A DNA stretch of 64,000 nt from Vulcanimicrobiota bacterium (GTDB lineage Bacteria; Vulcanimicrobiota; Vulcanimicrobiia; Vulcanimicrobiales; Vulcanimicrobiaceae). Of this stretch, positions 1 to 64,000 are shown in pieces. Made by a program: the position numbers and the translations under genes. The stretch lies in assembly GCA_003168375.1 (NCBI GenBank), contig PMSI01000001.1, positions 1,550,001-1,614,000 on the forward strand, written 5' to 3'. How positions within the stretch are numbered: the first letter of the stretch is position 1; each line of letters opens with the position of its first letter. A model generated the notes under the pieces. That model did no database searches and was not told where the DNA came from. It saw only the letters and a list, made by a program, of their open reading frames with translations.

Positions 1-2
1 TC

Positions 3-347
3 TCGTACGCGATGGGCCGCTTGCAGCCCGGCGACCACTACTGCCCGTACCACTGGCACACCGCCGAAGAAGAGCTGTTCGTGGTGATCTCCGGGGCGCC
101 GACGCTGCGAACCCCCCGCGGCACGTTCGCGCTCCGCGCCGGCGACATCATCGCGTTCCCGGCGGCTCCGGGGGGCGCGCACCGGATATGGAACGACGCT
201 CCGCACGTGGCCGACGTGCTGATGATCGCGAGCGCGGATCCCGCCGACGTGTGCTACTATCCCGATTCCCGGAAGTTCGTCGTCGAGGCGACCGGGACGC
301 TGGTGCGCGATCATCCGCAGCTCGACTACTTCGAGGGCGAGACGTGA
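3..347 (+). CDS. Cupin-domain protein (5' end outside window)
   Basis: The frame is open to the left edge, so the N-terminus is missing; an internal ATG at 12 would begin too late to include the first cupin strands. The visible part has a cupin metal-site motif (HWH followed by an EEE run) and later a glycine turn (RAGD) with AFPAAPGGAHRI, the second cupin motif. A small beta-barrel metal-binding enzyme or sensor is expected; the substrate cannot be read. The stop overlaps a possible 18-codon GTG ORF (344-400) bridging to the next gene, which I do not call. Confidence 0.75.
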   Translation, partial: SYAMGRLQPGDHYCPYHWHTAEEELFVVISGAPTLRTPRGTFALRAGDIIAFPAAPGGAHRIWNDAPHVADVLMIASADPADVCYYPDSRKFVVEATGTLVRDHPQLDYFEGET

Positions 348-396
348 GCGCGGTCCCGGCCCAGGTGCAGGCGCGCCTGCGCGCGTACGGAGGGTC

Positions 397-801
397 GTGA
401 TGCTGCCGTTCCTGGTCGCCGCTGCGCTCGCCACCGCTCCACCCTCACCGTGCCCGTCGGATCTGCTGGTCGCAAGCCCGCGCCTGCGGGTCGTGCGCGC
501 GATCGACAAGACGCGCGACAACTACGTCGTGACGGTCGACGTGAAGAACCGCGGCGTCGCGCCGCAACCCGACGACACCCGCCAGCACCTCTCGCTGGTC
601 CGCGACGGCAACACGATCGGAAGCCAGCCGATCCCGGCGATCGGAGCGAACGAGAGTTACGCCGCGGCGTTTCGCCTGCAGTTGCCTCACGAGCGCAAGC
701 GCGGGCCGTTCACGGTCGAGTTTCGCTACGTGCTCGACTCGAAGAACGCCCCGCGTGCCAACTGTACGAGCGTCAACGACCGGCTGACCGCCACGCTCTG
801 A
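397..801 (+). CDS. Secreted CARDB-like protein
   Basis: A 134-residue protein with a hydrophobic signal peptide (about residues 1-15) and a short beta-rich domain containing VVTVDVKNRG, typical of CARDB/Ig-like adhesion modules. Starts are GTG at 397 or ATG at 400. Its TGA shares one base with the ATG of the alpha-mannosidase, so the two are probably co-translated. It may assist polysaccharide binding at the cell surface; that role is inferred only from the neighbour and the fold. Confidence 0.6.
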   Translation: MMLPFLVAAALATAPPSPCPSDLLVASPRLRVVRAIDKTRDNYVVTVDVKNRGVAPQPDDTRQHLSLVRDGNTIGSQPIPAIGANESYAAAFRLQLPHERKRGPFTVEFRYVLDSKNAPRANCTSVNDRLTATL

Positions 802-3245
802 TGCGCGTCCGCCTCGCCCGGCGCACCGCCGACGAGGCGACGGTCGCGCTCGTCGCGCGAGCGGTGTTCCCCAACGGTCTGCTGCGCGTCCGCTATCGCA
901 CGCGGACCGGTGCGCTGCTGCGCATCGACGGCGCCGTGCAGGGCGCGTTCGACGCGATGCACGAGACGATCGACGTTTGCGCGCACCCGGGCGAGCACGA
1001 GATCCTCCTCGAGGTCGAGCGGCGCTCGCTGCCGGTCTCCGGACTCCCCGCCGGCGACGGGGTCCGCTGGCGCCTGATGCTCGCGCGCGCCGCGCAGAGG
1101 CCTGCCGAGCACGTCGAGCTCGAGACGCGCGAAGGCGCCGCGCCCGGGATCGGGATCGCCGTGCCGCTGGTCGGGCACGCGCATCTCGACGTGGCGTGGC
1201 TGTGGACCTACGACGCGGCGCACCGCAAAGCGCAGCGCACCTTTGCCACCGCGCTGCGTGAGATCGAGGGCGATCCGCGCTACGTCTACGCGCAGAGCCA
1301 GCCCCAGCTGTACGCATGGGTCTTCGCGAACGATCCCGCCCTCGGCGACCGCGTTCGCGCCCTCGCATCGACCAGCTGGGACGCGAGCGTGGCGACGATG
1401 TGGGTCGAGCCCGATCTGCACGCGCCGAGCGGCGAGTCGGTGCTGCGCCAATTCGCGCACGGCATTCGCTGGACGCGCGAGCACCTCGGCATCGAGCCGA
1501 GCGTTGCCTGGCTCCCCGACACGTTCGGCTTTCCGTCGACGTTCCCGGCGCTCGCCGCGCATGCCGGCGTGCCGTACTTCGCGACGACGAAGCTGCAATG
1601 GAACGACACGACGCGCTGGCCGTACCCGCGCTTCCGCTGGATCGCCGACGACGGCTCGTCGCTCGTCGCCGTGGTGCTGAACAGCTACGACGGCGAGCTG
1701 AGCGACGATCGGATCGCCGCCGCGCGCGAGCGCGACGAGCTGCTCGTCGTCGGATACGGTGACGGCGGCGGAGGTCCGACCGACGCGGACCTCGCGCGCG
1801 TCGGCGACGGTTCGCGCGGCTGGACGCGCGTCGCCGACTGGTTCGCCCGCGAGGTCGCGCCGGGACCGCTTCCGGAGCACCGCGGCGAGCTGTACTTGGA
1901 GACGCACCGCGGCACCTACACGACGCACCACGACGTCAAGGCGCGCAACGCCGAACTGGAGCGGGCGCTCGCGCACGCCGAGGAACTCGCCGCATGGTGC
2001 GTCGCTGTCCGCGCCCCCGAAACGGTCCGCCGCTCGCTCGCGGGCGACCTGCGCAATGCGTGGCGGATCGTCCTGCGCGGACAGTTTCACGACGTCGTCA
2101 CGGGCACGTCGATCGGCGCCGTCTACACCGACGTCCACGCAGAGTACGACCGCGCGCTCGCGATCGCGGAGCGCGTGCGTGAAGCCGCCGCGTCGGTCCT
2201 CCCGCGCAGCGACCTGCAATACGTTCCGCCGCATGCCGTGGCGCCGGTCCGCGACGGCGACGGCTGGTCGTTCGCCAACGCCTACGTCCGGGCGCGCGTG
2301 CGCGACGACGGCACGATCGTCGAGCTGGCGGGCTTCGAAGGGCCGAACCTCGTCGCGCTCGCGAACGGGATCGCCGCGTACGTCGACAAGCCGAAGAAGT
2401 GGGATGCCTGGAACGTCGACCGCGCGTACGTGCGCAAGGCGGTTCGCGTGCGGCCGGAAGGAGCCGCGCTGGAGGACGGCGCGCTGCTGGTACGGCTCGC
2501 CGTCGGCAAGGCGTCCCGGTTGACGATGGCGATCTCGCTGCTCGTCGACGAGCCATGGCTGCGCGTCGAGATCGCCGCCGGCTGGAACGAGAACCACGTG
2601 CTGCTGCGTGCCGAACACCGGATCGCGCTGCAGGCGCGCGAGGTCCGGTACGGCCAGCAGCACGGCTCGCTGGTGCGCACCGCGTACCCCGCGACGGACG
2701 CCGAGCGCGCGAAGTTCGAGGTGCCCGCGCAACGCTGGGCCCACGTGACCGACGGCGAGCACGGCCTGGCGGTGTTCACGCCCGACCTCTACGGCTGGAA
2801 CGCCGCGGGGCTTGCCGGAGGCGGAATTCGCCTCGGCACGTCACTGCTGCGTGCACCGCGCTGGCCCGATCCGCTCGCCGACCGCGGCGAACAGCGCCTC
2901 GCGTATGCGTTCGTACCGACCTCCGGCGCGACGATCGCTGCGCTCGAGCACGCCTGGGTGACGTATACGAGCGAAGAACGCGTCAGACTCTTCACCTGCG
3001 AAGAACCCTCGGTTCTTATCGTCGCGACCTACCCGTCGGAAGACGCCGGCGGCGTGATCGTGCGCGTGCGCGAATGCGACGGCGTGCGGCGGCGCGTCGC
3101 GCTGCGGTGCGGCGGCAGGATGCGCGAGGCGATCGCCGTCGACGCGGTCGAACGTCCGATCGCCGGCGATGCGGCGATCGTCGAAGAAGACCTCGTGTTC
3201 GAGCTCGGACCGTTCGCGCTACGCTCGTTCCTCGTCCGCTTCTGA
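801..3245 (+). CDS. GH38 alpha-mannosidase
   Basis: An 814-residue glycoside hydrolase family 38 enzyme that removes alpha-mannose residues. The N-terminal catalytic motif GHAHLDVAWLW gives zinc ligands H128 and D130, and MWVEPD gives the nucleophile D205. WLPDTFGFPSTF and the HFHDVVTG-like stretch QFHDVVTG follow, then the C-terminal beta-sandwich domains. ATG 801 is chosen because it overlaps the upstream stop by one base and gives the usual family length. No signal peptide is seen, so it is probably cytoplasmic. A HAD phosphatase follows after 2 bases. Confidence 0.93.
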   Translation: MRVRLARRTADEATVALVARAVFPNGLLRVRYRTRTGALLRIDGAVQGAFDAMHETIDVCAHPGEHEILLEVERRSLPVSGLPAGDGVRWRLMLARAAQRPAEHVELETREGAAPGIGIAVPLVGHAHLDVAWLWTYDAAHRKAQRTFATALREIEGDPRYVYAQSQPQLYAWVFANDPALGDRVRALASTSWDASVATMWVEPDLHAPSGESVLRQFAHGIRWTREHLGIEPSVAWLPDTFGFPSTFPALAAHAGVPYFATTKLQWNDTTRWPYPRFRWIADDGSSLVAVVLNSYDGELSDDRIAAARERDELLVVGYGDGGGGPTDADLARVGDGSRGWTRVADWFAREVAPGPLPEHRGELYLETHRGTYTTHHDVKARNAELERALAHAEELAAWCVAVRAPETVRRSLAGDLRNAWRIVLRGQFHDVVTGTSIGAVYTDVHAEYDRALAIAERVREAAASVLPRSDLQYVPPHAVAPVRDGDGWSFANAYVRARVRDDGTIVELAGFEGPNLVALANGIAAYVDKPKKWDAWNVDRAYVRKAVRVRPEGAALEDGALLVRLAVGKASRLTMAISLLVDEPWLRVEIAAGWNENHVLLRAEHRIALQAREVRYGQQHGSLVRTAYPATDAERAKFEVPAQRWAHVTDGEHGLAVFTPDLYGWNAAGLAGGGIRLGTSLLRAPRWPDPLADRGEQRLAYAFVPTSGATIAALEHAWVTYTSEERVRLFTCEEPSVLIVATYPSEDAGGVIVRVRECDGVRRRVALRCGGRMREAIAVDAVERPIAGDAAIVEEDLVFELGPFALRSFLVRF

Positions 3246-3247
3246 CC

Positions 3248-4003
3248 ATGCGCGCGATCGACACCGTCCTGTTCGACCTCGACGACACGCTCCACGACGA
3301 CACGACGGCCTACCGCTCCGCGGCACGGGCTGTCGCTGAGACGATCGCGCCGCAGCGCGGCATCGATCCGAGCGCGCTGGTCGACGCGTACGAAGTCGAA
3401 GCGATGCGCTTCTGGTCGGAGCTCGCGAGCGAGCACCTCGCGCAGTCGATCGAGGTGGAACGCGAACGGATGTGGCTCGCCGCGCTCCGCGCGGTCGGAA
3501 TCGACGACCGCGAGCTCGCGCGGACCGCTGCGGACGGTTACGTGCGCGCACGATCGGGCGCTCTGACGCTCGCTCCGGGCTCGCTCGACGTGCTCACCGC
3601 GCTGCGTGAGCGCGGCTGCAAGCTCGGACTCGTCACCAACGGCTTCGCCGCGACGCATCACGACAAGATCGACCGGCTCGGGCTGCGCGAGCGGATGGAT
3701 GCGTTCTTTCTGGCCGACGAGGTCGGGATGGTGAAGCCCGACCCCGAGCTGTTCCGCCACGCCTGCCGCGTGCTGGGCAGCGAGCCGGCACGAACCGCGA
3801 TGGTTGGCGACCGCTACGCACGCGACGTGGTCGGGGCGCACGAGGCGGGACTCTTCACCGTGTTGCTGGACGTCCACGCGATCCCGATCCCGGCGGGCGG
3901 AGTCCGCCCCGACGCCGTCGTGACCGCGATCGCCGAGGTGCTCGAGGTGCTCCCGCTGGCGGCGACTACCGGTTCTCGTCCGGCGGCTTCGGGGCAGCCT
4001 TGA
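3248..4003 (+). CDS. HAD-superfamily hydrolase (subfamily IA, YjjG-like)
   Basis: A 251-residue protein with all HAD motifs: DLDDT (motif I nucleophile Asp near residue 10), LVTNG (motif II), a conserved Lys in MVKPDPE (motif III) and VGDRYARDV (motif IV). The helical cap lies between motifs I and II. It is probably a cytosolic phosphatase acting on a small phosphorylated metabolite. It starts two bases after the mannosidase, suggesting one operon. Its TGA abuts the convergent protease stop at 4004, the two sharing a TGATCA palindrome. Confidence 0.9.
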   Translation: MRAIDTVLFDLDDTLHDDTTAYRSAARAVAETIAPQRGIDPSALVDAYEVEAMRFWSELASEHLAQSIEVERERMWLAALRAVGIDDRELARTAADGYVRARSGALTLAPGSLDVLTALRERGCKLGLVTNGFAATHHDKIDRLGLRERMDAFFLADEVGMVKPDPELFRHACRVLGSEPARTAMVGDRYARDVVGAHEAGLFTVLLDVHAIPIPAGGVRPDAVVTAIAEVLEVLPLAATTGSRPAASGQP

Positions 4004-4921
4004 TCACTTCAAGGGAGTCCGAGGCCGGCTGGGGTGCCAAGGCGGAGCCGAGATGGCGATGGCGTCGTTGGCGTAGGTGCGCATGTACTGGAACGACACA
4101 AATCCGTAACCCTTGTTACCGAAGCTCGGGCCGAAGCTGTTGCGAAAGATGAAATACCCGCCGCCGGGGAACGCGTGCGACTCGCGGAAGCCGACGAGGT
4201 CGATCGAATGACCGTCGAACATCGGCGGGTTGGGGACCGAGTTGGCGCTCCGCGGATAGTCCTTGAGCAGTGGAACGCCGCCAACGGTCACCGTGGCGAA
4301 GGTATTGAGCCACCAGATTCCGGTGGCCACCGGACGCCCGGAACGCAGGATGGCGAGCGCGTTTTGTAACTCCGCGGCGGTCATCCCCCTCGTGTTGTCC
4401 CAGACCTTGACGACCGTGAACGGATACTTCACCGGGAACATCGCCTGAGCCGCCGCAATGGTGGCCTTGTTCGGCGTAGCGGGGTGTTGGGGATCGTACG
4501 CTGCACGATAGGACATCTCTCGTGCAGTGGCAATGCCCCACGCGTGATACCCGCTCATGAACTTTGTGAAGAATCCGCCGTCGGAATCTTCGCCCGTTGC
4601 CTTGTTGCCTGCCCAGTTGAGATACTCTTCCGACAGATTGCGCCCCCCGCGCGCGCCTAGCATCCCGGCCTTCTGGTATTCGATCAGAAAGGTCGTGGCA
4701 AAGACGGTGCAGGTGCCGCGGTTACTCCCCTGATTGCGCACGCGCAATCCGCGATGCGTGATCTCGGCGCGCAGATCGACTTCCGGCGCGAGACCGGAAA
4801 CGAAATGCTCGTTGAAAACGCGCAGGATGGGTACAGCTGGGCGCCACCCGGCGGACGCGGCCGGCGCTACGCCGGTGAACAGAAATGTCCACGCGAGGAG
4901 CGAGGCGAGAAACTTGTACAT
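4004..4921 (-). CDS. Secreted papain-like (C1) cysteine peptidase
   Basis: 305 residues with a signal peptide (about 1-24, ending AASA). The C1 catalytic set is complete: oxyanion Q64 and nucleophile C71 in RNQGSNRGTCTVFA, H238 in DGHSIDLVGF, N261 in FRNSFGPSFGNKGYGF. The usual disulphide Cys before the nucleophile (CGSCW) is replaced by RGTCT, as in several bacterial C1 enzymes. There is almost no propeptide between the signal and the catalytic domain, so zymogen control is unclear. AAGGAGG lies just upstream of the ATG. It is divergent from uvrA across about 190 bases. Confidence 0.88.
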   Translation of the reverse strand: MYKFLASLLAWTFLFTGVAPAASAGWRPAVPILRVFNEHFVSGLAPEVDLRAEITHRGLRVRNQGSNRGTCTVFATTFLIEYQKAGMLGARGGRNLSEEYLNWAGNKATGEDSDGGFFTKFMSGYHAWGIATAREMSYRAAYDPQHPATPNKATIAAAQAMFPVKYPFTVVKVWDNTRGMTAAELQNALAILRSGRPVATGIWWLNTFATVTVGGVPLLKDYPRSANSVPNPPMFDGHSIDLVGFRESHAFPGGGYFIFRNSFGPSFGNKGYGFVSFQYMRTYANDAIAISAPPWHPSRPRTPLK

Positions 4922-5113
4922 GAGCTTGCCTCCTTACGATGCGCGCAACTTCTCGGTGGCTCGCCGACGAGTCGGGGTCCGGCTCCCGCGGCCGGGCGCC
5001 CGCCGGTGCCGCGCAAGGCTCGAATTGCGCGGTTGCCTCCCTGCCTCCCTGGCACCCCGGCAAAGGCTTGACGTTGGAACCGTTCGCACGTCGGGCTCTG
5101 TTGTAAGCCGGTA

Positions 5114-8125
<3,012 letters not shown>

Positions 8126-8241
8126 TGGCTAGCAAGTCGTGAGAGGCTTGCCGTCCGGCCCGAACGACTCGAGGCTACCCTGCCCGGCCGGGCGCCGCCA
8201 TGGGGAGAACCCCCACCGAATAGTGTCAGCCCAGCGTCTCA

Positions 8242-8300
8242 ACGTCAGCGCGGAGCGCATCGCCAAGTTCAAGCGCGCGAACTTCGAGACGCTCGATGAC
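8242..8300 (+). pseudogene. Decayed duplicate of the uvrA 3' end
   Basis: These 59 bases align without gaps to uvrA 8032-8090, with roughly 80-85% identity by eye, and still translate as NVSAERIAKFKRANFETLDD against [19 protein letters not shown]. The duplicate sits between the real uvrA stop and the hipBA promoter. It looks like a displaced target-gene end left when hipBA was inserted; a simple local duplication is the alternative. Confidence 0.75.
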
Positions 8301-8309
8301 CATATAGCG

Positions 8310-8364
8310 CATCATATGTGATATAATAGGTCGAGTGATTAGCGGTAGCGCATCAGATATGATG
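8310..8364 (+). promoter_or_regulatory. hipBA promoter with paired operators
   Basis: An AT-rich patch in GC-rich DNA. Two matching inverted repeats, CATCA-N4-TGAT at 8310-8322 and CATCA-N4-TGATG at 8351-8364, are centred 41 bases apart, about four helical turns. A perfect TATAAT (8322-8327) touches the first repeat. A transcript would begin about 8334-8335, at the GTG proposed as the hipB start. This fits autorepression by HipB bound on both sides of the promoter, as known for other hipBA loci; HipB binding here is inferred. Confidence 0.7.
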
Positions 8365-8664
8365 GACAACGTGCTGGGGGCGTCGCCACGCATGATTCGG
8401 CAGCGCATCGGGCGGCGGGCCCGGGATGCTCGCCTAGCTGCTCGGCGCTCGCAAGCTGACGTCGCACGCGCCGCGGGCGTGTCGGTGCCGACCCTGCAGC
8501 GGTTCGAGGCAGGGGCGAACGCCAGCGTTGATGCGCTGGTCCGAATCGCCGTCGCACTCAACGCCGAACGCGATCTGCGCGACCTCTTTCCGCTGCCCGA
8601 CGCGCGCACGATCGAGCAGGTTCTGGAACGTCGGCGACTGCCGCAGCGTGGACGCACGAGGTGA
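8335..8664 (+). CDS. hipB: HipB-like XRE antitoxin/repressor
   Basis: 109 residues with an XRE helix-turn-helix (SQADVARAAGVSVPTLQRFE) followed by SVDALVRIAVALN, standard for HipB. It should neutralise the HipA kinase and repress the operon. GTG 8335 coincides with the predicted transcription start (leaderless); ATGs at 8359, 8362 and 8392 are alternatives, and the first two lie inside the second operator. Its stop overlaps the hipA GTG by four bases. Confidence 0.85.
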   Translation: MISGSASDMMDNVLGASPRMIRQRIGRRARDARLAARRSQADVARAAGVSVPTLQRFEAGANASVDALVRIAVALNAERDLRDLFPLPDARTIEQVLERRRLPQRGRTR

Positions 8665-9932
8665 CGACGCCGGTCCTGCACGTCGCGCTTGCGTTTTCGC
8701 CGGATCATCAGGTTCCGGTCGGCCGCCTCGCGCTCGACGGCAACGTCGTCGTCTTCGAGTACGACGGCGCGTTCGCCGCGTCGGGGCTTTCGCTCAATCC
8801 GGCGTTCGGTGCCATCGGGCCAGGGTTGCTCCACCCGCGCGATCCGCGGGCATTTCGTGGATTGCACGGAGTCTTTGCCGATAGTCTCCCGGACGCGTGG
8901 GGCGAGCTGCTCTTGGAGCGCCGACTCCGTAGCGCCGGCGTCCCGATCACATCGCTGACGGTCCTGGACCGTCTTGCGCTCGTCGGTCGGCGCGGCCGCG
9001 GCGCGCTGGTGTACGAGCCTGCTGATGATGACACCGCCGCCACGGGTGAGGTCGATTTGAATCGACTGGCGCAAGACGTCGTCGAGGTGCTCGAGGGGCA
9101 TGAGAGCGCGGTTCTGCGCGAGCTCGAGCGGCTGGCCGGGTCGTCAGGGGGCGCGCGCCCGAAAGTCCAGGTGGCGCTCGACGATTCTGGACGCGCCCGC
9201 GCAGACGACGGCGACGCGTTGCCGCTCGGGTTTACGAGCTGGATCGTCAAGTTCCGCGGCAACGTCGATCGCGTGGACATCGGTCCGCTTGAAACCGGAT
9301 ACGCCGAAGCGGCGCGGCGCGCCGGAATCGACATGCCCCGTACCCGCTTGATCTCCGCGTCCGGTGGTCCGGGATACTTCGCCACGGAACGGTTCGATCG
9401 GACGCCGGAGGGCCGGCGCCTGCACATGCTTTCGATCGCCGGGATGCTCGACGCGGACTGGTCGGTGCCGTCGATCGATTACGAAACGCTCTTGGACGCA
9501 GTCCGCGGCGCCACTCGCGACGAGCGGGCCGTGCTGCAGATGTACCGGCGCATGGTCTTCAACGTCCTGGCGGTCAACCGCGACGATCATACCAAGCAAC
9601 ATGCCCTTCTTCTGGACCGCGACGGGGCGTGGCGGCTCTCACCGGCTTACGACCTCACCCTTGCCTCCGGGCCCGGCAACGAGCACTACCTGACGGTCAA
9701 CGGGCGAGGGCGCGACGTCACGCGGCGCGATCTTCTTGCCGTTGCCGACGCGCAGTCCATCAGCCCGCGGCGCGCGAGCGCGATCATCGACGAGGTAGCC
9801 ACGGCGGTCAAGGAGTTGTCCTCGATCGCAAGCGACTTCGGGGTCACGCGCGCGACGTTAGGCGAGATGAGACACGCAACAGCAGGGCAGCTTTCGCTCT
9901 TGGCAGCATCCGCCACCAAGAAGCCGCACTAG
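8661..9932 (+). CDS. hipA: HipA-family serine/threonine kinase toxin
   Basis: 423 residues. The ATP loop SSGGARPKV (161-169), catalytic NRDDHTKQHA with D309, and the metal-binding Asp in SPAYDL (D331) match the HipA kinase family, which phosphorylates translation-related targets such as glutamyl-tRNA synthetase in E. coli. The Asn after the catalytic loop Lys (KN in E. coli) is Gln here. The N-terminal domain ADSLPDAWGELLLERRL is typical. It is coupled to hipB through GTGA. A complete, probably active pair; no integrase or transposase adjoins it. Confidence 0.9.
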   Translation: MTTPVLHVALAFSPDHQVPVGRLALDGNVVVFEYDGAFAASGLSLNPAFGAIGPGLLHPRDPRAFRGLHGVFADSLPDAWGELLLERRLRSAGVPITSLTVLDRLALVGRRGRGALVYEPADDDTAATGEVDLNRLAQDVVEVLEGHESAVLRELERLAGSSGGARPKVQVALDDSGRARADDGDALPLGFTSWIVKFRGNVDRVDIGPLETGYAEAARRAGIDMPRTRLISASGGPGYFATERFDRTPEGRRLHMLSIAGMLDADWSVPSIDYETLLDAVRGATRDERAVLQMYRRMVFNVLAVNRDDHTKQHALLLDRDGAWRLSPAYDLTLASGPGNEHYLTVNGRGRDVTRRDLLAVADAQSISPRRASAIIDEVATAVKELSSIASDFGVTRATLGEMRHATAGQLSLLAASATKKPH

Positions 9933-10025
9933 CGCGTTCGCCTACGGCGGCACGTGGCGCTAGGGGCCGGGGCCGATTGCCGGCGTACCTTGGGCGTTGA
10001 GAGCTGTTGCTCGAGCGGTCCTACA

Positions 10026-14241
<4,216 letters not shown>

Positions 14242-14243
14242 GC

Positions 14244-14795
14244 TCAGCGCGGGCGGTTCACGCGCAGCACGTCGAACATGACCGGCAATGCGAACGTGAA
14301 GCCCGGCAGGGCCGCATGCTCGAACGTGTCAGCGCCTGAAAAGATCCGCTTGCCCTCGGCATCCCGTGCGATGACGGTGCGCGTGCGAGGGTTCACGATG
14401 ACGACGACATCGGTACCGGCGCGCAGCAGCGTCGCGGCCTTATCGTCGAGATCGGCATAGCTGTCGCCGGGCGAGCGAATCTCGATCGCCGCGTTCGGTG
14501 GAACGAGCGGTGCCTGTAACTCCTCAGCCGTCGCGTCTCCCATCCGGGCGTACGAGAGGTAGGCGACATCCGGGACGAGCGGGCGAATATCTTCATCCGG
14601 CGGTGCGACGCGGAACCGCCATTCAGGACCCACTTCTCCGCGTTCCGCAGCCCACTCGCCCAGAACGCGGACCCACCAGGTTTGCATCCGCGAGTGATCC
14701 CGAAGCGGACTCATCTTGCGCACGGCGCGGCCGCGGAGCCACTCCGTCTCCGGCTTGGTCTCAGGCAGGACGATCTCGCGGATGCCGTGTGCCAT
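14244..14795 (-). CDS. Uma2-family (DUF820) endonuclease-like protein
   Basis: 183 residues. PLVPDVAYLS and AAIEIRSPGDSYADLDDK supply the acidic residues and the (D/E)xK-type core of the Uma2/DUF820 PD-(D/E)XK fold. The motif reads EIRSP rather than the common EVLSP. These proteins occur in large numbers in cyanobacteria and other environmental bacteria; their substrate is unknown. GGAGAG precedes the ATG. It is convergent with ligA. Confidence 0.85.
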   Translation of the reverse strand: MAHGIREIVLPETKPETEWLRGRAVRKMSPLRDHSRMQTWWVRVLGEWAAERGEVGPEWRFRVAPPDEDIRPLVPDVAYLSYARMGDATAEELQAPLVPPNAAIEIRSPGDSYADLDDKAATLLRAGTDVVVIVNPRTRTVIARDAEGKRIFSGADTFEHAALPGFTFALPVMFDVLRVNRPR

Positions 14796-14848
14796 GATCT
14801 CTCCACGCAGAGCCTATCACGCGCGTACGGTTGCGCGTCAAGGCCGGG

Positions 14849-16363
14849 TCAGAAGATACGGATCAACTCGGCCGCTTGGGGTGCGAGGAGCGTTGCTTCG
14901 CCAAGCGCGTCGGCGACGTCGCGGGCGACGACGCCGCGGTGACGGCGCGCGAGCGCGATCTGTCCGGCGCGCCCGTGCCAGTACGCGCCGGCTCGCGCGG
15001 CGTCGACCGGGGCGAGCCCCTGCGCGAGGAGCGTCGCGATCGCGCCGGTGAGGACGTCGCCCGTGCCGGCGGTGGCGAGTGCGCTGGTGCCGGTCGGATT
15101 GACGTGCGTCGCGTCGCGCGTGCCGACGAGCGTGGTTGCGCCCTTCAGCAGCGTGACGATCCCGTGTTCGTCGACGAACGAACGCAGGCGGCGCAGGTGA
15201 TCTCCCGGTGCGATCGTCCCGCTTCCGCTGATGCGCGCGAACTCGCCGGCGTGCGGTGTGAGTACCAGCGGCTTGTCGCGGTACGCCGGCAGCCGCTTCG
15301 CGAGATGGTAGAGCGCGCTCGCGTCCGCGACGACGGGGAGCTTCGATTCGCCGATGACGGTGTTGACGATCGTGCCGAACGCGTCGGAGAGTCCGAGCCC
15401 GGGTCCGATCGCGATGCTCGTGCAGCGAGCCGTGAGGTCGAGGATCGTGCGCGCAGCGCGCTCCGGATCGCGCTCGTCGTAGGTGACGACGACCTGTTCG
15501 ACCAGATGCGCGCGCAGCGCGGCGGCCGCCCCCTCGGGCGCGGCGACGGTGACATACCCGGCGCCGGCGCGCGCCGCACCCCATGCTGCGAGCACCGCGG
15601 CGCCCGGGAATTGGGTCGAGCCGGCCACGATCAGCGGCGCGCCCGCGATGCGTTTGTCGGCGTCACGGGGACGCAGCGGCAGCAGCGCCGCGAACGCTGC
15701 CGGATCGAGCACCTCGGTGCGCGGATCGTCGACGCCGAGCGCGTCGTCGTCGCGCATCCCGATCGGCGCGCACCACAGCGCCCCGGTCGCGTCGCGTGCA
15801 GCTCCGAAGAAGCAGCCTAGCTTCGGACGCCCGAGGGCGATCGTCGCCGTCGCGTGCACGACGTCGTCGCCGGCGGCACCGCTGGTCGGATCGATTCCGG
15901 TCGGCAGGTCGAGCGCGAGCACTGGCGCACCGCTGCCGGCGATCGCTCGGACGAGTTCCGCGCTGCGCGCGTCGAGCGGCAGCCGTGCGTTCGCTCCGAG
16001 GATGCCGTCGAGAACGAGTGCGGCGCCGCGCAGCTCCGCCGGATCCGGCGGAAACGCGCGCTCCTCGGCGCCGGCGACCAAGGCACGGCTGCGCGCATCG
16101 CGGCGCGCGGCGCTGCCGGCTGCGTTCGCATCGCCGTAGACGATCTTGCGCCGCGGGCCGCCGTACGCGGCCAGCGCCGCGTATGCATCGCCGCCGTTGT
16201 TGCCGCTGCCGGCGATCGCAACCAGCGGACCGTCGCCGCGCGCGCAGCGATCGATCAGCCGCGCGATCGCCGCGCCGGCCGCCCGCATCAGCGCGATCTC
16301 GTCCTCGCGCGCGACCGCCGCCGCATCGATCGCCCGCATCTGGGCCGCCGTCACCGCGCGCAT
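14849..16363 (-). CDS. nnr: Bifunctional NAD(P)H-hydrate epimerase/dehydratase
   Basis: 504 residues repairing hydrated NAD(P)H. The N-terminal YjeF_N epimerase domain has AGSGNNGGDAYAA and LDLPTGIDPTSG; the C-terminal ADP/ATP-dependent dehydratase domain has PHAGEFARI, NPTGTSALATAGTGDVL and GAYWHG. ATG 16363 is 11 bases after the acpS stop and gives the normal length. Pairing with acpS is a common bacterial arrangement. Confidence 0.95.
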   Translation of the reverse strand: MRAVTAAQMRAIDAAAVAREDEIALMRAAGAAIARLIDRCARGDGPLVAIAGSGNNGGDAYAALAAYGGPRRKIVYGDANAAGSAARRDARSRALVAGAEERAFPPDPAELRGAALVLDGILGANARLPLDARSAELVRAIAGSGAPVLALDLPTGIDPTSGAAGDDVVHATATIALGRPKLGCFFGAARDATGALWCAPIGMRDDDALGVDDPRTEVLDPAAFAALLPLRPRDADKRIAGAPLIVAGSTQFPGAAVLAAWGAARAGAGYVTVAAPEGAAAALRAHLVEQVVVTYDERDPERAARTILDLTARCTSIAIGPGLGLSDAFGTIVNTVIGESKLPVVADASALYHLAKRLPAYRDKPLVLTPHAGEFARISGSGTIAPGDHLRRLRSFVDEHGIVTLLKGATTLVGTRDATHVNPTGTSALATAGTGDVLTGAIATLLAQGLAPVDAARAGAYWHGRAGQIALARRHRGVVARDVADALGEATLLAPQAAELIRIF

Positions 16364-16374
16364 CGCGAGCGCCG

Positions 16375-16737
16375 TCAGCCTTCGAGGACGACGACCGCGG
16401 CGGCGGTCGTCGCAGTGTGTGTGATCGTCAGGTGGATCGCGCGAATTCCGCGCCGCTCCAGGAGCGCCTCGTAGCCCCGGTAGAGCCGAATCACCGGCTT
16501 CCCGCTGCGTTCGTGCGAGACGCCGACCGCGTTCCACGGAATGGCGTGGCCGAACGCCTTGCGCGTCGCCTCCTTCGCCGCGAAGAATCCGGCGAGCCGT
16601 TCCGGCCAGTGGCGCTTGCGCATCGCGTACGCCATCTCTTCCTCGGTGTAGACCTTGCGGGCGAAGCGCGCGCGCTCCGTCTCGTCGAAGCGATAGCGCT
16701 CCACCTCCGCGAGGTCGATTCCGATCCCGACGATCAT
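16375..16737 (-). CDS. acpS: Holo-[acyl-carrier-protein] synthase
   Basis: 120 residues. GIGIDLAEVER with Mg ligand D8 and FFAAKEATRKAFG with the second acidic ligand are the AcpS signatures; THTATTAAAVVVLE closes the fold. It transfers 4'-phosphopantetheine from CoA to acyl carrier protein. It is first in an operon with nnr and divergent from the archaemetzincin gene 68 bases away. Confidence 0.96.
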   Translation of the reverse strand: MIVGIGIDLAEVERYRFDETERARFARKVYTEEEMAYAMRKRHWPERLAGFFAAKEATRKAFGHAIPWNAVGVSHERSGKPVIRLYRGYEALLERRGIRAIHLTITHTATTAAAVVVLEG

Positions 16738-16805
16738 CCATTGCCCTTTCGACCAACCTCAGCCCAGGACCGCCGCGTGCGGATACCGAAACGAGCACTC
16801 CGGCC

Positions 16806-17342
16806 GTGCGCGAGATCAGCATCGTTCCGATCAATGCGATTGACGCCGGATTGCTCACTCGGCTGGCCTTGTGCCTCGAGGAGCGATTCCTGGCGACGGC
16901 CGTCGTCCGCGCGCCGCTCGCGGTGCCGAGGAACGCGCTCAACAACGCGCGCGGCCAGCTGTTCTTCGGGTCGCTGGTCGGGCGCCTGGCCGCGGCCTAC
17001 GAGGCGCGCGAGGATCTGGTCCTCGGGGTCACCGACTTCGACCTCTACAAAACCTCGCACCAGTTCGTCTTCGGGTCGTCCAGCGAGACGCAGCGCTGCG
17101 CGGTCGTGTCGCTGCACCGTTTGCGCTCGGAGTTCTACGGCGATCCCGCCGACGAGAACGCGCTGTTCCAGCGGCTCTTGAAGGAAAGCGTCCACGAGAT
17201 CGGCCACGCGCTCGCCCTCAAGCACTGCTACAACGCCCGCTGCGCGATGTACTATTCGAACTCGGTCTTCGACACGGACAACAAGTACTCGCATTTCTGC
17301 GAGACCTGCGAGCGGCGCAGCCGCGCGAACCGCTCCGCCTAA
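16806..17342 (+). CDS. amzA: Archaemetzincin-type zinc metallopeptidase
   Basis: 178 residues with the archaemetzincin motif: H130, E131, H134 and H140 of HEIGHALALKHC, then C141, C146, the Met turn at 148 and C165/C168 (CETC), forming the catalytic zinc site and a second structural zinc site. The usual Gly in HExxHxxG is Ala here. The family is mainly archaeal with scattered bacterial members, and substrates are unknown. GTG start. No signal peptide, so cytoplasmic. It stands alone between acpS and the chemoreceptor gene. Confidence 0.9.
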   Translation: MREISIVPINAIDAGLLTRLALCLEERFLATAVVRAPLAVPRNALNNARGQLFFGSLVGRLAAAYEAREDLVLGVTDFDLYKTSHQFVFGSSSETQRCAVVSLHRLRSEFYGDPADENALFQRLLKESVHEIGHALALKHCYNARCAMYYSNSVFDTDNKYSHFCETCERRSRANRSA

Positions 17343-17430
17343 ACGGCCATCCTTCGCCCAGAGTAGGGCAAGCGGACCGGCGGGACTCAAACCATCCGGG
17401 TGATCGTCCGATGTTCGTTTAGAACGGATC

Positions 17431-19038
17431 GTGCGGTCGCGCACGAGTTCCGTCGCTGCCGTCATGCCGGGGGACTCGTTGGGACTCACTCTGGAGCGTC
17501 TCGCCGCCCGCCGTCGCCCGAACCCGGCGCCGCGGTTCGTCGTGGCTGCGCTCGGGCTCGCGCTCGCGGCGGCGGTTACCGTCATGCTCGCGCGCGCCGC
17601 GAACGGCTCGCCGGCGGCGATCGGCTCGTGCGTCGCCCTGTTCCTGTTGGGGGCGCTGCTGATGTGGCTGCTCAACGTCCCGCGCCCCGCCGCCGGGGAG
17701 GCGGCCGACGGACCGGCGGCGACCCGCGGCACGGACCGTTTCGCGCTCCCTGCCGGGTCGGCGCTCGGCCGCAGCCTGTCGGCGCTGACGACTGGGGTCC
17801 GCGACGTCGCGAGCGGTGACCTCACCAAGAATCTCGCGGTCGCCGACGGCCCGCTCGCCGATCTGGCGATCGGCCTCAACAAGCTGATCTTCGGGATGCG
17901 TGACTTTCTCGGCACGATGCACGAGGAAGCGCAGCGCCTGGGATCGGCCGGCGGCGAGCTGCAAGCGACCGCCGCGTCCTCGCTGGCGGTGATCGAGGGC
18001 GGCGCGATCGCGCAGAAACAGCTCGAAGACGGGATCGTCGAGCAGTCGCAGATCGTCGAAGGGGCGCTGCGCAAAGTGCGCGCGATGACCGATGCGATCA
18101 GCGAGCTGGCCGGCTCGGCCGAACAGCAGACGCGCTCGCTCGACGAGACCGCGCTCAACGTCTCGTCGATGTCCGCCTCGATCGAAGAGGTTTCGGCGCA
18201 GGTCGACTCGTTGCTGACGATCTCGTCGGAGACGACGCTGACCGCCGACCGCGGCGGGACCGCGATCCACACGATCGTCGACGCGATGTCGACGATCCGC
18301 ACGACGATCTCCGACCTCGGCGACGACATCCGGCGGCTCGGAGAGAACTCGGATCAGATCGGCGACATCGTCAAGGTCATCGACCGGATCGCCGAGCAGA
18401 CGAACCTGCTGGCGCTCAACGCGGCGATCGAGGCTGCGCGCGCCGGCGAGCACGGCCGCGGCTTCGCCGTCGTCGCGAGCGAGATCCGCAAGCTCGCCGA
18501 CGGCAGCGTGCGGGCGACCAAGGAGATCGCCGGCCACATCGGGTCGACCCAGTCGGTGGTCGCGCAGGTCACCGACGCGATGACCCGGCTGACCGAACGC
18601 ATCGAAGAGAGCGTCGCGTCGACCGACAACGCGTCCGGGGCGCTGCGCGCGATCGTCTCGACCGTCATGGACGCGAACCGGCAGATCACGCAGATCACCT
18701 CGGTGACGCGTTCGATGTCCGAGAACACGTTTCGCGTGATCCGCTCGATCGAGGAGATCACGAGCTCGGTCGGCGCAACCCTCGCCGCGACGAAGCAGAT
18801 GGCCTCCCACTCGGGTGAGGTTTCGCACGCGTTCGACGCGATCACCCAGGTCAGCTCGCAGAACGCCTCGTCGGTTGAGGTGCTCACCTACGTCAACGCC
18901 GAGGTCGCCTCGGCGGCTGCGCGCATGCTGGACTCCGTCGAAGAGATGGGCCGGCGCACGGCCGCGATCGACGGTCAGCTCGGCCGCTACACGATCACGG
19001 ATGTCGAACCCAAAGTCACGGAGGAAACCGCGGTATGA
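17431..19038 (+). CDS. Methyl-accepting chemotaxis protein without sensor domain
   Basis: 535 residues. Two membrane helices close together (about 36-56 and 63-85) leave no room for a periplasmic sensor. A short HAMP-like linker and a long coiled coil follow, with the MCP hairpin tip [34 protein letters not shown]. It should signal to CheA/CheW, none of which is in the window. GTG 17431 or ATG 17464 are possible starts. It overlaps the next gene by ATGA, and that gene carries the missing sensor. Confidence 0.88.
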
Positions 19039-20396
19039 AACTCGGGCTGCGAGCCAAGCTCGTCGGGACGCTCGTCGGAGCGATCGTGATCTCGTCGGCG
19101 ATCAGCGCGATCGCCGCACGCAACACGATGGCGACCGACCTCAACAAGCTCGCCATGCAGCAGGTCGGGAGCGGGTCGACCGGCTTCGCCGGATACTGGG
19201 ACGGCAAACGCGACCTGGTCAAGCTGATGGTCGGGCAGGCCGCGATCAACGACGCGATCCGGCGCGGCACCGCGGCGCATGCGAAGAACCTCGAAGGGAC
19301 GCTGACGGGGATCGCGCATCAGGGCGGGCTCTCGTTCCTCACCGTGGTCGATGCCCGCGGCATCGTCGTCGCTCGCGCGACGGGCGGCCGGCCGGGCGTG
19401 AAGCTCACGTCGCCGTTCGTGCGGCGCGCGCTCTCCGGCGAGACGGTCAGCACCGCCGCGACGATCCCGCACGACGAGCTCGAACCCGAGCTGCTCGAGC
19501 CGCAGATCGAGTCGACGACACCCGGCCGCGAAGGCCTCGTCGAAGGGCTGGGCATCGTCTCGGCGGTTCCGATCTCCGACACCAACGAACGGACGATCGG
19601 CGCGGTCTACGGCGGGATCGTCATCGACCACTACTACGACGTGGTCGATCAAGCGGCGCACTCGCTCGGCGGCAAAGCGGCGGTGATCTTCCAGAACGAG
19701 CTGATCTCAAGCTCGATCACGCGCCCGGACGGGACGCGTCTCGTCGACGACGCAGCCTCCGAGCGCGTGCGCGATCTGAAGCAGCCGTACTACGGCGTCG
19801 ATCGCGAAGGCGGCGTCGAGTATCTCGTGCGCGTCGAACCGATCCTCGACGACCAGATGCAGGTCATCGCGTCGCGCTGGTTCGGCGTCCCGCTCGCCAC
19901 CTTCACTGATATCCAGGGTCACACGCTGATCTCGCTCCTGTCCTGGGGACTGGTCGGGATCCTCCTCGGTTTGGCGATCGCGATGCCGGTCGTGAACCGC
20001 ATCGGCCGCGGGCTGGTCGCGCGCAGCCGTCAGGTCCGCGAGTCGGCGAAGGAGCTCTCGGTCGTCATCGTCGGCAGCGAGGTGTCGGGCGATCACGTTG
20101 CGCAGACGCGCGAGGCGATCGAGCGGCAGGGCGATCTGCTGATGCAGGCCGCGACCGAAACGGTTGAACCCTCACACCCTTCGACAAGCTCAGGACAGGC
20201 TGTCGCCACCGCGCGCGGCGTCTCGGAGAAGCTCCTCGCCGCGTCGGCGCTCAACGCCGAAATCCTCGGCGACATCGTCGTGATCGATACGCTCGCTGCG
20301 GAGATGGCGGCGCGCACGCAGCAGGCTGTCGCGCGCGTCGCCGAGCTGAACGAGGTCGCCGCGGGGCTCGACGAACTGGTGAACGGCTCGAAGTGA
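19035..20396 (+). CDS. Membrane sensor with Cache-like extracellular domain
   Basis: 453 residues: membrane helix (about 8-28), a large extracellular Cache-like domain ([43 protein letters not shown]), a second helix (about 300-320) and a cytoplasmic coiled coil. There is no MCP signalling tip, kinase or GGDEF domain. It is translationally coupled to the upstream MCP, which lacks a sensor, so the two probably form a split chemoreceptor. A 17-bp dispersed repeat is inserted in frame in the cytoplasmic part, encoding HPSTSSGQA. Confidence 0.75.
20178..20194. repeat. Dispersed 17-bp repeat, copy 2 (inside a CDS)
   Basis: CCTTCGACAAGCTCAGG, the exact reverse complement of copy 1 at 14225-14241. 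It lies in frame inside the sensor gene and adds a PSTSSGQ-type segment to a coiled-coil region without breaking the frame. Confidence 0.8.
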
Positions 20397-20402
20397 GACG
20401 CG

Positions 20403-20618
20403 ATGGCTGACATCGTCCTGTTCTTCTCGTCGAACGCCGACACCATGATCGCGACCAAAGCGCTCAAGGACGGCGGCGTGACCGCGAAGATGATCCCGAA
20501 GCCGGCGCACGTCACCGCCACGGCGAACCTCGCCCTGAGCCTCGACGGTGCCGCCGAGTCGATGGCGATCGCCGTACTCGGCAAAGCGAACGTCGCGTTG
20601 GGCGGCGTCTACAAGTAG
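20403..20618 (+). CDS. DUF3343-like small protein
   Basis: 71 residues, MADIVLFFSSNADTMIATKALKDGGVTAKMIP. The pattern of a short strand, ALKALKDGG helix and MIPKPAHV turn resembles DUF3343, sometimes called a putative Se/S-carrier-like protein. The Cys expected of a carrier is absent. It follows the sensor gene after six bases and may share its transcript. Confidence 0.5.
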   Translation: MADIVLFFSSNADTMIATKALKDGGVTAKMIPKPAHVTATANLALSLDGAAESMAIAVLGKANVALGGVYK

Positions 20619-20689
20619 GGCGGTCGCGGCATCCCGCCGCCAGAGATAATCGTGCATGTGCTGCCCGCGGTGCCCGGAGGGCGGCGAGT

Positions 20690-23287
<2,598 letters not shown>

Positions 23288-23293
23288 GGTGCC

Positions 23294-23365
23294 GGGCCCG
23301 TAGCTCAGCGGTAGAGCAGCCGGCTCATAACTGGTAGCGCGCTGGTTCGAATCCAGCCGGGCCCA
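23294..23365 (+). tRNA. tRNA with CAU anticodon (Met or lysidine-Ile)
   Basis: The acceptor GGGCCCG pairs with CGGGCCC at 23358-23364. D arm GCTC/GAGC, anticodon loop CTCATAA (CAU) and T arm GCTGG-TTCGAAT-CCAGC all fold. CCA is not encoded. Elongator Met, initiator Met and Ile2 cannot be told apart firmly by eye; the GU pairs in the anticodon stem argue against an initiator. A regulator gene begins 20 bases downstream. Confidence 0.93.
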
Positions 23366-23384
23366 CAACTCTCCGGCCGACAGT

Positions 23385-25970
23385 GTGATCGTTTCGCGAA
23401 CCTCTCTCTTTCCGCGTGACCGCATCTTCGCGCGCCTCGACGCGGTTCGCGCCGCGCCGGTTGCACTCGTCTCGGCGTCCGCCGCGAGCGGGAAGAGCAC
23501 CGTTCTGCGCGAGTACGTCGCGCATGCGCCGTTCGAGCACGTGCGCTTCGACGGCGCCCCCGAGCACGCGCTCCCCGAGGAGTTCCTGCGCGGGTTCGCC
23601 GCCGCGTTCGCGACCGTGCTCCCCCCGATGGCGTCCTCGATCGGCGCCGCCGCGGCGCGGTTCGCGAAGGGCGACGACGACGACGAAGTGCTGGCCTGGG
23701 CGTCCGAGCACCTCAGCGCGCTCCACGCAACGGTCGTCCTCGACAACCTGCACCACGCGCTGGCGCACGAGCGCATCGCGCGCTTCGTGCACCGTCTCGT
23801 CGACGCGACGCAGCCGCGGGTACGTTGGATCCTGCTGACGCGCAGCGCCGATCAGCTCCCGGTCGCGCGCTGGATGGCGACCGGCGTGATGGAGCTGCCG
23901 CTCGACGAGGGCGACCTCGCCGTCACGCTCGACGAGTTCCGCGTCGCCGCCGAACGCTGCGGCGTGCCGCTCGACGCCGCGGCGCTCGCGCGGATCCACG
24001 ACCGGATGCAGGGCTGGCCGCTCGGGCTCGCCGTCGCGCTCGGCGCGGGCGGCAGCGCGCTCGATCCCGATCTGAAAGGGCGCGACGCGCTCTACGACGC
24101 GGTCGTCGACGCCGCGCTGGGCCCGCGCACGGCGGCCGCGCAGGACGAGCTCTACGTCGCGGCGCTCGCGGCGCGCTTCGACCGGGGGCTGCTCGTTCGG
24201 CTCGGCCTCGAGGAGCGGGTTTGCGACGAGCTCGAAGCCGCAGCCCTCGTCTACGAGCTCGAGCCCGGCGTTTTCGCGTTCCACGAACCGTACCGCGACC
24301 GGCTCGTCGGGCGCATCGATGGGCTCGACGAGCCGCGGCGGCGCCGGCTGGTGCGGGTTGCCGCGAGCGCGCTGCTCGGCGCGGGACGGTGGAGCGAAGC
24401 GATCGCGCTGCTGCTGCACGAGGGCGACGTCATCACGATCGCGGACGTGGTCGAGGAGCGCGGCTTCGCGGCGTTCGACCGCGGCGAAGCGACGCTGCTG
24501 CGCGATGCGCTCGCCGCGTTGCCCGACGACGTCGTGTCGAAGCGCCCGCGTGCGCTTGCGATGAAGGCCGCGCTGGCAGCGCTCGACGACAACTTCGATC
24601 TTTCGGAAGCGTGGTTCCGCATGGCGATCGCGGCCGCCGAAGGCGATGCGCGTCGCGAGATCGTGGTTCGCTACGGGCTCGATCTCGTTCGGCGCGGTCG
24701 CGAAGACGCCGTCGCGCTGCTCGAAGCCGAGACGTCGCGTTCGAGCGAGGAATCAGAGTGGGATGCGGTGCTTTGGGGTCTGCTCGGCACCGCGTTCGTC
24801 GGCGTGCACCGGATGGACGACGCGCGCCGGGCGGCGCGCGTCGCGCTGGGCCGCATCGGCGACGTCACCGACGCGACGCGGCGCTCGCGGGTGCTGCACC
24901 AGGCCGCCTACGTCGCGCTGAACGACCACGATCACGTCTCGGCGAAAGATCTGGCGGAGCGCGCCGTCGCCGAGGCCGAGGCCGCGTTCGCGTACGACAT
25001 CGCGGCGCGTGCGCTCAGCGTGCTGTACGTGCTCGCGATCGACGTCGACGACGACGCGGCGGCGAGCAGAAAGCACCTCCAGCGGCTCGACGAGACCGCG
25101 CGCAAAGCCGGCAACGGGCAGCTCCGCATGTACTCGATCCTCAACGCGTACGAGCTCGAGATGCTCGCCGGCAACACCGCCGCGATCGAGCGGCTCGACG
25201 CGGAGCTGCGCGAGCTGCAGGTCTTTCTGACGCCGCTGGCCAGCGAGACGATCCTGCCCGCGCAGGCGCTCCGCGCGAGCTGGGACGCCCGCTTCGAGCA
25301 CGCCTACCAACTGCTGGCGCCGAGCGCCGAGAAGCAGTTCGACGACGACCGCCGCGCGCAGCGCTGGGCCGAGGCCGCCGTCTACGCGGCGGCGGCCGGG
25401 ATGCGCGGCGAGAGCGTCGCGGCGATGAAAGCCAGCCGCGAGGCGCTGCGCAAGGTCGACCCCGGCGATCGCTGGGCGTTGCGGACCAGCGCCTACCTCG
25501 CGATCGGCGAGATCCTGCTCGCGCACGACGGCCGCGCCCGCAGCGCGGTCGCCGACCTGCGGCGATCGGCCCGGCGCGCCGGCCCCCGCTTCGCGGCGAT
25601 GGTCGACGCGATTCGCGGGCTGCACGCGCGATGGCTGACCGGTTGGCATGCCGATCCGCCGCTCGGCGACGCGATCGAGCGACTCGAAGCCGTCGACCTC
25701 GGCGGGTTCGCCCGGTTCTTGGGCGCCCTGCCGCTGCCGACGACCGACCGCGCCCGGGTCGGTCTGCTCTCCGAGATCGAGAAAGACGTCCTGCGCCTGG
25801 TCGCGGCCGGCGCGACCAGCAAGGAGATCGGGGCCGAGCTCGACCGCAGCCCGCAGACCGTCGACGTCCACCTGCGGACGATCTGCCGGAAGCTCAACTG
25901 CAGCGGCCGGCGGCAGGCGGTGGCGTTCGCAATTCGCGAGGGGCTGATCAAGGAGCGCCGCTCTCCGTAA
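23385..25970 (+). CDS. STAND/TPR-type LuxR regulator, cassette 1
   Basis: 861 residues resembling MalT-type regulators. N-terminal P-loop SASAASGKST (30-39, first Gly of Walker A absent), Walker B VVLDNLH (about 117), a long helical TPR region and a C-terminal LuxR helix-turn-helix (LRLVAAGATSKEIGAELDRSPQTVDVHLRTICRKL, about 800-840; written here as landmarks). It should sense a ligand and activate transcription. A paralogue at 59220-60917 lacks the P-loop half. The GTG start is 20 bases from the tRNA end. HD-GYP and sedolisin genes follow, as in the second cassette. Confidence 0.88.
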   Translation: MIVSRTSLFPRDRIFARLDAVRAAPVALVSASAASGKSTVLREYVAHAPFEHVRFDGAPEHALPEEFLRGFAAAFATVLPPMASSIGAAAARFAKGDDDDEVLAWASEHLSALHATVVLDNLHHALAHERIARFVHRLVDATQPRVRWILLTRSADQLPVARWMATGVMELPLDEGDLAVTLDEFRVAAERCGVPLDAAALARIHDRMQGWPLGLAVALGAGGSALDPDLKGRDALYDAVVDAALGPRTAAAQDELYVAALAARFDRGLLVRLGLEERVCDELEAAALVYELEPGVFAFHEPYRDRLVGRIDGLDEPRRRRLVRVAASALLGAGRWSEAIALLLHEGDVITIADVVEERGFAAFDRGEATLLRDALAALPDDVVSKRPRALAMKAALAALDDNFDLSEAWFRMAIAAAEGDARREIVVRYGLDLVRRGREDAVALLEAETSRSSEESEWDAVLWGLLGTAFVGVHRMDDARRAARVALGRIGDVTDATRRSRVLHQAAYVALNDHDHVSAKDLAERAVAEAEAAFAYDIAARALSVLYVLAIDVDDDAAASRKHLQRLDETARKAGNGQLRMYSILNAYELEMLAGNTAAIERLDAELRELQVFLTPLASETILPAQALRASWDARFEHAYQLLAPSAEKQFDDDRRAQRWAEAAVYAAAAGMRGESVAAMKASREALRKVDPGDRWALRTSAYLAIGEILLAHDGRARSAVADLRRSARRAGPRFAAMVDAIRGLHARWLTGWHADPPLGDAIERLEAVDLGGFARFLGALPLPTTDRARVGLLSEIEKDVLRLVAAGATSKEIGAELDRSPQTVDVHLRTICRKLNCSGRRQAVAFAIREGLIKERRSP

Positions 25971-26037
25971 AGACTCGGCACGTGACGAGGCGGAAGTGGG
26001 GCGATTCGCGAGAAGAAGGGTACTCCTCTTTTACTCT

Positions 26038-26081
26038 CTACCAAGAGTTGGGTAGTGATGAGGGCCCGCACGCGGGGTAGT
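26038..26081 (+). promoter_or_regulatory. Candidate LuxR-type operator upstream of HD-GYP gene 1
   Basis: Inverted repeat CTACC-N8-GGTAG at 26038-26055 followed by TG, with an extra GGGTAGT half-site at 26075-26081. The same CTACC-N8-GGTAGTG arrangement occurs upstream of the paralogous HD-GYP gene at 59254-59271, 78 bases from its start against 88 here. Conservation of both arms with different spacer bases argues for a protein-binding site. Confidence 0.6.
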
Positions 26082-26096
26082 TTGAGCGTGGAGACA

Positions 26097-26122
26097 GTCC
26101 GTCTGCCCTTCAGCCGACGGAC
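26097..26122 (+). promoter_or_regulatory. Leader hairpin before HD-GYP gene 1
   Basis: Perfect 7-bp inverted repeat GTCCGTC/GACGGAC around a 12-base loop. No T tract follows, so it is not a typical terminator. It could protect or control the mRNA; a GGAGG follows at 26129-26133 before the TTG start. Confidence 0.4.
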
Positions 26123-26143
26123 CAGCATGGAGGCACTTCCCCC

Positions 26144-27112
26144 TTGTATCAGACCCGATCGGTCCGCCGCGGAGACCCGCGACTCTCGGCCGCGCTGAAG
26201 GAGCGCGAGCGAGAGATCGCGTCCGAGGCGTTGGCCCGCGTCAGCGCCCAGACCCGCACCGTCGCCGCCGAGCTCCTCGCGGTGCGGTTCGTCGAGCGTT
26301 TCGCCGCATCGGTCGAAGTCGCCGACTGGACGATCCTGCTGCGCTGGGTCGACGGCGCGTGCCGGCGCTACGCCGGCGTGCTGGCCGTCGCCCCGCTGCT
26401 GATCGCCGTCGCCGAAACGGTCCGGATCACGGTTGCCTCGGCCGCGGGCCTGCCGTGCGACATCCGCGAGATCGATCTCGTCCATGCCGAGATCGAACGC
26501 CTCGCCTCGATCCCCCGGCTGGTTCGCGAACCGGCGCTGCACGAAGCGATCGACGAGATCGACGTCGCGCTCGACGACCTGATCGCCCGGCTCGACGACA
26601 GCGACCCGCTGACCGCCGAGCACTCACGCGCGGTGTCGTCCTGGTGCGCGCGCCTCGGCCGCCGCCTCGCACTGGCAAAGCACGACATCGTCGGGGTTTC
26701 GCGCTGCGGGCTGATTCACGACGTCGGCAAGATCACGACGCCGCTCGAGATCCTCAACGCGCCGCGCCGCCTCAGCGACGAAGAGATGGTGGTGATGCGG
26801 CGCCATGCGGAAGACGGCGCGAAGCTGATCGCTGCGATGCCGCTCGTGAACCACATGACGCCGGCGGTGCGCAACCACCACGAACGTTTCGACGGACGCG
26901 GATATCCCGACGGCTTGGCGGGCGGCTCGATTCCGAGCTTCGCGCGCATCGTCTCCGTCGCGGACGCGTTCAACGCGATGATCGGCCGCCGCCCCTACCG
27001 GCCGCCGTTCGCGCCGTCGGTCGCGCTGGAGCGGCTCGTCGAGAACCGCGGCACCCAATTCGATCCAATCGTCGTCGACGCGATGGTCGACGTCGTCACC
27101 AATCGCGGATAA
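26144..27112 (+). CDS. HD-GYP domain protein (c-di-GMP phosphodiesterase-like), cassette 1
   Basis: 322 residues. A helical N-terminal region without recognised sensor precedes the HD-GYP domain: H160, H192-D193, K196, H221, H245-H246-E247 and the GYP signature in DGRGYPDGL (253-255). The full metal-ligand set suggests an active hydrolase of cyclic di-GMP or a related dinucleotide. No membrane segment. The TTG start is favoured because the paralogue also begins MYQT, there with GTG, and GGAGG precedes it. The sedolisin gene follows after 46 bases. Confidence 0.9.
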   Translation: MYQTRSVRRGDPRLSAALKEREREIASEALARVSAQTRTVAAELLAVRFVERFAASVEVADWTILLRWVDGACRRYAGVLAVAPLLIAVAETVRITVASAAGLPCDIREIDLVHAEIERLASIPRLVREPALHEAIDEIDVALDDLIARLDDSDPLTAEHSRAVSSWCARLGRRLALAKHDIVGVSRCGLIHDVGKITTPLEILNAPRRLSDEEMVVMRRHAEDGAKLIAAMPLVNHMTPAVRNHHERFDGRGYPDGLAGGSIPSFARIVSVADAFNAMIGRRPYRPPFAPSVALERLVENRGTQFDPIVVDAMVDVVTNRG

Positions 27113-27158
27113 CCTCGGATACCCCGGCAGAACGCCACCTCTCGAGCAAAGGAATGCA

Positions 27159-28478
27159 ATGAGAAAGCCGATCATCCCCCGATCGTTTACCGCCCTGGTC
27201 GTCGTCGGACTGCTGGCGGGTGTCGCTGCATGCAGCGGCGGGATCGGTTCCTATGTTCCGTCGGGTGGTGAACGGTCTACCGAATCCGGTCGCGCGCTGC
27301 CCGGAGGCTCGCCGACGCCGACGCCGATGCCGGGCGAAACGCCGGCGCCGCCGCCACATCATCACATTCTCTCGGGACGCGCGCTCCCCGGGCAGCCGAC
27401 GCCGACGCCGACGCCGACGCAGGCGCCGCTCGTCACCTCCGTGCTGTGCACCGCAGGCGTCGGCGCGAACTGCCACGTGCTCCAGAACACCGCGCTCGCG
27501 CCGCTGCTCGATGCGCTGGGAATCCTCATCCCCGGCTACCATCCGGCCGACCTGCGCAGTGCATACGGTCTCTCGCCGCTGCCGCTTCTCAGCGGTCTCC
27601 TCGGCGGCGGTTCGACGGCGCCGAACGGGCCGACGATCGCGATCGTCAACGCATTCGACGATCCCAACGCCGAGCACGATCTCGGCGTTTACCGGAATCG
27701 CATGGGCCTGCCGCCGTGCACGAGCGCGAACGGCTGCTTCAAGAAGCTCAACGCAGCCCTACAGAAGGGCCCGTATCCGTTGTCGAACCGCGGATGGACC
27801 GCCGAGACGTCGCTCGATCTCGCGATGGCGTCGGCCGCGTGTCCGACCTGCCGTATCGCGCTGATCGAAGCCGCCGACGACAACCTCGAATCGTTGGCCG
27901 CGATCGTCGACAAGCTGGCGCAGCCAGGTTCCGCGATCGCGCCGGCTGCGATCAGCAACAGCTGGGGTGCACCGGAGACGAGCGACGTCACCGAGCTGGA
28001 ACACTCCTTCGCACATCCCGGCGTGCCGATCGTCGCGAGCGCCGGTGACGACGGGCGCGTCGAGTTCCCGGCGTCGTCGTCGAACGTGGTCTCGGTCGCC
28101 GGCACGACGCTCTCGCGGGGGTTGCTCTCGGGCTGGAGCGAGACCCCGTGGACCCCGTCGGGGACCGGCTGCAGCGGATACTTCGTCGCCGGCTCCTGGC
28201 AGCACACGAGCTGCGGCAAGCGCAGCGTCGCGGACGTCTCGGTCGTCGCCGACCTGAACCCCGGGATCGCGGTCTACGACTCGGCCGCCGGCGGCTGGGT
28301 CGTGTACGGCGGGACGAGCGCGGGCGCGCCGTTCATCGCCGGCCTCTTCGCAGCGGCACACGACTATCCGTCGAACGGCGTCGGTGCGGCACCGGTGTAC
28401 GCAAAGGCGTCGCATCTGAAGGCGCTTGCGGGCTCGACCATCTCGCTCGGTTCACCGAGCGGATTGGGGGCGTTCTAA
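27159..28478 (+). CDS. S53 (sedolisin-like) protease lipoprotein, cassette 1
   Basis: 439 residues. Signal peptide with lipobox ending at C25 (GVAAC), two SGRALPG motifs around Pro-Thr repeats (about 44-90), then the catalytic domain opening at LRSAYGLSP. The sedolisin set is complete: E216 and D220 (AETSLD), oxyanion D297 (SAGDDG), Ser387 in GGTSAGAP. The long propeptide of classical sedolisins is missing. Ends GSPSGLGAF, as its paralogue does. Probably anchored to the outer surface; acid-active if like the family. Confidence 0.88.
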   Translation: MRKPIIPRSFTALVVVGLLAGVAACSGGIGSYVPSGGERSTESGRALPGGSPTPTPMPGETPAPPPHHHILSGRALPGQPTPTPTPTQAPLVTSVLCTAGVGANCHVLQNTALAPLLDALGILIPGYHPADLRSAYGLSPLPLLSGLLGGGSTAPNGPTIAIVNAFDDPNAEHDLGVYRNRMGLPPCTSANGCFKKLNAALQKGPYPLSNRGWTAETSLDLAMASAACPTCRIALIEAADDNLESLAAIVDKLAQPGSAIAPAAISNSWGAPETSDVTELEHSFAHPGVPIVASAGDDGRVEFPASSSNVVSVAGTTLSRGLLSGWSETPWTPSGTGCSGYFVAGSWQHTSCGKRSVADVSVVADLNPGIAVYDSAAGGWVVYGGTSAGAPFIAGLFAAAHDYPSNGVGAAPVYAKASHLKALAGSTISLGSPSGLGAF

Positions 28479-28522
28479 ACGCAGGTGACGCACCGGCTGG
28501 TGGGCAAGTGGCGCCGGTCCCC

Positions 28523-28597
28523 GGCGCCATAGTCTATCGGTTAGGACGCCGCCCTTTCAAGGCGGAGAGACGGGTTCGACCCCCGTTGGCGCTACCA
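28523..28597 (+). tRNA. tRNA-Glu (UUC), island attachment gene
   Basis: Acceptor GGCGCCA pairs with TGGCGCT (one GU); D arm, anticodon stem CCGCC/GGCGG with loop CTTTCAA (UUC), T arm ACGGG/CCCGT. CCA is encoded (28595-28597). The last 16 bases, CCCGTTGGCGCTACCA, recur at 31686 and 41687, making this tRNA the likely integration site for the following island. Confidence 0.94.
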
Positions 28598-28608
28598 ACA
28601 CAATGCTC

Positions 28609-28648
28609 ACTCCCAAATTCGTCCGAACAACCCGGTGGATTTGGGAGT
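28609..28648. terminator. Inverted repeat after tRNA-Glu
   Basis: Perfect 10-bp stem ACTCCCAAAT/ATTTGGGAGT around a 20-base loop that itself holds TTCG-TC-CGAA. No T run, so factor-independent termination is doubtful; it may instead be a recombination or processing structure next to the attachment site. Confidence 0.45.
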
Positions 28649-28682
28649 AGAGCGGTGCTCTTGATCCGATGTCGATGCCGCC

Positions 28683-29627
28683 TCATGGCTTCAGCTGGGC
28701 TTCGAAGTAACGCTTTACGAACAATTCGACGGCGCGTTCGGCGACCCACGGCTGGAGATGACGCGCGTCCTCTTCGTATGCCGGCCGGTCGCCGAAATTG
28801 TGTGCGATCGCATCGTACGAAGCGAAATAGTCGACGTTGTGGTGGCGGCGCGCGGCCTCCTCGGCGACGACTTTGAGGACCGCCTTGCTGTAGAGCGACG
28901 CGCGCGCGACATGCGTGGGCTCCATCGTCAAGGCGATCGGCACGGGAGACACCGTAAGGATCACGCGAGCCGTCGGGTTGATCGCGTTCAGGCGTCCGAC
29001 GAAGGCGTCGAGTTCCGCAGCGTTCGCCGCTACGTCGAGGTTTCTGAACGTATGCCGTTTCGGATCGAAGATTCCGCGTCCACGCCCCGGCGGCGTCGGA
29101 AACGCGGCACCGTCGCGAGCGTCACACCACACCTCGGTCAGTCCCATCGTGAAGATGAACACGTCCGTCTCTTCGAACATCCGCCGGACGGCGGCGAGAT
29201 GGACGCGGCGTGCGCGCTCCATTTCCGGAATGGTACTGAAGCCCGCGCGATCGACGAGCGGCCGAAAGGGATCCAACCAGCGGCCGTGCGGTGTCGGCCA
29301 CGCAAGCTCCGCCGGCGTGAAGATTCCCAGCGCTCGTTCGAGCAGTTGTCGCAACTGAAGGGTGGTATAGACGTTCCCGTGACGGGCCGAGAGTGGCTCC
29401 GCGCCCGGTTCGTACACCGGGTAGTGCAAGCCGGATGCCGCGAGATACGTCGCCAAGCGGTTCGCGAAACAGCTGCCGGCCGATGCGACGGATGCTGTGC
29501 GCGCAAACTGAAATTTCACCGGCCCTTGCAGATCGATGGCCGCGCGATCGGGTACATCGTTCACGGCGAGGTTCCAGTTCTGACGCGGCTCTACCGAATC
29601 GTACGGAGACCGCAAATCGAACGTCAC
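28683..29627 (-). CDS. GSCFA-domain (SGNH-like) protein
   Basis: 314 residues. The name motif GSCFANRLATYL is present, with the catalytic Ser/Cys region near residue 53, FTMGLTEVWCD in the middle and conserved ILTVSPVPI. GSCFA proteins are SGNH-related hydrolases or acyl-esterases in surface-glycan gene clusters. GTG 29627 is chosen because it overlaps the upstream stop as GTGA; a start at 29675 would run 52 bases into that gene. Last of three co-directional genes. Confidence 0.85.
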   Translation of the reverse strand: MTFDLRSPYDSVEPRQNWNLAVNDVPDRAAIDLQGPVKFQFARTASVASAGSCFANRLATYLAASGLHYPVYEPGAEPLSARHGNVYTTLQLRQLLERALGIFTPAELAWPTPHGRWLDPFRPLVDRAGFSTIPEMERARRVHLAAVRRMFEETDVFIFTMGLTEVWCDARDGAAFPTPPGRGRGIFDPKRHTFRNLDVAANAAELDAFVGRLNAINPTARVILTVSPVPIALTMEPTHVARASLYSKAVLKVVAEEAARRHHNVDYFASYDAIAHNFGDRPAYEEDARHLQPWVAERAVELFVKRYFEAQLKP

Positions 29628-30565
29628 TCGACGACGCCTTCCAGAACCGACACCACCTGCCGCGCGACTTCGCACGCCCCTCGAGCGTTATAGTGAACGT
29701 CGTCCCAGGTGAATTCCTGGGGAAGCTCGCCGTCGACGGTGGTTGGTCCGGCAACGTAGCGTGCCGACGTCCGCTGCGCGATCACCCGCATCGCCCGATC
29801 GAGGATCAGCGACACTTTCGGCAGAGCGTTCGGATGGTATTGCCGTAGCGACTTGAGCTGTCCGTAGACGCGCGCGAACCGCTCTCCCGATCTCGGTCGG
29901 GGATACCCGTGAACGAAGATGCGTTCGAAGCCCATCGCTTGGAGCGCTTTGACTCCGAGCGCGAACGGCTCGAGAACGTCGAGCACGCGCTGGAGTACGT
30001 GATCCGGGTGTAGAACCTTCGATGCCGGCTTGCTGCTCAGGTCGTAGCCGCGGGAGACGTCGTCCCAGGCAAGGACGTCGACGTCGGAGCCGAGTTCGTC
30101 CAGCACGCGTATTCCGTCGAAAACGCCGCAGAACAACACGAGCGGAGCGGAGCCGCGCTCGATGTTGCGGCCGTCGGCGTCTGCTTCGAAGTCGCGCCGA
30201 TTGGCGATCCAGGTCGCACCTTCGTCGTACGTGATCGCGGCCTGGTCGGTCGCCAAGATCGTCAGCAACGAGAAATTGAGTCCGCTTTCCGGTGAGTAGA
30301 AATCCGCGCCGTAGAGATTGCGCAAGAAGACCGAGCGCAGCTGAAACACGTTCGACGTGAACGGCGATACGTAAGTACTGTTGCGGAAAATGAGCGTCCG
30401 GCTATCACCGATGAAATAGATCGGCGAGAGCTTGTGAAACTCGTTCGGGAGGGAAGGGGCGGATGCCGCGTACGACTCTGCAGAAATCGCGTTGAGAATT
30501 GCGTCCTCGTCGCACAGTGCCTCCGCGGTCGCGTCAGTCAAGTGAGGACTACCGTTTCGCGACAT
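29624..30565 (-). CDS. SGNH-hydrolase-like protein
   Basis: 313 residues. YFIGDSRTLIF supplies the GDS-type nucleophile block (Ser near residue 54) and TWDDVHYNARG near the C-terminus supplies the Asp-x-x-His pair, so an SGNH esterase or acyltransferase fold is likely. VHGYPRPRSG lies between. It overlaps its upstream neighbour by one base and its downstream GSCFA neighbour by four, giving a tightly coupled operon probably acting on an exported glycan. Confidence 0.7.
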   Translation of the reverse strand: MSRNGSPHLTDATAEALCDEDAILNAISAESYAASAPSLPNEFHKLSPIYFIGDSRTLIFRNSTYVSPFTSNVFQLRSVFLRNLYGADFYSPESGLNFSLLTILATDQAAITYDEGATWIANRRDFEADADGRNIERGSAPLVLFCGVFDGIRVLDELGSDVDVLAWDDVSRGYDLSSKPASKVLHPDHVLQRVLDVLEPFALGVKALQAMGFERIFVHGYPRPRSGERFARVYGQLKSLRQYHPNALPKVSLILDRAMRVIAQRTSARYVAGPTTVDGELPQEFTWDDVHYNARGACEVARQVVSVLEGVVE

Positions 30566-31344
30566 CAGCCGGGCGGGATGTGGAAGACGCGAAAGTTCAA
30601 GACGCGCGGCTGGCCCGGCATCGTCGCACCGCCGCCGTCGGCGTGAAGCTTTATCGCGTACGGAACCGTCGGCGACACCGGAAGGTCGATCGAGATGCGC
30701 CGCCGCGCCTCGACAACGTAGCGTGTCAACTCGTCACCGGTCGCGCCAAGAATTGCGAGCCTGAGCGGTTGTGAGCGCAAGCCCGGCCCGGGCTCGACCT
30801 CGACCTCGAGTGTCTTTGCGCCGGCGTCGGTTACGACAATCTCAGCGTCGTTGTTGACCCAGCGGAACGTGTCGTTGCCGGATTCTTCGAGAAGATACCA
30901 CTCTCCGCGTCCGATCTGAAACCCGGCGACAAACGACACGACGTCGGGGCGCAACGGCTCTGCACGGATGCTGAAAACGCGAAAGTTGAGAATTCGCGGA
31001 TCGTGCGCCGCCGCCGGCCTGTTCTCGTTCTGAACGTGGAAGCGTAGCATATGCAGTTTGGGCCGGCCGGCGGAGAGATACAGCTGAATCGTCTGGCGCC
31101 CGCCGACCGCGGCTTGGGCGATCAGCCGATCGTCTTCATCGAATACTTCGAGGGCGACGGGGAAGGGGAGCGAGTACCCCGCTTCGAGTTCCACGTTCAC
31201 GCGATGCTCGATCCGCTCCACTGCGGGAATGTAAGCAGTCGCATCGTTTGTCACCCAGCGAAAATGGTCGCCGTTGACGAATTCCGCCGGCAGCCAATTG
31301 GGGCCAAGCAACACATCACCGGTCCCAGAAACGATATCGGACAC
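30565..31344 (-). CDS. Two-repeat beta-sandwich protein, glycan-cluster type
   Basis: 259 residues made of two related halves (about 13-127 and 143-257). Each has a W near its start, an FRWV-N-DA block and ends R(I/V)LNFRVF(S/H)I. The repeats suggest a tandem jelly-roll. I know no named function; similar modules accompany glycan-modifying enzymes. GTG start with GGAAAC before it. First gene of the three-gene operon. Confidence 0.65.
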   Translation of the reverse strand: MSDIVSGTGDVLLGPNWLPAEFVNGDHFRWVTNDATAYIPAVERIEHRVNVELEAGYSLPFPVALEVFDEDDRLIAQAAVGGRQTIQLYLSAGRPKLHMLRFHVQNENRPAAAHDPRILNFRVFSIRAEPLRPDVVSFVAGFQIGRGEWYLLEESGNDTFRWVNNDAEIVVTDAGAKTLEVEVEPGPGLRSQPLRLAILGATGDELTRYVVEARRRISIDLPVSPTVPYAIKLHADGGGATMPGQPRVLNFRVFHIPPG

Positions 31345-31667
31345 GTTTCCGGCGCTTCGGCGCTCTTATGCATCGGCCTTCGCAAACGCGACCGCCGCCC
31401 CCGGCACCGAATATGCGCGCCGCCGCGTCAGCGGCGGCCGCGCGGTTTCGAAAACGTTCGGAATAGCGCGATGTCGCCTATGAAGATGGCCGCGTCAAGA
31501 TAACCCCAGGCAAGCCGGGTGCCCAGCCGTCGATGCGACTCCATGACCTGACTCCGGCTCTTGAAGCCGCGGTCCGGGGTCACTGAATGGTCACAGACTG
31601 AGGCGTGCTCAGGCCCGTCACAGCTCACCCAGCGCACGGAAACGGACGGGTTTGGCCCAGCTGGACG
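31345..31667. other. Intergenic arm region of the island junction
   Basis: No convincing gene. Contains two GGTCAC sites (31578-31583 and 31589-31594) that recur, in nearly the same 21-base context, at 41579-41595 beside the second repeat. They look like integrase or excisionase arm sites. A minus-strand open stretch (31428-31637) has no start or family that I can support. Confidence 0.45.
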
Positions 31668-31702
31668 CCCGCAACGGCTTCAATTCCCGTTGGCGCTACC
31701 AG
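31668..31702 (+). repeat. Island direct repeat, copy 1 (tRNA-Glu 3' end)
   Basis: A 35-base block identical to 41669-41703, 10,001 bases away. Its last part contains CCCGTTGGCGCTACCA, the 3' end of tRNA-Glu (28582-28597). It is the left attachment scar of the 10-kb element and the right scar of the 3-kb segment starting at the tRNA. Confidence 0.85.
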
Positions 31703-31704
31703 TG

Positions 31705-31730
31705 AAAACGCCCTGAAATAGGGGCGTTTT
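31705..31730. terminator. Bidirectional terminator after repeat copy 1
   Basis: AAAACGCCC/GGGCGTTTT, a 9-bp stem with an 8-base loop and T-rich flank, so it can act on both strands. Two more GGTCAC sites follow at 31750-31755 and 31762-31767. Confidence 0.75.
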
Positions 31731-32001
31731 CTTCGTTTTCGATCCTGGTGGTCACCGAATTGGTCACGAACGAGCGCGTACGGAAGCACTCCCGGGGGAC
31801 AGCGCCGTGTCGAGGCAGACGGAGGGCGCGTCGGTCCCGCATCAACTCTTGTTTGAGTCCCGTCCGCCGGCACACGCTTTCGACGGTGATCGGCGCGCTC
31901 GATCCGAGCCCCGGGTGATCATAGGGATGACGAGTCATCTATCCGTACGCGCTGGAGCGTCGCGCTTTGCAGCCAAAGTTCGCTTACCCATGTGCCGGAC
32001 A

Positions 32002-32682
32002 TCATGCCGTTCCCGCCGAGCGACAAGTTTCTCGTAGCCGTCGCCCAAAGTCGGTCCAATATGCATAAGTCCTCGTCGGTCGAGACGGATGCATTGTTAG
32101 TGCGCACAGGGTCCCGCCATTCCAGCGAAGGCCATCGGAATCAAAAGGACCACCCGCAATCCGCGAATACTGCATCGTGTACGTCGTTCCATAGAACACG
32201 GCAAACATCGGCGTCGGCATTGCATTTTCAAGTTGACCACGAATCACGTCGATGCGTTTCGACTGATAGCGTTCTCGCTCCCTCGGAGACGACAGGCTCT
32301 TCGACGCAATTGAAGAGAGTTCGATCAGCGCCATATCGCCGTCGGCTCGGCCCAACTTGTCGCGCTGATACTGGTGAGCGTTTTCGTTGCTCCCGGTAAA
32401 TCCAATGAGGATATGAATCAGCGGTTGCCAAGTGCTCTTTTGAATTTGAGGTTTTTCCGCAAAGTGGTGCATTTGCAACGTGGCGGGAACGCGAGCATTC
32501 CACTCGTCCTCATGCCTTTTGGCGTCGATCAGCTTTCCAGCACCGCATGCTTCCCAGGATGTGTAAAGCTCAGGATGGTCGGTGCCGCCCGGCTCCATTC
32601 CGATAAACCAATACGGCGCATTCCAACGGCCATAGCCGAACCAGTTTTTAGCCGCGCGTGACTTTGGGTTATCGTCGTTCAA
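32002..32682 (-). CDS. Hypothetical protein, possible uracil-DNA-glycosylase-like fold
   Basis: 226 residues from a TTG start. NWFGYGRWNAPYWFIGMEPGG near the N-terminus, TWQPLIHILIGF, and a closing ALTMHPSRP resemble in layout the GxEPG and terminal His blocks of uracil-DNA-glycosylase-like proteins, but this is only an impression. Base composition is lower in GC than flanking chromosome. It is the first gene of the 10-kb island. Confidence 0.5.
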   Translation of the reverse strand: MNDDNPKSRAAKNWFGYGRWNAPYWFIGMEPGGTDHPELYTSWEACGAGKLIDAKRHEDEWNARVPATLQMHHFAEKPQIQKSTWQPLIHILIGFTGSNENAHQYQRDKLGRADGDMALIELSSIASKSLSSPRERERYQSKRIDVIRGQLENAMPTPMFAVFYGTTYTMQYSRIAGGPFDSDGLRWNGGTLCALTMHPSRPTRTYAYWTDFGRRLRETCRSAGTA

Positions 32683-32803
32683 GTGCCACCGCGTCGGTAG
32701 GTTCTAATGGCCTCCAAACGACCTTGGGGGGCCTCAGATCCACCGCCTAATTTAGCCGACAATTGCGCCAGGCCTATCTGGGCCCCCAAAGGGGGTCAGG
32801 ACA

Positions 32804-32853
32804 GGAGTTCAGCCCCGCCACCTCCACCACGTCCAAGCCCGCTATGGCGGGCT
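32804..32853 (+). repeat. tmRNA (ssrA) 3'-end remnant with terminator hairpin
   Basis: 32804-32829 ends in CCGCCACCTCCACCA, closely like the 3' end of many tmRNAs (T arm, acceptor and CCA). The T-arm part is degenerate. A hairpin AGCCCGC/GCGGGCT (32836-32853) follows at the distance expected of an ssrA terminator. No tmRNA body or tag ORF is present, so this is an attachment scar and not a functional gene. Confidence 0.6.
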
Positions 32854-33020
32854 ATCTCTTGGCTAACTTGATTTTGCTGCAGGGCCTATGGCCAATCTGC
32901 CGCCGATAATGCCGCTGTACGGCATAGCCGTCCTGGGAGGTGCCTCTCAACACGCCCACCGGTCAAAGGCTCGAGGCTCGGTGCAACCGCACGGGCCGCC
33001 AGGCTTCATCACGGCCTACG

Positions 33021-33821
33021 ATGGAAACCCACGTGATGCTCTCGCGGTCAGCAGCCGGACGCCTCGGCGAGAGGCTACGGCAAGGAACCAAAGATCCGTC
33101 GGACTTTGCCGAACTCGTAGTCTATTGTCAGCAGGTAAAGCTGGCGACGGCCCAGGTGTTGCCGATTGTTAGGAGCGCGACCGTGGCGACTGCTGTAGAC
33201 CGCTCCGGAAAGTCGTTTCTCTCTATTGTTGAAAAACTTAGACGACAATCAATACGGCTTCCCCAGATACAAGACATCGAAGGGTGCCGCGTTATTGTCG
33301 ACTCGCGGTCGGAGCAGGACGCCCTTTCGCTTCGGTTGCAGGCGTTGTTGGCAGACCCACAGGTTGACGATCGCCGCGCGAACCCCACGCACGGCTACCG
33401 AGCCGTCCATATAGTGCCCCGCATAGGCGGTGAGCGCTATGAGATCCAGATCAGAACGAAGTTGCAGCATGTGTGGGCGCAACTCGTCGAGCTATGGGCC
33501 GAGAAAGTTGACCGCGACCTTAAGTACGGTGGCGGCCCCGAAAGTCTTGCCAAATCTCTTTTTGTCCTTTCGGAGCACATCAATCAGCTCGAATCATGCG
33601 AAGTGATTCTCTTTAATGCGTATACCGGACAGGATATTGATGACGCGGATTTTACGGCGCTTCATGACAGCCTTGTTCCGGGCGACGACTCGGAAACTAT
33701 AGCATCCTGGTTTGAACGGCTCGAGGAACCGGGCATCGTACCTCGGATATCCTCGCTTGTGCTGAAGCTAAAAGATGATGTGCTGCGGCAATTCGACGAA
33801 ATTGATCGAGCGGGCCGATGA
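33021..33821 (+). CDS. RelA/SpoT-domain (p)ppGpp synthetase-like protein
   Basis: 266 residues. Synthetase motifs: QDIEGCRVIV (D85, R90), THGYRAVHIV (Y126, H130) and the catalytic Glu in YEIQIRTKLQHVWAQ (E141). There is no hydrolase, TGS or ACT domain, so it is a small alarmone synthetase or a toxic relative (toxSAS/CapRel type). ATG 33021 is preferred; an upstream GTG at 32940 would add low-complexity residues. It overlaps the next small gene by ATGA, an arrangement like toxin-antitoxin pairs. Confidence 0.85.
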   Translation: METHVMLSRSAAGRLGERLRQGTKDPSDFAELVVYCQQVKLATAQVLPIVRSATVATAVDRSGKSFLSIVEKLRRQSIRLPQIQDIEGCRVIVDSRSEQDALSLRLQALLADPQVDDRRANPTHGYRAVHIVPRIGGERYEIQIRTKLQHVWAQLVELWAEKVDRDLKYGGGPESLAKSLFVLSEHINQLESCEVILFNAYTGQDIDDADFTALHDSLVPGDDSETIASWFERLEEPGIVPRISSLVLKLKDDVLRQFDEIDRAGR

Positions 33822-34084
33822 TATTTGTCATTTCGTATGACCGCAGGTCAGGGCGCGCAGAATGGCTCGCGGAATATCCCGACTCGGAGATGGGCTGCGC
33901 TCAGCAGCATCGCCTTGAGGTTGAACTTGAGGCCCTAGCAGCGAACGAATCGCCCGAAATAGTGGTCCTTAGTGCAGAGAGTAAAGCGCAAGTGCTAAAG
34001 ACCCACGCGAAGTATTTTGGAAGGCAAACGCTGGAAGACAGCCTCAAGGCGAGCCTCCAACAGGCGCGTGAAACGCGGCAATAA
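33818..34084 (+). CDS. Small partner of the alarmone synthetase
   Basis: 88 residues, no known domain. A beta-rich start (MIFVISYDRRSGRAEWLAEYP) and charged helical end. Translationally coupled to the synthetase through ATGA, so it may be its antitoxin or modulator; that is inferred from position only. Confidence 0.6.
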   Translation: MIFVISYDRRSGRAEWLAEYPDSEMGCAQQHRLEVELEALAANESPEIVVLSAESKAQVLKTHAKYFGRQTLEDSLKASLQQARETRQ

Positions 34085-34441
34085 GGATGCACTCAAGCAA
34101 GGCGATCAACGGCGCGCACCCTAAAGGAACCAGGCCGTTCGCGGCAGACGAGTGCAATAGTCGCTCAAACGAAAAGCGTGGGATCGCGCATGCCGCTTCA
34201 TGCCCCGACTGTAACGGCACTTCAACGTCCGTTCAAGAGATGTAACGACGCGCTTAAGACCCCGGGGGATGCCCTGCGGGGGGAAACGGTCGAGGCCCAC
34301 ACACCAGGGCCACAACCATGTTCCCGCACGCCTTCCCGACGGAGCCTCTGAGACCAACCCCTTTGCCCACCCCTACCCAACCCGGTGCCAGGGGTCGGGC
34401 TACACGACCGTTCCGTGACCGCGCGTCCGACGGCCCGGAAG
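34085..34441. other. Gap without a supported gene
   Basis: About 360 bases between the alarmone pair and the TIGR04255 operon. The reading frame of the next gene is open back to 34318 but encodes a Pro/Arg-rich stretch unlike protein, so I treat it as leader. Nothing else recognised. Confidence 0.5.
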
Positions 34442-34473
34442 CGCCACCTCGCCAAAAGCATTGCGAGGTGGCG
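34442..34473 (+). promoter_or_regulatory. Perfect inverted repeat before the TIGR04255 operon
   Basis: CGCCACCTCGC/GCGAGGTGGCG, an 11-bp perfect stem with a 10-base loop. A TATAAC -10-like box lies at 34486-34491, nine bases before the ATG at 34501. The repeat sits where a -35 region would be, so an operator is more likely than a terminator. Confidence 0.5.
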
Positions 34474-34500
34474 GTACAGTTCCGGTATAACTTGACTTTT

Positions 34501-35301
34501 ATGTTAGAAGCGCTGCCCCCGCCGGACGATGCGGTCCTGGCTAGGCCGTCCGCGACAGTCGTCGTGTTCTCGCTCGGAATCGAGGAAGAACGGGATCTGA
34601 AGCCAGCCGATGGCATCGGCTGGCAAAAGGCGCTTGCCCTGCATGGCTACGCGACAGGAACCCTTCAGAAGGTCTTTCAGAGAAACATCAACGTCCAGAC
34701 ATTACTCCTTCAAGGGGTTGCCGCCGCGCCGCCGGCCATCAGTTCGAGAGACGGATGGCAGGCTGGGTATCGTGGTAAGCCATCGCAGGCCGCGCTCTAC
34801 AGAGACGGTGTCACTCTGGAGCGGTTAGAATACCCCGGGTTTACGGAGTTTAAGAAAGAAATTCGTTCAGTCTGTACCGCGCTTCGGGATGTCCTGCATC
34901 CATCGCTTCGTACACGATTGAGTTTACGCTACTCGAATGCGTTGAGTTCAGAGCAGGCAACGACAGCCGAGTTTTGGTCCGACAAAGTCGAGCGGTCGTT
35001 CCTGTCGGTTGCGGCTGATGCGAGGCTACGGCCTTCAATGGCACGGTCGTTTTCTGTTACGGATTTCAATGACGATGAAGTGACCCTTCAGGTTCGATCT
35101 GGCGTGCAGCCAGACGCCGCGATTCCCGGCAATGTGGCTTTCGTATTCGATATTGATCTATCTCACCTCGGCCTAACACCCTTTGACATTGATTCGTCAA
35201 TGGACGACGTGGCTTTGCTAAATCGCTACGCAAGACAAATGTTTCAAGCAATAATCACACCCGACTACTATGCTGAAATGAAGGCTGGCGCCCATGCCTG
35301 A
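34501..35301 (+). CDS. TIGR04255-family protein
   Basis: 266 residues. Landmarks are a Tyr-rich centre (GWQAGYRGKPSQAALYRDG, LEYPGFTEFKKEI), RLSLRYSNAL and the end QMFQAIITPDYYAEMK, which match the layout of the TIGR04255 family found in defence and toxin loci; function unknown. ATG 34501 gives the usual family length. It overlaps the next gene by eight bases. Confidence 0.65.
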   Translation: MLEALPPPDDAVLARPSATVVVFSLGIEEERDLKPADGIGWQKALALHGYATGTLQKVFQRNINVQTLLLQGVAAAPPAISSRDGWQAGYRGKPSQAALYRDGVTLERLEYPGFTEFKKEIRSVCTALRDVLHPSLRTRLSLRYSNALSSEQATTAEFWSDKVERSFLSVAADARLRPSMARSFSVTDFNDDEVTLQVRSGVQPDAAIPGNVAFVFDIDLSHLGLTPFDIDSSMDDVALLNRYARQMFQAIITPDYYAEMKAGAHA

Positions 35302-36316
35302 CCCGGAGAAACGCTTTACGTTTCAGAGTTTGCTAGGACATGATCGGCTATGGCCCTCGGAAATCTTGGACGCTTTTGGCAAACCGAGGTCTGCCTCTAA
35401 TCTATCCGAAACCAACTATCCAAGCATTATAGGTGCGCCAGCGAACTACGACGTTCTCTTTGCAAACCAGCACGGCATTTTTTCCGTTGAGGCGAAAAAC
35501 GTCAGCGTAGGTGGCCCCACATACTCAATATCTGGCTTTCCGGGTGATTATTCCTCGGCGTACGCGCATCTCCTAGACGCCGGGCGTGTTCCATCTACGC
35601 CGTCCTCGAGCGCATTTCTTGAGGCGCTCGGCACCCTGCAGGTCGGAACTCAAAGCGCTATCCGCGCTTCCCAACTCGCAAACAGCACGCGAGGCGTGTT
35701 CTTACACGTCCTGAGTGACGAGCGCGTGGTGCTCGACCGCGACCAAGTTGACGAGCTTGTTGAGGAGCAAAGTCGGCGATTGCACGAGATGGCTCGCGAA
35801 CGGGCAAATATCGAGGCATTTCAACGTAACCTACGCGCCTACTTGGGCGACCCTCAGGCCCTTCAACCGCGCCCTCCTTCGGAGGGCGCTGCTCCACGAC
35901 TCGGGCCTCAATATTGGAGCAGAGTTCGCGATGACCTACAGGAATGGTTCAGCGTAGGCTTGCAACCGCTGAGCGAACTGATTGGTGTCGCCAAGGGAAC
36001 GCTGCTCGCGTTAGTTCAGCCTGACCGTGACCTCCGTGGTCCGACCGTGCGAAAACTACAGGCAGTCCACTCCTCAGCGCGCGCGATCGTACAGACAGAG
36101 GGCAGCCGGGGATTGACGTGGCTACGAACAACCGGTAGCGCTGTACTGCGGGACGATGGCTTGGAAAAGTTCGAGGAAGCAGTTGACCGACGACTTCTCA
36201 CCCATCGCCCAGAGGATCATCCAATTGGTGCAGCCTCTATCGAAGACGAATCGCCTCCCGCGACTCGGGCCGACGCGGACCTTTCTCCGTACACGGGAAT
36301 GAAAGGACGCTTCTAA
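35294..36316 (+). CDS. Hypothetical protein with helix-turn-helix-like segment
   Basis: 340 residues. The first half has NYDVLFANQHGIFSVEAKNV, a possible sensor or nuclease-like fold (VEAK is reminiscent of (D/E)xK). The C-terminal half has SELIGVAKGTLLALVQPDR, like a helix-turn-helix, then LTWLRTTGSAVLRDDGLEKF, which recalls MbcA/ParS/Xre antitoxin ends. Neither is firm. ATG overlaps the TIGR04255 stop, and AAAGGA near its 3' end probably serves the next gene. Confidence 0.6.
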   Translation: MPDPEKRFTFQSLLGHDRLWPSEILDAFGKPRSASNLSETNYPSIIGAPANYDVLFANQHGIFSVEAKNVSVGGPTYSISGFPGDYSSAYAHLLDAGRVPSTPSSSAFLEALGTLQVGTQSAIRASQLANSTRGVFLHVLSDERVVLDRDQVDELVEEQSRRLHEMARERANIEAFQRNLRAYLGDPQALQPRPPSEGAAPRLGPQYWSRVRDDLQEWFSVGLQPLSELIGVAKGTLLALVQPDRDLRGPTVRKLQAVHSSARAIVQTEGSRGLTWLRTTGSAVLRDDGLEKFEEAVDRRLLTHRPEDHPIGAASIEDESPPATRADADLSPYTGMKGRF

Positions 36317-36317
36317 A

Positions 36318-37163
36318 CTGCTGTTCGCGCCCGGAACGTACAACGTACCTGACGACGTAGTTGCCGCATCGAAGCGCTTTCGACAGGGCGACCTCCTAAC
36401 CGACGTCCCATTTGCGTTTCTTGCGCGTCGTTCCAGTGCGATCACATCAGAGGCACAAGAAGAACTGCAACGCGGTGGCGACGAGGAGTATGTCGGAGTA
36501 AAGCGGGCGCTCCCATTTGCTCTAATTGCGACCCAAACGTGTGATCTGCAAGAGGAGGCGAGGGTCAGAGAGAGCCCGCTGATCAACGTCGTCTCGGTCT
36601 ACGATGCGCTTCCTCTCTATGATGAGCAGAAGCGTGGAATTATCCCGAAGGAGAAGGTAAAGTTTCTCGTCCCGCTAGACGGACCAGCGTTGAATCATGA
36701 GGGTACGCTTTGGGTTGCGGACGCCAGGGTAGACATCTCGGTCGACCGCGCTGTCTTGCTCGATCGCGACCCGCTGCAAGCGCTGACCGACGACTCATAT
36801 GTAAGGCGCTGCCGGATGCTCGCGGGATATAGAGCGCGCGCTGCACTCAGCAACGAACTGCTAGCAGAGCATATCCGACCGCTCGATGCGTTTGTCCGAG
36901 GCGCAGCGTGGCGTAGGAAGATCAAAGAGGCATGGGTCCTTTGCTTTCCCACTCCGCTGAATCCCGCGGTAGTTTTCGTGTATCTTCTGGCAGATACCGA
37001 AGCTAAGCTCGACGAAATCCGTGGTGCCGTCGCAGACTGGTATTGGGAGCACGTTAAGGCAACGACGTCGACAATTCGTTTGCGGCCGCCGGAGGTCCAG
37101 CTGATCGCCACGTTTGTACCGAATCCTTCTGCGATCGAATTGGAGGACTTCGGGCGGCGATAG
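36318..37163 (+). CDS. Hypothetical protein with probable CTG start
   Basis: 281 residues if begun at CTG 36318 (CTG 36321 also possible). After the in-frame TGA at 36300-36302 there is no ATG, GTG or TTG until TTG 36690, yet the sequence before that is clearly protein-like (FRQGDLLTDVPFAFLARRSS, ALPFALIATQTCDLQEEA). AAAGGA at 36302-36307 is well placed for the CTG, which lies one base after the upstream TAA. The TQTCDL block occurs in uncharacterised proteins of defence islands. Last of the three-gene operon. Confidence 0.6.
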   Translation: MLFAPGTYNVPDDVVAASKRFRQGDLLTDVPFAFLARRSSAITSEAQEELQRGGDEEYVGVKRALPFALIATQTCDLQEEARVRESPLINVVSVYDALPLYDEQKRGIIPKEKVKFLVPLDGPALNHEGTLWVADARVDISVDRAVLLDRDPLQALTDDSYVRRCRMLAGYRARAALSNELLAEHIRPLDAFVRGAAWRRKIKEAWVLCFPTPLNPAVVFVYLLADTEAKLDEIRGAVADWYWEHVKATTSTIRLRPPEVQLIATFVPNPSAIELEDFGRR

Positions 37164-37354
37164 AGCGCCGTCCCAGCGCCGAGCACGACCGCATCTTCTA
37201 TGTCCCTTCACCCGATGCTCAGGGTAGACCGGGACTCGGAGCCGACCAGGCCGGGGCCATTTGTGGGCCATTTACGCGGTCAACTCTAGCCGAACGCGGC
37301 GGTTCGCGCTGTGTGCAAGTCGAATCGCTCGATCGCACGTCGGATCCATCGCCT

Positions 37355-38256
37355 TCATCGCCAGCGTGCCTGCCAAGGCGCGCTCCGAAGTCCGAGGCGT
37401 CGCATAAGCGCGACGTTGCCGACGCCGGATGCGCGCGCCGCATCGATGAAACCCGCCCTGATCGTCCGCGAGCGGCAAAAGGTTTCCGGCGCGCCGACGC
37501 GGCTCAACCGGGCTCGCACAACATTGTAGATGCTTTTCACGTCCATTCGCCTCGCGGACGCGTTGCCAGCGTAGTCGGCGGACCGAAACAACGGGCCGTC
37601 GCCAGTGCTGCGACAATGAGCGTGCACGGCGCCCAGGACGATCCCAGTGCGCCCAGCGGTGATCGAGACGCTGCGATCGCCGAAGCGCAGGATAGCGTGA
37701 TCCCCTTCGTCGCGGTAGTCGCATCTATCGAGCGCGCAAAGAGCAGCCGGCAGCGCTCCCGTAACGAGCATGATCGCCAGCAACGCGGCGTCTCGTGGAC
37801 CTCGAAGGTTGGTTCGCACGCCTCGATCGCCATCACGACCCACACGATCGGGATTGGCGGCGTCGCGTTCGTCTCGAAGGATCGCAAGCCACGGAGAAAG
37901 GCAATGAGGTGAGGATCGCGGGTGATGTCGCGCCAGCGACGTCGGCGGTAGGCGAAGGCGATGGCGGCGATCGCGACCATTCGGGTGTTCGGAGCGAGCG
38001 TGTCCAGGCTCATGACCCAGCGGGTGACGTTTGACGTGCTGGCGGGCAACGCAATGTCCCAGCGGTGACACCACGCCTCGAACGCAAACACCGGCAGCGC
38101 TTGAACGCGGTCTGCGAGACCTACGGCGCACCACATGTGCAGCGTGCCGGATCCGGACACCGCATCATACCGTGGCCACAAGGGCGAGCGGCGCGGTGAG
38201 GCCGAACGCCCACGCCGCAACGTCAGGTCAATGCGCCGGCGTTGCAGCGGAAGCAT
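37355..38256 (-). pseudogene. Frameshifted tyrosine recombinase (integrase)
   Basis: Two overlapping frames each hold half. The N-terminal core-binding part (RWVMSLDTLAPNTRMVAIAA, RDPHLIAFLRGLRS) is in the frame spanning 37537-38256. The catalytic part (RDAALLAIMLVTGALPAALCALD, then FIDAARASGVGNVALMRRLG) is in the frame of 37355-38134. The first catalytic Arg expected in the G(L/A)R-SEL block is replaced (GALPAAL). A frameshift near 37.8 kb plus this loss mean it is inactive. Direct GGCCATTT repeats at 37255 and 37266 may be old arm sites. Confidence 0.7.
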
Positions 38257-38706
38257 CGGGTTTACTGCACTATTTTTCGGGTAACTACCGCCATGAAATT
38301 ACATCACGCAACCAGCACGACGAATCGTCGAACACTAGCCCAGATGAATCGCACAACTAGCATGAGCCACAAAGGCTACTTCATACCTAGAGAACCATCC
38401 AGGAAATGCTACATTGTTCCGCGTCAGTAGTCCGTTCCATCGAAACAGAGCGTGCGGACCGATGCGAGTTCAGCAGGTAGGGCTAGTCATAAGAAGCTCT
38501 ATCGATATGAGGGCGAAAGCGAGTTCTAAACGGCGCCGCGCGCCAATGTCGTTACAAGTAAGCGCGCAGCTTGGTGTTGACCTCGACGGCGCATAGGTAT
38601 CAGAGACAGGCGGCCGATCTGTGCTAGCGGGGGATCCGCACGCCCCTCCTTAGAAAGAGAAGGCTGGTGATGCAGGTTCCCAACGGGCCATTGCCCATTG
38701 CGGCGG
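38257..38706. other. Gap without a supported gene
   Basis: About 450 bases of mixed, lower-GC sequence between the dead integrase and the TIR gene. Short open frames here have no start context or recognisable motif. No repeats or hairpins stood out. Confidence 0.5.
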
Positions 38707-40047
38707 TCATGGCGAAGCTAGCGTCCACGAAGCCGGCTCTTGTTCTGGAATTATCCTCGCTTTTACGGGATACGGCGCGCCTAAGCCAGCGACCTGAAAG
38801 AGGAAGAAGGCATCACTTGGAACGCGATGCTGCTCTAGCCTCCCGTATTGGCGGTACGCCAAACCATAGATGTCTTCAAACTCGATGACCACAGCGGCGA
38901 TCACATCGTTTGGGAGACTGAAGGCTCTCTTGTGGTCAGCTCGGGTGCCGTTCTTGTACTGCTCCTCCTTTCTTAAGGTTGATATAGATTCGATCGACAA
39001 ACCGGGCAGAAAGATCTTGATGTTTCGGGCTGTGCCGGCTCCTAAGTTATCAGCTTGCCAGTTTACGGCCCAGCCGCCTCCGATCGATTGATGATTGGTG
39101 AAGCGAAAGTCAATATACGGCTGGACCGCGGCAAATTCTGGCCGCAATTCTCGAATGTCGTTTGGTGGTGAATTGTAGCCGCCCAATCCGACGTATGTAT
39201 CCTTTGTGGACGGGACGTCAGCCGTCGCACCCTGCAGGTTCGCTGCAGGCAGCACTACAGGCGACACCGGCATTGCGATGTCACCTCGTACGATGCTCAC
39301 TAGATCGTCAGCAACTCTGCCAACGCCGACGGAAGTTTGCAGCGCCACAACATCAGCGAGGAGAGCTGAATACTGCGCCACGTCCGCGGCGGAAATATTG
39401 TGCCAGATAGGGAGAGTTAGCCGCCGCCCCGCCTGGGTTTCACGAGTGAGCAGGGCGCGCAACTCTCTTTCCGGCCAACGTTTCGCGAAAAAGTCGCGGC
39501 TTAGAATTACAACGCCGAATCGAGACCGCATCAACCCGGCGTCGATGCTCTTTGATAGGCTGTCGCCGACCTTTAGCGTAAACTCGTCGAACCAAACCTT
39601 TAGGCCACGGGCCCTTAGCGCTTCCGCAAGAGGTCTAGCAAAACTCTCTTTATCCTCGGAAGCATGGGAGATGAAGACGTCGTATTCGTCCTGGTCGCTA
39701 TTAGCCTCCCGGCCATCTGCGTCCCCACTGTCATATCGCGCGACGTCTGCAGTTCGGCGCCGAGCATGCGCTTCAACGACGTCGAACACAGGCTCAAATG
39801 CCTGGTGCAGAGCGGCACGGCGTTCTTTATAACCTCCGAGCGTCTGCATGTACGCGCGAAACTGGCCCAGGCTTCGATATTTCTTGACGAGATCCGGTAG
39901 ACTGTCACTGATTTCTGGACTACTAAGTGCCGCGACCCTGGCTTTGTCATAGCCGGATTGATCCATGTCCCGCGCGTATGTCGCAGCGTCTTCGAGATGA
40001 GCAATGAGCGTTTGGAGTGTTTCTAAAGGACCTGCTTCATGTTCCAT
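38707..40047 (-). CDS. TIR-domain effector protein
   Basis: 446 residues. A helical N-terminal region (1-118) precedes a TIR domain (about 121-260): YDVFISHASEDKESFARPLAEAL, VWFDEFTLKVGDSL, and RWPERELRAL with the putative NADase Glu E195. The C-terminal 170 residues are beta-rich (YIDFRFTNHQSIGGGWAVNW) and may sense a trigger. Bacterial TIR proteins deplete NAD+ or make cyclic-ADP-ribose signals in antiphage defence. Preceded by AAGGTG. It follows an ATPase and a small ORF in one operon. Confidence 0.87.
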   Translation of the reverse strand: MEHEAGPLETLQTLIAHLEDAATYARDMDQSGYDKARVAALSSPEISDSLPDLVKKYRSLGQFRAYMQTLGGYKERRAALHQAFEPVFDVVEAHARRRTADVARYDSGDADGREANSDQDEYDVFISHASEDKESFARPLAEALRARGLKVWFDEFTLKVGDSLSKSIDAGLMRSRFGVVILSRDFFAKRWPERELRALLTRETQAGRRLTLPIWHNISAADVAQYSALLADVVALQTSVGVGRVADDLVSIVRGDIAMPVSPVVLPAANLQGATADVPSTKDTYVGLGGYNSPPNDIRELRPEFAAVQPYIDFRFTNHQSIGGGWAVNWQADNLGAGTARNIKIFLPGLSIESISTLRKEEQYKNGTRADHKRAFSLPNDVIAAVVIEFEDIYGLAYRQYGRLEQHRVPSDAFFLFQVAGLGAPYPVKARIIPEQEPASWTLASP

Positions 40048-40068
40048 TGAGCTACACCTTGGGAGCTA

Positions 40069-40236
40069 CTATTTGCTTCGCGGTATCGTGAGCAACTCAA
40101 CGTTACGCATCAGGGGCGACTTTGACCCTCCGGACAACGGGAGCACGGGCTGCAAGACGCTCCCGCTCGGAATGGCATCGCGCGTAGCCTGGTCTCCAGG
40201 ATTTGCCGCGGAGTACCCATCGTTTTGTGCTGTCAT
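40069..40236 (-). CDS. Small ORF between ATPase and TIR genes
   Basis: 55 codons (MTAQNDGYSAANPGD...LTIPRSK). Its ATG overlaps the ATPase stop as ATGA and it ends 21 bases before the TIR start, so it is placed like a real coupled gene. No domain recognised. It may be an inhibitor or adaptor of the effector; only position supports this. Confidence 0.45.
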   Translation of the reverse strand: MTAQNDGYSAANPGDQATRDAIPSGSVLQPVLPLSGGSKSPLMRNVELLTIPRSK

Positions 40237-40781
40237 CCTGCCTTGTCCGGTTTTGGCCCATCGAGCCCACAAGAGGGGAGAAGGGCCGTCACAGCTTCTT
40301 TGAGATCCGGAAACGCTGCCTCGGCCGTCCTTCCCTGGACGTTGACTAGCCGATCTGCGAGGCCATAGATCGCGTTCCGGATGTTGGACAATTCAATGGC
40401 AGAGTAATCGTCGAGAGAGCGGTTAAGCTTGTCGCGCTTGGCGATCTCTACCGGGTCGTCAAGGATCGCGATGATCTTGCCAGTCTTAAGCCATTCCTCG
40501 ACCGCGGCAAAGTTCTCTTTCGCATACTGCAAGGCACCCGCGCCAACATCTATGATAACATCCCCATTTGCCAGAGCATCAGTGTCCTTTCGAACGCAGT
40601 CGACGGTATCTTCGAAGAATCGTTTGTTACCAACGGCCGGCAGATGCTTCCCGGCGGAACCATGTCGCTTCGAGACTGAGTCGTCAGACGTGATGACCCT
40701 GCATCCTGTGGTTGCCATCAACATCCCCAGCAGGGTGCTCTTGCCTACGTTGGATGGCCCCACCACGAACAGAAGCGCCAT
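40233..40781 (-). CDS. P-loop ATPase/kinase-like protein
   Basis: 182 residues. Walker A GPSNVGKST (8-16), a later VIIDVGAGAL strand (Walker B-like) and KIIAILDDPVEIAKR resemble small nucleoside or shikimate-kinase-like P-loop proteins. No transmembrane or DNA-binding domain. First gene of the ATPase-small ORF-TIR operon; just upstream is a transposase remnant, so its 5' flank is a rearrangement border. Confidence 0.75.
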   Translation of the reverse strand: MALLFVVGPSNVGKSTLLGMLMATTGCRVITSDDSVSKRHGSAGKHLPAVGNKRFFEDTVDCVRKDTDALANGDVIIDVGAGALQYAKENFAAVEEWLKTGKIIAILDDPVEIAKRDKLNRSLDDYSAIELSNIRNAIYGLADRLVNVQGRTAEAAFPDLKEAVTALLPSCGLDGPKPDKAG

Positions 40782-40802
40782 GCTACCGACCTTTCTTTAG
40801 CG

Positions 40803-40930
40803 CTGCGGAGGAGAACAACTTCATCGGGCGTTACGTCTCGTTCTACAATCAGCAACGGTCGCATTCGTCGCTCAACGGCCGGGCGTCGGACGCGGCAGAT
40901 TTCAATCAGCCGACCGCAGAGGCGGCATAA
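40803..40930 (+). pseudogene. IS3-family transposase C-terminal remnant
   Basis: Only the end of the rve domain remains: RYVSFYNQQRSHSSLNGRAS, the typical FYN-xxR-H-SLNGR block of IS3-type OrfB, with a natural stop. The rest is absent, cut where the ATPase gene begins. Confidence 0.75.
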
Positions 40931-41122
40931 CCGGCGCGGTCATCACATAGCGGGCCCCGATTTCGTGTCCGAAAAATCGGCGCCACCTCTCTCGACTCGC
41001 AGACGAACTACGCCCTGGCGGCTCTGGTGACCGCAGCCATGCCGGTCACGTGCGCAGTGCTCGCGCGCCTCGAGCGATCACGATTGCCGGAGGCACGGCG
41101 GCGAATCCCGAATGGCGTTCGC

Positions 41123-41332
41123 ATGGCGAGCAACCAGAAGACCCTAGCCGACCGAGCGGGCTGGTTCGCGGTCCACGCGGACGACCCGAACGCAAAGGCG
41201 ATCTTCGCGTTCGCGCGCCGGCACGGCGTTACGCGTCCGAGCGACCCGGACGACCTCGACCGGCATCTCGACGCCGCGGAGGCGGGGAATCTCGGCTCGC
41301 TGCAGGATGCCTACGACCAAGGGGTGCGCTGA
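41123..41332 (+). CDS. Small hypothetical protein
   Basis: 69 residues from ATG 41123 (MASNQKTLADRAGWFAVHAD). Acidic, helical, with RPSDPDDLDRHLDAAEAGN. No family recognised. It lies just inside the right end of the island; its GC content is closer to the chromosome. Confidence 0.45.
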   Translation: MASNQKTLADRAGWFAVHADDPNAKAIFAFARRHGVTRPSDPDDLDRHLDAAEAGNLGSLQDAYDQGVR

Positions 41333-41668
41333 GCGCCTCTCTTTCCGGGGTCTCGGCGTGCGCGGTGGCGCCGCGCCCGGTCATGCGGCGCGTCTGCCTA
41401 TGAGCGAGCGGGTGTCGATCAGCCCGCGCGCGCTGGCGCCCCACAGGATGCCGGCGACGGTTCCGATCCGCAAGCAGAGCTCGTCCGCTGGGGGCGCGCC
41501 CGTGGTGCGGAGCCGCCCGGCTGCGGATCCTTTCTGGCCCATCTCCTAGCTCCGCTCGTCCCGCAGCTGTTGCGGTATGGGCACTGAATGGTCACAGACC
41601 ACGGGATGCTCCGGCTATCTCCCGGTTCTTCAGCGCACAGAAGCGGACGGGCCGGTACCACCTAGGCC
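41333..41668. other. Right arm region of the island
   Basis: No supported gene. GGGCAC-tgaat-GGTCAC at 41579-41595 matches the left arm (31578-31594) at all but one base. Confidence 0.5.
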
Positions 41669-41703
41669 CCCGCAACGGCTTCAATTCCCGTTGGCGCTAC
41701 CAG
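41669..41703 (+). repeat. Island direct repeat, copy 2 (tRNA-Glu 3' end)
   Basis: Identical over 35 bases to 31668-31702 and carrying the 16-base tRNA-Glu 3' end at 41687-41702. It marks the right end of the 10-kb element. Confidence 0.85.
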
Positions 41704-41707
41704 AACG

Positions 41708-41736
41708 AAGACCCCGTCGAAAGGCGGGGTTTTTCG
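41708..41736 (+). terminator. Terminator after repeat copy 2
   Basis: ACCCCG-N8-CGGGGT followed by TTTT. Together with the terminator after copy 1 it suggests the chromosomal tRNA-Glu once ended at such a terminator. Confidence 0.75.
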
Positions 41737-41878
41737 TCATTCGGCCCTGCCGCTACACCGTTTGCCGCAAGGGTGCGGAATGCCCTGAGGACGAAACCGC
41801 GCTGCATGCCGCGGAAGGCGAGTTCTCCGTGAGGGCGGTTCTGGCCGCGGTCGTGGGCGCGTTCGCGATTCGGATTTC

Positions 41879-42211
41879 GTGAAAGATTCGGAGCCCGACT
41901 ACCGGTTCACCCTTGCAAACGAACGCACGTTCTTGGCATATGTTCGAACGGCGCTCGCCCTCGACGGCGCAGGGCTCGCCGTGGTGCAATTTCTGACCAA
42001 GGTCGGAAGTCAGCGCGGTCGTGAGGTCGTCGGCATCCTGCTTGTCCTCGGCGGCCTCGGCACGCTGCTCGCCGGTTTCTTGCGGTGGCGAATGGTGCAG
42101 GCCGCGATGCGAGCTGATGATCCATTGCCGACCTCATGGATCCCGCTGGCACTCACCGTCATCCTCGGCATCGGCTCGCTCGTCGCGGCGCTATCCCTCG
42201 CGTTGCGGTGA
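41879..42211 (+). CDS. DUF202 (YidH-family) membrane protein
   Basis: 110 residues. LANERTFLAYVRTALALDGAGLAV is the DUF202 signature, with three membrane helices. GTG start; its stop overlaps the next DUF202 gene by GTGA. Function unknown; YidH/YidG pairs occur in many bacteria. Confidence 0.85.
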   Translation: MKDSEPDYRFTLANERTFLAYVRTALALDGAGLAVVQFLTKVGSQRGREVVGILLVLGGLGTLLAGFLRWRMVQAAMRADDPLPTSWIPLALTVILGIGSLVAALSLALR

Positions 42212-42507
42212 ATCACACGATAACGCCACCCGGTGCGGCACGCGAGCGGACGTCTCTTGCGTGGCGACGTACGTCGCTGGCGTTCGCGGTCAACAGCATC
42301 CTGCTTTTGCGCTCTCCCGATGCATGGGTTCAGGTCGCCGCGTTGACTGCCTTGGCGGCGGCGGCCGGCATCGCAGCGGTGTCGTCGACGAGTTTTCGCA
42401 ACCCTGACACGCGCGGGTGGTTCGCCGGCGGAGATCGTCGAGCCGAAGTTCTCGCGCTGTTGGCAGCCGCGGTCGGGATACTCGACTTGATAGCCATCAC
42501 CCGATGA
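42208..42507 (+). CDS. DUF202 membrane protein, second of pair
   Basis: 99 residues from GTG 42208. ARERTSLAWRRTSLAFAVNSILL is the DUF202 signature, with membrane helices in the rest. The tandem, overlapping arrangement with the preceding DUF202 gene suggests a heteromeric inner-membrane complex. Confidence 0.85.
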   Translation: MNHTITPPGAARERTSLAWRRTSLAFAVNSILLLRSPDAWVQVAALTALAAAAGIAAVSSTSFRNPDTRGWFAGGDRRAEVLALLAAAVGILDLIAITR

Positions 42508-42590
42508 CGCGCACCGTGCGAATCCGGCAAGCGCGCTCGAAGCGGATTCGCCGTTCCGAAGGGTGAAGTGCGTTCGATGGCTAGCAGCAA

Positions 42591-43190
42591 ATGAACCGTG
42601 GCCTGATCGCATTGGGCGGCCTCGTCATCATCGTGGTGATCGTGGGGATGACGCTGGCCGGGACGTACAACCGGTTGGTCACGCTCGACCAGGCGGTCCA
42701 GTCACAGTGGGCTCAAGTTGAAAGCGTCTATCAGCGACGCGCCGATCTGATCCCAAATCTCGTGGCGACCGTCAAGGGTGCCGCGAATTTCGAGAAGAGC
42801 ACGTACGTCGCCGTCGCGGAGGCGCGCTCCAAGGTGGGCCAGCTCAACCTTGGGAGCGGGGTGCCGAACGATCCCGCCGCGTTCTCGAAGTTCAGCGCCG
42901 CTCAGGATGGTCTCTCGTCGGCCTTATCGCACCTGCTCGCGGTCGTTGAAAACTATCCCGATCTCAAAGCGAGCCAGAACTTTGCCGATCTTCAAGCGCA
43001 GCTCGAAGGGACGGAAAACCGGATCGCCGTCGAGCGAATGCGCTTCAACAAGGCCGCTCAGGCCTTCAATACCACGCGCGACTCGTTCCCGACCGTCATT
43101 GTCGCCGGCTTGTTCGGATCGCGCTTCAACGAGAAGACGTATTTCAAATCGCAGCCGGGTTCGGAGGCTGCTCCGACGGTGAAGTTCTAG
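42591..43190 (+). CDS. lemA: LemA family protein
   Basis: 199 residues with one N-terminal membrane helix (about 4-24), then the LemA helical bundle: TYNRLVTLDQAVQSQWAQVE, YQRRADLIPNLVATVKG and FADLQAQLEGTENRIAVERM. Its usual partners, TPM-domain proteins, follow directly. Confidence 0.95.
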   Translation: MNRGLIALGGLVIIVVIVGMTLAGTYNRLVTLDQAVQSQWAQVESVYQRRADLIPNLVATVKGAANFEKSTYVAVAEARSKVGQLNLGSGVPNDPAAFSKFSAAQDGLSSALSHLLAVVENYPDLKASQNFADLQAQLEGTENRIAVERMRFNKAAQAFNTTRDSFPTVIVAGLFGSRFNEKTYFKSQPGSEAAPTVKF

Positions 43191-43194
43191 CCGG

Positions 43195-43971
43195 ATGAGT
43201 GTGCTCCGCTGGTCCCTGGCGCTGCTGATGCTGATCGGCCTGGGGACCGCGGCGAACGGCGCCGAGGTCGCCATCCCGCCCTCGCCGACGCAATGGGCGA
43301 CCGACACGAGCGGCTTTTTGAAGCCGCAAACCGTTGCCGCCCTCGACGCTCGCCTGCGCGCGTATCAAAGCAATACCGGACATCAGGTTCTGGTCTACGT
43401 GGCGCCGACGACCGGGACGACGCCGACCGAGGACTGGACGGTGCGCGCGTTTGCACGCTGGAAAGTCGGGCGGAAGGGATTGGATGACGGTCTGATCCTG
43501 TTCGTTTTCTCGACCGACCACAAGGTGCGTATCGAGGTCGGTTACGGGCTCGAGCAGACCGTTACCGATGCGACGGCAGCGCGCATCATCCGCAACACGA
43601 TCACGCCGAAGCTTCGTGCCGGCCAACCCGACGCAGCCGTGGTCGCGGGCGTCGACGACATTCTCGGTACCATCGGCGGCGAGGCGCCGAACCGGCGCGC
43701 CACACCCGCACCGGCCGGATCGGACACCGGTTCGGACCCGGTAGGAGTCGCAATCGGAATACTGCTGGGCCTTCTGATTGTGATCGGGGTTATCGTTACG
43801 GTCGCGCGAATGCCTCGCGGTCCTTTCATCGGTGGCCGTAGCGGCGGAGGCGGCGGCTGGTGGAGCCTCGTCTCCTTGGGCACCAGTTTCGTGGGCGGCG
43901 GCGGCTCGGGCGGCGGATTTTCCGGAGGCGGCGGCTTTTCGGGCGGGGGAGGAGCGACCGGCTCATGGTGA
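43195..43971 (+). CDS. TPM-domain (YgcG-like) membrane protein
   Basis: 258 residues: signal peptide, TPM domain (LDARLRAYQSNTGHQVLVYV, DDGLILFVFSTDHKVRIEVGYGLE), a membrane helix near 195-215 and a Gly-Gly-Phe-Ser-rich tail (GGGFSGGGG). The TPM fold is linked to repair or assembly of membrane complexes. The stop overlaps the next gene. Confidence 0.92.
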   Translation: MSVLRWSLALLMLIGLGTAANGAEVAIPPSPTQWATDTSGFLKPQTVAALDARLRAYQSNTGHQVLVYVAPTTGTTPTEDWTVRAFARWKVGRKGLDDGLILFVFSTDHKVRIEVGYGLEQTVTDATAARIIRNTITPKLRAGQPDAAVVAGVDDILGTIGGEAPNRRATPAPAGSDTGSDPVGVAIGILLGLLIVIGVIVTVARMPRGPFIGGRSGGGGGWWSLVSLGTSFVGGGGSGGGFSGGGGFSGGGGATGSW

Positions 43972-44372
43972 ATGCGCAACTGCACCGGTTCGTCGACAAG
44001 AAACGCGTTCGGGACGCGATCGTTCGGGCCGAAGAAGCGACGGATGCGCCGATCTCCGTTTCCATCGTGCCGCATGTCTCGGGAGACGTTCACGCGGCGG
44101 CGTTGCGCGCTCTCCACGCCCGTGGTTTGTCACGCGCGCGCGATCGCAACGCAGTGCACTTCTTCGTCGTGCCGTCGCGGCGCGAGTTTGCCGTCGTCGG
44201 CGACGCGGGCGCGCACGAACGGCTCGGTCAAGAAGCGTGGAATGGCGTGGCGGCGACCGTCGAGAAACATTTTCGTCTGGGCGATCCGACCGCCGGCTTA
44301 GTTGCGGGGATTGAAGAAGTGGGCCACCATTTGGCACGGCACTTCCCCCGAAAGCCGTCTCCCTCGCGCTAA
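43965..44372 (+). CDS. Second, soluble TPM-domain protein
   Basis: 135 residues from ATG 43965. VRDAIVRAEEATDAPISVSIVPH and NAVHFFVVPSRREFAVVGDAGAHERLG match the TPM domain with no signal or helix. Its start overlaps the membrane TPM gene by 7 bases. LemA plus membrane and soluble TPM proteins is a recurrent trio. Confidence 0.85.
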   Translation: MVNAQLHRFVDKKRVRDAIVRAEEATDAPISVSIVPHVSGDVHAAALRALHARGLSRARDRNAVHFFVVPSRREFAVVGDAGAHERLGQEAWNGVAATVEKHFRLGDPTAGLVAGIEEVGHHLARHFPRKPSPSR

Positions 44373-44403
44373 GCTCGATGCGGCGCCGCCGTAGCTCGTG
44401 CGT

Positions 44404-45585
44404 TCACGCTTGTCCGTTGCCGACGCTGATTTCGTCATCGGTGAGATGACAGCCGGGATCGGATGCCCAGACATTGCCGGTCATCGCGTAGGCCCGGGCT
44501 CGAAAATTGCCTCCGCACACGTCGAAGAACCGGCATGAACGGCAACGGCCCTCGATGTGGTCCTTGCGGTTGCGCAGCGCCTGGAGCATCGGGTTCGACT
44601 CGTCGCTCCAGATCTCGCTGAACGGCCGCTGCTTGACGTTGCCGAAGCTGATCCAGCGCGAGAACTGGTCGGGATGGACCTCGCCGAGCCAGTCGATGTC
44701 GGCGATGCCGGTCCCTGACGAACTGCCGCCGCCGCCGTTCCAGCGCATCAGCTCGTAGGCGCGCGCCGCCAGCGGATCGCCGGCCTCGGCGAGCCGCAGG
44801 TATGCGTACGGTCCGTCGGCATGATTGTCGACCGTCAAGATCTCACGCGGATCGCCCTTCGCGACCAGCTCGCGCGTGCGCCGGAAGATCGTGTCGAGTG
44901 CTGCGCGCGTTTGGGCGGCGGAGAGCTGTTTCGTGTCTTTACCGCGCCCCGACGGCACGAGGTGGTAGAAGCACGCGCGTTCGACGCCTTCGCGTTCGAT
45001 GAAATCGAAGGTCGCGTCCAGGTCGGCGACCGTGTGCGGCGAGAGCGTGAGACGCAGACCGACCTTCTGTCCGACGGCCTTGAGGTTGCGGATCCCCCGG
45101 ACCGCGCGATCGAACGCCCCGGTGACGCCGCGGAAGAGATCGTTCGTCGAGCCGACGCCGTCGAGCGAGATGCCCACGTACGCGAAACCGAGCTTCTTGA
45201 TCGATCGCGCGGTCTTCTTGTCGATCAGCGTCCCGTTGGTGGAAAGCGTGAGCTTGAGGCCGCGCGAGCGCGCGTGCGCGGCGAGCTGCAGCGTATCTTT
45301 CCGCGCCAGCGGTTCACCGCCCGACATCAGCACGGCCGGTACGCCGAACGCCGCCAGATCGTCCAGCAGCTTGCAGCCCTCGTCGAAGCTGAGCTCGCCG
45401 TCGTACTTCATCGCCGCCGAATCGCTGTAGCAGTGCATGCACTTCAGGTTGCAGGTCCGGCTGAGGTTCCAGACGACCACGGGGCGGCGTGCACGTGCCG
45501 ACTGCGGAGCGCCCGTGCCGTGACCGTAGCGCAGCGCGTCCATCGGCTGATCGAGCCCGCACAGGATCTTGGTGACGTTAAACAT
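44404..45585 (-). CDS. ahbC: AhbC/NirJ-type radical SAM protein (siroheme-dependent heme branch)
   Basis: 393 residues. Begins NVTKILCG, radical SAM cluster CNLKCMHC (C45, C49, C52), SGGEP, LTVDNHADGPYAYLRL and a C-terminal SPASM cluster (GRCRSCRFFDVCGGNFRARA). The layout matches 12,18-didecarboxysiroheme deacetylase AhbC and NirJ of heme d1 synthesis. Other pathway genes are not visible. Its ATG lies within the end of the next radical SAM gene, so the two are co-translated. It is divergent from cytochrome and copper genes that would use heme. Confidence 0.85.
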   Translation of the reverse strand: MFNVTKILCGLDQPMDALRYGHGTGAPQSARARRPVVVWNLSRTCNLKCMHCYSDSAAMKYDGELSFDEGCKLLDDLAAFGVPAVLMSGGEPLARKDTLQLAAHARSRGLKLTLSTNGTLIDKKTARSIKKLGFAYVGISLDGVGSTNDLFRGVTGAFDRAVRGIRNLKAVGQKVGLRLTLSPHTVADLDATFDFIEREGVERACFYHLVPSGRGKDTKQLSAAQTRAALDTIFRRTRELVAKGDPREILTVDNHADGPYAYLRLAEAGDPLAARAYELMRWNGGGGSSSGTGIADIDWLGEVHPDQFSRWISFGNVKQRPFSEIWSDESNPMLQALRNRKDHIEGRCRSCRFFDVCGGNFRARAYAMTGNVWASDPGCHLTDDEISVGNGQA

Positions 45586-46732
45586 GCGCCGGCGCCTCCG
45601 CGGTGGGTGCCAGATAGATGCACGAAGGATCGCTTGCGAACGCGTCGCCGCTCGTCAGGAACGCGCGCGAGCGTGAGCCGCCGCAGATCCCTCGGAAGTC
45701 GCAGCGGCCGCATTTCCCGAGAAAGGTCTCGGGCCGTCGCAAGCGCTGCATCAGCGGGTCGTCGCGGTAGAGCTCCAAGAGCGACCGCTCGCGCACGTTG
45801 CCGATGCGCACGGGCAGGAAGCCGCTGGGATAGACGTCGCCACGGTGCGAGACGAAGACGAAGCCGCGGCCGTCGCCGATCCCGGCGAAGCGGAGCGAGC
45901 GCCCCGGCGCGCCGGCGTGTTCGCCGTGCCCGGCGCCGTCCGCCGCGTGTTGGGCCAGGTAGCGGCGATAGTGCGGCGCCTCCGTCGTCTTGACGTCGAA
46001 GGGCGCGTGCTCGGCGACCGCGGCGAGCCGCGCGAACGCGTCCTCCGTCGCGTGCGCCGAGAGACAGAGATCGGCCGTCGCGCGCCCGATCGGCAAGACG
46101 AAGAAGACGCTCCACATCGCGATATCCCAGTCGACCAGGAGAGCACCGAACTCTTCGATTCGACCGAGGTTCACGCTCGAGAGCGTCGTGTTGATCTGGA
46201 CGCTCATCCCCTGCTCCCGTGCGACCCGCACCGCTCGAAGCGTTCGGGCGTACGAACCTTTTACGCCGCGGAACGCGTCGTGCTCCGCCGCGCCCGGGGC
46301 GTCGAGGCTGAGCCCGATTCGCCGTACGCCGAGCCCGGCGAGGCGGCGAATCGCGGCGTCGGTCAGGCGCCCCGTGGCGCTGGGCGAGATCGACACCGCG
46401 AGCCCGCGAGCGCAGCCGTATTCGACGATCTCGTAGAGATCGTCACGCATCATCGGGTCGCCGCCGGTCAGAATGAACAGCGGCCGTGCGTTCGCGATCC
46501 CGTCGATCAAGGTCCGCGCTTCCGCGGTCGTCAGCTCCAGCGGGTCGCGACGAGGTTGGGCCTCGGCGCGGCAGTGACGACACGCGAGCGCGCATGCGCG
46601 CGTCATCTCCCAGATCACGATACGCGGCGCCAGGTCGTACACCGGCGCGGCCATCTTGTCGGCTTGCATGCGACAATTCAAGCACCGTGGTACGCCCTGT
46701 CGTGTGAAGAACCTGCGAAGGCTGCCGCACAT
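45578..46732 (-). CDS. TIGR04053-family radical SAM/SPASM protein
   Basis: 384 residues (an ATG at 46669 would give 363 and begin near the family's usual start). Cluster CALACRHC (C47, C51, C54), LTGGDP, VFFVLPIGR, FDVKTTEAPHYRRY, FVSHRGDVYPSGFLP and SPASM GKCGRCDFRGICGGSRSRAF match TIGR04053 nearly block for block. Related to heme-b synthase AhbD, but its reaction is not settled. The long start adds CLNC, a possible extra metal motif. Overlaps ahbC by 8 bases. Confidence 0.85.
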   Translation of the reverse strand: MCGSLRRFFTRQGVPRCLNCRMQADKMAAPVYDLAPRIVIWEMTRACALACRHCRAEAQPRRDPLELTTAEARTLIDGIANARPLFILTGGDPMMRDDLYEIVEYGCARGLAVSISPSATGRLTDAAIRRLAGLGVRRIGLSLDAPGAAEHDAFRGVKGSYARTLRAVRVAREQGMSVQINTTLSSVNLGRIEEFGALLVDWDIAMWSVFFVLPIGRATADLCLSAHATEDAFARLAAVAEHAPFDVKTTEAPHYRRYLAQHAADGAGHGEHAGAPGRSLRFAGIGDGRGFVFVSHRGDVYPSGFLPVRIGNVRERSLLELYRDDPLMQRLRRPETFLGKCGRCDFRGICGGSRSRAFLTSGDAFASDPSCIYLAPTAEAPAHV

Positions 46733-46884
46733 CTGGTCGAGCGTCGCGGTATTGCGACAAAAGCGGCAGCGCCGCGCAAACCAATCGCATCTTCACACGA
46801 TGTTCGCACGACCTTCACCGCTCGTGCCGTATTGCGCTTGTACGCTTTGCGCGCCGGATTCTCGGTAGAAAGCGCAGAGATGCA

Positions 46885-47247
46885 ATGACCCTTCGGACTT
46901 TTGTCGCAGCGTTGGCCGCGACGTTCGCGCTTTCGATCGCCGGAGCAGCCGCCGACACGACGACGACGCCCCTGGCGATCGACCTCACTGCCTCCAATTG
47001 GAAGTTTACGCCCGGTACGATCGTAGCGCACCCGGGACAGACCGTCGTGCTGCACGCGAAGTCGGTCGAAGGGGCGCATGCCCTCATCTCCGACGATCTG
47101 GGCATCAAGCCGGTGATGATGCTTCCCGGCCGGACCGTCGACGTCACGTTCGTCGCACCGGCAAAACCCGGCAAGTATTACATGCACTGTCACCTCCCGT
47201 GCGGCCCCGGGCATGACAAGATGATCGTCGAGGTGGACGTCCAGTGA
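46885..47247 (+). CDS. Secreted CuA-type cupredoxin
   Basis: 120 residues with a signal peptide (about 1-23). The copper site follows the COX2/NosZ CuA pattern: H65 in EGAHALISDDLGIK, then C102, C106, H110 and M113 in HCHLPCGPGHDKM, i.e. C-x3-C-x3-H-x2-M. Between the Cys residues Pro replaces the usual Glu or Phe. A free periplasmic binuclear copper electron carrier is likely. It overlaps the cytochrome-porin gene by ATGA. Confidence 0.85.
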   Translation: MTLRTFVAALAATFALSIAGAAADTTTTPLAIDLTASNWKFTPGTIVAHPGQTVVLHAKSVEGAHALISDDLGIKPVMMLPGRTVDVTFVAPAKPGKYYMHCHLPCGPGHDKMIVEVDVQ

Positions 47248-48443
47248 CCAACCGCGTCGTTCTCTTCGCAATGGCCTGCATCGCGCTGCTCGCAAGCGCT
47301 TTGTTCGGGCCGTCGACGCAACAGGCAACGGCGCTCCCGACGTTCGCACAAGCTTATCACGTCGACTGCAAGGCTTGTCACACGGCCATTCCCGGGCTCA
47401 ATGCCTATGGCCGGTACATCCAACGGACAGGCTTCGCCGCGCTCGACCCAACCGTCATGAAACAGGTCCTGCCGCTTCTCGTCAGAGAGGCGGTCAGCGG
47501 ACGAAGCACCGGCAAGCTGGACGCCACCCAGCCGAACAAGAAGGTCACCACCACGAGCGTTTCCGCCAATGTGGTCGGGTATATCGGAACCTCGGTGACC
47601 TATCGTGCCGAACAGTCGTTCTACAGCAACGATGTGAGCGGCGGCGGCCTCGGCAGAGCCTGGTTCGGCTACCACGATCTCTTCAAGCGGAACGGCCACC
47701 TCTTCATCGGGAAGATCGAGCCGGCGACGATGCCGATGTACGCCAATCAGGGTGACCTAACCGGCTTCTCCAGCTCGAGCGTCGCGGTCGGGAAGCACTC
47801 GTACGCGCTCGCCTCGGCGCGCTGGGGGGTCGGATTCAACTACGTCCACGCTCCGGTCGACGCCGAGATCTCGTGGAGCGCGGGAGGCAGCAATCTCATC
47901 AATGCCGCCGACTTCACGACGATGCCCGGTGCCGATAAAACGGTCCACTACAAGCTCGCCTACGCGACGCCGAACAAGCCCTTCGAAATCGGTGTGTTCG
48001 GTGCTGCCGGCGGATTCGTGCTCCCGTCGAAGGCGCTCGACAACTACACTGCCAACGGCGTGTACGCGCAACGCGATCCGGTCAACGGCGTTCCGGGCGT
48101 GGTGATGTTCTATCAAACCACGTACGATTCGAACGCGGGGACCGGGAGCAAGGGCGCAATCGTTTCGGCTGCGGGCCACTCCTACGCCGTCGAGCTCTTC
48201 CAGCCGGTTTTCAAGGGTAACGTGATGATCGGGCTCCGTCCCGTGGAGTTCACGAACAACGGCCTTGGAACGTATCGCCACTTCGGCAACGTCGACATCT
48301 ACTGGCACGACCCACGCATTCCGTATCTGTACGTGGCCGCGGAGTCGGCATTCGCTGCAAGCTCGAACGCACCCAGCGGCCGGCCGACATGGCGGTTCTC
48401 GGTAAAATGGGCCGGACCGTTCCGGGGACCGTTCAAGCAGTAA
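47244..48443 (+). CDS. Monoheme cytochrome fused to outer-membrane beta barrel
   Basis: 399 residues. Signal peptide to about 30, then LPTFAQAYHVDCKACHTAIPGLNAYG with a CxxCH heme site (C42, C45, H46), followed by about 340 residues of alternating hydrophobic strands, as in a porin. This is the cytochrome-porin layout of Cyc2-like proteins that pass electrons across the outer membrane; family identity is not proven. The upstream coupled cupredoxin is a natural periplasmic partner. Confidence 0.75.
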   Translation: MTNRVVLFAMACIALLASALFGPSTQQATALPTFAQAYHVDCKACHTAIPGLNAYGRYIQRTGFAALDPTVMKQVLPLLVREAVSGRSTGKLDATQPNKKVTTTSVSANVVGYIGTSVTYRAEQSFYSNDVSGGGLGRAWFGYHDLFKRNGHLFIGKIEPATMPMYANQGDLTGFSSSSVAVGKHSYALASARWGVGFNYVHAPVDAEISWSAGGSNLINAADFTTMPGADKTVHYKLAYATPNKPFEIGVFGAAGGFVLPSKALDNYTANGVYAQRDPVNGVPGVVMFYQTTYDSNAGTGSKGAIVSAAGHSYAVELFQPVFKGNVMIGLRPVEFTNNGLGTYRHFGNVDIYWHDPRIPYLYVAAESAFAASSNAPSGRPTWRFSVKWAGPFRGPFKQ

Positions 48444-48464
48444 CGGGACAGGAGCCCGAACGGA

Positions 48465-48489
48465 AGGGCCCGCGCACGTCGCGGGCCCT
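48465..48489. terminator. Hairpin after the cytochrome-porin gene
   Basis: AGGGCCCGCG-N5-CGCGGGCCCT, a perfect 10-bp GC stem. The T run is poor, so efficiency is uncertain. Confidence 0.65.
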
Positions 48490-48515
48490 CGCCGTTCGGC
48501 GTAGAATCCTCGATC

Positions 48516-48905
48516 ATGCGGGTCAAACTCGGACACGTCGGCCACTTCGGTTTGGCCGTTCACAATCCGGAGGCGAGCGCGGCCTGGTGGCAGGCGAACT
48601 TCGACCTCGATGAGATCTTCCGCTTCGACGACGGGATCGGCCTCAGCAACGACAACGTCACGATCGTGCTGACGAAGGGCAGGGCGCATCCCGCGACGAT
48701 CGGCCACATGTCGTTCCATGTCGCCGACATGAAAACGCTGCAGCGGGCGCTTACGGCGCTGCGGAATAACGGTGTCGACCTCGAGGACCCCGGCGACGAG
48801 ATCGGTCCGGAAGCGCCCGGCTCACCGCATGTGGGCTTGTGGTTTCACGACCCCGACGGCTACCGCTGGGAATTGTCGGTCCAGAACGCTCGCCGCTCGG
48901 CGTAA
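48516..48905 (+). CDS. VOC-family protein
   Basis: 129 residues. GHFGLAVHNPEASAAWWQANFDLDE, GHMSFHVADMKTLQRAL and VGLWFHDPDGYRWELSV form one VOC unit with H/E-type metal ligands. Enzymatic role unknown. It follows a hairpin, so it has its own promoter or reads through weakly. Confidence 0.85.
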   Translation: MRVKLGHVGHFGLAVHNPEASAAWWQANFDLDEIFRFDDGIGLSNDNVTIVLTKGRAHPATIGHMSFHVADMKTLQRALTALRNNGVDLEDPGDEIGPEAPGSPHVGLWFHDPDGYRWELSVQNARRSA

Positions 48906-48947
48906 CCAGCCAAGCACCAGCGCGCCGGGCGGGTACGATCGTTTCGC

Positions 48948-49148
48948 ATGCAGATGATCGAAGGCAGTCGTCTCTTCGGGCGCTCGGCGCTAGAGCGCCT
49001 CATCGGCGCGGGGACGTTCTTTTTCAGCGACAGCAGCGGTCGCGGACGTGCGGCGCATATTGCCTTCGACTGCGGCTGCAGCGCGGAAGAAGATGAACCG
49101 GATCGATTCCGCATCGAGGCCTGCGGCGCTCATCGGGACTGCGTGTAG
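48948..49148 (+). CDS. Small hypothetical protein
   Basis: 66 residues, MQMIEGSRLFGRSALERLIGAGTFFF then DCGCSAEEDE and EACGAHRDCV. Several Cys residues, no family known. Its 3' end overlaps the convergent arsC by 19 bases, which makes it less secure. Confidence 0.4.
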   Translation: MQMIEGSRLFGRSALERLIGAGTFFFSDSSGRGRAAHIAFDCGCSAEEDEPDRFRIEACGAHRDCV

Positions 49149-49576
49149 CCGGGCAGCATCTCGGCGTACCAGGCGTGCACGCGAGCCGCTATCGCGTCGC
49201 GGACCTCGCGCGTTCGCGCCAGGACGTCCTTACGGTTGCCGCTGAACGATGACGGGTCGGCGAACGGCCAGTGCAGCCGCTCGCCCCGGGTCGGATAGAT
49301 CGGGCATGCTTCGGCGCTGGCCTCGTCGCAGACGGTGACGACGTAGTCGTAGTCCCGCGAACGGATCTCCGGGTCGTCGACTCCCTTGGCCGGATTCCGC
49401 GAGACGTCGAAGCCGATCTCGCGCATCACCTCGATCACGGCCGGGTTGAGCGTGCCGGGCTGCAATCCCGCGCTGTACGCGCGCAGCGAATCGCTGCAGC
49501 TCGCGTTCACGAACGCTTCCGCCATCTGGCTGCGCGCGCTGTTGTGGATGCACACGAACAGGACGGTTCGCGTCAT
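49130..49576 (-). CDS. arsC: Arsenate reductase (low-MW phosphatase type)
   Basis: 148 residues. The P-loop VCIHNSARSQMAEAF gives nucleophile C9 and R15 (Cx5R); YDYVVTVCDEA and HWPFADPS complete the thioredoxin-coupled type. It reduces arsenate to arsenite. ATG overlaps the aquaporin stop by ATGA. Last gene of the ars operon, so arsenite made here can leave through the channel encoded before it. Confidence 0.93.
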   Translation of the reverse strand: MTRTVLFVCIHNSARSQMAEAFVNASCSDSLRAYSAGLQPGTLNPAVIEVMREIGFDVSRNPAKGVDDPEIRSRDYDYVVTVCDEASAEACPIYPTRGERLHWPFADPSSFSGNRKDVLARTREVRDAIAARVHAWYAEMLPGYTQSR

Positions 49577-50277
49577 CGTACGGCAACCTCCGGGTGCGGG
49601 ACCACCACCGCCTGTGCTGCGGCCTTCGAGATCGGGGAGAGCCACGCGAAGAGAGCGGTCGCGGCGAACGCGCCGGCGAGCTGCGCGGCGATGAACGCCG
49701 GTGTGTCGGCGGGCCGGATGCCGGCAAATGTGTCGGTGAGCGACCGCGCGATCGTGACGGCGGGATTCGCGAACGAGGTGGACGGGGTGAACCAGTACGC
49801 ACCGACGATGTACGCGGCGACCGCGAACGGCGTCCCTGTGGGTCGCGAGCGCACGCAGCCCCAGATGACGGCCAGCAGACCGAACGTCGCGACGAACTCG
49901 CTGACGAGCATCGGCAGCCCGGCGCGAGCATGATGCGATGCGAAGAACGGCGGCAGGCCGAACATGCCGTCGGCGAGCGCCGTTCCCGCGAGCCCTCCGG
50001 CGACCTGGGCAGCGATGTACGGGATGACCGCGCTCCACGGAAGCCCGCCCTGCCACGCATCGGCGAGCGTGACTGCCGGGTTGAAATGCGCGCCGGAGAC
50101 CGGGCCGAACGCGAGGATCAGCGCGACCAGCGCACCGCCCGTTGCGACGGCGTTCGCCAGCAGCGCGAATCCGGCGTTGCCGCCGAACAGGCGCTCCGCC
50201 ATGATGCCGGAGCCGACGACCGCGGCGAGCAGGAACGCCGTGCCGACGAACTCCGCGACGACGGGGCGCAGATTCAC
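49573..50277 (-). CDS. aqpS: Aquaglyceroporin, probable arsenite channel (AqpS-like)
   Basis: 234 residues, six membrane helices and the two NPA loops (GAHFNPAVTLAD at about 62-73, SFANPAVTIARS in the second half). In ars operons such channels replace ArsB/Acr3 and let arsenite diffuse out. Overlaps arsC and the small upstream gene by four bases each. Confidence 0.93.
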   Translation of the reverse strand: MNLRPVVAEFVGTAFLLAAVVGSGIMAERLFGGNAGFALLANAVATGGALVALILAFGPVSGAHFNPAVTLADAWQGGLPWSAVIPYIAAQVAGGLAGTALADGMFGLPPFFASHHARAGLPMLVSEFVATFGLLAVIWGCVRSRPTGTPFAVAAYIVGAYWFTPSTSFANPAVTIARSLTDTFAGIRPADTPAFIAAQLAGAFAATALFAWLSPISKAAAQAVVVPHPEVAVR

Positions 50278-50471
50278 CTACGGAACTCGCCGAAGCAGCG
50301 TGCGAGCACGCCGCTGCGGCGCAACAGCAAGCACCGTTCCAGCTCCGCGATGGCGAGGTGCGCCTTGGCGCGGTCGAGCGCGACGGCGCGGCTCAAACTC
50401 GCTTGGAACCACTCGACGTTCGGGATGTAGCCGAAGAGCATGCGCGTCTGCAGTGCGAGCCGGCGCAGCAT
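50274..50471 (-). CDS. Small helical protein of the ars operon
   Basis: 65 residues, MLRRLALQTRMLFGYIPNVEWFQASLSRA then a leucine/arginine-rich helix with one Cys pair-like CLLLRR...C. No family known. It is 4 bases from arsI and overlaps aqpS by ATGA, so a role in arsenic handling is plausible. Confidence 0.55.
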   Translation of the reverse strand: MLRRLALQTRMLFGYIPNVEWFQASLSRAVALDRAKAHLAIAELERCLLLRRSGVLARCFGEFRR

Positions 50472-50475
50472 GATG

Positions 50476-50871
50476 CTACGCGCAGCACGCTTCAGCGTCG
50501 CGTGCTTCGGATTCTTCGTGCACGACGTAGGTCTCCCAGCGGCGGCCTTCCGGGTCGCTCGCCCACACTTTCGTCTGCACCGCGTAGCAGCACGTCTCGT
50601 CGCGCTCGACGTCGGTCGCGTATCCGGCGGCGGTGAGGCGGGCGATCTGCGCGTCGACCGCGTCAGAAGATTCGACCACGATCCCGAAGTGCTGTCCGTG
50701 ACCCGCGACGGCGCCGGCGTCGAGATCGAGCGCCAGTTCGAGGCCCGGCTGTTCGGTCACGAAGAGCGCGTAGTCGGCGAGCTTCTTCATCGGTTGCGCG
50801 CCGAGCAGCGTCGAGTAGAAGGCAACGCTGCGATCGAGGTCGCGGGTGGCGAGGTTGAGGTGCATCTTCAT
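50476..50871 (-). CDS. arsI: ArsI-type C-As lyase (VOC dioxygenase)
   Basis: 131 residues. VOC fold with metal ligands H4, H61 and E113 and the As(III)-binding pair C94-C95 in DETCCYAVQTKVWASDPEGRRWE (landmarks), as in ArsI, which cleaves methyl from methylarsenite. A second CC (129-130) ends the protein. CadI relatives differ little, so cadmium-induced protein is the alternative. Confidence 0.88.
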   Translation of the reverse strand: MKMHLNLATRDLDRSVAFYSTLLGAQPMKKLADYALFVTEQPGLELALDLDAGAVAGHGQHFGIVVESSDAVDAQIARLTAAGYATDVERDETCCYAVQTKVWASDPEGRRWETYVVHEESEARDAEACCA

Positions 50872-51200
50872 GCGAGAGCTCTCTCTGGGATCACGGAGCG
50901 GAAAGCGGCGTCGATGCGCTCGCGCGCGTCGGCGGCGAGGCGGTAGTACACCCACGTGCCGCGACGTTCGCACGTCACGAGCGCGGCTTCACGCAGGATC
51001 CGCAGGTGGTGCGAAACCGTCGGCTGTTCGAGCGGCAGCGCGCCGGTGAAGTCGCAGACGCAGACCTCGTCCTCGGCGCGCGCCAGAGTCGCCAGCATCG
51101 CGAGCCGGTGGGGGTCGCCGAGCGCCTTGAACAAGCCCGCATCGGCGGTTCGATCGGTCCGGTCGACCGTCGCCGGCGGACAGCATCGCTGCATCGACAT
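50868..51200 (-). CDS. arsR: ArsR-family arsenic repressor
   Basis: 110 residues, winged helix: FKALGDPHRLAML, the metal-binding CVCDFT (C47, C49) and recognition helix QPTVSHHLRILREA. Extra C6-C7 near the N-terminus may take part. Its ATG (51198-51200) coincides with the expected transcription start of a strong promoter, so the mRNA is probably leaderless. Confidence 0.93.
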   Translation of the reverse strand: MSMQRCCPPATVDRTDRTADAGLFKALGDPHRLAMLATLARAEDEVCVCDFTGALPLEQPTVSHHLRILREAALVTCERRGTWVYYRLAADARERIDAAFRSVIPERALA

Positions 51201-51206
51201 CGTTCG

Positions 51207-51235
51207 ATACTAAGCTCTGCATCGGCATTTGTCAA
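51207..51235 (-). promoter_or_regulatory. ars operon promoter
   Basis: On the minus strand TTGACA (51230-51235), 17-base spacer, TAGTAT (51207-51212). The start point would fall at about 51200, the A of the arsR ATG. The ArsR operator presumably overlaps; no clean ArsR palindrome was identified. Confidence 0.8.
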
Positions 51236-51318
51236 TATAGCGGCGGGAGCACCCACCCCGGCAATTACCAGGCAGTCTACTACGAAACAATACGGAGGTT
51301 GCCGACGTAGCAGACGGC

Positions 51319-53520
51319 ATGCGACTGCGGATTCTCACCCTGGCAGCCGGACTTTGCGCGTCCCTCACCCTCCCCGCGTTGCCGGCCGGGGCGGTGACCG
51401 GCCCGACCGGCAGCTACCCCGCCGCCCGCACCGAGAAACCGCCGGCACTCGACCCCGCGCTGACCGATCCGGCGTGGGACAAGGCCGTGGTCGCGACCGA
51501 GCTCCAGACCGTTACGACGCAGAAGCCGAGCCCGTTCGCGGCGCGCTTCATGCTGTTGTACGACGACACGAACCTCTACGTCGGGATGAAGCTCCAGCAG
51601 ACCGGTGCGGCGATCACGGCGACCCAGAGTGCGAACGACGTCGGCTTCGGCCTCGACGACTTCGCGGGGATCGGGATCGACCCCAGCGGGAACGGCGGCC
51701 AGGTCTATTTCTTCATGACGACGCCGCGCGGCACGCGCTACCAGCAGTCGACGGAATCGGTGCGCTTCGCGCCGCCGTGGAGCGCGGTGGCGCAGCAGAA
51801 CGGCGACGGCTGGAGCGCGATGCTGGTGATCCCGCTGCGCGTGCTGCGCCGGCCGAGCGGTGCGGTGCAGAGCTGGCGCTTCGACTTCATCCGCCGCATC
51901 GCCGCGCTCAACGTGAACGAGTCCTGGGCGTACGACGCGACGATGAACGACGGTGGCGGCGGTACGGGCGGATTCCCGCAGCCCGCCGACGCGCGCTTCT
52001 GGCCGCGGCTCACCGACCTGAAGATCGCCGGTGCCCCGGCCCGGCGCCCGCCGCGGGCCGAGTTCTACGGCCTTGCGAGCGGCGGCGAGGACCGTCGCCG
52101 GTTTCAAGCGGCGCTCGGAAACTTCGCCGACACGGGCGCGCGCCACGTCGGAGCCGACATCGTCGTCCCGATCACCGGAACCGCCGCGTTCGTCGCCGCG
52201 CTCGCACCCGACTACTCGAACGTCGAAGTCGACCAGCAGACGATCGCGCCGCAAGAGTTCCGCCGCGCGCTCAACGAGTACCGGCCGTTCTTCACGCAGG
52301 GCGCGACCTTTTTCAACCCGATCTCGCTCAACGGGATCAATCAGCCCGCAAACGTGATCTTCTACTCGCCCGCGATCGGGCCGTTCGACCGCGGGCTCAA
52401 GCTCGAGGGGACGCAGGGGCTGCAGTCGTTCGGCCTGCTCGAGACGCAAGGCGCCGGCTTCGACGACATGGTGTTCGGCTACAAGCACGCGACGCCGAAC
52501 CGTGCGTTCGCGTGGTCGCTCGACGGCGTGACGACGCACCATCAGCTCGGCAACGACACGATCGACCAGCGGGGGGGGAACGACGCCACCTGGGAAGCGC
52601 AGGTCGGCGGGCGGAACAACAACACCGGGTTCGTGTACGCGCTCGACTACGCGCGCGAGAGCGGGTCGTTCGTCCGCGATTCGCGCCTGGCGTACAAGAG
52701 CGAAGATTTCATCGACGTCCACCAGCACAACTACGAGGTCTACACCGGGTACCGCACGATCGGGCCCGAGTACGCCCCGGCTCTTGGCTTCACGGTCAAC
52801 AGCGACGTGCGCGGCCCTCAGGCGTACTTCGATCTGAACGGCACGCTCGCGCCGCACGGCTGGATCAAACGCGCGGATCTGTTCATTACCGCCGAGCGCC
52901 TCGTCGACGGCAGTGGCGCGGTACACCAGTCCGACTCGAACATCAACCTCGACCTGCAGTTCAAGAACGGTCTCCATCTCTCGGGCGGACCGTACAGCTC
53001 GTTCCTGCGCACGTACGACAGCGGGCTCGTCGGTTATCCGTTCTACACCGGCGGCGTGACGCGCTCGTACGCGTTCCACAACGTCAACCTGGGCTGGAAA
53101 GAGGGGACGCCGGCGCCATACAACGCGAGCTACTCGTACGGCCCGTTCGGCGACATGTTCCTGCAGCAGGTCTCGCTCTCGACCTCACGCGCGATCGGTA
53201 CGCGCTGGAGCATCGGCGGCGAGGTCGACGGGACGCGCGAGCGACCGACGTTCGGCGGGCCGACCGACGGTCAGTGGCTGCGGCGGATCACGGTCGGCGA
53301 AACGATCGACGCGAACACCAACTTCTCGGTCGCGCTGCGTTCGATCAGCAGCACCGGCGGCTTCGCGCAGCCGGGCGTGAACCTTGCCGCCTCGTTCCAC
53401 CGCCGCTTCAAGAACGACAGCGAGCTGTTCTTCAACTACGGAACGCCCGCGGCGGCGACCACGCTGCAGCGTGTGGTGCTGAAGTACGTCCTGCGCACGG
53501 GCGGCGGCGCAGGAACGTAG
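51319..53520 (+). CDS. CBM9-like/DUF5916 outer-membrane protein
   Basis: 733 residues. Signal peptide (about 1-25), an N-terminal CBM9-like beta-sandwich (DPAWDKAVV, LYDDTNLYVGMKL, FAGIGIDPSGNG), then a long region with NEYRPFFTQGATFFN and many amphipathic strands ending in a C-terminal barrel. This is the layout of DUF5916 proteins, possibly carbohydrate binding or uptake. Divergent from arsR. Confidence 0.75.
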   Translation: MRLRILTLAAGLCASLTLPALPAGAVTGPTGSYPAARTEKPPALDPALTDPAWDKAVVATELQTVTTQKPSPFAARFMLLYDDTNLYVGMKLQQTGAAITATQSANDVGFGLDDFAGIGIDPSGNGGQVYFFMTTPRGTRYQQSTESVRFAPPWSAVAQQNGDGWSAMLVIPLRVLRRPSGAVQSWRFDFIRRIAALNVNESWAYDATMNDGGGGTGGFPQPADARFWPRLTDLKIAGAPARRPPRAEFYGLASGGEDRRRFQAALGNFADTGARHVGADIVVPITGTAAFVAALAPDYSNVEVDQQTIAPQEFRRALNEYRPFFTQGATFFNPISLNGINQPANVIFYSPAIGPFDRGLKLEGTQGLQSFGLLETQGAGFDDMVFGYKHATPNRAFAWSLDGVTTHHQLGNDTIDQRGGNDATWEAQVGGRNNNTGFVYALDYARESGSFVRDSRLAYKSEDFIDVHQHNYEVYTGYRTIGPEYAPALGFTVNSDVRGPQAYFDLNGTLAPHGWIKRADLFITAERLVDGSGAVHQSDSNINLDLQFKNGLHLSGGPYSSFLRTYDSGLVGYPFYTGGVTRSYAFHNVNLGWKEGTPAPYNASYSYGPFGDMFLQQVSLSTSRAIGTRWSIGGEVDGTRERPTFGGPTDGQWLRRITVGETIDANTNFSVALRSISSTGGFAQPGVNLAASFHRRFKNDSELFFNYGTPAAATTLQRVVLKYVLRTGGGAGT

Positions 53521-53524
53521 CGGG

Positions 53525-55084
53525 TTACGCGAGCGCCGGCGCGTCGAGCGCCGGTCTCCCTTCGTCGAATTTCGCCAGGTCGGGTGCGCGAAGCTCGACG
53601 TGCGTTGCGAGCAGCAGCGCGGCGATCGCGATGATGCCGGCGAGCGAGAGCGCGAGCACGATCACATACGCGTCGTCGATACCCAGCACGAGCGCGTGTT
53701 TCAACGCTGCGACCGGTGCGCCCGGCGGCACGGTGCCGCCGGTGACGAACGCGCGCACCGCCTGGTCGGCGAGCGGCGCCGGGAGCGAGGGATCGAGCAC
53801 GTGCAGGTGCGTCTGCGCGCGCGAGCCGATCGTGTGCTCGACTCCCGGTGCGCTGACGAATCCGCCGGTCAGGCGGAAGAGGTTCAGCAACGCGATCGCG
53901 CGACCCACGAGAGCCCGCTCGAACGACAGCGTCACGACAAAGAGGCCGGGCGAGACGCTCATCCCTGCGCCGAAGGCGCCGATCATGCAGATCCATCCGA
54001 CTGAGCCCGCGTCGAGCGGAGCGAGGGCGCGCGCGAGCGCGGCGGCGATGCCGATGCACCCGAGCCCGATCGCGCCGGTCAGGACGACCCACTTGCTCGG
54101 GACAGCACGGCCGAACACGTACCCGCTGGCGATCGCGGTCAGGAACTCCGGCCAGAACGCGAACCCCGTAGCGTGCACGTCGAGCGCGTCGACGCGCAGC
54201 AGCGTCAGGCTGAAGCATTGGGTCAGCGCGCTGAAAGCGGCGCTGCCGATCACCGTCGCGATCGTGCCGACCAGCGCGAGCGAGGTCGCCAGCTTTCGCA
54301 CGGGAACGAGCGGTCGTTTCTTGGCAGCCTCGCCCACGATCAGCGCGCCGTAGACGAGCAGCCCGGCGACGAACGGGATGCTGCCGATCGGATCGCGCCA
54401 CTCGCTGCCGGCGAGCACGCCCGCGCCCGCGAAGAGCAGCAGCGAGCCGATCGCCGATGCGCCGAGTGCGAACCAGTCGACGGGCTCCTCGGAGCCGACG
54501 GGGTCGCGCTGTTCGAGCACGCTGCGAGCGAGCACCACTGCTGCGAGCGCGACGACGACCTCGAGGGCGAAGATGACGCGCCAGGCGCCGGGCGATGCGA
54601 CGGCGGCGCCGATCAGCGGGCCGAGCGTGATCGCGCCGAACAGCGCCGGCACCATGACGCTCGCGGTCGCGCCGAGCTTATCGCTCTTGAAGTTGACGAG
54701 CAGCGGCGGCAGGACGACGATGAAGAGCATCCCCGCGGCGAGCCCGTGCGCGGCGTGTGCTGCCAGCAGCAGCGGGAACGACGGCGTAACCGCGCTGACG
54801 AGCGACGATCCGATCGTCACGGCAAGCAGCCAGAAGTACAGCGTCCGGCTCGGCACCCGGCGGACGAGCTCGGCGGCGAGCAAACAGCCGAACGCGAGTG
54901 CCGCGTCGCTGATCAGCGGTAAGCCGGCCGCCGTATCGGGCGCAACGCCGAGGTCACGGCCGATCACCGGCGCCGCGAGCGCGATCGCGCTCGTGTTGAT
55001 CAGCCCCGGGAAGAGGGTCAGCAGGACGAGCGTGACGTTCGCGGCGTAGGATTTCGCCAGCCGCGGACCGTGCGGTTCGGGCAT
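53525..55084 (-). CDS. MFS transporter (14-helix DHA2-like)
   Basis: 519 residues, about 14 hydrophobic helices. LNTSAIALAAPVIGRDLGVAP-type opening (as INTSAIALAAPVIG), a conserved GPLIGAAVASPGAWR segment (motif C-like). A drug or metabolite exporter is likely. It starts at the base after the MATE stop, so the two exporters form one operon. Confidence 0.88.
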   Translation of the reverse strand: MPEPHGPRLAKSYAANVTLVLLTLFPGLINTSAIALAAPVIGRDLGVAPDTAAGLPLISDAALAFGCLLAAELVRRVPSRTLYFWLLAVTIGSSLVSAVTPSFPLLLAAHAAHGLAAGMLFIVVLPPLLVNFKSDKLGATASVMVPALFGAITLGPLIGAAVASPGAWRVIFALEVVVALAAVVLARSVLEQRDPVGSEEPVDWFALGASAIGSLLLFAGAGVLAGSEWRDPIGSIPFVAGLLVYGALIVGEAAKKRPLVPVRKLATSLALVGTIATVIGSAAFSALTQCFSLTLLRVDALDVHATGFAFWPEFLTAIASGYVFGRAVPSKWVVLTGAIGLGCIGIAAALARALAPLDAGSVGWICMIGAFGAGMSVSPGLFVVTLSFERALVGRAIALLNLFRLTGGFVSAPGVEHTIGSRAQTHLHVLDPSLPAPLADQAVRAFVTGGTVPPGAPVAALKHALVLGIDDAYVIVLALSLAGIIAIAALLLATHVELRAPDLAKFDEGRPALDAPALA

Positions 55085-56485
55085 CTACGTGGCGACGGGC
55101 TCGCGCGGCTTCGTATCACCAAGCAGGGTCGTCAGCTTCTTGCGCCGCCAGAAGCCGAAGTAGTAGATCGTCTGGAACAGCAGCCCGGCGCAGAACGCGA
55201 CCGGGTACGCGATCCAAATGCCACGCAGGCCCAGGTGCGGCGCGAGCGCGTACGCGACCGGCACCTCGACGCCCCAGATCGAGACGATCGAGAGCGCGGT
55301 CGGCCAGAGAACGTCGCCGCTGGAGCGCATCAGCCCCGACAGCACGCTCGACGTTCCGAAGACGACGTAGCCCCATAGCGTGATCGCCAGCAGTTCGTGC
55401 GCGGTCTCGATCACGCGCGCGTCGGTGATGAAGAGCGAGAGGAACGCATCGTTGAAAACGTAGATGATCGCGATCAAGGCGCCGCAGATCGCCCAGTTCA
55501 GCGTGACGCCGGCGCGCGCGATCGTGCGCAAACGGTCGAAGCGCTTGGCGCCGATCGACTGTGCGCCGAAGATCGACGCCGCGATCCCGATCGAGATCGC
55601 CGGGAACTGGACGTACGAGACGATCTGGTTCACCGCGCCGTACGCCGCGGTCGCCGACGAGCCGAACCGGTTGACGATCGAAATGACCGCGATCTCGGCC
55701 AGCGAGACCATCACCATCTGCAGCCCGGTCGGGATTCCGATCCGGATCAGCGTTCGCAGCAGCCGCGGCTCGATGTTCATGTGCCGCACGATCGACATGT
55801 CGAGCGCGAGCGGGTTCTTCTCGAGCGCCAGCGCGACCAGCAGAAAGACGAGCGCCAGCGCGTTCGCGATGATACCGGCGATCGCCGCACTCACGATCCC
55901 GAGCTGCGGCAGCCCAAACCAACCGCGGATGAGGGCCGGCGTCAGGATCATGATCAACACGGTGCTGACGATCAGCGCGAGGAACGGCGTGCGCGAATCG
56001 CCGGTGCCGCGCACGAACGTCGTGTACGCAATGTACGGGAAGAAGAGCGGCAGGGAGAGGAACCACACCCGCGCATAGAGCAGCGCATCGTCGTAGACGT
56101 CCAGCGGCGTCCCGATGAGGTGCAGCAGCGGCGGCAAGAAGAACCAGCCCGCCGCGCCGATGACGATCCCGGAGCCGACCGCGAGCGCAAGTGTCGTACC
56201 GGCAACCGCCTTGATCCGCTCTTCGTTCCGCGCGCCGTACGCTTGCCCGATCAGCACCGAGCTGGCGCTCGCGATCCCGATGAAGAACGCGATCATGAAG
56301 AAGATGATCGGGAAGAACGACGACGCCGCGGCGAGCGCGTGCACCCCGATGAGCCGGCCGAGATAGATGCTGTTGAGCGTCGCCGACGCCGACTGCAAGA
56401 TGTTGCTGAGCATCAGCGGGACGAGAAACACCAGCATCGCCTGCCAGATTGGGCGAGAGTCGTCGAGGGCGAGCCGGCGCTGCAT
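55085..56485 (-). CDS. MATE-family efflux transporter
   Basis: 466 residues with 12 hydrophobic helices in two halves: MLSNILQSASATLNSIYLG at the start, VLIGQAYGARNEERI, and QSIGAKRFDRLRTIARAG in the second half. Exports cationic drugs or metabolites using an ion gradient. TAG is directly followed by the MFS ATG. Confidence 0.92.
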   Translation of the reverse strand: MQRRLALDDSRPIWQAMLVFLVPLMLSNILQSASATLNSIYLGRLIGVHALAAASSFFPIIFFMIAFFIGIASASSVLIGQAYGARNEERIKAVAGTTLALAVGSGIVIGAAGWFFLPPLLHLIGTPLDVYDDALLYARVWFLSLPLFFPYIAYTTFVRGTGDSRTPFLALIVSTVLIMILTPALIRGWFGLPQLGIVSAAIAGIIANALALVFLLVALALEKNPLALDMSIVRHMNIEPRLLRTLIRIGIPTGLQMVMVSLAEIAVISIVNRFGSSATAAYGAVNQIVSYVQFPAISIGIAASIFGAQSIGAKRFDRLRTIARAGVTLNWAICGALIAIIYVFNDAFLSLFITDARVIETAHELLAITLWGYVVFGTSSVLSGLMRSSGDVLWPTALSIVSIWGVEVPVAYALAPHLGLRGIWIAYPVAFCAGLLFQTIYYFGFWRRKKLTTLLGDTKPREPVAT

Positions 56486-56546
56486 TCCGGACCCTATGCG
56501 CGCTCCGGGGAGGCGTTCCCCGCCATGGAGAATCCTGCAAAGCGGC

Positions 56547-56618
56547 GGGCGATTAGCTCAGCGGGAGAGCAGCTCCTTTACACGGAGAAGGTCGGCGGTT
56601 CGAATCCGTCATCGCCCA
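56547..56618 (+). tRNA. tRNA-Val (UAC)
   Basis: Acceptor GGGCGAT/ATCGCCC, D arm GCTC/GAGC, anticodon stem GCTCC/GGAGA (one mismatch) with loop TTTACAC (UAC), T arm GGCGG/CCGTC with a GU pair. No encoded CCA. A VOC gene starts 7 bases downstream. Confidence 0.9.
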
Positions 56619-56624
56619 GATGCA

Positions 56625-57020
56625 ATGATCGAGCCAGGAGAAGCCAACGTGAGCCAACGCGCATTTTCGATTACGGGTCTCGACCTGAGCGGCTACATGG
56701 TCAAGGACGGCGCTCGGACGAGCGCCTTCTATCGCGACGTCCTTGGACTCGAACCAACGACGGTGTATCCCGACAACGCGGGCGCGGAATACGAGTTCGC
56801 GGACGGCACGACGTTCGGGCTCTGGAGCGCGGGCGACATGATTCCGTTCCAGCAGAGCAACGGTGTCCTGTTCGCGGTGGGCGATCTCGATGCCGCGGTG
56901 GCAGCCGTCAAGGCGCGCGACGTGCCCGTCCTCATGGAGCATGAAACACCCGTGTGCTTCATGGCGATGATCAGCGACACCGAGGGCAATAGCGTCGTCC
57001 TGCACAAGCGCAAGACGTAG
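56625..57020 (+). CDS. VOC-family protein (source of the 61.8-kb duplicate)
   Basis: 131 residues. SGYMVKDGARTSAFYRDVLGLEP, GVLFAVGDLDAAVAAV and CFMAMISDTEGNSVVLHKR make one VOC unit. ATG 56625 is 7 bases after tRNA-Val; GTG 56649 is also possible. The last 170 bases are repeated as a broken copy at 61809-61985, on the far side of cassette 2. Confidence 0.85.
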   Translation: MIEPGEANVSQRAFSITGLDLSGYMVKDGARTSAFYRDVLGLEPTTVYPDNAGAEYEFADGTTFGLWSAGDMIPFQQSNGVLFAVGDLDAAVAAVKARDVPVLMEHETPVCFMAMISDTEGNSVVLHKRKT

Positions 57021-57034
57021 GTGCTAGCGGACTC

Positions 57035-58183
57035 TTAGAAGGCGCCGAGCCCGTTCGGGCTGCCGGGTGTCGCCGGATTTCCCGCCGGGTCGACCGCGTT
57101 GAGTGACGCGAGGTGTGCGTAGATCGATGGCGCGCCGACAGCATTCGTACCGAAGTCGCTCGCTTGGGCGTAGAGCCCGGCCACGAACGGCGAGCCGACG
57201 CTGGTTCCACCCAGCACGATCCAACCTCCGTCACTGCTATCGTAGACGGCGATTCCGGGATTGAGCGCCGCGACGAACGAGACGTCGGGGACCGATCGTG
57301 TGGTGCATGAGGTACCGGTCTGCCAAGCGGGTGCAACCGTCACCGTGCTGCAGCCGGCACCGGAGCTGGCCCATGACGACTCACTCCAACCGCGCGAACT
57401 GCCGTCGTGCGTGAGCGTCGTTCCGCCGACTGCGGTGACGTATCCGGATGACGCCGGGTATTGGACGGTGCCGTCATCACCCGTGCTCGCGACGATCGCG
57501 ATACCCGGATGGTTGTAGTGGCCGTTGAGGTTGGCACTACCCTGCGCTTCCGGGATGCCGTAACTGTTGCTGATTGCCGCGGGGTTCAGCGCAGCGGCGG
57601 CATCGACCGCGAGGGCGAGGACGCTCGGGTTCGCGTTTTGTGCTTCGATGAGCGTCAACCGGCAGGTGGGGCAGGCCGCCGACGCCATTGCGAGGTCGAG
57701 CGACATCTCCTCGGACCAGCTGCGGTTGTACGGCGTCCAGACGCTGGGATTCTTGATCTTCGTGAAACAGCCGTTGGCCGAGGTGCACGGCGCCAGCCCG
57801 AAGCGCTGGCGATAGATCGCGAGGTCGGATTCGGCGTTCGGATCGTCGTAGGCGGCGACGATCGCGATGAGCGGCCCGGTCGCCGGGGCACTCGTCGCCG
57901 GAGACAGCCCGTATGCGGATCGCAGATCGGCCGGCTTCAGGCCTGCGATCGTCGCCGCGTTCGGATCGGCGATGGGAAGGATGTCGACGTTCACCTGCAC
58001 ATAGCAGCCGAGCTCGCCGAGGACAACCGTGCACGCCCCGGGCAGGGCGCGAGAGTAGAGCGGTGTTCGCGCCGTGCCTTGCACCGCGCCGCCGCTTTGC
58101 GGTGGTACGGCGGTCGCAACGCCGTTCGCACCGCACCCCGCCAAGAGCGCGCCGGCGACGGCGATGAAGATAGTACGATTCAC
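57035..58183 (-). CDS. S53 (sedolisin-like) protease lipoprotein, cassette 2
   Basis: 382 residues from GTG 58183. Lipobox ends at C17 (LLAGC); a single SRALPG motif precedes the catalytic domain, which opens LRSAYGLSP. Sedolisin residues: E159 and D163 (SEEMSLD), D236 (STGDDG), S328 (GGTSVGSP). No long propeptide. GTG overlaps the HD-GYP stop as GTGA. Paralogue of 27159-28478 but lacks its Pro-Thr linker. Confidence 0.88.
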   Translation of the reverse strand: MNRTIFIAVAGALLAGCGANGVATAVPPQSGGAVQGTARTPLYSRALPGACTVVLGELGCYVQVNVDILPIADPNAATIAGLKPADLRSAYGLSPATSAPATGPLIAIVAAYDDPNAESDLAIYRQRFGLAPCTSANGCFTKIKNPSVWTPYNRSWSEEMSLDLAMASAACPTCRLTLIEAQNANPSVLALAVDAAAALNPAAISNSYGIPEAQGSANLNGHYNHPGIAIVASTGDDGTVQYPASSGYVTAVGGTTLTHDGSSRGWSESSWASSGAGCSTVTVAPAWQTGTSCTTRSVPDVSFVAALNPGIAVYDSSDGGWIVLGGTSVGSPFVAGLYAQASDFGTNAVGAPSIYAHLASLNAVDPAGNPATPGSPNGLGAF

Positions 58184-59175
58184 GGTAGGTCTACTCGATT
58201 CAGTGGAAGTTGAGTGGTGTTTACGACATCGATCATTGCATCGACGACGATCGGGTCGAATTGTGTGCCGCGGCCTGCGACGAGGCGCTCGAGCGCGACG
58301 GCCGGTCCGAGCGGCGGGCGATACGGACGCCGCCCGATCATCGCGTTGAACGCGTCGGCGACGCAGACGATCCGGGCGGACACCGGTATGCCCGTCCCGG
58401 CCAACCCGTCGGGATAGCCGGCGCCGTCGATGCGCTCGTGATGGTTGCGAACGGCGGGCAACAGGTGCGCGACCAGCGGGAGCCCCGCGACCGTATCGCC
58501 GCCGTCGGCGGCGTGCCGCTTCATGATGACGAACTCGTCGGCGGTGAGCTTGCGCGGGGCGTTCAGAATCTCCGGCGGCGTCCAGATCTTCCCGATGTCG
58601 TGGATCAGACCGCTGCGGGAGATCTCGATCGTGTCCTGCTTGCTCAGCGACATCCGCTCGGCGAGCCGCGCACACCACGCCGCGACCGCTCGCGAGTGCT
58701 CCGCGGTCAGCTCGTCGCTCTGATCGAGGCGTGTTATCAAATCGTCGAGCGCGACGTCGACTTCGTCGATCGCCTCATGGTGTGCGGCATGGACCAGGCG
58801 GGGCAGCGCCGTGAGGCGCTCGACGTCCCGCCGTAGACCCTCGAGGTCGGCGTCCGAAAGTCCGGCGTTCGGCACGTTCTCGACGACGTCGCACGTGGCG
58901 CCGACCGCGACCGAGATGAGCTCCGTCATCGGGAGAATGCCGGCATACCGCCGGCACGACGCGTCGACGAACGAAAGCAGCGGTGCCCATTCCCCGGACG
59001 AGACGGACGCCGAAAAACGCTCGACGAGGCGGCTCGCGACGATCTCCGCGGCGACGGTTCGATGACGCGGTGCCATCGCGTTGAGGGCGCTCGCAGCGAT
59101 GTCGGGAAGGCGCGCATTCAGCGCGGAACTGAGCCGAGCGTCCGAAACGGGGGCGCTGCGAATCGTCTGGTACAC
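58180..59175 (-). CDS. HD-GYP domain protein, cassette 2
   Basis: 331 residues from GTG 59175, opening MYQT like its paralogue. Ligands are complete: EHSRAVAAW, LIHDIGKIWTP, MKRHAADGG, RNHHERIDGAGYPDGL. Homology spans the whole length; the N-terminal third is more diverged. Likely cyclic di-GMP hydrolase. The stop overlaps the sedolisin start, direct evidence that cell-signal turnover and the protease are co-expressed. Confidence 0.9.
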   Translation of the reverse strand: MYQTIRSAPVSDARLSSALNARLPDIAASALNAMAPRHRTVAAEIVASRLVERFSASVSSGEWAPLLSFVDASCRRYAGILPMTELISVAVGATCDVVENVPNAGLSDADLEGLRRDVERLTALPRLVHAAHHEAIDEVDVALDDLITRLDQSDELTAEHSRAVAAWCARLAERMSLSKQDTIEISRSGLIHDIGKIWTPPEILNAPRKLTADEFVIMKRHAADGGDTVAGLPLVAHLLPAVRNHHERIDGAGYPDGLAGTGIPVSARIVCVADAFNAMIGRRPYRPPLGPAVALERLVAGRGTQFDPIVVDAMIDVVNTTQLPLNRVDLP

Positions 59176-59219
59176 GAGGGCCTTTCCGCGTTGCGCAGGT
59201 ACGTCGCACCGTGCTTCGC

Positions 59220-60917
59220 CTACCGAGCGTATGAGATCGCCTCGATTCGTGCACTACCCGCAATGGGGTAGGGACCTGCGAGAGGGCCTCCTGCAGAGCG
59301 TCCGCCGGGCTGGCGCCGTTCGTCGATCAGTCCGGAACGAATCGCGAAACCGACGGCGCGCCGGCGCCCGCTGCAGCCGAGCTTTCGGCAAATCGTTCGC
59401 ACGTGGACGTCGATCGTCTGCGCGCTGCGGTCGAACTCCGCTGCGATCTCCTTGCTCGTCTCGCCGGTGGCGATGCGACGGATGATCGACTTTTCCAACT
59501 CGCTGAGCAGTGAGACGCGCCCTTGCGGCGACGTCGGCAGCGAAAGTGCCTCGATGAAACGCGCTATCCCGCCGAGCTCGACGCGTTCGAGCCGTTCGAG
59601 CGCGTTGGGGAGGGAGAAGGGTTCTTCCGATCTGCCGCTCCAGCGCGCGTAGAGCGCGCGGATCGCCTCGACGAGCGCGAAGAACCTCGGCCCGGCGCGG
59701 CGCGCCGCCACGCGCAAGCCGGCGATCGCGGTGCGGGCGCGCCCGTCATGCGCGAGGAGGATCTCGGCGATCGTCAGGAATGCTTGCGCACGCAGCGACG
59801 AGCGGTCGGACGCGTGCGCCTTCCGCAACGCTGCTCGGCATTTCCCAATCGCGCGGGTGCTCTCGGTGCGCATTCCCGCTGCCGCGGCGTACGCCGCGAC
59901 TTCCGCCCAGCGAACGGCTCGGCGGTCCTCGTCGAACTGTTGCTCGGCGCTTGGGGACAGCAGCGAATGAGCGTGCTCGAATCGACCCTCCCACGCGGCG
60001 CGGAGCGCCTGCGCCGGCAGGAGCGATTCGCTCGCCATCGGGGTCAGAAAGATGCGGAGCTGCGCCAGTTCCGAGTCGAGGATCTCGATGCCGTCGAGGT
60101 TGCCGGCATCGACGTCGAGCTCGTACAGGTTCATGATCGCGTACAGGGCGAGCGCGGGATTCGATGCTTTTCGCGCGCAGTCGGTCATGCGTACGAGATA
60201 CGCGCGAGCGGCGGCCGGGTCGTCCTGGACGCCGACCGAAAGGTTGTGCAGGACGCTCAGCGCGCGCGCCGCGACATCGTACAGCTGGGCGCGCTCGGCG
60301 TGCTCGAGCGCCATCTGCGCCAGGTCGAAGGCTGAGGTCATGTCGCCGTCGTTCAGCGCGACGAAGGACGCTTGGTGAAAGATGCGGGCGCGCACGCCGT
60401 CGTCGTGGACCGCGTGCAGAGCGCGTAGCGCTTTCCTTGCCGCCCGTCGCGCGTCGTCGAGGCGGTGCGCGCCGACGTAGGCCGTTGCGAGCAGCGCCGC
60501 GAGCGGAGCCGAGCTTGCTTCATCGAGTCCAGGGCGCTCGATCTCGGTGCAGAGAAACGCGACGGCGTCCGACCGCGAGCGGCGCACGAGATCGAGCCCG
60601 AACCGGACGACGATCTCCCTGCGGGTATCGCCCATCGCGTCGCCGAGCGCCATTTCGAACCAAACATCGGCGAGGTCGAAGCGGCCGTCGAGCGACGCGA
60701 CCATCGCCTTGAGCGTGAGCGCTGCGGGGTTCTTCGCGAGCACATCGTTGGGAACCGAAGCGAGCGTGGCGCGCACGACACCGACGTGGCCGGAGTCAAA
60801 AGCGCGAAAGCCGTGCAGATCGAGCCACGACGCGACGAGGCCCGGGTCGGCAGCCGCTGGCAACGCCGTTATCGCCGACGCTGGTTCGTCGGGTGCCTGT
60901 GTCCCGGGGCCTGCCAT
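59220..60917 (-). CDS. TPR/LuxR regulator lacking P-loop, cassette 2
   Basis: 565 residues from ATG 60917. Aligns with the second half of the regulator at 23385 (FDLADVWFEMAL, FLTPMASESLLPAQALRA, DEDRRAVRWAEVAAYAAAAG) to the LuxR helix-turn-helix (SKEIAAEFDRSAQTIDVHVR). The P-loop domain and its first 340 residues are missing. The C-terminus runs 28 residues past the paralogue's stop, through a candidate operator. A start at 60995 would read through an operator array and is rejected. Confidence 0.85.
   Translation of the reverse strand: MAGPGTQAPDEPASAITALPAAADPGLVASWLDLHGFRAFDSGHVGVVRATLASVPNDVLAKNPAALTLKAMVASLDGRFDLADVWFEMALGDAMGDTRREIVVRFGLDLVRRSRSDAVAFLCTEIERPGLDEASSAPLAALLATAYVGAHRLDDARRAARKALRALHAVHDDGVRARIFHQASFVALNDGDMTSAFDLAQMALEHAERAQLYDVAARALSVLHNLSVGVQDDPAAARAYLVRMTDCARKASNPALALYAIMNLYELDVDAGNLDGIEILDSELAQLRIFLTPMASESLLPAQALRAAWEGRFEHAHSLLSPSAEQQFDEDRRAVRWAEVAAYAAAAGMRTESTRAIGKCRAALRKAHASDRSSLRAQAFLTIAEILLAHDGRARTAIAGLRVAARRAGPRFFALVEAIRALYARWSGRSEEPFSLPNALERLERVELGGIARFIEALSLPTSPQGRVSLLSELEKSIIRRIATGETSKEIAAEFDRSAQTIDVHVRTICRKLGCSGRRRAVGFAIRSGLIDERRQPGGRSAGGPLAGPYPIAGSARIEAISYAR
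59254..59271 (-). promoter_or_regulatory. Candidate operator upstream of HD-GYP gene 2
   Basis: CTACC-N8-GGTAG, read on the minus strand followed by TG, same arms and spacing as 26038-26055. It lies inside the 3' end of the regulator gene, 78 bases before the HD-GYP start. Confidence 0.6.
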
Positions 60918-60923
60918 GGAGCG

Positions 60924-60988
60924 ATCGTAGCGGCGTCCGGTAACGGCACCGTTACCGCCGACGGTCACCGGGTAACGCGGAGGTAACG
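60924..60988 (-). promoter_or_regulatory. Regulator 2 promoter with GGTAAC site array
   Basis: Perfect palindrome GGTAACGG-CA-CCGTTACC (60939-60956) plus direct GGTAACG sites at 60971-60977 and 60982-60988. On the minus strand TACGAT (60924-60929) would be the -10 box, giving a start at or next to the ATG 60917. The palindrome covers the poor -35 region, as expected of an activator site. Confidence 0.65.
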
Positions 60989-61088
60989 GGAGCACGAAAG
61001 CGCCGAGCGCTCAGCGTCTTGCGAGCGAAAAAGGGCCGCGGCGCAATGCGTCGCGGCTCTCTTTCGGCTTTGCCCGAGACCTTAGCCC

Positions 61089-61634
61089 CTAGTGGCCGTG
61101 GTCGTCGCCGTGGTCGCCGTGATGATCGGCGTTGTGCTTGGCGTTGTCGTGGCGCACTTGCCCGCTGTTGCCGCGCATCCCGTTCTGGTTGCCGTTGCGG
61201 CCGTATGCGTTGCCGTTGTTATAGGCATTCCCGTTATTGGCGCTCCCGTTGCCGTGGCGGTGCGTGCGGTCCCAGCGGCCGGTGCGCTGCGTATCGTACG
61301 TATAGCCGCTTGCGTTCTGATTGTAGTACGCGGTCTGGCCCCACGGGTACGTGCCGTTGCTGTTGGGATAGACGGTCTGCCCGTTCGGCATCACGATGCG
61401 GCCGTCGCCGTAAACGGTCCCACCGTTTGCGGTGTAGCCGACGATGCTGTTCGCTGCTTGCCGTTTGTGCTGGTAGTTGTTGTACAGGATGATGCCGCCG
61501 ATGACGGCAGCGGCGCCGAGGAGGGTGTTCATCGTCGACTGCGTGCTTGCTGTCGCCGGCTTGGGAATCGAACCGACCGCGAGCGCGGCCGCCATGCCGG
61601 CTGCGGTGATGAATTTTGAAAGACGTCGAAACAT
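61089..61634 (-). CDS. Secreted Asn/Gly/His-rich protein
   Basis: 181 residues. Signal peptide to about 28 (ends PATA), a hydrophobic stretch 38-54 (LGAAAVIGGIILYNN), a Gly/Tyr/Asn-rich segment with GDGRIVMPNGQTVYPNSNG, and a His/Asp tail (HHGDHGDDHGH) that could bind metal. AAGGA precedes the ATG. No family known. Confidence 0.65.
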   Translation of the reverse strand: MFRRLSKFITAAGMAAALAVGSIPKPATASTQSTMNTLLGAAAVIGGIILYNNYQHKRQAANSIVGYTANGGTVYGDGRIVMPNGQTVYPNSNGTYPWGQTAYYNQNASGYTYDTQRTGRWDRTHRHGNGSANNGNAYNNGNAYGRNGNQNGMRGNSGQVRHDNAKHNADHHGDHGDDHGH

Positions 61635-61808
61635 GATTGCGTGATCCTTCCGGCGGCCGAGCGTTCGCCGCCCTAGAGAATAATCGTACCGCGATTGTGC
61701 TCCCGCATCATGGCAACTCGCCGATGCGCCCGCGGAGTTCCGCCGAAAAGGCGGGGCGCCGAGCGGCGCGAAAGACCGTCTTCTTGCTTCGCCTAGGATG
61801 GAGGAGCG

Positions 61809-61985
61809 TCGTTCCAACCGAGCAATGGAGTCCTGTTTGCGGTGGACGATCTCGATGCCGCCGTGGCAGCCGTCAAGGCGGGGAACATTCCCGTGCTCAT
61901 GGAGCATGAAACCCCGGTGTGCTTCATGGCGATGATCAGCGACACCGAGGCCAATAGCGTCGTCCTCCACAAGCGCAAGGCATAG
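61809..61985 (+). pseudogene. Broken 3' copy of the VOC gene at 56625
   Basis: In frame, SNGVLFAVDDLDAAVAAV ... CFMAMISDTEANSVVLHKR matches the end of the 56625 gene residue for residue except a few positions; DNA identity is about 90% by eye. The first two thirds of the gene are missing. Same orientation as the intact gene, so the 57.0-61.8 kb segment lies between direct repeats. Confidence 0.85.
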
Positions 61986-62015
61986 CGGTTACGCGGGCCT
62001 TTCGCTCCGCGGCGT

Positions 62016-63899
62016 CTACGGAGAGACCGCGGCCCACTCAGCGGACGGGAGTCCGTTGAGCGTCACGCTGTTGCCGTTGGCCTGGTAGACCGAACTGGGC
62101 GTGACCCATCCGGCGATCGCGACGTCGCCCTGCGGGCCGACACCGAGCGCGACGGGGTCCTGGTTCGCGAGCGTTCCGGCGAGCGTCGATGAACCCGCCG
62201 CGAAGATGGAGACCCCTGACGCCGTGCCGACCAGCAGTCGATTCGCGTTGTCGAACGCGAGCGATTTGGGGGCGCTGCTCATTGTGACGGAATACGCCGG
62301 CGACGTCGCGCCCGGAGCATAGATGCCGATCGTGTTCTGCGTGAAGCCGCCGACGGCGAGATTGCCAAGTCCGTCGTAGGCGAGTTCTGCGGAGTTGCTG
62401 CCGCCACCGGCAAGGAGGTTCACCGCGATCGTGCGATTCGATGTCGTCGAGCCGCGCGGATACGTTTGGACCCCGCCGTTCGCGGTCGCGGTCGCGAGTT
62501 CGCCCGACGGGCTGAGCGCAAGCCCCTGGAAGGCGGGCGCCCCGGGGACGGTGACTTTGGCGGTGGCCACACCGCCCAAATACACGACGACATTCGGGCC
62601 GGAATTGTATCCGCCGATCGCGATGTCGCTCTGCGGATCGGTTGCAAGCGAGAAGCCGCCTTGAGCCGACAGGGTGCGCGTCGGCGCGCCGGTGTTCCCG
62701 GGAGCCCAGATCTGAACGCCCTGGTTCTGTGTTGCCGCGAGGAGGTTGCCTTGCGGATCGAATGCGATCTGCCAGATGCAGCAATTGGCATACGAGATCG
62801 TCGCCGACGCCGTCGTTTGCCCGGGCGAGAAGATCCCGATGTTGTAGGGCGGGTTACCCCCATTGCTGTAGGCGATCGCAACGTAGTTCTGATGACGTGT
62901 CGCGGTCCACGACATCGGACCGCCGGCTGGGATCACCGGTGCCCGATAGATGCCGCCCCCGCCGCCGATCACGTACACGCTCGAACTGTTCGTCGCGATG
63001 CTGACGGCGGCGCCGGCTTGCTGCGTCCACGTGCCGGTCTCCAGATTGTTGTAGTAGATGGGATTGCCGTTCGAACCGGCGGGAACGCCGAGGGCGAAGA
63101 GCCCGCCGTAGGTCGTCGGGGCAAGCTCGGTCGCGGCGCCCGGGATCTGCGTGAACCCAAGCTGCGGGTTGTAGTAAAAGATCGAAAGCTGCGCGTTGAT
63201 GACGTAGAAGCCGCCCGCGGCGACGTTGTAGTTGTAGCTCCCCGCGTCCCACGATGCGACAACGCGGATGCCGGCGCCCGGCAGCTGCGACCATGCACCG
63301 TTGGTGTAGCGCCAGATCCCGTTGCCGTACTGACCGCCGGCGATGCTCGAGATCACGTACACCGAGCCGTCGGCGCCCACTCCGATGTCGCTGGCACCTC
63401 CCGCGATCGTGCTCCACGCGCCGTTCTGGTAGCGATAGATGCCGCCCGACGAGTTGACCGCCCAAAGCGAGTTGTCCGGACCGACCGCGAGCCGCATCGC
63501 AGCGCCCGGAATGTTCGTCCAGGTTCCGTTCACGTAGTGATAGATGGGCTTGTCGGCCCCGCCGCCTTGCGTCGAGAGCACCCAAATCGAGCCGTCCGGG
63601 CTCGCCGTCACGAAAACTCCGGCGCCGGAAAGTTGCGTGAACCCGACCGGAGTGACGTCGCTCGACGGACGACGGAGCGAGGTCATCACCGACACCGACT
63701 GCGGCGGTGTCTTCGCCATCGGCGGCGCGGCGATGAGGGCCGGCGAGATCGACTTGGGCTTCAGGTTCATCGCGGACGGGACCGTGCTCCCCGCGTTTGA
63801 CGGCACCGTACCCGCGCCCATCGTTCGGCCGCCGCACGATTCGAGCAGCATGACCGCCAACAGCGAAAGGGCACCCAGCCTAACCGACATGGTTTTCAC
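62016..63899 (-). CDS. Tectonin/beta-propeller lipoprotein
   Basis: 627 residues. Lipobox ends at C22 (LLESC). The N-terminal half holds tectonin-like repeats (GTWTNIPGAAMRLAVGPDNS, GAWSTIAGGASDIGVGADGS), each a propeller blade; the C-terminal half holds NHL/propeller-like repeats (IAFDPQGNLLAAT, LAFDNANRLLVGT). A surface-exposed binding protein is likely; ligand unknown. Confidence 0.8.
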   Translation of the reverse strand: MKTMSVRLGALSLLAVMLLESCGGRTMGAGTVPSNAGSTVPSAMNLKPKSISPALIAAPPMAKTPPQSVSVMTSLRRPSSDVTPVGFTQLSGAGVFVTASPDGSIWVLSTQGGGADKPIYHYVNGTWTNIPGAAMRLAVGPDNSLWAVNSSGGIYRYQNGAWSTIAGGASDIGVGADGSVYVISSIAGGQYGNGIWRYTNGAWSQLPGAGIRVVASWDAGSYNYNVAAGGFYVINAQLSIFYYNPQLGFTQIPGAATELAPTTYGGLFALGVPAGSNGNPIYYNNLETGTWTQQAGAAVSIATNSSSVYVIGGGGGIYRAPVIPAGGPMSWTATRHQNYVAIAYSNGGNPPYNIGIFSPGQTTASATISYANCCIWQIAFDPQGNLLAATQNQGVQIWAPGNTGAPTRTLSAQGGFSLATDPQSDIAIGGYNSGPNVVVYLGGVATAKVTVPGAPAFQGLALSPSGELATATANGGVQTYPRGSTTSNRTIAVNLLAGGGSNSAELAYDGLGNLAVGGFTQNTIGIYAPGATSPAYSVTMSSAPKSLAFDNANRLLVGTASGVSIFAAGSSTLAGTLANQDPVALGVGPQGDVAIAGWVTPSSVYQANGNSVTLNGLPSAEWAAVSP

Positions 63900-64000
63900 G
63901 CGAACTCTCCAAACACGAAAGAAGCCCCGGGTGAACGCTCAAGAGCGCTCAGAGCTCGCGCATTGGATACGGCAACGGCGGTACCGGCGCCTCTCCATTG
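63900..64000. other. Right window edge, no gene seen
   Basis: About 100 bases upstream of the propeller gene. A GGAG-type ribosome site lies close to that gene's start. No promoter boxes are clear. Confidence 0.4.

Follow-up and report, generated by a model that had tools for sequence, protein, structure and literature searches.

A MalT-like STAND regulator, an HD-GYP protein and an S53 lipoprotein form a possible peptide-sensing module in a family of Ca. Eremiobacterota

The window analysed here, a 64,000-nucleotide stretch of the genome of a Vulcanimicrobiota bacterium, contains two copies of a three-gene cassette encoding a regulator with a tetratricopeptide repeat (TPR) region and a LuxR-type helix-turn-helix (HTH), an HD-GYP protein and a sedolisin-type (S53) lipoprotein (Table 1). 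That the cassette occurs twice in the same gene order, as the original prediction held, is borne out by the coordinates and by pairwise alignment, in which the regulators share 58% amino-acid identity over 526 residues (copy-1 residues 337–861), the HD-GYP proteins 60% over 322 and the proteases 48% over 440; the likeness of the cassettes is therefore not due to chance. The DNA is 66–74% identical in the larger aligned pieces. Homology over most of the length, claimed for all three proteins, holds for the HD-GYP protein and the protease but not for the regulator, since copy 2 lacks the entire N-terminal NTPase while keeping the TPR region and the HTH. The GTGA overlap reported between the HD-GYP and protease frames of copy 2 is likewise present, the GTG start of the protease lying over the TGA stop of the HD-GYP gene. 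The two copies are judged to be old paralogues because the copy 2 regulator has an orthologue in another species (G001; 77% identical and also without the NTPase) and because the cassette occupies the tRNA-Met/tRNA-Glu site of copy 1 in two relatives (G008 and G010). The same observations rule out a recent local duplication.

Table 1. Features of the two cassettes and their surroundings in the window.
Feature	Position	Strand	Remarks
tRNA-Met flanking copy 1	23294..23366	+	
Copy 1 regulator, 861 aa	23385..25970	+	STAND NTPase, TPR region, LuxR HTH
Copy 1 HD-GYP protein, 322 aa, TTG start	26144..27112	+	HDVGK and HHERFDGRGYP intact
Copy 1 S53 (sedolisin/kumamolisin-type) lipoprotein, 439 aa, lipobox Cys25	27159..28478	+	Without prodomain
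First linker peptide SGRALPG, copy 1 protease residues 43–49	27285..27305	+	
Second linker peptide SGRALPG, copy 1 protease residues 72–78	27372..27392	+	
tRNA-Glu flanking copy 1	28523..28597	+	
Copy 2 S53 lipoprotein, 382 aa, GTG start	57035..58183	-	Catalytic residues kept
Linker peptide YSRALPG, copy 2 protease residues 43–49	58037..58057	-	
Copy 2 HD-GYP protein	58180..59175	-	HDIGK and HHERIDGAGYP intact
Copy 2 regulator, TPR and LuxR HTH	59220..60995	-	Start codon uncertain: 60995, 60968 or 60917

MalT-like STAND proteins are one-component transcription regulators, and the copy 1 regulator shares the NTPase-TPR-LuxR architecture of the MalT/LAL group. It carries a STAND NTPase with an AAA_22 match and the Walker A motif ASAASGKS (residues 31–38), a TPR region at about residues 300–785, for which a profile search matched MalT and TPR structures, and a LuxR HTH at residues 795–849; a GerE (LuxR HTH) match was obtained for the regulators of both copies. 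MalT is the best PDB match (8bob, E 8e-36) and the best NCBIfam match, although the regulator scores far under the MalT cut-off (100 against 537 bits). The missing NTPase sets the copy 2 regulator further apart from MalT; the regulators of one genus (g18) also lack this domain, and STAND switching is therefore not general.

The copy 1 HD-GYP protein consists of a helical N-domain (about residues 1–140) followed by the HD-GYP domain (residues 150–309). Both copies in the window retain the HD and GYP motifs with their metal ligands, HDxGK and HHExxDGxGYP, and these motifs and the fold match those of known HD-GYP phosphodiesterases (PmGH, 4mcw; PA4781, 4r8z; DvhD, 9rbz; V-cGAP3, 5z7c). The cassette protein differs from them in having an unnamed helical N-domain in place of REC or PAS, in its link to a STAND-TPR protein, either as a partner or within one chain, and in carrying Leu at the position aligned with Glu185 of PmGH. 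It is predicted to be a cyclic-dinucleotide phosphodiesterase, with c-di-GMP and 3'3'-cGAMP as candidate substrates; its nearest solved relative by sequence hydrolyses 3'3'-cGAMP. The source genome has 21 GGDEF matches.

The protease had been assigned to the sedolisins, and profile and structure matches confirm this, though single-sequence Pfam gave Peptidase_S8 alone. The S53 profile match of the cassette proteases (E 1e-30) aligns to the mature kumamolisin domain, and Kumamolisin-As is the best fold match (E 5e-16). The copy 1 catalytic residues are E216, D220, D297 and S387; among 29 aligned proteases, E216, D220 and S387 occur in all 29 and the oxyanion Asp (D297) in at least 90%. Unlike the known sedolisins and kumamolisins, with which it shares the catalytic Glu, Asp, Asp and Ser and the fold, the cassette protease is a lipoprotein without the Pro-kuma_activ prodomain that most members of the family have, for which the module proteases scanned gave no Pfam match and the profile alignment begins at the mature domain.

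A further difference lies in the exported linker, predicted by a structure model to be disordered in copy 1. Proteases adjoining this regulator carry there a 7–8-residue peptide with the core A/G-hydrophobic-P-x, often repeated. Exact tandem 7–9-mers are found in 16 of 41 regulator-linked linkers against one of 62 other S53 linkers (raw counts, uncorrected for shared descent), and in none of 8200 shuffles. Inside the arrays the peptide stays constant and the codon differences are nearly all synonymous (for example 95:0 in L112, 51:0 in L096 and 50:6 in L108), where about 30% synonymous would be expected. The linker peptides are under constraint at the amino-acid level, and the synonymous differences among units rule out recent DNA slippage as the source of the repeats. 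The peptide AGLPGESS is common to two modules whose regulators are 80% identical (L096 and L107), with differing copy number; no clear peptide copy was found in the proteases of the bog_1502 modules (L262 and L271).

The Eremiobacterota are a little-studied phylum with very few cultured members. Relatives were surveyed in 99 genomes of one family of Ca. Eremiobacterota. Complete three-part modules centred on the regulator number 26 there, spread over 19 genomes and 10 genera. The recurrence of the triple with coupled frames in multiple genera, which the original prediction had named as its check, is thereby found, yet the pairing it envisaged between HD-GYP protein and protease is not supported. 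On the regulator tree, the protease state changes at least 11 times and the HD-GYP state twice; the protease comes and goes, sits before or after the other two genes, and two gene orders recur. As the genomic sequences present it, the tight pair is regulator and HD-GYP protein. The LuxR domain has been lost at least twice on the same tree, and here the relatives depart from MalT/LAL regulators, with an HD-GYP protein or domain in its stead. The LuxR-less relatives listed number 38, including some broken off by contig ends. In 34 of these the HD-GYP adjoins the regulator or is fused to it; three of the remainder run into the end of a contig, and the last is a remote match. Frame coupling across modules is mostly between these two genes, with overlaps, often of four bases, in 16 of 30 LuxR-less pairs against one of 20 LuxR-bearing pairs. 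Three single-chain STAND-TPR/HD-GYP fusions were found. Two, from one genome (L270, 986 aa; L271, 1066 aa), have HDxGK and HHERLDGKGYP intact; the third (L131) is degenerate, while the catalytic E, D and S of the L131 protease are retained in the alignment. A gene-calling artefact is ruled out as the cause of LuxR loss, since full-length proteins (mostly 750–815 aa) stop where the HTH would start in many genomes and the fusions read through the junction. In 13 LuxR-less pairs no protease lies nearby, and a peptide signal would therefore have to come from elsewhere. Literature searches turned up no system joining HD-GYP with sedolisin, HD-GYP with STAND, tetratricopeptide and LuxR in combination, or sedolisin with c-di-GMP.

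Gene association, LuxR loss, fusions, frame coupling and intact catalytic residues are observed directly in these genomes, and the architecture of the module is well supported. We tentatively regard the cassette as a variant of a signalling module shared across the family, in which a STAND protein would sense peptides, with the linker peptide as its ligand, and respond through an HTH, an HD-GYP or both. At its centre, a cytoplasmic MalT-like sensor with NTPase and TPR regions would be coupled to an HD-GYP protein acting as a phosphodiesterase on cyclic dinucleotides. The S53 lipoprotein would be exported and anchored with its peptide-bearing linker, and its own activity or that of a sibling S53 protease may cut the A/G-hydrophobic-Pro-x sites, freeing peptides of 7–8 residues. 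These could be re-imported by oligopeptide permeases (the source genome has 19 peptide-binding SBP_bac_5 matches) and bind the TPR array, whereupon the sensor would act on transcription through its LuxR domain and/or switch the co-translated HD-GYP protein, lowering the cyclic dinucleotide. The window copies would retain both outputs; in LuxR-less relatives the HD-GYP would be the sole one.

The linker pattern could also serve the protease itself. A structure of Kumamolisin-As contains the inhibitor AcIPF, likewise a hydrophobic-Pro-x compound (title of 1sio), which also fits the peptide-sensing reading. The peptides, whose core resembles AcIPF, might be tethered pseudosubstrates that quiet the S53 domain until needed, in place of the prodomain; the STAND-TPR/HD-GYP pair would be real and the protease a nutrient-scavenging output under the regulator. 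The larger sibling S53 genes do carry Pro-kuma_activ where the module proteases lack it, and the orphan S53 gene of the source genome is flanked on both sides by genes for peptide-binding proteins, as scavenging would have it. Orphan proteases of the same kind, however, also lack the prodomain yet almost never have repeats, and residues beyond the core, too, are invariant inside each array and vary from lineage to lineage; we consider this explanation rather unlikely. Less probable still is an ordinary MalT-like activator with a small-molecule ligand that turns on surface protease and HD-GYP protein, the repeats being flexible linker only. This corresponds to the original proposal of regulated surface proteolysis tied to c-di-GMP, which gains from the recurrence of the triple but misses the STAND-sensor/HD-GYP core and the peptide repeats, and whose choice of c-di-GMP is qualified by the 3'3'-cGAMP phosphodiesterase noted above. 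The intact LuxR domains of both window copies fit such an activator, as does one clade of LuxR-bearing regulators beside proteases without HD-GYP, resembling activator and target; against it, the DNA-binding domain is repeatedly lost only where an HD-GYP adjoins, fusions exist, and a plain linker would not keep an exact octamer against synonymous turnover. Chance adjacency or local shuffling of three genes with separate tasks is very improbable and already disfavoured: protease association changes often and one genome (G004) apparently lost the cassette through one internal deletion, but two arrangements of the genes, as well as fusions, turn up repeatedly across 10 genera, and frames overlap.

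The peptide-sensing reading invites comparison with RRNPPA quorum sensing, described as a Bacillota/Firmicutes family, in which a TPR receptor gene lies beside that of an exported precursor with several short-peptide copies and the pheromones are matured by extracellular proteolysis (PMC11343458, PMC9765709). The cassette sets a TPR regulator beside an exported protein with short-peptide units, which may be a counterpart of that precursor. Its putative receptor, in contrast, is a MalT-like STAND protein of another family, with no RRNPPA structure (Rap/Rgg/NprR/PlcR/PrgX/AimR) among its profile matches; its peptide units lie in the linker of a protease and not in a small propeptide; and its output can be an HD-GYP enzyme. 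The data suggest that these bacteria produce their own peptide signal and detect it with a sensor whose output by DNA binding has given way, in relatives, to an HD-GYP hydrolase. The fullest form of this proposal, about which we are doubtful, is peptide cell–cell signalling with a single exported protein serving as multi-copy pheromone precursor and also as the maturing protease, a STAND-TPR protein as receptor, and an output moved by domain loss and fusion from DNA binding to cyclic-dinucleotide hydrolysis. The linker peptides give the MalT-like STAND receptor class a testable candidate ligand, and a MalT-like sensor coupled to or fused with an HD-GYP protein would pass its signal straight to a nucleotide second messenger. 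If true, this would be peptide signalling with multi-copy precursors outside Bacillota.

Both cassette copies claimed by the original prediction were confirmed in the window as described. The regulator is a MalT-type STAND protein with a Walker A motif, TPR repeats and a LuxR HTH. The HD-GYP protein combines a helical N-domain, which has no Pfam name, with intact HDxGK and HHExxDGxGYP motifs, and its closest solved structures are V-cGAP3 (3'3'-cGAMP), PmGH, PA4781 and DvhD. The PmGH motif DPETQNH aligns pairwise to DPLTAEH, placing a Leu at the position of Glu185 of the trinuclear site. On general grounds, namely 21 GGDEF matches in the genome, c-di-GMP is somewhat favoured over another cyclic dinucleotide as the presumed substrate. 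The protease, assigned to S53 by profile and fold, has the catalytic residues and a lipobox, and lacks a prodomain.

Features of the two copies and related loci
Feature	Position	Strand
Copy 1	23385-28478	+
tRNA-Met	23294-23366	
tRNA-Glu	28523-28597	
Copy 2	60995, 60968 or 60917 to 57035	-
Glyoxalase-like gene, 3' ends	61825-61985; 56650-57020	+; +
Deletion scar (L006, genome G004)	1501-2192	
Orphan S53 locus (L097, window genome)	G000:C4:549000-564000	

Amino-acid identity between the copies is 58% for the regulator (copy-1 residues 337-861), 60% for the HD-GYP protein and 48% for the protease; their DNA is 66-74% similar across the larger aligned pieces. Copy 1 fills the space from tRNA-Met to tRNA-Glu, a site that also carries the cassette in G008 and G010, and the copy 2 regulator, devoid of an NTPase domain, has a 77% identical orthologue in G001 that likewise lacks it. 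The shared site and the orthologue mark the copies as old paralogues retained in more than one species, as opposed to a fresh duplication. Beyond copy 2 the 3' end of a glyoxalase-like gene is present a second time, in truncated form, the intact gene standing on the opposite side behind tRNA-Val, so that copy 2 and a Gly/Asn-rich ORF are enclosed by two direct repeats of the gene end. The scar in G004 joins copy 1 regulator codons 1-19 (100% identical) to protease codons 232-439 (93%), as if the cassette had been lost through one internal deletion.

Gene calls in about 120 stretches from relatives, mostly draft genomes, rest on a codon model and on profiles made for this analysis; the stretches were picked because they hold homologues of the three proteins, so that counts describe modules, not frequencies among random genes, and ignore shared descent. 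An HD-GYP protein of this subfamily occurs at 1e-62 or better in 60 of the 99 available genomes of the window's family. All three parts meet in 26 regulator-centred modules (19 genomes, 10 genera), with both regulator-HD-protease and protease-regulator-HD orders found; 30 regulators have HD-GYP only and 14 the protease only. Minimum changes on the regulator tree number 2 for HD-GYP, 3 for LuxR and 11 for the protease. In many genomes of the family, HD-GYP stands behind a STAND regulator that has its LuxR domain, with no protease (L173, L277-L282, L284, L286, L290, L291); regulators in this arrangement branch deepest when the tree is midpoint-rooted, and the module may have looked like this originally. 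Another module that recurs has no HD-GYP and sets a LuxR-bearing STAND regulator beside two S53 genes, a short one carrying the peptide repeats and a long one (L096, L106, L107, L110, L113, L118, L130, L104); in the two loci scanned (L096, L106), the long gene encodes a Pro-kuma_activ prodomain. Within genus g18, regulators consist of no more than a TPR half (384-445 aa), both the NTPase and the LuxR domain being absent, yet they still precede HD-GYP and, mostly, the protease (L171, L258, L260, L264, L265, L266). A contig labelled Rhodospirillales (L176, JANYGA010000159.1) matches the Eremiobacterota loci L275 and L276 in gene sizes and order, and is probably misbinned.

Among 38 regulators without the LuxR HTH, 34 have HD-GYP next to them or in the same chain; the remaining four comprise three cut off by the end of a contig and a single distant match. 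The regulator tree places one LuxR loss (L095, L101, L103, L105) in the clade to which the window copies belong, and one or more further losses elsewhere. Regulator and HD-GYP frames overlap, mostly by 4 bases, in 16 of 30 LuxR-less pairs versus 1 of 20 LuxR-bearing pairs, kinship ignored. In bog_1502 (PLAE01000271), a MAG of Candidatus Eremiobacterota and the best named relative, two paralogues (L270, L271) are single STAND-TPR-N-domain-HD-GYP chains with intact HD-GYP motifs; a third fusion (L131, G013) has lost both these and Walker A. Because LuxR is lost beside HD-GYP, frames overlap and fusions occur, the STAND protein and HD-GYP in all likelihood constitute one functional receptor/effector unit. 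The window copies keep both outputs, LuxR and HD-GYP.

Proteases encoded beside a regulator carry linker units between lipobox and catalytic domain: SGRALPG twice in copy 1, YSRALPG once in copy 2, and in relatives AGLPGESS (seven times in L112), ENATGLPG, NGANALPG, DSASAMPG, GVLALPGN, SSRAIPI and PWPLTAV. In the copy 1 protease the linker is predicted to be disordered (residues 17-75). Of 41 regulator-linked linkers, 16 hold 7-9-mers repeated exactly in tandem, versus 1 of 62 others (kinship ignored) and 0 of 8200 shuffled linkers. Synonymous to non-synonymous codon differences within arrays are 95:0 (L112), 51:0 (L096), 23:0 (L118) and 50:6 (L108), against an expected synonymous fraction of ~0.3, the compared units being chosen by peptide in most arrays; neighbouring units, array edges included, give 37:4, 30:4, 26:7 and 23:5. 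The synonymous differences would also have been erased if gene conversion or recent slippage were at work, so it is the peptide sequence on which selection acts. The linker peptides are very probably functional sequence units. Few orphan proteases, with no regulator nearby, have such repeats; two in tandem (L144, G032:C233) have the common unit SLSAFPV.

The proposed mechanism builds on what was observed: the genes stand together, domains have been lost or fused, frames are coupled, catalytic residues are in place and the peptides are constrained. The S53 protease would cleave the linker, the peptides would be imported into the cell and bound by the TPR repeats, and the regulator would switch HD-GYP; a tentative reading, at somewhat less than even chances, is that the STAND-TPR protein has the linker peptides as its ligand. 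GGDEF and peptide-binding proteins are both present in the genome, whose orphan S53 gene is flanked by two SBP_bac_5 peptide-binding protein genes. For the RRNPPA systems of Bacillota it is established that precursors with several copies of a peptide are processed by proteases outside the cell (PMC11343458; PMC9765709). The module is not a member of these systems, its receptor family and precursor being others, but it would act similarly if the inferred peptide release, import and binding hold.

Follow-up and report, generated by a model that had tools for sequence, protein, structure and literature searches.

Upstream of two genes for HD-GYP proteins, the analysed window, a stretch of DNA of 64,000 nucleotides, carries a rare palindrome that is most likely the direct operator of the adjacent MalT-type (LAL) LuxR-HTH regulator. 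The palindrome lies very probably where an activator sits on the promoter, and the window circuit is very probably one of a family of similar circuits found in Eremiobacterota, a bacterial phylum that has been little studied. Sequence analysis establishes the motif, its conservation, a fixed geometry, an association with HTH-encoding neighbours and a co-variation of recognition helix and operator. The features of the two cassettes are the following:

23385..25970, + strand: LAL1, MalT-type regulator of 861 aa (STAND NTPase, TPR solenoid, C-terminal GerE/LuxR HTH)
26014..26030, + strand: upstream block AGAAGGGTNNNCCTCTT, from alignments of six type-A leaders
26038..26055, + strand: operator 1, predicted LAL1 dimer site, CTACC-N8-GGTAG
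26055..26060, + strand: -35-like region GTGATG, placed by its position relative to the -10 box; its TG is invariant in six leaders
26078..26083, + strand: -10-like box TAGTTT, 22 bp past operator 1, holding most of a supposed extra half-site
26129..26133, + strand: Shine-Dalgarno sequence GGAGG of HD-GYP 1, seen in the sequence
26144..27112, + strand: HD-GYP 1, predicted c-di-GMP phosphodiesterase of 322 aa (HD_5, 4.9e-36)
27159..28478, + strand: peptidase 1, predicted lipoprotein, subtilase/sedolisin-like, 439 aa (Peptidase_S8, 1.9e-06)
57035..58192, - strand: peptidase 2, homologue of peptidase 1 (tblastn, 48% identity)
58180..59175, - strand: HD-GYP 2, 331 aa (HD_5, 7e-35; 60% identity to HD-GYP 1)
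59220..60995, - strand: LAL2, TPR and GerE HTH regulator (GerE, 8.7e-12; no NTPase match)
59226..59231, - strand: -10-like box TACGCT, 22 bp past operator 2
59254..59271, - strand: operator 2 (predicted), CTACCCCATTGCGGGTAG as read on the - strand

Gene order is identical in both window cassettes: LuxR-HTH regulator, motif, HD-GYP gene, peptidase gene. An earlier note had described motif copies at 26038-26055 and 59254-59271, 88 and 78 bases before the respective start codons, and had suggested that the HD-GYP/protease pair is under the direct control of the LuxR-type regulator next to it. Positions and distances were confirmed. Direct control gains support, at the level of sequence, from the rarity of the motif and its conservation in relatives, and further from the fixed -10 distance, the co-occurrence with an HTH and the co-variation of palindrome and recognition helix. 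In the strict sense the palindrome is CTACC-N8-GGTAG. The TG that follows, which the note had counted in the motif, is indeed conserved but lies outside it, and its place in the predicted -35 region would explain its conservation.

The motif is not scattered over the genome, a point on which the note had made its suggestion depend. A genome-wide pattern scan found exact CTACCN8GGTAGTG at two sites in the whole 4.43-Mb genome, both of them in HD-GYP leaders. Dropping the TG adds one intergenic site (C6:1064068, between ORFs), rejected as a third promoter site as it has no TANNNT at 22-23 bp. The raw genomic count of the motif shows no excess over a reversed control pattern: the signal is one of location and conservation, not of abundance. 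Conservation in relatives, the other point at stake, also held. The six closest HD-GYP genes (type A) are the two window copies and orthologues in the genomes G001, G003, G008 and G010, the orthologous proteins being 60-67% identical to HD-GYP 1; the core TACCN8GGTA is kept in all six, 95-108 bp 5' of the start. When aligned, the six leaders have a mean identity of 56%; the longest stretches that never change are TACC, GGGTAGTG and TA...T, and the spacer is variable. The pattern TACCN8GGTAGTG-N20-22-TANNNT occurs in 5/5 genus genomes whose type-A cassette encodes the HTH (G003 shows it twice, on overlapping contig ends) and in 0/6 other genus genomes. The exact type-A promoter pattern is absent from the sampled family genomes outside the genus, since other cassette types use other palindromes. 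The block AGAAGGGTNNNCCTCTT, 8-9 bp 5' of the operator and with related sequence in 6/6 type-A leaders, is possibly a second protein site.

A TANNNT box follows the 18-mer at 22-23 bp in 6/6 orthologues (TAGTTT, TACTGT, TACAGT, TATTGT, TACGCT and TACGCT); these -10 boxes are TANNNT matches only, promoters of the host phylum being unmapped. Setting the box at -12 to -7 places the 18-mer at -52 to -35 or 1 base further, so that it is centred near -43.5/-44.5 and borders directly on the -35 region. The GGGTAGT at 26075-26081, put forward in the note as an extra half-site, is present; it was rejected as a second regulator site, being absent from the other five leaders and overlapping the -10 box.

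Several relatives have lost or rearranged the cassette, and the absence of the operator where the HTH or the HD-GYP gene is gone speaks for direct control by the LAL. The four A' cassettes have a LAL homologue without HTH, with the peptidase gene before the LAL gene and the HD-GYP gene directly after it, and show no palindrome; the order peptidase, HTH-less LAL, HD-GYP, without operator, is that of the rearranged cassettes at the loci L126-L130. Genome G004, whose flanks are 93% identical, carries a single deletion of window 23455-27850 that takes out nearly the whole regulator, the operator, the HD-GYP gene and part of the peptidase gene. In G006 a remnant of the regulator containing the HTH is retained, and operator, HD-GYP and peptidase are lost. 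Cassette 1 is flanked by tRNA-Met and tRNA-Glu genes (window 23294-23366 and 28523-28597), as are its counterparts in G008 and G010, and the deletions in G004 and G006 fall between this same tRNA pair.

The association was examined across the family, mostly in MAGs of Candidatus Eremiobacterota: in 99 genomes there were 111 distinct HD-GYP loci, and at 62 of them a LuxR HTH is encoded no more than 900 bp upstream. Leaders were scanned for a palindrome followed after 21-24 bp by TANNNT, with expectations taken from dinucleotide shuffles. The scan was positive in 46 of 61 leaders with the HTH (2.3 expected) and in 2 of 47 without it (1.5 expected), the latter group taking in HD-GYP loci without any regulator (Fisher 6e-15, relatedness ignored). 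About one quarter of the HTH-associated leaders failed the automated scan, which missed some visible cases such as L123, where the operator has an outer mismatch. By genus labels the positives cover about 15 genera. When the palindrome was picked blind to the -10 box, TANNNT lay at offsets of 21 (2 cases), 22 (23), 23 (14) and 17 (1), and nowhere else between 5 and 41.

LAL1 has a GerE HTH (1.3e-14 in the Pfam scan) and an N-terminal STAND NTPase whose Walker A GKS motif is seen in the sequence. It matches the MalT model NF003420 over 7-414 (8.3e-29), under the curated equivalog cut-off (100 vs 537 bits). Its AlphaFold model (pLDDT 88) has MalT as best structural match (8bob, Z 29.4) and also matches the STAND-TPR protein 6mfv and MalT domain III (1hz4, Z 23.1, over 454-783); the pheromone receptors Rap (8rst, Z 21.6) and NprR (4gpk, Z 19.4) come next, which is weak evidence for RRNPPA-type peptide quorum sensing, TPR folds being common. 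LAL2 is without the STAND NTPase half, its alignment to LAL1 beginning at residue 336. The LAL2 orthologue of G001 is likewise without this half, and the LAL2 ORF continues through operator 2. The Pfam scan found no receiver domain in either protein and no autoinducer-binding domain (GerE only, plus a sub-threshold AAA_22 in LAL1), so that LAL1 and LAL2 differ in this respect from the regulators of LuxR/LuxI acyl-homoserine-lactone quorum sensing.

Cassettes of other types carry their own palindromes, as follows:

Type A: CTACC-N8-GGTAG
Type B: CTCGTCCTTTCGGACGAG
Type C: CTACTTAAATTTAAGTAG, CTAGTGAATTTTCACTAG and similar
Type D: CTACCC-N7-GGGTAG
Type F: ATACCCAAATTTGGGTAG
Type G: ATGAGGC-N4-GCCTCAT

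The type-B regulator is a LAL about 27% identical, and its different 18-bp palindrome is likewise followed by TANNNT at 22-23 bp; the type-B 20-mer including TG occurs, as an exact match, once per genome in eight genus genomes, within type-B leaders. Distances between HTHs and distances between operators are correlated (Mantel r 0.79; permutation maximum 0.23). This correlation partly reflects shared descent, since HD-GYP distance is also correlated with operator distance (r 0.60). Within type C, a recognition helix of the form xTH/xTQ goes with C at base 4 in 12/12 cases and xAH with G in 6/6. Types A and D have in common the helix SxQT(V/I)D and CTACC half-sites. It is on the contrast of 46/61 with 2/47 leaders, together with a palindrome that varies with the recognition helix, that we accept direct operator function as the probable one.

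Three other readings were weighed against direct control by the adjoining LAL. The palindrome could be the operator of another dimeric regulator encoded elsewhere, which would tie the HD-GYP cassettes to another network: a palindrome alone cannot identify its protein, and LAL2, missing its NTPase half, is of uncertain activity. This we judge improbable, as the operator varies with the adjoining HTH and with one helix residue, the site is absent from every other promoter of the genome, and HD-GYP loci lacking the HTH have no site. A role as RNA, i.e. as a hairpin that terminates or attenuates transcription between the genes for the regulator and HD-GYP, would suit a self-complementary sequence that in most cassettes directly follows the stop codon of the regulator gene; it is very improbable, considering that there is no T-tract, that the fixed -10 distance puts the palindrome upstream of the start site, that Rfam matches in the window are limited to tRNAs (no riboswitch, for c-di-GMP or other, was found in the leader), and that AT-rich arms in some relatives, e.g. 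CTACTTAAATTTAAGTAG, would give a weak hairpin. That the palindrome has no function, and reflects common descent of the two homologous window cassettes (their HD-GYP proteins being 60% identical) and of their orthologues, plus chance, is scarcely credible given invariant arms around a variable spacer in leaders that otherwise average 56% identity, and given unrelated palindromes at the corresponding position in cassettes of other types.

Under direct control by the LAL, a dimer of its GerE HTH would bind the 18-bp inverted repeat (16-bp core TACC-N8-GGTA, with NarL-like 7-2-7 spacing). Bound around -43.5/-44.5 and abutting the -35 region, it would activate a promoter with its -10 box 22-23 bp further downstream, from which the HD-GYP gene and then the secreted peptidase gene would be transcribed. 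With an own palindrome for each cassette type, several insulated circuits could coexist in one genome. We infer DNA binding, activation over repression, the transcription start, and the sensing of a signal by the TPR that would set c-di-GMP breakdown and proteolysis.

NarL, a regulator with a receiver domain, recognizes heptamers of consensus TACYYMT, which the half-sites TACCAAG, TACCCAA, TACCCCA and TACCCGC fit only in part. The 16 bp of TACC-N8-GGTA correspond to two inverted 7-mers 2 bp apart, i.e. to a 7-2-7 layout. NarL 7-2-7 sites resemble the window operator in being 16-bp inverted repeats with TAC...GTA ends, bound by a GerE-type HTH, with one site abutting -35 (PMC7419079). By analogy only, activation is the likelier sign of regulation here: the 7-2-7 site from which NarL activates E. 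coli ogt adjoins -35 and has its centre at -44.5 (PMC7419079). Unlike in NarL, the HTH is carried by a MalT-like STAND/TPR protein without receiver domain, and the sequence differs from one cassette type to the next. LAL1 shares with MalT/LAL regulators the STAND NTPase, the TPR sensor and the C-terminal LuxR HTH, but scores far under the MalT equivalog cut-off. MalT boxes are direct-repeat or asymmetric. The SARP-LAL PimR binds heptameric direct repeats via its SARP part (PMC5930380).

Concerning the output, both window HD-GYP proteins have intact HD and HHExxDGxGYP motifs and are predicted to be c-di-GMP phosphodiesterases. RpfG is the HD-GYP phosphodiesterase of the DSF system; the likeness lies in an HD-GYP protein as the output of a signalling pathway, and the difference in a control predicted to act at transcription, via the LAL. 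Peptidase 1 has a signal/lipobox visible at its N-terminus and zero matches among PDB sequences; for peptidase 2, the longer ORF tested gave no Pfam match. A conserved RALP(G/A) stands just past the lipobox in the peptidase N-termini of most type A and A' cassettes, and SGRALPG is present twice in peptidase 1.

In most relatives, peptide ORFs of 20-45 residues, some with tandem repeats, lie between the promoter and the HD-GYP gene. Types B, C, D, F and G have a short ORF that is provided with a Shine-Dalgarno sequence and begins about 26-54 bases past the -10 box. Strict short-ORF rules are satisfied by 40 of 50 such leaders (about 3.7 expected from shuffles), and PP falls within the last nine residues in 29 of the 50 (0.08 expected); MIDALLIIATVACLVPPMGG and MTAAAIVLAIITFLSVPPAPIG are examples. 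The products at L183, L055, L208, L112-L119 and L034-L054 are hydrophobic or lipoprotein-like, and many of them end in PPxxG. Differences between close pairs fall at codon positions 1/2/3 in the numbers 35/15/58. Three precursors carry tandem repeats. L183 contains SVVPVGGA three times, and each of the 8 codons shows a synonymous difference in one repeat or more; the lipoprotein-like precursors of L055 and L208 contain five repeats each, of AIPV/PIPV type in L055 and of FPVS type in L208. The peptides of the relatives are possibly pheromone-like, and 19 oligopeptide-binding-protein genes in the host genome would permit peptide import. Type-A leaders, those of the window included, have no short peptide ORF between promoter and HD-GYP.

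The cassettes resemble the RRNPPA systems (Rap, NprR, PlcR, Rgg) in the TPR receptor fold and in the adjacent gene, present in sister cassettes, for a short peptide that in some cases is tandemly repeated (PMC10075063, PMC11343458); RRNPPA propeptides, too, include ones with pheromones in tandem (PMC11343458). They differ in having a C-terminal GerE HTH, rather than the N-terminal HTH/effector domain of RRNPPA, and a STAND NTPase, in a host that is Eremiobacterota and not Firmicutes, and in window cassettes whose leaders hold no peptide ORF. We tentatively suggest a new peptide-signalling family in Eremiobacterota, in which the TPR of the MalT-like LAL might sense a short peptide whose gene, in types B, C, D, F and G, is subject to the operator of that same LAL, and switch on both the peptide and the HD-GYP phosphodiesterase; in type A, which has no peptide gene, the secreted RALP(G/A) peptidase may supply or process the signal. 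A description of such a LAL/HD-GYP/peptide signalling system was not found in the open-access full-text literature.

Dozens of matched GerE-fold regulator-operator pairs, of fixed geometry and varying specificity, make HTH recognition rules readable and testable. The cassettes also point to a control of c-di-GMP that depends on density or on peptides in Eremiobacterota, a phylum whose members are known chiefly through metagenomes. LALs that have no HD-GYP gene downstream (L105-L111, L092) show no palindrome-plus--10 combination upstream; a recurring TATACC(C)...GGGG element is found upstream of their LAL gene.
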